IMG/VR virus record: IMGVR_UViG_3300036985_002275
Location: 1 to 26,010 of that record
Length of the DNA stretch: 26,010 nucleotides
DNA from: a virus
Reading direction: 5' to 3' (one strand)
Part shown: one piece after another, positions 1 to 26,010 of the stretch
Layout of the letters: each line of letters starts with the position of its first letter
How positions within the stretch are numbered: position 1 is the first letter of the stretch
The notes under the pieces: model-generated
Told to the model about the DNA's origin: nothing
Databases searched by the model: none
What the model saw: only the letters and a program-made list of their open reading frames with translations
Program-made: the position numbers and the translations under genes

Positions 1-59
1 TTCTCGCCTATCTACTCGCTACTTTATTTGAGTGCATCGGGAAGTGGATTAACAAATGA
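1..59 (+). CDS. 3' end of an upstream gene (partial, tentative)
   Basis: The frame beginning at base 3 is open from the window edge and ends with TGA at 57-59. It reads as a short hydrophobic stretch followed by a basic end (LAYLLATLFECIGKWINK). Its stop overlaps the ATG at 56 as ATGA, the junction type used throughout this genome, which is the main reason to prefer it. A second frame from base 1 is also open to a TGA at 61-63, so the choice is not certain. In lambda-like phages the small terminase subunit would lie upstream of the large subunit, but this hydrophobic tail does not look like one. Confidence 0.3.
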   Translation, partial: LAYLLATLFECIGKWINK

Positions 60-130
60 ATGAGTGCTTCCTTGTTATCATTGCCACCCTCGGCCTGCTG
101 GGATTGATTCTGCCATTCTTTGAAGAATGA
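56..130 (+). CDS. 24-residue hydrophobic peptide (possible membrane mini-protein)
   Basis: A short frame of 24 codons encodes MNECF, then an almost entirely hydrophobic run (VIIATLGLLGLILPFF), then EE and a stop. This is long enough for one transmembrane helix. It starts inside the stop of the frame before it (ATGA at 56-59), and its own TGA (128-130) overlaps the ATG of the HNH gene (ATGA at 127-130). It therefore sits as a coupled link in the operon. No clear Shine-Dalgarno precedes it. I do not recognise the peptide. It may be a real micro-protein or only a translational coupler. Confidence 0.35.
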   Translation: MNECFLVIIATLGLLGLILPFFEE

Positions 131-432
131 AACGCTCTCCCCTTAAACGCAAAACCCCGCTCAAGCGAGGTGGGAAACTACGCCGAGTATCTGCCAAGAG
201 AAAAGGCCAGAACGAAGTCTATCGTGATGTTCGTGAAAAGTTTTTAACCAACAATCCGGTATGCCAAGTTTGCCAACACAAGATGGCGAGCCAAGTTCAC
301 CATAGGCGAGGAAGATTTGGGGACAGGCTAAATGAGGTGGAGTTTTTCTTGGCGGTTTGCTTCGAGTGCCATCACGAAATCCACCACAAGCCAGCTTGGG
401 CATACGCAAAAGATTATATGGTCAAGAGATGA
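127..432 (+). CDS. HNH endonuclease, terminase-associated
   Basis: A 101-residue protein with a very basic N-terminus (Lys/Arg-rich residues 1-26) followed by a compact HNH zinc-binding fold. The visible elements are CQVC at 46-49, the HH pair at 58-59 followed by RRGR, and CFECHHEIHH at 78-87, giving two Cys pairs that could bind structural zinc and the His residues of a beta-beta-alpha metal nuclease site. HNH proteins next to the large terminase gene are common in HK97- and lambda-like phages, and in several of these they are needed for DNA cleavage during packaging. Here the gene lies immediately before TerL with an ATGA overlap (429-432). The small terminase subunit is not seen between them, so it is either upstream of the window or absent. 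Confidence 0.85.
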   Translation: MKRSPLKRKTPLKRGGKLRRVSAKRKGQNEVYRDVREKFLTNNPVCQVCQHKMASQVHHRRGRFGDRLNEVEFFLAVCFECHHEIHHKPAWAYAKDYMVKR

Positions 433-2216
433 ACCAGATCGATGAGGCCAAGAACTTCGCTCGTCTTTTGTTTGAGCCAAGGGAACAACTCTCGATTCCA
501 GAATGGGCAGAGAAAAACCTTACGCTCTCGGCTCGTGTAACAAACATACCCGGAGCGTACTCGACTAACCTCACGCCCTATGTCCGTGAACCGCTAGAGG
601 CCTTTGGCGATGACTCGATTCGTAGGGTGGTGTTGGTATGGGGGGCACAAACAAGCAAGACCACGACGATTCTAGCTGGCCTAGCGTACCGAATAGCAGA
701 GCGACCTTGCCCCGCCTTGTGGGTGATGCCCAGCGAGCATTTAGCAAGATCGTTCACAGAAACTAGGTGGTTGCCGATGATCGATGATTGCCCAGCCCTA
801 GCCAAAGAAAAACCAGACAACACCGACAAAATCAAAATCCTAGAGCAACACTTCAAGCGATGCTCGGTCTGGTGGGCTGGCACAAGCCCATCGGCTCTTT
901 CCAGTCGCTCGATTGCGTTGCTCTGTATGGATGAGGTAGACAAGTTTCCAGAGCAAGCAGGGTCGGGGCGAGAGGCCAACCCAGTTCAACTTGCAGAGGC
1001 ACGAGTTAGCACCTACCCGAATCATTTAATCATAGCAACCAGCACCCCGACAACCGCCGACTCAATTATTTGGAGCGAATGGCAAAAAGGGGATATGCGT
1101 TTCTATTTCGTGCCTTGCCCCCATTGCGGGCATAAACAAAAACTAATCTGGGGGCAAGTGAAGTGGGACGAGGCGGCCAAGATTGAAGATGGAGTTTATG
1201 ATTTTAAGCTAGTGAAATCTAGCACCCACTACGAGTGCGAGGAGTGCAAGGGCAAGATCACAGACGGACAGAAAACCAAGATGCTTCGTGAGGGCGAATG
1301 GAGGGCAACCAACCTCAAGGGCGAGCCTAACCGCAGGAGCTATCACCTCAATGGCCTATACGCTCCGTGGGTTAGCTTTGGGAGCTTGGCGGTCAAATAC
1401 CTTCAAGACAAACATAATGGAATCATCGGCCTGCAAGACTTTGTGAACCGAGTCCTAGCCGAGCCTTGGATGGAACACGAATCAGAGAAGATGGAGATCG
1501 TAGCGGGGGATTATAAGATGGGCGAGGTCAGAGTGAACGAGAAGCTGATTATGGCTTGTGATATACAAGAGGCGGGGGGCTTCCACGCTTGGTGCGTTGT
1601 TAGGGCTTGGGATTTGGAGGGGAGGTCGAGGCTTGTGTGGGCTGGGAGGTTGGAAACTTGGGGAGACATCCAAGCCAAGGCCGAGGAGTTTAAGGTGGAG
1701 AGCAAGTGCGTTTTCTGCGACAGCGGTGATCAGACCAGATCAGTATATTATAACTGTTGCAAGAACGGCTTCATAGCGTTGCTTGGCTCAGATCGCACCA
1801 GCTTCTCCGAAATTGTAGACGAGCGAAAACTACAACGCCCCTATGCTCGAATTGCCAATGGTGACCCCTTCAGCGGTAAGGCAGTTCAATCCAAGGCAGG
1901 GTGGAAGTGGAAGTTCTGCCCAGTTTGGAGGTGGAGCAATCCGGTATTCAAAGACATCCTCTCCAACCTTTTGAAAGAACCCGGCTACATAGCCCTAGAC
2001 ACTCCCGATGTTTGGCGAGTTCACATTGAGGCAGAGGTGAAGGTGAGGGTGAAAAACCCTATGACTGGAAGGGAAAGGCTTGTGTGGAAGCAAGTCGGGA
2101 AGCATAATCATTTAATGGACTGTGAATGTATGTCGATTGTCGGTGCGGCTTTATATGGTCGACTGAAAGTCTCTCCCGCAAGTTTGACAGAGGAGGAGGT
2201 GAATGGCGAAGGGTGA
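429..2216 (+). CDS. terL: Terminase large subunit, lambda gpA type
   Basis: A 595-residue DNA-packaging motor protein of the phage terminase GpA family: an ATPase that drives DNA into the prohead and a nuclease that cuts concatemers. The N-terminus has the family pattern IPEWAEKNL (23-31) and GAYSTNLTPYVREP (42-55). A Walker A-like loop GAQTSKTT lies at 72-79 and a Walker B MDE at 167-169. A zinc-ribbon-like block with CPHCGHK and, about 50 residues later, YECEECKG follows the ATPase domain. The C-terminal nuclease half carries acidic motifs ACDIQEAGG and FCDSGDQT and ends near HNHLMDCE. The ATG at 429 is preferred over an in-frame ATG at 357 because it makes a 4-base overlap with the HNH stop, while the longer start would overlap that gene by 76 bases. 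It is followed by the gpW-like gene, as in lambda. Confidence 0.95.
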   Translation: MNQIDEAKNFARLLFEPREQLSIPEWAEKNLTLSARVTNIPGAYSTNLTPYVREPLEAFGDDSIRRVVLVWGAQTSKTTTILAGLAYRIAERPCPALWVMPSEHLARSFTETRWLPMIDDCPALAKEKPDNTDKIKILEQHFKRCSVWWAGTSPSALSSRSIALLCMDEVDKFPEQAGSGREANPVQLAEARVSTYPNHLIIATSTPTTADSIIWSEWQKGDMRFYFVPCPHCGHKQKLIWGQVKWDEAAKIEDGVYDFKLVKSSTHYECEECKGKITDGQKTKMLREGEWRATNLKGEPNRRSYHLNGLYAPWVSFGSLAVKYLQDKHNGIIGLQDFVNRVLAEPWMEHESEKMEIVAGDYKMGEVRVNEKLIMACDIQEAGGFHAWCVVRAWDLEGRSRLVWAGRLETWGDIQAKAEEFKVESKCVFCDSGDQTRSVYYNCCKNGFIALLGSDRTSFSEIVDERKLQRPYARIANGDPFSGKAVQSKAGWKWKFCPVWRWSNPVFKDILSNLLKEPGYIALDTPDVWRVHIEAEVKVRVKNPMTGRERLVWKQVGKHNHLMDCECMSIVGAALYGRLKVSPASLTEEEVNGEG

Positions 2217-2436
2217 TTTTCTCGGGCTACCCCTTGCTACCCTAACTTCGTTGCGTGATAAATATATCACTTGTCTTGAAGCGATAGCGGTGGCGGGTTC
2301 AAGCTATTCGATCGCAGGCCGTTCTTTTTCAAGGGCGAACCTCGGCGAAGTCCGTGATACTATCGCAGAATTGACCCTAGCCATTGAGTCTGCCAACGGC
2401 ACTCGTATCCGCACCACTTACGCAAAGTTCTCGTGA
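2203..2436 (+). CDS. gpW-like head-tail joining protein
   Basis: A 77-residue protein lying between terminase and portal, exactly where lambda gene W lies between A and B. It shows the gpW plan: an N-terminal helix (about 12-28, TLTSLRDKYITCLEAI), a short beta hairpin with an aromatic and a polar turn (SYSIAGRSFSRANL, about 34-47), and a second helix (EVRDTIAELTLAIES, about 49-63). gpW binds the portal ring after DNA filling and forms the platform for tail attachment. A purine-rich Shine-Dalgarno (GAGGAGGAGG) lies just before the ATG, inside the end of terL, and the two genes overlap by 14 bases. The identity rests on size, predicted fold pattern and position rather than on strong sequence identity. 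Confidence 0.75.
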   Translation: MAKGDFLGLPLATLTSLRDKYITCLEAIAVAGSSYSIAGRSFSRANLGEVRDTIAELTLAIESANGTRIRTTYAKFS

Positions 2437-5400
2437 AAAAAGCACAGCTAAATTTAATCGATAAAGCCGTTGCATTTCTGAACCCGCAGGGGGCAGTTAA
2501 TCGGATGATTGCACGGCAGAAGCTCGTCAACTTCTCTTACGATGCGGTTAAATATACAAGGGAACGCAAGGGGCCGAGTTCGCTTTCTGGTGCGGAAGAT
2601 TATCGCTCCAACTACGACCGAGTAGAGTTAATGAAAAGGGCGAGGGACTTGGCAGAGAATGTTGGCCTTGTTCGCTCCATCTTAATGAAGTTCGCTAGCC
2701 ATACCGCCGCCAATGTCTCCTACCAAGCCCGAACCGAGAACCCAGAAGTCAATACCGAGGTCGAAGCATATTGGGCAGAGTGGTGGGACAAGTGCGACCT
2801 AACTACAAGACATACCGGTTCAACGCTTATGCAAGTGGCGATGATGTCGATGCTCCGAGATGGTGACTTCCTTTTCGTTTTGGTTCGAGATAAGGATGGC
2901 AACCTAAAGATTCAAGGCATTGAGGCAGACAGATTGGGCGACCCATTCAAGGTTTATACAAGCCTAGATTTGATTGGTGGAATCCATATTGATCGAGATA
3001 CTGGTGCGCCAAGTGCCTACGATATTTACAACCGAAGCATCGGAGACTTTTACACCTACCAAGCAACCATCCCCTCAAGCCAAGCCTTTCACTTGTTCGA
3101 CCCACTCCGCATTGACCAGTACCGAGGAATCTCCGCTTTCCACACCGCTATCAATGACGCAACAGACATCTACGATATAATCAACTTCGAGAAGATGGCC
3201 GCTAAAAATGCAAGCTCACAAGCTGGCATCGTGAAGCGCAATAACAACAATGGCTCCGACCTCTCCTCGCTCACAAACGATGAAGACCTAAATGGGAACA
3301 CGATTAAGCTAGAAGCGATTGAGTCGGGTAAAATCTCCTACCTAGAACCGGGCGAAGATATTATTTTCCCAGATGGCCCGAGCCGACCAAGTGGAGCGTT
3401 CGCCGAGTTCCACAAGATTCTTTTGCGGAACATTTGCCTTGGCCTTGGCATCCCTTATTCATTTGCCGTTGACCCTTCCGCTATGAGTGGCCCGACTGCC
3501 CGCCTTGAGATGCAACAAGCAGGGCGAACCTTCCGCAGATACCAGAAGCTCCTCGATGATAAAGTTCTTCGCCCCATTAAAAACATCGTGATTGCAGACG
3601 CAGTTTCTAGGGGATTGATTGAGAACAATGTTGGAACAAGAACGACCAAGGGAATCTTCAACTTTGGGGCGAATGTATCGATTGATTTAGGTAGGGAGAG
3701 CCAAGCTAACTTGTCAGAATTTCGAGCGGGCTTGATGACCGCCAGTCAAATTTACTCGGAGAGAGGGCTCGATTTTGAAAGCTCTATGCGACAAAGGGCT
3801 ATTGAGGCCAAGCTGATTAAGGATTTGGCTAGTGAGTATGAAGTTTCGGCAGACACAATTTCCGACATCGCCGCAGAGGGATTGACCAGAGATTCACAAA
3901 AAGCACAAGCAACTACACCAGAAGGCGAACAGAAGCCCGCTGGACAACCTTCGGACGAGGATATGCTTGGCGGTGCTTCGCTCAACGGAGCGCAAGTCGC
4001 TTCGCTTATCAATGTTATCAATGCCGTGGCGATGGGTGCAGTTTCCAAGGAGGGTGCAGTTTCGATTATCACAGCGGCCTTCCCAACCATCAGCCCAGAC
4101 CAAGCAAGGGCAATCGTCGCTGGGGTAAATATCGGGACAACCATCCCAACGACCAAGGAAGAGAAACAACAGATTACAAAAGACCAAGGCGGGGATACTT
4201 CGGGAGGCTCGACCCCTCAAGAACCCGCACCCACCCCGCCCGCCCCCCAAGGCACAACTCAAAAAAAAAGTAGTTTAGAAGTTTTGGAAAGCCTCGACCC
4301 AGCATCAATCAAGATGCTCATCGAGGGGATGATGGGCGGGATTGAATTGGCGAAGTATGATGGGATTGATTTTACCCCCCCGCAAGGGGCTAGGGATGCC
4401 GCCAAAAGAGCCTTAGAGGTGCGGGATACGAAACCACCCAGCCAAAGGGGAATGACCCCTGTGGGGCTTGCTAGGGCTAGGGATTTGCAGAATGGCGTGA
4501 AACTCTCTCCAGATACAGTCAAGAGGATGCTGAACTTCCTAACTCGCCACGAAGTCGATAAGAAGGGGGCAACTTGGGATGAGCAAGGCAAGGGCTGGCA
4601 GGCTTGGCACGGATGGGGCGGTGATGCTGGCTATGCGTGGGCAAGGAAAGTAGTGGGGCAGATGGAGGCAAGGGACAACAAAGAACTAGCCCGACCAGTC
4701 TCTCAAACCCCAGCCCCTCCTAAAGAGAGAATCAAAGGCTCAAAGGAGAACCCCAAAGGCACAGCATCCACTAGAAGCAAGGCAGGGGATATTGAGATTT
4801 CAGAACAGAACGAGGAAGCCCTCAAGAACAAGATTGCAGAGTTCAAAGACAAGCACCCCTCAAGGAAAGCCCCTACGCTTGGAGCATTGAAGAAAGTGTT
4901 TAGAAGGGGGGCGGGTGCGTTCTCGACTAGCTTCCGACCCACTATCACCGGGGGCAGACCCAACTCAAGAAACGCTTGGGCGATGGCTAGGGTGAACAAG
5001 TTTCTTAAGATGGCGGGTGGAGGAGAGGTTAAAGAAAGCTATCGTAAGGCAGATGGTGATTTGCTAGAAGAAAAATTTGGTTTTGAAACAACGAAAACCG
5101 AGTTCGTTGCTGGCAGAGATTGCGGGCAAGATGAGGGTGGGACTTTCGGGCCAGATAATAAGTGTGCAGAAGGCTACGGCAGACCCCCGCTCAAAGGAGG
5201 CTATACCCCAACCCGACCCGGTGGGAAATTCCCCAAAGATTACAAGAGGCCAACAGAGCAAGGCAGAGAAGAGAAATCTCAAAAACCAAAAGAGACTCCG
5301 GGTCAAAGAATCAAAAGAAGTCAAGAAATGGATGAATTAAATAAAAACATTGATAATATAGGTGGCTATCAAGTTATTGGAAAACCAGCAATCAATAACG

Positions 5401-5609
5401 CAAAAGAAAAGTCCATTGAAAGACTTAAGACTATTCAAGGAATGCTCAATTCAAAAGATATAAAAGAAAATAGTGATTTGATCGAAGAAACGAGAAAAGA
5501 TTTAGACTTCTGGAAGAATGAGTTAAAAGGAACAAGTTATAAATATATTGCAGACGATATTGATAAATCATTAGCCAACATTAACAGCATCCTAAAAACT
5601 TATAATTGA
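2433..5609 (+). CDS. Portal protein (lambda gpB family) with long modular C-terminal extension
   Basis: A 1058-residue protein, about twice the usual length for a lambda-type portal. The dodecameric portal core is seen in about residues 1-480: ELMKRARDLAENVGLVRSI near the N-terminus and, towards the end of the core, LGLGIPYSFAVDPSAMSGPT and RRYQKLLDDKVLRPI. After it come separate modules: about 515-565, a helical LNGAQVASLI block that also ends other phage portals; about 640-750, a KYDGIDFTPPQGARDAAKRA / VGLARARDL / RHEVDKKG / WGGDAGYAWA block; about 815-866, ALKKVFRRGAGAFSTS / NAWAMARVNKFL; about 896, a CGQDEGGTFGPDNKC motif; and about 955-1058, a Lys/Glu-rich, probably coiled-coil tail. The middle modules are of kinds I recall as add-ons to phage head proteins, but I cannot name their function. 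The last 300 bases are clearly more AT-rich than the rest. Translation starts at GTG, overlapping the gpW-like stop as GTGA. Confidence 0.93.
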   Translation: MKKAQLNLIDKAVAFLNPQGAVNRMIARQKLVNFSYDAVKYTRERKGPSSLSGAEDYRSNYDRVELMKRARDLAENVGLVRSILMKFASHTAANVSYQARTENPEVNTEVEAYWAEWWDKCDLTTRHTGSTLMQVAMMSMLRDGDFLFVLVRDKDGNLKIQGIEADRLGDPFKVYTSLDLIGGIHIDRDTGAPSAYDIYNRSIGDFYTYQATIPSSQAFHLFDPLRIDQYRGISAFHTAINDATDIYDIINFEKMAAKNASSQAGIVKRNNNNGSDLSSLTNDEDLNGNTIKLEAIESGKISYLEPGEDIIFPDGPSRPSGAFAEFHKILLRNICLGLGIPYSFAVDPSAMSGPTARLEMQQAGRTFRRYQKLLDDKVLRPIKNIVIADAVSRGLIENNVGTRTTKGIFNFGANVSIDLGRESQANLSEFRAGLMTASQIYSERGLDFESSMRQRAIEAKLIKDLASEYEVSADTISDIAAEGLTRDSQKAQATTPEGEQKPAGQPSDEDMLGGASLNGAQVASLINVINAVAMGAVSKEGAVSIITAAFPTISPDQARAIVAGVNIGTTIPTTKEEKQQITKDQGGDTSGGSTPQEPAPTPPAPQGTTQKKSSLEVLESLDPASIKMLIEGMMGGIELAKYDGIDFTPPQGARDAAKRALEVRDTKPPSQRGMTPVGLARARDLQNGVKLSPDTVKRMLNFLTRHEVDKKGATWDEQGKGWQAWHGWGGDAGYAWARKVVGQMEARDNKELARPVSQTPAPPKERIKGSKENPKGTASTRSKAGDIEISEQNEEALKNKIAEFKDKHPSRKAPTLGALKKVFRRGAGAFSTSFRPTITGGRPNSRNAWAMARVNKFLKMAGGGEVKESYRKADGDLLEEKFGFETTKTEFVAGRDCGQDEGGTFGPDNKCAEGYGRPPLKGGYTPTRPGGKFPKDYKRPTEQGREEKSQKPKETPGQRIKRSQEMDELNKNIDNIGGYQVIGKPAINNAKEKSIERLKTIQGMLNSKDIKENSDLIEETRKDLDFWKNELKGTSYKYIADDIDKSLANINSILKTYN

Positions 5610-5626
5610 CAACAAGGATTAGGCTT

Positions 5627-6700
5627 ATGCCCCTACCAATTCCCTCCGCTGACGAATCCGAACAAGACTTTGTTTCCCGCTTTATGGGAGACGAGCAGGC
5701 TGTTAGCGACTTCCCAGACGAAAGCCAGCGTTCAGCCGTAGCCTATTCGACATATAGGGACGAGGAGATGGACGAAATGGAGCTAGGTGGAGTGAGTATT
5801 TTGGAGGTGGGAGAGGCTAAAGGACACGACCTTTTCGTGGATAAAACCAGCCTAGAGACTGCCCTCAAACTTATGGGAAGTGCCAAGAACGGCGTGAAGG
5901 TCAAGATGAACCACGGAAGCGGATTGGATGCAGTCGTTGGCTTCGCAAGAAACCCCCGCATCGAAGGGGACAAGCTAGTGGCAGACCTTCGCCTTCTCCG
6001 CAACTCCCCCCACTACGGCCTCATCAAAGAGATGGCCTCTGAAGCCCCCGACCAGTTCGGCGTTTCCCTAGCCTTCGTGAATGAGAGCGAGACCATCAAT
6101 GGCAAGGATTACATTCGACCGCAGAGCATCGCCTCTGCTGATTTAGTTTCCAGCCCAGCCGCCACGAATGGATTATTCGAGGAGATGGTTAAGTTTATGG
6201 AAAAACTCGGTTATGTGCAGGGAGGCAAGAGCATCCCAGCCGTAGCCAAAGAAGCCGTGGAGGAAGCTCCACTTGACAAAAAGGACAAAACAAATATGGA
6301 AAACACAGATTACAAAAAAGATATGGACGAAATTAAGGTTCGTCTCGCCGCCTTGGAAGAGGCGATGAAACCCAAGGAAGAAATGAAGAAAGAGGAGATG
6401 GCCGAGGAAGCTCCCAAGATCGTCATCGAAAAAGAAGATGAAGATGAGAAAGAGGAGAAGACCGAGGAAATGAGCGAGGTTGTGAAGAAAGTTCTGACCG
6501 AGTTCGGCATTAAGCCCATCCCCGCCTCCCCTTCAATCGAAGTTCCTTCCGAGAAAAAGGAAGAACCCAAAACTTTTGAAGCACTCGTGGCCGCCCATAG
6601 CGACTACGGAACAAGCAAGCTCAAGGCCATGAAAGCCGTGATGCTCTCCAACCCCAAAGAATACACCGAGGCGTTGTCTCGTGGTATCACTAAACTCTAA
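5627..6700 (+). CDS. Head maturation protease fused to scaffold domain
   Basis: A 357-residue protein in the lambda gene C position. Residues about 30-190 look like a phage serine prohead protease (S78/XkdF-like): MNHGSG with His96, FARNPRIEGDKLVADLRL, then FGVSLAF with Ser147 as probable nucleophile, and RPQSIASADLVSSPAAT. The rest (about 205-300) is very rich in Glu and Lys with a helical pattern, as expected for a scaffold that fills the prohead and is then digested. I choose the ATG at 5627 because AAGGA precedes it at a suitable distance. A TTG at 5606, overlapping the portal stop, would add seven residues. An internal in-frame ATG at 6296 may give the scaffold alone. The triad member besides His and Ser is not identified. 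Confidence 0.8.
   Translation: MPLPIPSADESEQDFVSRFMGDEQAVSDFPDESQRSAVAYSTYRDEEMDEMELGGVSILEVGEAKGHDLFVDKTSLETALKLMGSAKNGVKVKMNHGSGLDAVVGFARNPRIEGDKLVADLRLLRNSPHYGLIKEMASEAPDQFGVSLAFVNESETINGKDYIRPQSIASADLVSSPAATNGLFEEMVKFMEKLGYVQGGKSIPAVAKEAVEEAPLDKKDKTNMENTDYKKDMDEIKVRLAALEEAMKPKEEMKKEEMAEEAPKIVIEKEDEDEKEEKTEEMSEVVKKVLTEFGIKPIPASPSIEVPSEKKEEPKTFEALVAAHSDYGTSKLKAMKAVMLSNPKEYTEALSRGITKL
6296..6700 (+). CDS. Probable internal-start scaffold protein (Nu3-like)
   Basis: Within the protease gene, in the same frame, an ATG at 6296 opens a 134-residue product MENTDYKKDMDEIKVRLAAL onward. This is the whole Glu/Lys-rich scaffold part without the protease. AAGGA lies 11 bases upstream, and a TTGACA at 6273-6278 lies upstream of that, resembling the junctions seen at other starts of this genome. 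Lambda makes its scaffold Nu3 from an internal start in gene C, and Nu3 is of similar length. This is inference from sequence and analogy. Confidence 0.45.
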   Translation: MENTDYKKDMDEIKVRLAALEEAMKPKEEMKKEEMAEEAPKIVIEKEDEDEKEEKTEEMSEVVKKVLTEFGIKPIPASPSIEVPSEKKEEPKTFEALVAAHSDYGTSKLKAMKAVMLSNPKEYTEALSRGITKL

Positions 6701-6718
6701 ACAAAGGATAATACTAAA

Positions 6719-7078
6719 ATGGCAACAAATATTGACGGTGGTGCAATTCGCACCTTTAACTTCGCTTCGGCGATTTCGGCTTACCGATTCGTCCAAATCG
6801 GAACAGATGGATTGGCAGTAGCGGCAGTCTCCGGCACGGCTCGTGCGGTTGGCTCTACTATTTCCGATGTAGCGGCTGGTGATAATGGCGCAGTCAAGCT
6901 GTTCTACCCAACCTTTTTTGCAACTTGTGACACGGCGATTGCTGTCGGTGGCCTAGTGGCTACTAGCACGGCTGGCCTTGTGACAACTGCGGCGGCCAAT
7001 GTGGGCGTTGTCGGAGTTGCTCTCGAAGGTGGCGCGGCTGATGCAGTCATCGAAGTCGCAGTTCCTTTAACCCAGTAA
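6719..7078 (+). CDS. Head decoration (capsid cement) protein
   Basis: A 119-residue, small-residue-rich, beta-type protein between the protease/scaffold and the major capsid protein, the place of lambda gpD. The sequence (ANIDGGAIRTF-like start, YRFVQIGTDGLAVAA, TISDVAAGDNGAVKLF, ending VIEVAVPLTQ) has the look of the DUF2190-type capsid cement family: an N-terminal strand, repeated short strands and glycines, no charged helices. Such proteins bind on the outside of the expanded capsid and stabilise it. The ATG follows AAAGGA at a normal distance. It could also be another small capsid-associated protein. Confidence 0.65.
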   Translation: MATNIDGGAIRTFNFASAISAYRFVQIGTDGLAVAAVSGTARAVGSTISDVAAGDNGAVKLFYPTFFATCDTAIAVGGLVATSTAGLVTTAAANVGVVGVALEGGAADAVIEVAVPLTQ

Positions 7079-7107
7079 TTTAACCAACCAAGAAAGAATA
7101 TAAAACA

Positions 7108-8073
7108 ATGAGTTATATCGCAGGCGGTTCAACAATTCGTGCCGACATCAACCAAGCGTTGATCGAAGCCCCCACGGCTGATGTGGGTTTAATCGGGGCA
7201 GAGCTTCTCCCTTTGCAGAATGTAGATGCAAAGAGCGGAACTTACCTCAAAGTCCAACTCGGCGGTGCAGAGTTGCTCTCCAACAATGCAACGGCTCGTG
7301 ATGCTGGTTCGGGATACAGCCGAGGGATTCGTTCCTTTGGAACTGCGAACTACTCCACGGACGAATTTGGCTTGGAGGAGCTTCTGGACGATAGTAGCGT
7401 TGCAGATTTGTCGCGCTTTTTTTCGTATGAAAGCGAAACTGCGAAGTTCTTGCTCCGTCAGTTAAAGCTCTCCCACGAAGCTCGGGTGAACACCCTGCTG
7501 TTCGCTGGTAGCACCCCCTTCACCACGGCTGACCAAAGTGCGGCAGTTGCCTACACCCAAGCGAACATCGCCACAATCGATGTAGCTCGTGATGTGGCGG
7601 CCGCCAAATTGGCTCTTGGTAAATTGGGTTACGAAGCCAACTGCGTTGCAATGAACGCCGATGTGTTTGAGTTAATCAGACGCTCGACCCTCTTGCAGAA
7701 TCAGTTCTTCGGAGTTATCTCCAATACTGGTGCCCGCCTGTTGAACGAAGCTGAAATCGCGGCGGCCTTGGGAGTTCAGAAACTCCTTGTTGGTCGTGCG
7801 GCAATCAACACGGCTGGAAAAAACAAGAGCTACACCGGCTCATTCGCAATCAGCTCGGCCAAGGTTATCGTCGGCCAAGTGGCGGGTGGCGAGTTCACCG
7901 CTGGTGGAATCGGACGCACGCTGGTCTGGTCGGGTGACTCGGCTGGTGGTTTCGTATCCGAAAGCTATCGTGACGAAGCTCGCCGTAGCCAAGTGTTGCG
8001 GGTGCGGATGAACACCGATGAAGTAGTCATCGACGCTAATGCGGCTGTTCGTATCACCACTAGCTTCGCCTAA
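7108..8073 (+). CDS. Major capsid protein (HK97 fold)
   Basis: A 321-residue protein, a normal size for HK97-fold capsid proteins of the lambda gpE group. It forms the icosahedral shell. There is an N-terminal arm (ADINQALIEAP), a GSGYSRGIRSFGTANYST segment that would be the E-loop/strand region, a long helical segment (SYESETAKFLLRQLKLSHEARVNTLLF), a strand-helix region near LLNEAEIAAALGVQKLLVGRA as in gpE-like A-domains, and a C-terminal beta run (VLRVRMNTDEVVIDANAAVRI). The position after protease/scaffold and decoration protein, and the strong terminator directly behind it, match a highly expressed capsid gene. No protease cleavage site can be assigned from sequence alone. Confidence 0.9.
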   Translation: MSYIAGGSTIRADINQALIEAPTADVGLIGAELLPLQNVDAKSGTYLKVQLGGAELLSNNATARDAGSGYSRGIRSFGTANYSTDEFGLEELLDDSSVADLSRFFSYESETAKFLLRQLKLSHEARVNTLLFAGSTPFTTADQSAAVAYTQANIATIDVARDVAAAKLALGKLGYEANCVAMNADVFELIRRSTLLQNQFFGVISNTGARLLNEAEIAAALGVQKLLVGRAAINTAGKNKSYTGSFAISSAKVIVGQVAGGEFTAGGIGRTLVWSGDSAGGFVSESYRDEARRSQVLRVRMNTDEVVIDANAAVRITTSFA

Positions 8074-8103
8074 AGAATTGCTGTTGGTTGTTTCATAAGG
8101 AAT

Positions 8104-8140
8104 GGGGGGAGGGCGAAAGCTCTCCCCCCTTTTCTTTTTT
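8104..8140 (+). terminator. Strong intrinsic terminator after the capsid gene
   Basis: An 11-base-pair stem (8104-8114 with 8119-8129; all Watson-Crick except one G-T pair at 8112/8121) closed by a GAAA tetraloop (8115-8118). It is followed by an 11-base tract of T with one C (8130-8140). It lies 31 bases after the capsid stop. It should end, or strongly thin, transcription of the head operon, so the sugar-modification genes downstream need read-through, antitermination or their own promoter. Confidence 0.92.
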
Positions 8141-8180
8141 GACATCCTTATGAACTAAAATCCTAACCCCCGAAATCCCT

Positions 8181-9830
8181 TTGAAACATCCTATCTCTGT
8201 TTATCTTATCGCTGGCAATGAAGAAGAATATATCGCCAGATGCCTTCAGTCTTTTAAGCCCATTTCAGAGGAGCTTGTTGTTTGCATCGCTAGGGGGAAC
8301 GCTGTTCCAGATAAAACAGAGGAGATTGCAAGGGGGTTGGGTGCGAAGATTGTTCACTATACCAACAAGAACGACTGGCCTCACATTGACGATTTCGCCA
8401 CGGCAAGGAACACGGCACTAGAGGCTTGTTCGAGTGAGTGGTGTTTATGGGTCGATGCTGACGATGTAATGGCCGAGGATGGGGGTAAGATAGTCGAAGA
8501 GGCTATTGACCTTGCTATCCAAAAAGACGCTCACCTTGTGGCGTTAAAATACAATGTGGACAACGCCGGCCTCATCCCGCTCCGAGAAGAAATTTCCAAG
8601 AGGGGGACTTGTAGCTGGAAAAACCGAGTCCACGAAATGCTTGTTACTAAAGAGCCAAACAAGACGATTGGGGTGGACAAGATTTTCCGCATCCACAAGC
8701 CCGCTGGATATAAGCCCAAAAGTGCTGAAAGGAACTTTAGAATCCTAGAGGATACGCTTTCAACTGCCCCCAACGCTCTTTATTACCAAGCCCAAGAATA
8801 CTTTTTGTCTGGTCAATACGACAAGTGCATTGATTCCAGTATGCGAGCCTTGGGCTTCTCGGAGCTAGAGGACACGCTTCGCTACGATGTTCTATGCAAC
8901 CTTGGTCGATGCGTTCCAGAAAATGAGAGGCTTTCTTACCTTGGGCAAGCCATATCACTTCAGCCCGATAGGCGAGAGGCTTATTTCTATATAGCAAACC
9001 ATTGGGCAGGGAAAGGGAACTGGGTAAAGGCTTATGGTGCGGGCAGGGCTTGTATGGCGTTGCATCGTCCCAAAGCACACTACTGGAACTTGGTAGAGGC
9101 GATTTACAACTGGCAGGCGATGGACTTATATGAGACGGCCTCGGTGTGTGTAGGGGAGCTGGGAGAGGCAGAGAAGATTCGCAAGTTCAGACCCGCCCCA
9201 AAAATCTCAATCGTTCACGCCACGAGGGGGAGGCCGCAAGTCGCTTGGCAGAGACGCTGGCAATGGCTTTCCCTAGCTCAAAACCCGCTAGAAATTGAGT
9301 GGTTGTTTATGGTCGATCACGATGAGGCGATTGATTACACCCCCCACCAAGCTATCCGAGTGAACCCCGGAGGCATCGTCAACGCTTGGAACGCAGGGGC
9401 TAAAATAGCTAAAGGGGACATTATCGTTCAAATGAGCGATGATTGGACACCACCCCGCCATTGGGATGCCCTAATTTCGAACGCTATTGGGGATACAAAG
9501 GCAGAGAAAGTGCTGGCAGTATCAGATGGCCTACGCACAGATAAACTCCTCTGTATGGCGATTCTGACGCAAGCTAGGCTCAAGAAGCAAGGGCATCTAT
9601 TCCATCCAGACTACCAAGACTCGGACGGCATCTATTCGGACAACGAGTTCACGGAAAGAGCCTATGCAGAACAAGCAGTAATCGAGGCTAGACAAATACA
9701 ATTCAAACACGAGAATCCTATGTTCGCTGGGGGCAACCCAGACGAGCAACTAAAAAACCACAACAAGCCGGAGTTCTACCAAAAAGGAAAAGCAATTTAT
9801 GAAAAACGCAAAGCAAATAATTGGATGTAG
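8181..9830 (+). CDS. Two-domain glycosyltransferase (GT2 + TPR-like linker + second GT-A domain)
   Basis: A 549-residue protein. Residues 1-150 form a family-2 glycosyltransferase: ISVYLIAGNEEEYIARCL at the start, FATARNTALEACSSEWCLWV and the metal/nucleotide-sugar motif DAD at 92-94. Residues about 190-330 are helical with paired-helix pattern (NALYYQAQEYFLSGQYDKCI, ISLQPDRREAYFYIANHW), like TPR repeats. From about 340 a second GT-A-like domain starts (ISIVHATRGRP), with AWNAGAKIAKGDIIVQMSDDW, acidic pair at 420-421. This architecture suits stepwise transfer of sugars to a protein or a glycan. Translation seems to start at TTG, as no ATG or GTG fits, and no Shine-Dalgarno is visible; GAAATCC lies just upstream. 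It is the first gene after the capsid terminator. Confidence 0.85.
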   Translation: MKHPISVYLIAGNEEEYIARCLQSFKPISEELVVCIARGNAVPDKTEEIARGLGAKIVHYTNKNDWPHIDDFATARNTALEACSSEWCLWVDADDVMAEDGGKIVEEAIDLAIQKDAHLVALKYNVDNAGLIPLREEISKRGTCSWKNRVHEMLVTKEPNKTIGVDKIFRIHKPAGYKPKSAERNFRILEDTLSTAPNALYYQAQEYFLSGQYDKCIDSSMRALGFSELEDTLRYDVLCNLGRCVPENERLSYLGQAISLQPDRREAYFYIANHWAGKGNWVKAYGAGRACMALHRPKAHYWNLVEAIYNWQAMDLYETASVCVGELGEAEKIRKFRPAPKISIVHATRGRPQVAWQRRWQWLSLAQNPLEIEWLFMVDHDEAIDYTPHQAIRVNPGGIVNAWNAGAKIAKGDIIVQMSDDWTPPRHWDALISNAIGDTKAEKVLAVSDGLRTDKLLCMAILTQARLKKQGHLFHPDYQDSDGIYSDNEFTERAYAEQAVIEARQIQFKHENPMFAGGNPDEQLKNHNKPEFYQKGKAIYEKRKANNWM

Positions 9831-9867
9831 GCAATCAAAAAAGGGAGAGAATATTAAGGGGCTTGGT

Positions 9868-10053
9868 ATGATTAGATTCGGCAAGTCTCGCCCCGACCCC
9901 ACCAAGTATGTGAAGGTTGATATTACCTATGACGAAAAAGCAGAGAAAGATTTGTATGAGTGCGGGATGCTTGCATTAAAGCACGACAAGGAAGCGGTGA
10001 TTCAATATGTGATCGTGAAGGCTCTTACTGGATACGCAAAGTGCAAGAAGTAA
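9868..10053 (+). CDS. Small conserved-type unknown protein
   Basis: A 61-residue protein (from ATG 9868, MIRFGKSRPDPTKYVKVDIT) with a strand-helix-helix pattern and several Lys/Glu residues. I do not recognise a family. An in-frame ATG at 9799 with AAGGA upstream would add 23 residues and overlap the glycosyltransferase end by 32 bases; both starts are possible. I prefer 9868 because it avoids this overlap, but the ribosome site of 9799 is at least as good. It is embedded in the glycan cassette and overlaps the next gene by 13 bases, so it is likely co-translated with it. Confidence 0.55.
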   Translation: MIRFGKSRPDPTKYVKVDITYDEKAEKDLYECGMLALKHDKEAVIQYVIVKALTGYAKCKK

Positions 10054-10649
10054 GCATTAACGATTCATTCGGCAAAGCCCTTGCAAAGTACAGCGAGGGA
10101 CTAGAAGTAGGGCTAGAGATCGGGGGAGGAACTGGGGACGGCTCGACTCAATGTATTAAGACAAAAAGGCTATTCAGCATTGAGAACCACCCAGACCGCA
10201 TCGGCAGACACTCGATGAATCTATCTGCAAGGGGAGGCGTTGCCATTAATGGAACGGCAACCTTGTCGAAATTCTGGATGAACAAGAACGACATCGAGGA
10301 GTTTTACCGAACTACCAAAACAAACCTCAATCAATACCCCATCGAAACAATCCTAGGCTGGCACAATGTCTGCCTAGAAACCGCCTTTCCATATTCAACC
10401 AACGCCATCGAGGACATCCATTTCGAGCATAATGTGGATTTTAACTTTGTGCTGATCGATGGCTCGCCTTTTTCTGGGGAATCAGAACTGCGTTGCGTTC
10501 GCCCATTCCTAGCAGAGAAGGCAATCATCGCCTTGGACGATGTGAACGATATTAAGAACTGGGCGAACTACCACAAGCTCAAGGGATTTGCCGAACTGCT
10601 CTGGGAAGATTTGTCGGTGCGTAATGGTGCGGCCATATTCCAGCTATGA
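10041..10649 (+). CDS. SAM-dependent methyltransferase-like protein
   Basis: A protein of about 202 residues with a Rossmann-type SAM-binding start: LEIGGGTGDGST as motif I, followed by LFSIENHPDRI, where the acidic residue at the end of strand 2 would hold the ribose. Later comes FVLIDGSPFSGESELRCV and AIIALDDVND, the acidic strand-4/5 pattern of class I methyltransferases of the small-molecule or sugar type. The start is uncertain: the frame is open to 9960, but the first codons there overlap the previous gene; GTG at 10041 is the latest good start before the conserved part. The next gene begins in its stop codon (ATGA). The substrate cannot be told; sugar O-methylation is inferred from the glycosyltransferases around it. 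Confidence 0.65.
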   Translation: MQEVSINDSFGKALAKYSEGLEVGLEIGGGTGDGSTQCIKTKRLFSIENHPDRIGRHSMNLSARGGVAINGTATLSKFWMNKNDIEEFYRTTKTNLNQYPIETILGWHNVCLETAFPYSTNAIEDIHFEHNVDFNFVLIDGSPFSGESELRCVRPFLAEKAIIALDDVNDIKNWANYHKLKGFAELLWEDLSVRNGAAIFQL

Positions 10650-11215
10650 CCATTGTTCAAATTGGATGTAACGACGGTAAAGATCATATCCTAGACTTTT
10701 GCCAAAAGAACAGGGAGAGCATCGAGGCAATACATCTCATAGAGCCAAACCCAGAAGTACTCGAGGATTGCAAGCAGACATATTCAGATTTTAAGCAAGC
10801 CAGATTCTACAACCTTGCGATTGTCCCGAACGATGCCGACTCTGTTGACTTGCACATCCCACGCTCAAAGGCACTCAACGCCCACTCCTCGACATTAAAA
10901 AATCACCTAATAGACCACGGCCATACAAGTTTTGATACAATCAATGTACCAGCTACAAGCCTTACCAGCTTCCTCCATTCAAATAAAATCGAGAAGTGCG
11001 ATAGACTTTATATCGATGCGGAGGGCTTGGATTGTGAGATCATACTTAATTTTGATATTGAAAAACACAATATCAGAAGAATCGAATTTGAGACTCTTCA
11101 TTCCGATGGATTTCTAGCAAAGGGTAAAAACTACAACTCTTGCATTGATAAACTAAAAGCCCTCGGCTACAAGGCAACAGAAGCAGGCGAATACAACGAA
11201 GCTTACGAACTATGA
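10646..11215 (+). CDS. FkbM-family methyltransferase
   Basis: A 189-residue class I methyltransferase of the FkbM type. Motif I is VQIGCNDGKD near the N-terminus, followed by IHLIEPNPEVLEDC, in which the Glu after the second strand is typical. A C-terminal LYIDAEGLDCEIIL (the D-x-EG-x-D signature of the family) and RRIEFETLHSDG close the fold. FkbM enzymes methylate hydroxyl groups of sugars and polyketides and are common in O-antigen and capsule clusters. The gene overlaps its neighbours on both sides by four bases (ATGA), so the three methyltransferase genes form a tight translational unit. Confidence 0.85.
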   Translation: MTIVQIGCNDGKDHILDFCQKNRESIEAIHLIEPNPEVLEDCKQTYSDFKQARFYNLAIVPNDADSVDLHIPRSKALNAHSSTLKNHLIDHGHTSFDTINVPATSLTSFLHSNKIEKCDRLYIDAEGLDCEIILNFDIEKHNIRRIEFETLHSDGFLAKGKNYNSCIDKLKALGYKATEAGEYNEAYEL

Positions 11216-11751
11216 ACCATATTATTGCAGATTTTGGAGAGGCTTGGTTCGACTCGCCCAATGTCTATAAAATGCTTGTGGAGAATTGCAGAGACGATGG
11301 TAAGATTGTCGAGCTTGGTGCGTGGAAGGGAAGAAGCTCGGCATTCCTTGTGGTTGAGGCATACAACAAAAGCCCAAAGATCGAGGTTCATATTGTCGAT
11401 ACTTGGGGAGGAAACCCCTTTAATGGCTCGGAAGATCAATCTAATGACCTATATGATAAATTTATTTCTAATATGTCTCTACTTGCCAGACCCTACCAAG
11501 CCCACAGAATGACAACAAACGAGGCGGCGGGGCTTTTCAAAGACGAGTCTCTAGACGCAGTTTTTATAGACGCAGATCATTCCTATGAGGCCGTGAAGAT
11601 GGACATTGAAAACTGGATGCCCAAAGTTCGCAAGGGTGGGATACTGGCTGGACACGATTATAATTCCGCTTGGCCGGGAGTCATAAGGGCAGTTAATGAG
11701 ATATTCCCAGAGGCTCAAAAAATAGACTATTGCTGGGTAAAACAATGCTAA
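11212..11751 (+). CDS. Class I SAM-dependent methyltransferase (Methyltransf_24-like)
   Basis: A 179-residue protein with motif I IVELGAWKGRSSAFL, the strand-2 region VHIVDTWGG, then LDAVFIDADHSYEAVKMDIE and VRKGGILAGHDY. The IDADHSYE...GHDY pattern is typical of the Methyltransf_24 / TylF-like group, in which the Asp residues bind a metal near the substrate hydroxyls. It is the third methyltransferase-like gene in a row and overlaps the FkbM gene by ATGA and the next glycosyltransferase by seven bases. Its likely job is modification of a sugar made or attached by the flanking glycosyltransferases; this is inference from context. Confidence 0.85.
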   Translation: MNHIIADFGEAWFDSPNVYKMLVENCRDDGKIVELGAWKGRSSAFLVVEAYNKSPKIEVHIVDTWGGNPFNGSEDQSNDLYDKFISNMSLLARPYQAHRMTTNEAAGLFKDESLDAVFIDADHSYEAVKMDIENWMPKVRKGGILAGHDYNSAWPGVIRAVNEIFPEAQKIDYCWVKQC

Positions 11752-12512
11752 CCATCTTTACCATCGTTCTTAATGGGATGCCGTACATTGAGAGGCATCT
11801 TGCCGAGTTTCAAAAGCTAAAGATTCCTTGGCAATGGAGGATAGTTGAGGGGGTGAGCGAGCCTCTAGGATGCACCCGCTGGTGCAAGCAAGTTCCCGAC
11901 AAATGGCACAAGGATTTCAAGAGCATAGATGGAACGCACGAATATTTGGAAAGTATAAGGAGCGAGAATGTTTCAGTCTATTGGAGGTCAAACCCCTTCC
12001 CCGGCAAGCTGGCGATGATTAACGAATCGTTGCAGGGGGTGGAGAATGGCGTGGTGATGCAAATTGATTCAGACGAGATGTGGAGAGCCGACCAAATAGA
12101 GGCAATCTTTGGGCATCTCAAGGGGTGCGAGGATGGGCGAGCGATGCAGTTCCATTGTAATTACTATGTTGGGCAGAATAAAAAAGTAGTGACTAGGGAG
12201 GGCTTGGGTTCAAATTGGTACGAGTGGTTTAGGGCTTGGAAGTGGGGGAAGGATGTTCACTTCACCAGCCATGAACCCCCCAAGCTGAATGTCCAATCGA
12301 TGATGATTCCAAGGGGGGTGACAGAAACTTGGGGGCTAACCTTCGACCACTTCGCCTACGCAACCAAGGAGCAGGCACAATTCAAAGAAGATTTCTATGG
12401 GTATAAGGGGCTAGTCGAGGGATGGGAAAGACTGCAACAAACCACAAGCCCAGTTCGATTAAGGGATTATTTTCCATTCATAACAGACAAAAGCGTAGTT
12501 GATGAGTGTTAA
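11745..12512 (+). CDS. GT-A fold glycosyltransferase
   Basis: A 255-residue protein starting MLTIFTIVLNGMPYIERHL, the usual beginning of a family-2-like glycosyltransferase, with a DSD metal-binding motif (QIDSDEMW, 108-110). The middle contains many Trp residues (NWYEWFRAWKWG) and the end has LTFDHFAYATKEQ. The ATG at 11745 is chosen over an upstream TTG at 11730; it lies just before the stop of the methyltransferase gene. It should transfer one sugar from a nucleotide-sugar donor in the cytoplasm. The acceptor is unknown. Confidence 0.8.
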   Translation: MLTIFTIVLNGMPYIERHLAEFQKLKIPWQWRIVEGVSEPLGCTRWCKQVPDKWHKDFKSIDGTHEYLESIRSENVSVYWRSNPFPGKLAMINESLQGVENGVVMQIDSDEMWRADQIEAIFGHLKGCEDGRAMQFHCNYYVGQNKKVVTREGLGSNWYEWFRAWKWGKDVHFTSHEPPKLNVQSMMIPRGVTETWGLTFDHFAYATKEQAQFKEDFYGYKGLVEGWERLQQTTSPVRLRDYFPFITDKSVVDEC

Positions 12513-13173
12513 AACTATTAAGTATTCGCAGAGGCTTGGGGATGTGCTTCGTTGCCTTCCGGCTTGCAAATACCTAGCCGACCAAGGCCACGAAGTTTTC
12601 TTTGATTGCTTCGATCAATATCACGGAGTCTTTGATTTGGTTAGCTATGTGAAGGCTGGGAGCAAGGGAGATGTTTTAGATTTGGAGATATGGCCGAACA
12701 AATACAACGACTTCATAAAAAGTAAAAAGACTTGGCACGACTTTGTTTATAGCCATCCAGAGATTAAGGAAGCAGACAAGACCAACATTATCCTAGATAA
12801 GCTAGACGATAAACCAGCCGAGGGACTCCCAGAGACTTACAACCTAGTTGCCCCTTTTGGCATATCCCAAACATTCTACCGCAACCCGCTAACCCTAATC
12901 CAAGATGCAGTTAAAGAGCTTGGCAAAGAGAGCGTGTTTGTTTTGTGTCCCCCAGACATAAAGATTCAAGGGTTGAACACCTACACAGCACAATCGATTG
13001 AGCAAATGGCGAAGGCCATTAGGGGGGCAGATCAGTTCTGGGCGGTCAATTCTAGCCCTATCATCATAGCCTCTGCGGTTAGGAGGGAGAAGGAAAGCAA
13101 GTTTTGGGGTGAGAAAAATGAGTCAGAAGTGCAGAATGTTTTTCACTTTCAAGGGCTAGTAAGGATGGATTGA
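12502..13173 (+). CDS. GT-B glycosyltransferase, heptosyltransferase (GT9)-like
   Basis: A 223-residue protein beginning VKTIKYSQRLGDVLRCLPACKYLADQGHEV, which matches the N-terminal pattern of ADP-heptose:LPS heptosyltransferases (rGDvl...P....l). The second half has a short Rossmann part (YNLVAPFGIS, ESVFVLCPPD) and the donor-site-like IEQMAKAIRGADQFWAVNSSPIIIASAV, close to the usual (GxDSG.mHlA) region but without its standard residues. It is shorter than typical GT9 enzymes (about 320-350 residues), so it may be reduced or divergent. It is the last gene of the glycan cassette, and its TGA is part of a TTGACA at 13170-13175. Confidence 0.65.
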   Translation: MSVKTIKYSQRLGDVLRCLPACKYLADQGHEVFFDCFDQYHGVFDLVSYVKAGSKGDVLDLEIWPNKYNDFIKSKKTWHDFVYSHPEIKEADKTNIILDKLDDKPAEGLPETYNLVAPFGISQTFYRNPLTLIQDAVKELGKESVFVLCPPDIKIQGLNTYTAQSIEQMAKAIRGADQFWAVNSSPIIIASAVRREKESKFWGEKNESEVQNVFHFQGLVRMD

Positions 13174-13189
13174 CATAAGAGGTGGTTTT

Positions 13190-13507
13190 ATGGCTGGCAG
13201 TATCCCCACCTCCTACTTCGCAACTGATCTGCAATTTATGATTGCGGATATGTTTCAAACAGTCACAGGGCTTGGCTCAAGTTCCGTCTCTGCCTCTGTC
13301 ACAGACCTAACCACGGCAAGCGAGTTGGAGATAGGCGGTGAAGTGTTTAGGGTGACTCAGAGCCTTGTAGTTGTAGCTTCTGGAATCTCTGCCCCAGTCA
13401 TCGGCTCTCTTTGCACAGTTAGCGGGGTGGAGCGTATGATCGGAGGATTTTCGCAAAGCACAGATGGCCTTTCCTTTACCATCGAACTTGCGGAGATTAC
13501 AACCTAA
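13190..13507 (+). CDS. Head-tail connector protein (gpFII-like stopper, tentative)
   Basis: A 105-residue protein with a short N-terminal helix (ATDLQFMIADMFQTV) followed by a beta-rich domain (ELEIGGEVFRVTQSLVVVASG, ERMIGGFSQSTDGLSFTIELAEI). Size and fold pattern suit the small head-tail attachment proteins of siphoviruses (lambda gpFII is 117 residues), and it stands first in the connector genes after the inserted glycan cassette. GAGGTGG precedes the ATG. I see no motif that proves the role; position is the main argument. Confidence 0.55.
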   Translation: MAGSIPTSYFATDLQFMIADMFQTVTGLGSSSVSASVTDLTTASELEIGGEVFRVTQSLVVVASGISAPVIGSLCTVSGVERMIGGFSQSTDGLSFTIELAEITT

Positions 13508-13923
13508 TGGCCTCGATAGAGAGGGAGGTGGAGAACGCCCTCCTAAATGTAGTTTCGGGGATAGGCGGGGTGAACTTCTTTACGAGCGAGAGAGGCACGG
13601 CTAGGACGATGCCGAGCGTTACGGTTCAAGCCCAGATTGGGTCAGAGGAGCTTGTGCCTTTCTCTGGTGTGTTCAAAACTCCCGCCACAATTACCTATGT
13701 CGCTAGGGCAGACACAACCGCAAGAGCCGACTTTGATGCCAAGTTTTATGATATCCTAGAACAACTCTATCGTGACCCAGACTTGGCGAGCTACCTTACA
13801 ACCAATTCAAACATAACCTTCTATGTGGCGAAGGTGACCGGGGATACCCCCGCCGTGATAAGTCAGAATAGAACTTGGTCAAGGGCTATGACGCTAGACA
13901 TCACGGCCACGGCAAAGAAATGA
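13507..13923 (+). CDS. Tail completion/terminator-type protein, paralogue A
   Basis: A 138-residue protein starting in the stop of the previous gene (TAATG). N-terminal helix (EREVENALLNVVSG), then a beta segment (TMPSVTVQAQIG), VFKTPATITYVARAD, a helix DFDAKFYDILEQLY, and a C-terminal SRAMTLDITATA strand. This helix/strand layout is that of small tail terminator or neck proteins (lambda gpZ/gpU zone, HK97 gp10-type). It aligns along its whole length with the next protein, so the two arose by duplication. One of the pair may cap the tail tube and the other may act at the neck; I cannot tell which. Confidence 0.6.
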   Translation: MASIEREVENALLNVVSGIGGVNFFTSERGTARTMPSVTVQAQIGSEELVPFSGVFKTPATITYVARADTTARADFDAKFYDILEQLYRDPDLASYLTTNSNITFYVAKVTGDTPAVISQNRTWSRAMTLDITATAKK

Positions 13924-14411
13924 ACCAGAGCGTCCAAATCAATATCGAGGATGCCATTGAGAATCTCTTGGCTAATGTTCCCAACCTAAACACCTATAAG
14001 ACTAATCGGGTGGGGGCAAAGCCATTCCCCTTCGCAACAATCTCCGCATCGGTAGGGGGTCAGCTCCTCGGCAACTACACCGGAGTTTATGAAGTAGCCG
14101 TAACAATCGACTACTCCGACACGGCGGCCAAGACAAGCCAAGAGGCTTTTGACGCTGAATACTGCTCTATCTTTGAGGCATTCTATTCTGAAACCCCTCC
14201 TCTCTTTACCAAGATACAAAATAACATAGTCGATACAAAGGTTTATACGGCACGGATTACTGGTCAAACCCCAACTATTAGAACAGCCAAAAGGGCTTGG
14301 CAAAGGGGCTTGAAGATGAGCCTAATTTGCACCCCATCAGAGCTAGACGATGGTTTGCGATTCTTAGATTTCAGCGAAGAGCGAAACTCTATGTATGTGG
14401 CCGTGATTTAA
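13920..14411 (+). CDS. Tail completion/terminator-type protein, paralogue B
   Basis: A 163-residue protein starting at the ATGA overlap (13920-13923); an in-frame ATG at 13875 is rejected because it would lie deep in the previous gene. It repeats the layout of its neighbour: IEDAIENLLANVP helix, FPFATISASVG strand, VYEVAVTIDYSD, helix EAFDAEYCSIFEAFY, KVYTARITGQTPTI, and AWQRGLKMSLICT strand, with the shared TGxTP...R.W.R pattern near the end. It has an extra C-terminal tail of about 27 residues. The likely role is in the neck or tail-end ring, between head and tail. Confidence 0.6.
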   Translation: MNQSVQINIEDAIENLLANVPNLNTYKTNRVGAKPFPFATISASVGGQLLGNYTGVYEVAVTIDYSDTAAKTSQEAFDAEYCSIFEAFYSETPPLFTKIQNNIVDTKVYTARITGQTPTIRTAKRAWQRGLKMSLICTPSELDDGLRFLDFSEERNSMYVAVI

Positions 14412-14427
14412 CAAGGAGCTTGAGAAT

Positions 14428-15672
14428 ATGGCACTCCCAATTTTAGACGGCAATCAGTCGGCAACTACGCTCTCAACCATCCTTTCTAGCGGTCAACATA
14501 TCACAGCCCATACGGTTGTTAGCCTTGGCACTCAAGCGATTACAGATATAGTCAATGCGACTTCTGCTGGCCTTACCAACACCCAACTCCGAGCAAGCGC
14601 AGTTACCGTGGGCGGGACAGTTACGGTTGGAAACTCAGTCACCATCAGCTCTCTCCCCGCCATCTCCGGCACGGTATCTGTTAGAACTGACTTAGATGCA
14701 AATTCGGGTCTACCTTGCGTTGCAGTTGCATTTGATTCAATCGGAGGGGTTCAAAGGGTTGGAGCCAATAACGGTTTCCCAATACGACCTATGCAAGATG
14801 GGGCCGGGAATAGCATACCACTAGCAATCTCTGGCACGGTTACCATCGGCTCTGCCCTACCTACTGGCACAAACAGCATCGGAGTAGTGACGATTGGAGC
14901 AGGGACAGTCACCATCGGAGCAGGCACGGCACAAATCGGAAGCGTGACGGCGTCTATCAGCGGGACGGTTCCCATTAGCATCTCCTCCGTCACGATTGGA
15001 AACAGCATCACTATCGGATCGCTTCCCGCCATCTCTGGAACGGTGACTGCGAATGTTTTTGGAACAAACTCAATAAATCAAATTCCATTAAATATGACCG
15101 TTGAGGGTGATGGATTTGCGAATGGCAATAGATTGGCAGTATCAATAATTGATGATCAAGGCGCAGAATATGGTACTAGCTCACCTCTTATTGTTTCTGG
15201 AACAGTCACAGTCGGCAACACGGTTGCAATTGCTGGCACAGTTACCGCTAATCCGACAGGCACACAGACGATTTCGGGTTCTGTAACCCTCGCAGCAGGC
15301 ACAGCCCAGATCGGCTCTGTAACGGCATCTATATCTAACAGCGTAACGATTGCGTCTCTCCCTGCGATTAGTGGGACGGTCACGGCCAACACCTTCGCCT
15401 TGCAAGGCACGGCCGTCACTACCTCTAACTTTACCAGCACAACGGCCTCTACCGTGCTTGCTAATTTCAATGCGAGCAGAGAAGTGCTGACGATTTTTAA
15501 CGAGGGAGCTGGCAACCTTCATATCTGTGCAGGGGCAACTTGCACGACCATCGCATACCAAGTTCGCCTATCGGCGGGGGATTACTACGAAGTGCCAAAT
15601 CATCAAACGACTATCACGCACTCGGCCGTATTCGCCACCGCAGGCACGGCTAGGGTGACGCAAGTTAGTTAG
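14428..15672 (+). CDS. Repetitive virion protein, fibre/adhesin-like
   Basis: A 414-residue protein made almost wholly of Gly, Ser, Thr, Val, Ile and Ala, with short beta-strand repeats such as TIGSLPAISGTV (near 73, 197 and 309) and AGTAQIGSVTASIS (near 165 and 290). Such repeats suggest a beta-helical or triple-beta fibre shaft. The C-terminal 80 residues are different: EVLTIFNEGAGNLHICAGA, YQVRLSAGDYYEVP and TAGTARVTQVS, a small beta domain I have often seen at the end of phage virion proteins. Its place, between neck genes and the tail tube, is unusual for a tail fibre; it may instead decorate neck or head. Its many Ser/Thr residues make it a possible target of the upstream glycosyltransferases (inference). 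AAGGAG precedes the ATG. Confidence 0.65.
   Translation: MALPILDGNQSATTLSTILSSGQHITAHTVVSLGTQAITDIVNATSAGLTNTQLRASAVTVGGTVTVGNSVTISSLPAISGTVSVRTDLDANSGLPCVAVAFDSIGGVQRVGANNGFPIRPMQDGAGNSIPLAISGTVTIGSALPTGTNSIGVVTIGAGTVTIGAGTAQIGSVTASISGTVPISISSVTIGNSITIGSLPAISGTVTANVFGTNSINQIPLNMTVEGDGFANGNRLAVSIIDDQGAEYGTSSPLIVSGTVTVGNTVAIAGTVTANPTGTQTISGSVTLAAGTAQIGSVTASISNSVTIASLPAISGTVTANTFALQGTAVTTSNFTSTTASTVLANFNASREVLTIFNEGAGNLHICAGATCTTIAYQVRLSAGDYYEVPNHQTTITHSAVFATAGTARVTQVS
14602..15395 (+). repeat. Degenerate in-gene repeats coding for strand motifs
   Basis: Within the fibre-like gene, units coding for (N)S(V/I)TI(S/G/A)SLPAISGTV occur three times (around 14634, 15001 and 15338) and AGTAQIGSVTASIS twice (around 14920 and 15295). 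The DNA of the copies differs at many third positions, so the repeats are old and kept at protein level, and are not a recent DNA duplication. Confidence 0.75.
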
Positions 15673-15681
15673 GAGGGGAAG

Positions 15682-16440
15682 ATGCCCCTGTATTCGGCAA
15701 CCAATCCATTGCCTGTAAATATGGAAAGGCGAAGGTTATTTAATCCTAGCAGGATATCTGGATTACAACTTTGGCTAGACGCAACTAAGGGCTTATTTGA
15801 TGCAACAAGTGGTGGCAATCCAGTAACTACGGATGGTGCTACTATTGCCAGATGGGAAGATCAGAGCAGTAGCGGATATAGTGTTACCCAAAATACTGAA
15901 GCAAATAAACCAATCTTAAAAACAGGAATCAAAAACTCTAAAAATGTCATTCGGTTTGATGGCAGTAATGATATTCTTGTGTCTGGAAATATACCCGACA
16001 ATAATTTGCTGACCTTAACGGCTTTTGTGGTTGCAAATCCAATAGGTTTAGGGGGTGGCAGCGCAGGAAGGATGTTTGAAAGAGGTTCTAATGTAATTAA
16101 TTTATTTATGTTTTTTGGCAGTGGTATCTCAATGATTGGAGGAGGTGGGCAAGTGAGTGGAGGTTCGGCTCCAATAGGTAGCTTTTATTTATTTGGAGCA
16201 AGACTGAGCGGAGTTGGCAGTTTAACCACAACCTTGAGAATAAATAAATCTTTAGTTGCAACCGGCAATACAAGTTCTGCACTTAGTACGGCCAATACAA
16301 CTTATCAAATAGGAAATCGGACAGACGCAGCCAGAGGATTTAATGGGGACATCGCAGAACTAATTATCTATAATCAATCTCTAACAACAGAACAAATTAA
16401 CAGCGTAGAGGCCTACTTGTCCTCCAAGTGGGGATTCTAA
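15682..16440 (+). CDS. LamG/concanavalin-like lectin-domain protein
   Basis: A 252-residue protein with one concanavalin A-like (LamG type) beta-sandwich: ISGLQLWLDATKG near the start, WEDQSSSGYSVTQN, VIRFDGSNDILV, and the end pattern FNGDIAELIIYNQSL followed by INSVEAYLSSKWGF. These are the standard landmarks of such domains in phage and bacterial surface proteins that bind glycans. No signal peptide is present, as expected for a virion part. A strong GGAGGGG precedes the ATG. The DNA of this gene is visibly richer in A and T than its neighbours, which suggests it was gained separately. It probably works with the fibre-like protein before it in host surface binding. Confidence 0.8.
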   Translation: MPLYSATNPLPVNMERRRLFNPSRISGLQLWLDATKGLFDATSGGNPVTTDGATIARWEDQSSSGYSVTQNTEANKPILKTGIKNSKNVIRFDGSNDILVSGNIPDNNLLTLTAFVVANPIGLGGGSAGRMFERGSNVINLFMFFGSGISMIGGGGQVSGGSAPIGSFYLFGARLSGVGSLTTTLRINKSLVATGNTSSALSTANTTYQIGNRTDAARGFNGDIAELIIYNQSLTTEQINSVEAYLSSKWGF

Positions 16441-16565
16441 TGCCCCTCCTCCTTCTCGCTCTCCTGCTCTGTTCCTGCTCGCCACGCCCAGTAGATAACA
16501 CAGGGCTTCCAAGGTATTCAGAAATGCAAGCGGCCGAGGACGCAGGCAAGACACCGAGCAAGTAG
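16440..16565 (+). CDS. 41-residue lipoprotein (Rz1-like, tentative)
   Basis: A short frame starting in the stop of the lectin gene (TAATG). It encodes MPLLLLALLLCSCSPRP and then a polar tail ending KTPSK. The hydrophobic N-terminus with LCSC (10-13) is a plausible lipoprotein signal, with lipidation at Cys13. A tiny outer-membrane lipoprotein of this kind resembles Rz1-type o-spanins, but no overlapping i-spanin is seen here, and a better spanin pair exists at 23851-24223. It could instead act in superinfection exclusion. It is too short for certainty. Confidence 0.55.
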   Translation: MPLLLLALLLCSCSPRPVDNTGLPRYSEMQAAEDAGKTPSK

Positions 16566-16572
16566 AGCCAGT

Positions 16573-16713
16573 ATGACGCATCAATACACTTATGAGGATT
16601 TCATGTCCTCGCTCAAATGGCTTGAGGCCGAGGGCTACATAGAGAAGTTTTACGACACCAACGGCGATCTATGCGTTCGTGTGTGCGAAGGGGCAGAGGA
16701 TTGTGAAGTATGA
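16573..16713 (+). CDS. 46-residue unknown protein
   Basis: A short frame, MTHQYTYEDFMSSLKWLEAE onward, with an N-terminal helix, a turn at DTNGD and a C-terminal strand containing three Cys (LCVRVCEGAEDCEV). It starts seven bases after the lipoprotein stop and ends in an ATGA overlap with the next gene, so it is well placed in the operon. I do not recognise it. Confidence 0.5.
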   Translation: MTHQYTYEDFMSSLKWLEAEGYIEKFYDTNGDLCVRVCEGAEDCEV

Positions 16714-16964
16714 GCGCAGACCAAGTGGCTGATTTAAGAGAGAGACTTGCTAGGATTGAGGAACGGCAGACCAATATAATCTCGATTTTGGAACGCCACA
16801 CTAGCGAGTTGGCTCAATGGACAAGCAAGATTAACAGCAAGGTGGACACCCTTGAGAGGGAGTCGCACACCATTAAAACCAAACTTTGGCTAGTAGCCCT
16901 AGTGTCGGGAGCGGTATTTTCTACGATCTGGGAATTGATTAAGGTGCGGGTGTTCCCACGATAA
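16710..16964 (+). CDS. Coiled-coil protein with C-terminal membrane anchor (XhlA-like)
   Basis: An 84-residue protein: about 55 residues of heptad-patterned coiled coil (VADLRERLARIEERQTNIIS, then ELAQWTSKINSKVDTLERES), followed by a single membrane helix (LWLVALVSGAVFSTIWELI, about 59-77) and a short basic tail. This is the architecture of the haemolysin XhlA family, small proteins that work with holins in phage lysis. Beside the lipoprotein gene it could be a second membrane-acting set placed among the tail genes. A structural or exclusion role is also possible. Confidence 0.6.
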   Translation: MSADQVADLRERLARIEERQTNIISILERHTSELAQWTSKINSKVDTLERESHTIKTKLWLVALVSGAVFSTIWELIKVRVFPR

Positions 16965-16986
16965 TTTGACACAAGCAAAGGAGATT

Positions 16987-17022
16987 ATGCAAAACACACT
17001 TTCTAACGAGGTTTCAATCTAA
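16987..17022 (+). CDS. 11-residue leader peptide before the tail-tube gene
   Basis: A mini-frame MQNTLSNEVSI and stop, with a good AAAGGAG five bases before its ATG. Its TAA shares a base with the ATG of the next gene (TAATG at 17020-17024). The tail-tube gene itself has only a GAGG. The arrangement looks like translational coupling that raises or times expression of an abundant protein. The peptide probably has no function of its own. Confidence 0.45.
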   Translation: MQNTLSNEVSI

Positions 17023-17369
17023 TGGCGGCCGTCACGATTGGCACGGCGGGCTTGTCTTTCGGCTTGGTTGCTGAAGCTGGCATCGGGCTGGTTCAGAGCT
17101 TCTCAGAGGCTCGTAATGTTGAGAAGAATGAAGTCCGCAATAACGCCGGCGATATAGTTGCTATCGGATACTATAACGCCACAACCTCCTACTCCCTCTC
17201 GGTTGCCATTACCGGCTCTTACAATGTGACTGCTGGGGCGGCTCTTGCGGCCTTGGCGAATGCAACCACCCTCGGAACTACCCGCATCGACTCCATCACG
17301 CTGAACAAGAGCAACGATGCGTTTGTGACCCTCGATATCTCGGCTACTGGCTATCCGAATGTAAGTTAA
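17022..17369 (+). CDS. Putative major tail (tube) protein
   Basis: A 115-residue, Ala/Thr/Ser-rich beta-type protein located two genes before the frameshifted chaperone and upstream of the tape measure, where siphoviruses carry the tail tube gene. The pattern EARNVEKNEVRNNAGDIVAI followed by alternating strands (TSYSLSVAITGSY) and a helix (TAGAALAALANA), ending in FVTLDISATGY, fits a small tail-tube fold. It is shorter than usual (150-250 residues), so it may be a minimal tube protein. A hairpin lies directly behind it. No homology search was made; position and pattern are the grounds. Confidence 0.6.
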   Translation: MAAVTIGTAGLSFGLVAEAGIGLVQSFSEARNVEKNEVRNNAGDIVAIGYYNATTSYSLSVAITGSYNVTAGAALAALANATTLGTTRIDSITLNKSNDAFVTLDISATGYPNVS

Positions 17370-17404
17370 AGAGGTTCTAAACCTCTTAATGAAATCCTAA
17401 ACTT
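17369..17404 (+). other. Hairpin plus GAAATCC element before a start lacking Shine-Dalgarno
   Basis: A perfect 8-base-pair stem (17369-17376 with 17380-17387) with a CTA loop lies just behind the tail-tube stop. It has no T tract, so it is a weak terminator at most; it may protect mRNA 3' ends. Three bases later comes GAAATCCTA (17391-17399), then the ATG at 17405. The same order of hairpin, three bases, GAAATCCTA and start codon is seen at 23043-23068. Confidence 0.6.
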
Positions 17405-17779
17405 ATGACCGAAGCCTATTGGGGAACGACTAACATAAAAGTGGCTAGTGCCGTTGCTTCCTTTGGGGCAAAGCCAAGACAGCTAGACCCAGTAACGAGG
17501 ACTATAAAAGAGGATGGAAGCACCCAAGCAACCTTCTGGTTCGAGGCTGGGGCAGGGGCAGAGGCAAGGGCAGAAATGGAGCGACCTTGGTCAGAAATGA
17601 AAAGCGACCTAGAAAGCCCCATTCGATATGTTCGAGCGGCCTTGGAGAACCGAGAAACCTTCTTGGGGCTTCTCAAGAGGGCGGTTCCGGTGCGGGTGAT
17701 ACAAAGGGGCGGGCAAACTCTACTCATCTCAGAAAACGCAACCTCGGAACAAAGAAGGGCAATCCTAAAGCATCTATGA
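17405..17779 (+). CDS. Unknown tail-region protein
   Basis: A 124-residue protein between tail tube and chaperone. N-terminus MTEAYWGTTNIKVASAVASF, a central acidic helix (GAEARAEMERPWSEMKSDLE), and a C-terminal basic part (LLKRAVPVRVIQRGGQTLLIS). I do not recognise a family. No purine-rich ribosome site precedes the ATG. Its stop overlaps the chaperone start (ATGA). Position suggests a role in tail assembly. Confidence 0.6.
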   Translation: MTEAYWGTTNIKVASAVASFGAKPRQLDPVTRTIKEDGSTQATFWFEAGAGAEARAEMERPWSEMKSDLESPIRYVRAALENRETFLGLLKRAVPVRVIQRGGQTLLISENATSEQRRAILKHL

Positions 17780-18156
17780 ACATATCCCTCGACGAAGAAC
17801 TAAACTCGGCCTTTATATCCCCAGACAAGGAATATATGGGGCAAAAACTTGCCCCTTACACGGAAGGCTCAAGACTACTCCTTTTACAAGTAAGGGATGA
17901 TAACGACTCATCGATCTACTTTATCTGGTCGTTCATCTATATGCACATCCAGATTGCCAAGGGCAGGAAAGAGGCGATCAAACTGGCTTGGAATCGGGAC
18001 TTGTTTCGTGAGAAGATTATGGATTTTATTGAGGGCAAGACAGAGGCAGATCGAGATGCGGCTACCCAAATCGTCTCTAACATCTTGGACGAAGCCCAGA
18101 AAGGCAAGGTGGAGGCCATCCCAGCCCCCCATCAGCCCGACTTGGGAAACGCCTAA
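17776..18156 (+). CDS. Tail assembly chaperone G (zero-frame product)
   Basis: A 126-residue protein (from the ATGA at 17776; the frame is open further upstream inside another gene). It has N-terminal strand/turn elements (FISPDKEYMGQKLAPYTEGS), a helical middle (WSFIYMHIQIAKGRKEAIKL) and a second helical part rich in acidic residues (ADRDAATQIVSNILDEAQKG). It stands before the tape measure, where lambda has G. The last zero-frame codons contain a -1 slippery heptamer, so most ribosomes make this short form and a few make the longer GT form. G-type chaperones coat the tape measure protein during tail building. Confidence 0.8.
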   Translation: MNISLDEELNSAFISPDKEYMGQKLAPYTEGSRLLLLQVRDDNDSSIYFIWSFIYMHIQIAKGRKEAIKLAWNRDLFREKIMDFIEGKTEADRDAATQIVSNILDEAQKGKVEAIPAPHQPDLGNA

Positions 18157-18362
18157 CGCCAGCGGGAACAGCGAGCTTCGTGTTCTCGTTGGCAGAAAAA
18201 ACAGGATGGAGCGTGGATTATATATTATGGGAGTTGCCTCTCGCCCTTATGACGCAAGCGAGCCACGCCTATCTATGGATGAATGGGGTAAAGTGTCGCA
18301 AGGTTGGGGGCGTAGCGGGGGAAGAATTAGTGAACCTAGAAAAACTGCTAGGACTAACTTAA
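17776..18362 (+). CDS. Tail assembly chaperone GT (programmed -1 frameshift product)
   Basis: Ribosomes that slip back one base at 18144-18150 leave the G frame and read an open -1 frame from 18150 to the TAA at 18360-18362. This adds 70 residues (RLTPAGTASFVFSLAEKTGW and on, through YILWELPLALM and HAYLWMNG) and gives a protein of about 195 residues. The added part has no plausible independent start with a ribosome site and is typical of a T domain, which in lambda recruits tail-tube subunits while the G part binds the tape measure. Coordinates span both frames. Confidence 0.8.
18144..18150 (+). other. -1 ribosomal slippery site G GGA AAC
   Basis: The heptamer GGGAAAC is in the zero-frame phase X XXY YYZ (codons TTG GGA AAC), two codons before the G stop TAA at 18154-18156. 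Lambda uses the closely similar GGGAAAG. Seven bases downstream, GCCA (18158-18161) can pair with TGGC (18190-18193) and CGAG (18172-18175) with CTCG (18185-18188), a weak possible stimulating structure. Confidence 0.85.
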
Positions 18363-18378
18363 CATAAAGAAGAAGTTT

Positions 18379-19155
18379 ATGGGCAATCTATTTAAGCTAG
18401 ATGTGAGGGAGTTTAATAGGACGATTGACCTATACCTAGACCTAACACGCCGAGACAGAATCAACGAACTAAACCGCAGAGCGGCCAACATTTGTGCGAG
18501 GGCAAGCAAACTGACAGACAAAGCAGACCCAGAAAAGATTTCTGATGATATGAAGGCAATCGAAACCGTTACCGCTTCTTATGTTAAAACAACAAAGAAG
18601 AGGGGCGAGTATGTTGCATTGAGTAAGGGTGGAAAGACTACCCAGAAAAAGGCAACTGTTAATTATATGGGTAGCCAAGAGGCTTTTAAGATTGCGAATT
18701 GGAGACTTGCCAGAGGAAAGAGATTAGGATTCTACAACAAGTTCCCAGCTAAATTAGCGGGGCCGGGTAAGGGTAAAAAGGGTGGAACGGCAAGCCAGTT
18801 CTATAATAAGTTTGTTAAGCGAGCAAGATCATCTGCTGGATATATTGCCGCAGGGTGGTTGCCCCCATTCTATCATTTCAGCAGAAAGACCATTGGAAAA
18901 ACAATTCAACCCGACAATGTTCTATTAAAGTTCTTTAGGGCGTTAAGGGGGAGTGCGGGACTAGGTTATGGAATTGACAATGTTTTTGCGGCTGGCGATT
19001 TGGTTAAGGCAGTATTTGTTAATGCGGCGGCTGGCGTGGCAAAGATCGGGCCTCGTGCGCTACAAAATGCAATTAACGAAGAAGAGGCAGATATGAAGAT
19101 AAAGATTGCACAGGAGCAACAGAAGATTGCTGACAAGGTTAATAGAAGAAGGTAA
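18379..19155 (+). CDS. Unknown basic protein before the tape measure
   Basis: A 258-residue, Lys/Arg-rich protein. The beginning (LDVREFNRTIDLYLDLTRRD) and the helical RINELNRRAANICARASKLT recall HK97 gp10-like tail proteins, but the rest (GKGKKGGTASQFYNKFVKRA, SSAGYIAAGWLPPFY, and a helical Glu-rich end) is not familiar. It follows the GT frame by 16 bases with AGAAGAAG before the ATG. Its site between chaperone and tape measure suggests a minor tail or tail assembly protein. I give no specific function. Confidence 0.6.
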   Translation: MGNLFKLDVREFNRTIDLYLDLTRRDRINELNRRAANICARASKLTDKADPEKISDDMKAIETVTASYVKTTKKRGEYVALSKGGKTTQKKATVNYMGSQEAFKIANWRLARGKRLGFYNKFPAKLAGPGKGKKGGTASQFYNKFVKRARSSAGYIAAGWLPPFYHFSRKTIGKTIQPDNVLLKFFRALRGSAGLGYGIDNVFAAGDLVKAVFVNAAAGVAKIGPRALQNAINEEEADMKIKIAQEQQKIADKVNRRR

Positions 19156-19160
19156 TATAT

Positions 19161-20462
19161 ATGGCTTTTGTATTAAAAGGAGAGATCGAGATTGACGGAC
19201 GCAAAGCCACGACTGGATTGCGAGGAGTCCAGAAGGAGGCCACAAAGACAGCAGACACATTCAAGCAATCTAATGCCTCTGCTCAAAAGCTGGGTAAGAC
19301 ACTTGTTAGTCTTGGGCTTAATGCGGGTAAAGCAGGGACATCCCTCGGAATGTTGGCAAGGCTTGGAACTGGAGGAATCTTTGGATACGCCGCACTCGGA
19401 GCGATGAACAAGTTTGGGGAAACCGTCAAACAAGCCTCAACCGACTACTACTCAGCACAAAAGGATTTGGCTGATGCCTTTGAGACATCTTTTAAAAGCA
19501 CTAGCGTTGACCAAGCACAATCGGCACTAGAAAGAACGGAATCAACCATTGAATCGTTGAGGGGTAAAATAACTCAACTCGGCCCTATGGCCGGAATAAT
19601 GAAGGGGATTGAAAAATTATTTAACCTTGATCTTGGTGTGTCCAGCACAGAGAAAACACTCAAAGACACTCAATCACTTTTAGATGCAGAAATGCAGTTG
19701 CTTGCGACAAGAAAAGAAGAAGAAAGGATAACAAAGCAAGGCAAAGAAGAAGCAGAAAATACAGAGCGAACAGTTAAACAAAATAAGATACTTCGTCAGC
19801 TAGGTGCGATAAGAAATAAGACGCAAGCAGATTTTGTTACCGATGCAAAGGCAGAATTGCAATTAGCACAATATCAGCTTGATTTAATAAATCAGCAGAT
19901 AGAGCAATTATACGAGTTAAAAAATGTTGGTGTAAATATAAAACTTATTGATGATCTCACCAGAAAAGGCAGAGAAAAAGATTTAGAGGTAGCTCAAAAA
20001 AGATTATCACTTGAGCAAGCCTCTGAAAAGAAAAAAGCTGATGTTGCAAAAGTAGCAACAGAAGCAGGCGGTGGCGTGCTTGGTGCAAGCAAAGCTGGCA
20101 GACAAGCCCTTGATTTAGCAAGAAAACAAAGGGAGAGACAACTCAAGACAGAGAATTTTAAGGTTGCAGAGAAGATTGCTCCAACCCAGAGGGACAGAGA
20201 AAAGCTGGCCGCCCAACAGGCCGCAGGGGAAATGCCGTCTTTAGGCGAGCAGATTCGGGGCGGGTTAAGCGGGGTTGACCCATCACAGCTTGCAAGGGAA
20301 TCGGCCGCAAGCAAGTTTGAGAAGGATAGGGCTATAAGGTCTGGATTGGGGCAACCATCGTCCCCCAGCATGGGCGAGGAGCAAAGCACTTTAAGCAAAG
20401 AAACCTTACAAGCAATACAGACATTGGTTGAACTTATGAAATCCGGAACGGTGGTAAAATAA
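19161..20462 (+). CDS. Tape measure protein (short)
   Basis: A 433-residue protein directly behind the chaperones. It starts with a short strand (FVLKGEIEIDGRKATTGLRG), a helix of the kind seen at the start of many tape measures (EATKTADTFKQSNASAQKLG), then a Gly/Ala-rich hydrophobic stretch (about 45-85: GKTLVSLGLNAGKAGTSLGM and beyond) and long charged coiled coils (about 150-370). It sets tail length and is ejected with the DNA. With the usual relation of about 0.15 nm per residue, it would fit a short tail near 65 nm (inference). No lysozyme or peptidase domain is seen. The middle (19700-20050) is AT-rich. Confidence 0.75.
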   Translation: MAFVLKGEIEIDGRKATTGLRGVQKEATKTADTFKQSNASAQKLGKTLVSLGLNAGKAGTSLGMLARLGTGGIFGYAALGAMNKFGETVKQASTDYYSAQKDLADAFETSFKSTSVDQAQSALERTESTIESLRGKITQLGPMAGIMKGIEKLFNLDLGVSSTEKTLKDTQSLLDAEMQLLATRKEEERITKQGKEEAENTERTVKQNKILRQLGAIRNKTQADFVTDAKAELQLAQYQLDLINQQIEQLYELKNVGVNIKLIDDLTRKGREKDLEVAQKRLSLEQASEKKKADVAKVATEAGGGVLGASKAGRQALDLARKQRERQLKTENFKVAEKIAPTQRDREKLAAQQAAGEMPSLGEQIRGGLSGVDPSQLARESAASKFEKDRAIRSGLGQPSSPSMGEEQSTLSKETLQAIQTLVELMKSGTVVK

Positions 20463-20463
20463 T

Positions 20464-21108
20464 ATGGCAAGTCTAGTCATCGGCTCGGCAATCGACTCAA
20501 AGGTATTGCAAAGGCAAAACTTTAACAAAGAACCGAATGGCCTAGAAACAATCATTGAGGCCTATGCCATTCAGACGGCAAACAGAGATGCGGTTGTCCC
20601 AGAAAAGAACACGCTTCATTCTGCCTTTTCGTCATCTACAAAAAAATACTCTAGAATGGTTGTCGAGTCTGTTGTAACAGAAGAACAAGACGGTGGAATA
20701 ACTCAAATGCTGGTTACTTATGTTGGTCTAACTACATCGACTGGGTTGCCCCCAGCCATCGTAAGGCTTATCCCTGCGGCTGACAAGGGAGTTTACGGCC
20801 CACCCTTAGTGATTGAGGCAGAGTATGTGACCGATGTAAGCGAAACAGAGTTTATGGCTATGCAATTATCGAAAGGCAGCGGCCTAGAAAGAGTTGCGAT
20901 CTTTTCTCCTACAATAAAAATGCCAGAATCTATCAATGGAACAGTAATGCCAAAAGACCCAAGATCAGCTTTTTTCCAAGCAGGCACAGGGGCGATAGCT
21001 AATTATCTTGGCTACTGCGTTTTGTCTGTGTCTTGTGAGAAGCGTGGGATTTTCTTGGTTGCCAGAAACACCTATGCCGAAGTTGAGCAAATCGCCTTTA
21101 TAAGATAG
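20464..21108 (+). CDS. Distal tail-region protein, unknown
   Basis: A 214-residue, mainly beta-type protein: LETIIEAYAIQTANRD, a stretch of strands (YSRMVVESVVTEEQDGGITQ, QMLVTYVGLT), PAIVRLIPAADKGVYGPPLV, and a C-terminal YLGYCVLSVSCEKRGIFLVA. It directly follows the tape measure by one base, where siphoviruses keep distal tail/baseplate genes. I do not recognise a family. No good Shine-Dalgarno is seen, so it may be coupled to the tape measure. Confidence 0.6.
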   Translation: MASLVIGSAIDSKVLQRQNFNKEPNGLETIIEAYAIQTANRDAVVPEKNTLHSAFSSSTKKYSRMVVESVVTEEQDGGITQMLVTYVGLTTSTGLPPAIVRLIPAADKGVYGPPLVIEAEYVTDVSETEFMAMQLSKGSGLERVAIFSPTIKMPESINGTVMPKDPRSAFFQAGTGAIANYLGYCVLSVSCEKRGIFLVARNTYAEVEQIAFIR

Positions 21109-21116
21109 GAAATTAA

Positions 21117-21377
21117 ATGAGAGAGAACCAACTTAACGAATTGCAGGGTGTGTCTATTCTTACCAAAGACTTTTTCAATAAACTTATAAGAAGAATTGAA
21201 AGCACAAAGCCTTTAGCTGGGGCTAACATAACAATTAAGCAAGAAGAGAATGGCATATTGATTTCTGGTGGTGGCGGTGTCGGTAGCGTTGCAGATTATT
21301 CTGCAATCACTCTGAATGTATGCTCTAATGGAGAACCAGCCGAAATCCTTGTGCTTGGCAAACCAGTTGAGGAGTAA
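21117..21377 (+). CDS. Small tail-region protein, unknown
   Basis: An 86-residue protein: helical N-terminal half (LTKDFFNKLIRRIESTKPLA), then a glycine-rich turn with ANITIKQEENGILISGGGGV, ending in ALN-type strands (AEILVLGKPVEE). AGGA before the ATG supports the start. The ITIKQ-x-NGI-x-ISGGGG pattern looks like a small structural adaptor of fibre-carrying phages. Function is not known. Confidence 0.55.
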   Translation: MRENQLNELQGVSILTKDFFNKLIRRIESTKPLAGANITIKQEENGILISGGGGVGSVADYSAITLNVCSNGEPAEILVLGKPVEE

Positions 21378-21398
21378 TTGACATAAAGGAACACTTAA
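21378..21398 (+). promoter_or_regulatory. Recurring junction element TTGACA-N13/15-ATG (example of nine)
   Basis: TTGACA at 21378-21383, then 15 bases including AAAGGA, then ATG. The same geometry recurs: TTGACA at 2184, 5606, 13170, 16966 and 23658; TTAACA at 14408 and 18359; TAAACA at 6698; each ends 13-15 bases before an ATG. In seven of the nine the upstream stop codon (TGA or TAA) is part of the element, or directly abuts it. A sigma70 -35 box would have this sequence, but no -10 box lies 16-18 bases away, so a promoter role is not supported. Confidence 0.5.
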
Positions 21399-23039
21399 AT
21401 GGCTCAAAGTTTAGACATCTACATTGACACAACCAATGGAAACCTAGTGGCCGCAGGGTCAGCTAGGAATGGAACGCTCCCGACTCTTACTCGAAACGAC
21501 TCCTACAATCTGCGAGTTCGTTTGCAGGAAAGAGACCAAACAGGACTCCTTCGAGATTTAGACACAACAGGCTCTTCAATTAAGTTGGGCATCGGTAGTA
21601 TTGATGGAGACCCAACGGACGGACAATTTAAGCTGGTTCTCAATAGTGTAACTTCAAATGCCATCTCTTTCAATGCGACTCCGCTTCAAGTTTATACCTC
21701 TATTTCTGGAATTGCTAGTACCGGCGTTACTGTAACGACCTATGGGAATGAACAATTTGCATACCTAATAACTTCTGCAACACTCGGTACGGCTCTGTCG
21801 TTTGGGGGCGATGCCTTTACTCTTTTCCCCACAAGCTCGGTTCTTGTAAGCACCCGCAGATTCCCAACCGCATCGGTTGCCGCCCAGCAAGTCATTCGTT
21901 TGGTTCGCAATCCAGCCGTGTTTGCAGACACATTCGTTGCCTCGCCTACGGCTGGCGTTGTTTCTTTGACTCAAGTTCAAGATGGTTCTTCAACAAAAAA
22001 TGAAACCTACGATCTGGCAATAGGGTCAGATGCAGAGGGTGGCTCGGTTGTTCTTAATTTTGGAGCTAACTCGACCACGGCTATTCCAGTCGGGGCAAAT
22101 GCCACTAGCTTTACTGAAGCATTGAGTGCTGTAACTGGAATTGGTAGCGGGAATGTAAGCGTAGATGTCGGTAACAATGCTGGGAACTATTCCATTTCAT
22201 TTGTTCGTAACCTTGGGCTAACTAATATCACAACTCCGTTCACCCTAGATGCTAGTGGAGTTATCTTTGGCAACTTCTTGCAATCAGTTGTTACAATGGC
22301 AACCTCCGAGCTTGAGGAATTATTTTCCGAAGCTGGTGCAGATACAATCGCATCGAAGATCGAAGTAAAGCTAACGCAGAACGGAACACCCAAGACAATT
22401 CTTCAGACCGATGTTACAGTCCGTAGGGATTTATTGACTAGCGGTAGTTCCGTTCCGGCCTCACAAGCCAGTTATCTTACCTCTGCCGAGAGCTACGCCG
22501 CCTTTGTTCGCAACTCTACAACTGGCGTAAATTCATCTGGTAAGATTCTTGCTGATTACCTTGCCGTATCCTCTATTGATTGGGATAATAGACAATTAGA
22601 CAATAGCTCTGGTACACATGTTCTTCTTTATGGGACTGGATTGGGCTTTACCAATGTTCCTATGGGATTCTATGGGGCAAGTATTACCGCCCAACCCGCA
22701 AACATCAATGTTGTTTCTGGTCTAATCAATGTGGGATTAGTAGCAAGCGGCGCTACCTACGGAGTGTTGCCTTCTTCACCCCGAACCCTCACAACGACTG
22801 CCTCAATTAACTTCGGGCTAGTGAACTCAAACTCAACTAGCTCAATCACCGCCACAGTCACGGGATGCGCTCTCAACGACATCGTGCTTCTCGGCCTACC
22901 ATCGGTGGTTTGCCAAGGTCTGTCCTTCTTTGGCCATGTTACAACAGGAAACTTGGTGGAGATAGATGCGGTCAATGCGACCAACGGCAACATCACTCAA
23001 TCCGCTCAAACATTTCGAATCACCGTCATCGGTTATTAG
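21399..23039 (+). CDS. Large beta-rich tail fibre / baseplate-type protein
   Basis: A 546-residue protein, rich in Ser, Thr, Val, Gly and Asn. The first 100 residues (MAQSLDIYIDTTNGNLVAAG, LTRNDSYNLRVRLQERD, IKLGIGSIDGDPTDGQF) look like the N-terminal beta domain of upper baseplate (BppU-like) proteins. Repeating beta segments follow (VVLNFGANSTTAIPVGANAT; VSVDVGNNAGNYSISF), and near 365-380 a short helical ASYLTSAESYAAFVRNST segment. The C-terminus is beta-rich again (SSITATVTGCALNDIVLLGL ... TFRITVIGY), like a trimeric tip domain. It is the longest candidate for receptor binding at the tail tip. Confidence 0.65.
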   Translation: MAQSLDIYIDTTNGNLVAAGSARNGTLPTLTRNDSYNLRVRLQERDQTGLLRDLDTTGSSIKLGIGSIDGDPTDGQFKLVLNSVTSNAISFNATPLQVYTSISGIASTGVTVTTYGNEQFAYLITSATLGTALSFGGDAFTLFPTSSVLVSTRRFPTASVAAQQVIRLVRNPAVFADTFVASPTAGVVSLTQVQDGSSTKNETYDLAIGSDAEGGSVVLNFGANSTTAIPVGANATSFTEALSAVTGIGSGNVSVDVGNNAGNYSISFVRNLGLTNITTPFTLDASGVIFGNFLQSVVTMATSELEELFSEAGADTIASKIEVKLTQNGTPKTILQTDVTVRRDLLTSGSSVPASQASYLTSAESYAAFVRNSTTGVNSSGKILADYLAVSSIDWDNRQLDNSSGTHVLLYGTGLGFTNVPMGFYGASITAQPANINVVSGLINVGLVASGATYGVLPSSPRTLTTTASINFGLVNSNSTSSITATVTGCALNDIVLLGLPSVVCQGLSFFGHVTTGNLVEIDAVNATNGNITQSAQTFRITVIGY

Positions 23040-23042
23040 CGC

Positions 23043-23067
23043 AGGGCAGTTGCCCTAACGAAATCCT
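23043..23067 (+). other. Hairpin plus GAAATCCT element before a start lacking Shine-Dalgarno
   Basis: AGGGC (23043-23047) pairs with GCCCT (23052-23056) around an AGTT loop, four bases after the fibre stop. After three bases comes GAAATCCT (23060-23067), which runs directly into the ATG at 23068. No T tract follows. It matches the element at 17369-17404 in order and spacing. Confidence 0.55.
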
Positions 23068-23661
23068 ATGGGAAAAGTTCTACACGCTAGCAAAAGTGGG
23101 TATTTCCCATCCTGCATCGTGGAAGGAGACCCAGAAGATTGTCCGTGGACGCTGGAAAAGGCTATGCAAACCTACTGGCGTGTTAGGACTTGGACATTTA
23201 CTGCAAGTGGCATAGCCACGAACACAGACGATCCGGGGGATACCTTTCCAATTTCTTCTGAAATTACAGGCATTATCAGTCGAGATGTTGAAACAGCAGA
23301 ACCACAGACCCTTGAGGAAGGCTTGGTTTGTAGTAATCTTTTTGAAAATATAATTTCCGACGCCTATTGTTCAATAGGATTTTATCAAGCAGAGACAAGT
23401 GGAGGTCTTTATAACTCTGGTTTGGTTGGTGGGGTAGTAGATGAAAGAGTAGATCCTTTGGAGTTCTATTTTGCCGCCAACAACTCTTCGGCTTTTAATA
23501 TTTCAATCTTGGGTACAAACATCCCAATCACTATGACTTATGTAAATGATGAAGACGATGAAGGTTCGTATAATATAACTAGCGGGTCGGCAACCCTTAC
23601 CCCGACACTTTGGTGGTCTTACGGAGGAACATACAACACCTCTACTGGGGCTAGGCTTTGA
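23068..23661 (+). CDS. Accessory tail protein, unknown
   Basis: A 197-residue acidic protein. Start MGKVLHASKSGYFPSCIVEG, then TLEKAMQTYWRVRTWTFTAS, several short strands, and an end rich in Tyr, Ser, Gly and Thr (YNITSGSATLTPTLWWSYGG). The LEKAMQ-x-YWRV-x-W block suggests a defined domain, but I cannot name it. It sits between the tail fibre and the lysis genes. There is no purine-rich ribosome site. Its TGA is part of TTGACA at 23658. Confidence 0.6.
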   Translation: MGKVLHASKSGYFPSCIVEGDPEDCPWTLEKAMQTYWRVRTWTFTASGIATNTDDPGDTFPISSEITGIISRDVETAEPQTLEEGLVCSNLFENIISDAYCSIGFYQAETSGGLYNSGLVGGVVDERVDPLEFYFAANNSSAFNISILGTNIPITMTYVNDEDDEGSYNITSGSATLTPTLWWSYGGTYNTSTGARL

Positions 23662-23676
23662 CACCCCCCCCTTCTT

Positions 23677-23847
23677 ATGGAACAAATCTTTAACTTCGTT
23701 CAGTCTCAAGATGTGTTTGCTTGGGTGGGTGCTTTGGTTGCCCTTCTGTCTGCCGTGATTGCGGTTGCCTCTTTGATACCCGGTGACGAGCCGGAAGCCA
23801 CGCTAACCAAGATCGTTTCGTTCCTCAGTAAGTTCTCGAAGAAGTAG
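23677..23847 (+). CDS. Holin-like protein, one membrane helix
   Basis: A 56-residue protein: short amphipathic N-terminus (MEQIFNFVQSQDVF), one long hydrophobic helix (AWVGALVALLSAVIAVASLI, 15-34), then a polar, partly basic tail (IVSFLSKFSKK). Small size, one membrane helix, charged C-terminus and its place at the head of the lysis genes support a holin or related pore former. The ATG has no Shine-Dalgarno; instead a run of eight C (23664-23671) lies where it should be, so expression may be low or coupled. It was found by direct reading, as it is short. Confidence 0.65.
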   Translation: MEQIFNFVQSQDVFAWVGALVALLSAVIAVASLIPGDEPEATLTKIVSFLSKFSKK

Positions 23848-23850
23848 GTT

Positions 23851-24012
23851 ATGTTTGAGGCCGCCATCGCCTCGCTTGCAGGAGTTGTTGGGATTGTTTT
23901 CTGGTGGCTTAAAAATAGAGCCAAGACCCGCAGGGAAAGGGACGATGAAGAAATTGCTTACAATCGAAAGCTCCGTGATTCGGAGGTCGATTCTTGGATT
24001 CATCGTCGCTAG
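23851..24012 (+). CDS. i-spanin-like protein (Rz-type, small)
   Basis: A 53-residue protein: N-terminal membrane helix (AAIASLAGVVGIVFWWL, 4-20), then a strongly charged helical segment (KNRAKTRRERDDEEIAYNRK) to the end. This is the layout of an inner-membrane spanin with a short periplasmic coil. The ATG comes three bases after the holin stop with TAGG upstream. The next gene starts inside it in the +1 frame, as Rz1 starts inside Rz in lambda. It is shorter than lambda Rz (153 residues), so a second-holin or accessory role remains possible. Confidence 0.6.
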   Translation: MFEAAIASLAGVVGIVFWWLKNRAKTRRERDDEEIAYNRKLRDSEVDSWIHRR

Positions 24013-24223
24013 CTTGCTTTGTGGGTGCGTAACCACCCGCCCTTACGACCTTGGCCAAGTCCCGAACCAAGATTCAATTACCGACTTCATTATGCGGTGG
24101 GACAAGCTCGACCGAACCAAGGCAACCCCAGAAGAATACCGAGAGCTTTTTGGGCAGTCGCTCAAAACGATTTCTCGACTCGTGGAGGAGAATGAACGAC
24201 TCCGAAAGAGGCTCGATCAATGA
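23945..24223 (+). CDS. Outer-membrane lipoprotein, o-spanin-like (Rz1-type)
   Basis: A 92-residue lipoprotein: basic start MKKLLTIESSVIRRS, hydrophobic ILGFIVASL and lipobox LCGC (25-28), which would be cut before Cys28 and lipidated. The mature part contains TTRPYDLG, a helical stretch and a C-terminal coiled coil (KTISRLVEENERLRKRLDQ). Its first 68 bases overlap the i-spanin-like gene in another frame. An earlier in-frame start at 23855 is not used, as it would put about 30 residues ahead of the signal. AAGGG precedes the ATG. In Gram-negative hosts such a protein with its inner-membrane partner joins the two membranes to burst the cell. Confidence 0.7.
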   Translation: MKKLLTIESSVIRRSILGFIVASLLCGCVTTRPYDLGQVPNQDSITDFIMRWDKLDRTKATPEEYRELFGQSLKTISRLVEENERLRKRLDQ

Positions 24224-24726
24224 CGATTCGGGAGGCCGTGGAGAGGTCAAGAGGCCACATAGAAAAGTGCGAGCCTAGTTTTGGGAAGAGGGTGGGGGCT
24301 TGGTACTCGGAGTTGATGAGCAAAAAGATTCCAGTTCTGATCTACTGCTCGGTTAGAACCCCCCAAGAGCAGGAGGAGCTTTATAGCCGTGGACGCACGA
24401 AAGCTGGGGTCAAAGTCACAAACGCTCGTGGAATACCCCCACAATCGCTCCACATTGACCAAGGCAAAGGCTCTCACGCAATCGACTATGTTCCCCTAGC
24501 CCGAACCCCCAGCGGTGATCTACTGGCCTCGTGGGACGATGACCAAGGCTATTCAATCACACGGAAGATTGCAGAGAAGCACGGCTTGCGTGGATTGGAT
24601 TGGGAACAGCCCCATCTTGAGGACGCAAACATTTCTGGGTGGCGGGAGCTTATCTCTCCGCAAAAACAAGAAGTGAACAAGCAAAAGATTTCCCTAGTCA
24701 GTAAGCGTCCGTGGTCTAGCAGATAA
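24220..24726 (+). CDS. Endolysin, M15-type peptidase (VanY / L-Ala-D-Glu peptidase-like)
   Basis: A 168-residue enzyme with the landmarks of phage zinc peptidases that cut the peptide stem of peptidoglycan: SVRTPQEQEELYSRGR (44-59), VTNARG (66-71), then SLH (76-78), SHAIDYVP (85-92) and, near the end, DWEQPHLE (127-134). Likely zinc ligands are His78 or His86, Asp89 and His132, with Glu129 or Asp127 as the catalytic acid. The gap between the first His and Asp is longer than in common members (usually six residues), which leaves the first ligand open. No signal peptide or membrane helix is seen, so it depends on a holin. ATGA overlap with the lipoprotein gene. Confidence 0.85.
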   Translation: MTIREAVERSRGHIEKCEPSFGKRVGAWYSELMSKKIPVLIYCSVRTPQEQEELYSRGRTKAGVKVTNARGIPPQSLHIDQGKGSHAIDYVPLARTPSGDLLASWDDDQGYSITRKIAEKHGLRGLDWEQPHLEDANISGWRELISPQKQEVNKQKISLVSKRPWSSR

Positions 24727-24730
24727 AAGG

Positions 24731-25093
24731 ATGACATCAGCTCAAGGAGTGGAGAAAACAACTCAAAAACATTTTACAAAAAAACACGAGCTTCATATGA
24801 CCACGCTTCAAATGGCGGCGGTCGAATCGATGGAGAAAAAATACAAGCGGGGAGTTGAGGAACACGGCGGGACAAAACTTTGGGAGATGCCAGCGGTGAG
24901 GCTCGTTGAAAATGCGATTGAGGAAGCGACCGACCAGCTAACATATCTTTTGACCCTTCGCTCCCAGATGCATATCGTGATGGAGCTTGCAAGGGATGGA
25001 TGCACCGATGAGACATTGACAAATCCAAGGGCTAGAGAGTGTTGCAATCTTATTTACACAACTCTAACTGGACAATCTAAACCCCCTTTATGA
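24731..25093 (+). CDS. Small helical protein, MazG-like nucleotide pyrophosphohydrolase (tentative)
   Basis: A 120-residue, mostly helical protein. The core is KKYKRGVEEHGGTKLWEMPA followed by LVENAIEEATDQLTYLLTLR. An acidic EEATDQ helix after a helix bearing EEHG is the sort of pattern seen in all-alpha NTP pyrophosphatases (MazG/dUTPase-2/phage dATP-dGTPase types), whose Glu/Asp residues bind magnesium. The full E-x-x-E...E-x-x-D set is not clear, so the call is weak. The ATG at 24731 has AAAAGG almost touching it; the ATG at 24797 would give a 98-residue protein that still holds the whole core. It overlaps the phosphoesterase gene by four bases (ATGA). Confidence 0.5.
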   Translation: MTSAQGVEKTTQKHFTKKHELHMTTLQMAAVESMEKKYKRGVEEHGGTKLWEMPAVRLVENAIEEATDQLTYLLTLRSQMHIVMELARDGCTDETLTNPRARECCNLIYTTLTGQSKPPL

Positions 25094-25830
25094 AGCCAAT
25101 TAAGTTTGTCGCTTGTGGAGATATCCACGGCGATGAACAAGACGCTCCATCGGTGAAAGCTCTGCTCGCTTTTACCAAGGAATACAAGCCCGACCTTGTA
25201 GTTTGCATCGGTGACCTCTGGGACTTCCGAGCAATCCGCAAGGGGGCAGGGGATGAGGAGCAAGCATCGAGTTTGCAAAAGGATTGGGACTGCGGGGAGG
25301 AATTTATTCGAGAGTTCTTCAAGTTCGGGGATGAGAGAATCTTTTTAAGGGGCAACCACGACGAGCGCATTTTTGATATGGCTAGTAACAGCCGAAGCGG
25401 TTTAGCTCGTGACTACGCCAACGATGGGATAGAGAATATCGAATTGATAATGAAGGAGACCAAGGCGAGGATGTTTCCCTATGATTCTGTTGCTGGCATC
25501 TACAAGTGCGGTGGGCTTTCATTCGTCCACGGCTACGGCCACGCAATGCACTCGGCCAAACAACACGCCGATGCCTATGGGGATGTTATCTTTGGGCATA
25601 CCCACGCCATTGATTATTTTAGAAGCGTCTCCATAGACAACCGATCTGGCTGGAATATAGGTGCCCTTTGCCAACTACGGCCGGAGTACAACCGAGGACA
25701 GCTTCGCAGACTCCGCTGGCAAAATGGCTGGGCTTATGGGGCAATCTATCCCGACAAGACCCACGATGTATTCCAAGCAAAACAACGAGGCAACAAGTTC
25801 CACCTACCTACAAACATAAAATCCTTCTAA
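25090..25830 (+). CDS. Calcineurin-type metallophosphoesterase
   Basis: A 246-residue protein with all signature blocks of the family in order: GDIHG near the start (Asp and His for metal 1), GDLWD (bridging Asp), GNHDE (Asn and catalytic His), VHGYGH and GHTH (His ligands). It binds two metal ions and cleaves phosphomonoesters or diesters. Possible substrates are nucleotides, 2',3'-cyclic phosphates, DNA/RNA ends or a phosphorylated protein; sequence does not decide. It begins in the stop of the previous gene and shares TAATG with the next one. Such enzymes are common in phage genomes outside the structural genes. Confidence 0.9.
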   Translation: MKPIKFVACGDIHGDEQDAPSVKALLAFTKEYKPDLVVCIGDLWDFRAIRKGAGDEEQASSLQKDWDCGEEFIREFFKFGDERIFLRGNHDERIFDMASNSRSGLARDYANDGIENIELIMKETKARMFPYDSVAGIYKCGGLSFVHGYGHAMHSAKQHADAYGDVIFGHTHAIDYFRSVSIDNRSGWNIGALCQLRPEYNRGQLRRLRWQNGWAYGAIYPDKTHDVFQAKQRGNKFHLPTNIKSF

Positions 25831-26010
25831 TGAAATCCCCACAAAATCCTTGGCAGAAACTTTTGCAACAACACATTAAAGATAGATTCGCACCCCCAGC
25901 ACCCGAGGGTTATTATACAATCGAACAAGTAAGCAAGATATTAGGCAAAACAGAAGTCACGACGGCAAGGATTCTCAACCAAATGCTTGAGCAAAAAAAA
26001 GTAGACGCAA
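25830..26010 (+). CDS. Helix-turn-helix DNA-binding protein (truncated by window end)
   Basis: The first 60 residues are visible. A basic start (KSPQNPWQKLLQQHIKDRF) is followed by a Pro-rich linker (APPAPEG) and a winged-helix-like segment YYTIEQVSKILGKTEVTTAR, then ILNQMLEQKKVDA. The pattern 'YTI-xx-VSKILGK-x-(E/V)TTARILNQM' is that of a small HTH that reads DNA with its second helix. It may regulate late genes or act in replication. The reading frame is open to the last base of the window. It starts by TAATG overlap with the phosphoesterase gene. Confidence 0.65.
   Translation, partial: MKSPQNPWQKLLQQHIKDRFAPPAPEGYYTIEQVSKILGKTEVTTARILNQMLEQKKVDA

Follow-up and report, generated by a model that had tools for sequence, protein, structure and literature searches.

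A glycosyltransferase and methyltransferase island in a fixed late-operon slot of uncultured aquatic phages, probably serving virion glycosylation

The window analyzed here, a stretch of 26,010 nucleotides of viral DNA (positions 1 to 26,010 of IMG/VR record IMGVR_UViG_3300036985_002275), carries seven co-directional open reading frames, c1–c7, at 8181–13173, with the major capsid gene upstream and connector genes downstream. This island encodes four glycosyltransferase (GT) domains, three methyltransferases and one protein with no family match (c2). As judged from sequences and structure models, it probably serves cytoplasmic glycosylation and methyl capping of virion proteins, the acceptor being likelier a connector, tail or fibre protein than the major capsid protein. 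What is observed directly is the gene content, the fixed position, selection on the genes, fold and family assignments, the pattern of exchange and the concordance of types. The original prediction of glycosylation and methylation genes between the capsid and connector genes, with four GT domains, two of them in one protein, and a single GT-B protein, is borne out.

All seven genes lie on the plus strand and overlap at each of the six junctions, although the claim that most overlaps are of the ATGA type was too strong, this type being found only at c3/c4 and c4/c5. Every island gene is under purifying selection (median dN/dS 0.08–0.18), and the reading frames are thus not chance ones. Even c2 (9799–10053), a protein of 84 amino acids whose gene overlaps both c1 and c3, has a dN/dS of 0.175. 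The conserved start of c3 is a GTG at 10041 rather than at 9960, and c6 and c7 start with ATG at 11745 and 12502.

The proposed initiating and second glycosyltransferase is c1 (8181–9830), in which an N-terminal GT2 domain is followed by TPRs and a second GT domain (GT2–TPR–GT2), an architecture based in part on a structure model. Its N-terminal domain matches PF00535 with 59 bits against a gathering cut-off of 23.3 (E 7e-16) and has a modeled GT-A fold with a conserved DxD-type motif, DADD. The DxDD, VHE and SDD motifs of c1 are invariant across three clades, and both GT active-site motifs are retained between clades that are only 38% identical. Its best solved relatives are GmaR, SunS and ThuS by sequence, and SunS/ThuS by fold (E 1e-15 to 1e-13). 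Since all of these act on proteins or peptides, they point, together with the TPRs, to a protein acceptor. The flagellin glycosyltransferase FlmG binds its acceptor through a TPR domain (PMC7591256). c1 scores far below the cut-off of the SunS peptide S-glycosyltransferase equivalog TIGR04195 (37.3 against 350 bits), and GT sub-family matches in general are below equivalog cut-offs. A search of cellular genomes with c1 gave two matches, each on a phage-like contig in a metagenome-assembled genome. The bins are labeled 'Betaproteobacteria' (L149) and 'Chthoniobacteraceae' (L150), and are not taken as proof of a host.

Two of the three methyltransferases are assigned to families by sequence. c4 (10646–11215) is an FkbM-family O-methyltransferase by both PF05050 (49.9 against 22.7 bits, E 5e-13) and TIGR01444 (49.1 against 37.7 bits), and c5 (11212–11751) is a Methyltransf_24/TylF-like O-methyltransferase (PF13578, 69.8 against 26.3 bits, E 4e-19). 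c3 (10041–10649) is a class I methyltransferase that looks like a degenerate Methyltransf_24 member; it is below the PF13578 cut-off (14.2 against 26.3 bits), but its SAM motif EIGGGTGDGSTQC is nevertheless invariant. Likewise, c6 (11745–12512) is a GT2-like glycosyltransferase that falls short of the PF00535 cut-off (16.7 against 23.3 bits) while keeping an invariant DxDE motif (D108/D110/E111). For c7 (12502–13173), the profiles of Pfam, NCBIfam and the PDB gave no match that would place it in the GT9 sequence family. Its AlphaFold model (pLDDT 92.7) is confidently that of a compact GT9-like GT-B glycosyltransferase in Foldseek (TibC, WaaC and 3tov, probability 1.00, TMq 0.56–0.70), TibC being nearest (1e-6) and WaaC a close second (3e-6). 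TibC is a protein-glycosylating enzyme. Neither c3 and c6 nor c7 gave anything useful in PDB profile searches.

The island had been described as an insertion that interrupts the late operon, a view that the relatives contradict. In each of the 76 capsid-seeded viral contigs with room for it, c1 directly follows the capsid gene or a capsid-display module, and a capsid scan based on alignment led to the same 80 top loci. The same slot behind the capsid gene is occupied by c1 in two much more distant clades: clade B, whose capsid protein is 45% identical, and clade C, which has a different capsid family (phrog_283) and a c5 homologue fused to c1. Accordingly, c1 behaves like one of the core late genes and not like a moron of sporadic occurrence, and the island is ancestral to the phage group. 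Among 74 islands, 3–7 kb in size, c1 is present in 74, c7 in 66, c3 and c6 in 64 each, c2 in 57, and the optional c4 and c5 in 16 each, both being swapped elsewhere for other enzymes. Thus the genes do co-occur in related phages, as predicted, but not as one unit of seven. Interior genes are exchanged independently of c1 and c7 (rho of c3 with c1, 0.23), and those of relatives include radical SAM enzymes, transketolase halves and a sulfotransferase; nearly all of them act on sugars or methylate. The absence of sugar-nucleotide synthesis genes noted earlier holds for the window, whereas some relatives carry an epimerase and a nucleotidyltransferase for donor sugars. In about one-third of the islands, predicted surface-display proteins with lectin-like folds sit between the capsid gene and c1. 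No relatives of the capsid protein were found in 85k cellular genomes, and the second domain of c1, c7 and the capsid protein of the window are absent from isolated phages among 50,697 records.

The island is tied to the connector/tail unit by a conserved terminator upstream and a constant spacing downstream. The major capsid protein gene (7108–8073, plus strand; phrog_1005 major head protein, E 1e-26), which anchors the slot, is followed before c1 by a strong intrinsic terminator hairpin (8104–8129, plus strand) with an 11-pair stem and a T-run, and all of 101 distinct relatives have a stable hairpin with a T-run at this place. A promoter scan gave no excess compared with shuffles. On the other side, the connector gene con1 (13190–13507), encoding a Ser/Thr-rich protein (27.6%), starts 16 nt past the end of c7, a spacing unchanged over 63 relatives, and it is apparently co-transcribed with c7. 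The connector/tail-completion genes con2 (13507–13923) and con3 (13917–14411), the gene of a repeat protein rich in Ser/Thr (27%) with SGTV repeats (14428–15672), and that of the probable major tail protein by synteny (17022–17369) follow on the same strand.

The types of c1 match those of con1–con3 and of the tail protein without exception; no mixed pair is found among 65 distinct c1/con1 combinations of the two main types. The correlation with c1 is 0.80 (rho) for con1 and 0.80–0.84 for con2 and con3, against 0.21 for the adjacent capsid protein (bootstrap difference 0.38–0.75), although the contrast shrinks within type I (con1 0.65, capsid protein 0.43, tail protein −0.05). The tail protein is the most differentiated between the c1 types, with a median identity of 0.34 between types I and II. 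That c1 is inherited with the connector and tail genes makes the major capsid protein a somewhat less likely acceptor. Of the two acceptors named originally, the capsid is thus mildly disfavored, while the Ser/Thr-rich protein at 14428–15672 is still a candidate. The concordance could also reflect a recombination block edged by the conserved terminator, as double crossovers inside the island would leave the linkage unbroken.

In the model proposed here, what the enzymes do, the order in which they act, the acceptor and the donor sugars are predicted from sequence and structure models. At a late stage of infection, a newly made structural protein would be bound in the cytoplasm by the TPR segment of c1, whose N-terminal GT2 domain would attach the initial sugar to a side chain of Ser/Thr or the like. 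Extension of the chain with host nucleotide sugars would then fall to the second GT domain of c1, to c6 and to the GT9-fold c7, and its O-methylation to c3, c4 and c5. By exchanging extension and capping enzymes, relatives may make many versions of one basic glycan within the group. The likelier acceptors would be con1–con3, the Ser/Thr-rich protein or the tail protein at 17022–17369. The prediction that these late-operon enzymes can build a methylated glycan, with virion proteins as the likelier target, is supported.

The main alternative, rather unlikely though worth weighing, is that the late-infection target of the island is the surface of the host cell, in its LPS core or O-chain, so that neither progeny nor competing phages would adsorb to the infected cell or its debris. 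A GT2 enzyme (beta-1,4-glycosyltransferase profile phrog_13126), a WaaC-like GT9 enzyme and FkbM/TylF methyltransferases would make an LPS-type set too, LPS cores being also built by GT2 and GT9 enzymes, and the variable content recalls surface antigen loci. A hypervariable GT/radical-SAM island in the structural region of pelagimyophages has been interpreted as O-chain modification (PMC7029224). However, the present island is joined to connector genes at fixed spacing in the late operon, its presence is universal rather than sporadic, and the kinship of c1 with GmaR and SunS, with its TPRs, suggests protein acceptors. The island has no recognizable flippase, polymerase or membrane-bound GT; annotation of island proteins revealed no serotype-converting LPS cassette (flippase, polyprenyl GT, O-antigen GT) of the kind carried by lysogens, and no tyrosine integrase was found in 17 long relatives. 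In clade C, moreover, the neighbor of c1 is homologous to a protein of mycobacteriophage Che8, gp108. A quite improbable reading is that the slot is a gene-exchange hot spot, in which c1 and c7 act in structure or assembly (as a TPR scaffold), while the genes between them are short-lived morons directed at unrelated small molecules. Their independent exchange and mixed content would fit, but not the invariant active-site motifs of c1, the near-uniform sugar or methylation chemistry, or the purifying selection on every gene. Glycosylation of hypermodified DNA against restriction is rejected as highly improbable: phage GTs are able to attach a variety of glycans to DNA as hypermodifications (cited in PMC12619734) and PHROG labels the c5 family 'DNA methyltransferase', but Pfam places c5 in Methyltransf_24/TylF, the genes lie in the structural operon, and no thymidylate synthase/hydroxymethylase family occurs in 17 long relatives.

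Beyond virion glycosylation by the island itself, it may be, more tentatively, that a widespread, uncultured aquatic phage group has an obligate, self-contained system, in which the initiator GT2–TPR–GT2 is matched to tail and connector while extending and capping enzymes (for methyl, sulfo and radical-SAM-modified sugars) are shuffled between lineages. Glycosylation of phage particles is known from a small number of mycobacteriophages. Confirmation would mean that an entire lineage, common in metagenomes, obligately makes a methylated glycan coat with diversification built in, a phage counterpart of surface-antigen variation. This raises the question of roles of phage glycans beyond animal immunity, such as receptor choice, decoy binding, particle stability, grazing and superinfection. 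The island also supplies predicted compact cytoplasmic protein glycosyltransferases and sugar O-methyltransferases, in a defined genetic slot for finding more.

Among known systems, mycobacteriophages are described as encoding GTs that act on virion proteins (Che8 gp108–110, Corndog and Myrna; Freeman, 2023, as described in PMC12363180), and gp110 is reported there to be essential for capsid glycosylation of Che8. The clade C GT directly after c1 is homologous to Che8 gp108 (31–35% identity, E about 1e-20 to 1e-23), whose gene is beside that of gp110 and whose sequence reads as a GT–methyltransferase-like fusion, whereas no relationship is detectable between gp108–110 and the GTs of the window. 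The Che8 genes lie at the genome end and not behind the capsid gene, and lack the c1 architecture, a GT9 enzyme and exchangeable methyltransferases. SunS and GmaR resemble c1 in having helical repeats after an N-terminal GT2 domain that contains the motifs DF..ARN, DADD and VHE. Unlike them, c1 carries another GT domain and belongs to a phage late operon, and its score is far under the SunS equivalog cut-off. In chlorovirus PBCV-1 (A064R, A061L), mostly soluble multi-domain viral GTs and O-methyltransferases cap the virion glycan (PMC9614988); this likeness is one of description rather than claimed homology, and the PBCV-1 glycan is N-linked and belongs to an algal giant virus, with early expression. 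The pelagimyophage host recognition cluster resembles the island in its fixed place in the structural region of aquatic phages, but it is about 45 kb, belongs to myophages, involves tail fibres and is read as LPS modification (PMC7029224), whereas the present island is far more compact, lies in the capsid–connector interval and is anchored by one invariant bifunctional GT, c1.

The window, a single 26-kb IMG/VR virus record, looks like the stretch of a lambda-type phage that runs from the head genes to the tail genes. HNH, large terminase, gpW-like joiner, portal, protease-like, small decoration/scaffold-like and major capsid protein (7108-8073) genes are directly followed by an island of seven ORFs (c1-c7, 8181-13173). 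Three connector/tail-completion genes (con1, 13190-13507; con2, 13507-13923; con3, 13917-14411), named from gene order because they have no family match, come next, and then genes for a Ser/Thr-rich repeat protein, a LamG protein, tail proteins and an endolysin. The island ORFs overlap at 6/6 junctions, two of them ATGA-type. The portal ORF (2433-5609, 1058 aa) encodes a lambda-type portal that is much extended at its C-terminus; part of the extension matches phrog_2859, a phage family of unknown function. Ahead of the gene for a probable tape measure of 433 aa, two small overlapping ORFs (17405-18156) look like those of tail-assembly chaperones, and a programmed frameshift between them is possible.

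The c1 protein (8181-9830, 549 aa) has a GT2 glycosyltransferase domain at its N-terminus (PF00535, E 7e-16), followed by TPRs and another GT-A-like domain, which matches PF00535 weakly. GmaR (E 5e-10) and SunS/ThuS are the closest solved sequences, and SunS/ThuS rank first in the fold search, for which domain-level matches were relied on because the full-length model is moderate (pLDDT 78). Nine c1 proteins of three clades (38-66% identity to that of the window) all keep V150-H151-E152 and the acidic motif of each glycosyltransferase domain (D92/D94/D95 and S419/D420/D421). No sequence family matched c7 (12502-13173), although its confident model (pLDDT 92.7) matches TibC and WaaC, by which it is predicted to have the GT9 type of GT-B fold. 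The c6 protein (11745-12512) is GT2-like, below the cut-off, with an invariant DxDE motif; c4 (10646-11215) is of the FkbM family, and c3 (10041-10649) is a degenerate relative of the Methyltransf_24/TylF-like c5 (11212-11751). No family is assigned to c2 (9799-10053), yet it is under purifying selection; median dN/dS is 0.08-0.18 across all seven genes, and structural genes are alike.

Relatives were gathered with the capsid protein and c1 as seeds. c1 is present in 76 of 80 capsid-seeded loci, the other four stopping <=480 nt past the capsid gene. Among 74 distinct islands (capsid to con1, 3.2-7.2 kb; identical islands collapsed, some loci sharing one contig), c1 occurs in all, c7 in 66, c3 and c6 in 64 each, c2 in 57, and FkbM and MT24 in 16 each. 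Among the alternative genes are those for k6 (25 islands; methyltransferase-like by inspection, no Pfam match), k11 (Methyltransf_23, 7 islands), further glycosyltransferases, a sulfotransferase (L109), radical SAM with an epimerase (L070) or transketolase halves (L117), and a galactosyltransferase-like protein (L043). In L117 (3636-5865), separate genes for a transketolase-pyrimidine domain, radical SAM and an E1-type protein replace the island interior; a Fonsibacter hypervariable region is likewise reported to combine partial transketolases with glycosyltransferases (PMC6811365), a possible host hint. A 96-aa decoration-like protein lies between the capsid gene and c1 in about a third of the islands (27/74; e.g. 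L089, L093, L113, L120, L019, L144, L156), and after it comes a single variable display protein that has a LamG or another beta-rich domain and a conserved N-terminus (MIKGGIRIGG / MARYGYGMSVSG); 24 islands have both proteins. The pair looks like an exchangeable capsid-display module.

A strong terminator follows the capsid gene in 101/101 distinct intergenic regions of relatives, and c7-con1 spacing is constant, which together link the island with the connector/tail unit. Among the relatives, divergence of c1 correlates with that of con1, con2, con3 and a tail protein (17022-17369) at rho 0.77-0.84, but hardly with that of the capsid protein, encoded about 110 bp away (0.24). When 54 matched loci are compared, rho is 0.80 for c1 against con1 and 0.21 for c1 against the capsid protein (bootstrap difference 0.38-0.75). 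The two main lineages do not mix c1 and con1 types (50 vs 15 distinct combinations), one capsid type is found with four c1 types, and genomes of the two main c1 types can have identical terminases and near-identical capsid proteins; the methyltransferase c3 crosses c1 types freely. On these sequence comparisons, the glycosyltransferases, c1 above all, would be matched to connector/tail proteins, with methyl capping interchangeable. Much of the c1-connector signal would also arise from a recombination block with the terminator as its edge, and within type I, one of the main c1 lineages, the contrast between connector and capsid is weaker. The con2 protein of the L117 phage (L171:11398-13212) is 605 aa against about 140, with a C-terminal Laminin_G_3-like domain, which suggests surface exposure.

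In clade B, whose capsid protein has 45% identity with that of the window, every member with room has the order capsid, c1, variable sugar genes, con1-con2-con3; examples of the sugar genes are an exostosin-GT47/radical-SAM fusion and, as a pair, a HAD phosphatase with a nucleotidyltransferase. Clade C, seeded by c1 and so giving no c1 frequency, has a different protease and capsid family (phrog_283), and in L161 a c1-Methyltransf_24 fusion lies directly 3' of the capsid gene. The slot thus probably predates the capsid gene that c1 now follows. Seventeen long contigs yielded no tyrosine integrase. RFYV01000066.1, a MAG labelled Betaproteobacteria, includes a contig of this phage group (L149/L151), and a 56.8-kb IMG/VR record has a stretch near-identical to it; the contig is probably a phage inside the bin, whose label may not be the host.

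In clade C, the c1 fusion is followed by a gene with homology to the glycosyltransferase domain of gp108 of mycobacteriophage Che8 (31-35% identity over 164-199 aa, E about 1e-20 to 1e-23). gp108 adjoins gp109 and gp110, and gp110 is described as essential for glycosylation of the Che8 capsid (PMC12363180). The window's own proteins do not match gp108-110, and the tie is therefore a family-level link rather than membership. As the main alternative, a GT2, GT9 and methyltransferase set might also remodel LPS, as was proposed for the hypervariable glycosyltransferase island within the structural region of pelagimyophages (PMC7029224); this is rather unlikely here, because the island is universal in relatives and linked to connector genes, c1 is related to protein glycosyltransferases, and clade C offers the link to gp108.

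None of 50,697 records of isolated phages has c7, the second domain of c1 or the capsid protein of the window, and the first c1 domain has only weak partial matches there. Virion glycosylation as such is already known. FlmG, a cytoplasmic O-glycosyltransferase, selects its protein acceptor through a TPR domain (PMC7591256), and in PBCV-1, virus-encoded multi-domain glycosyltransferases and O-methyltransferases cap a virion glycan (PMC9614988). By analogy, from which the activities and acceptor are inferred, c1 would initiate a glycan, extension would fall to the second c1 domain together with c6 and c7, and c3-c5 would cap the product, with sugar nucleotides drawn from the host.
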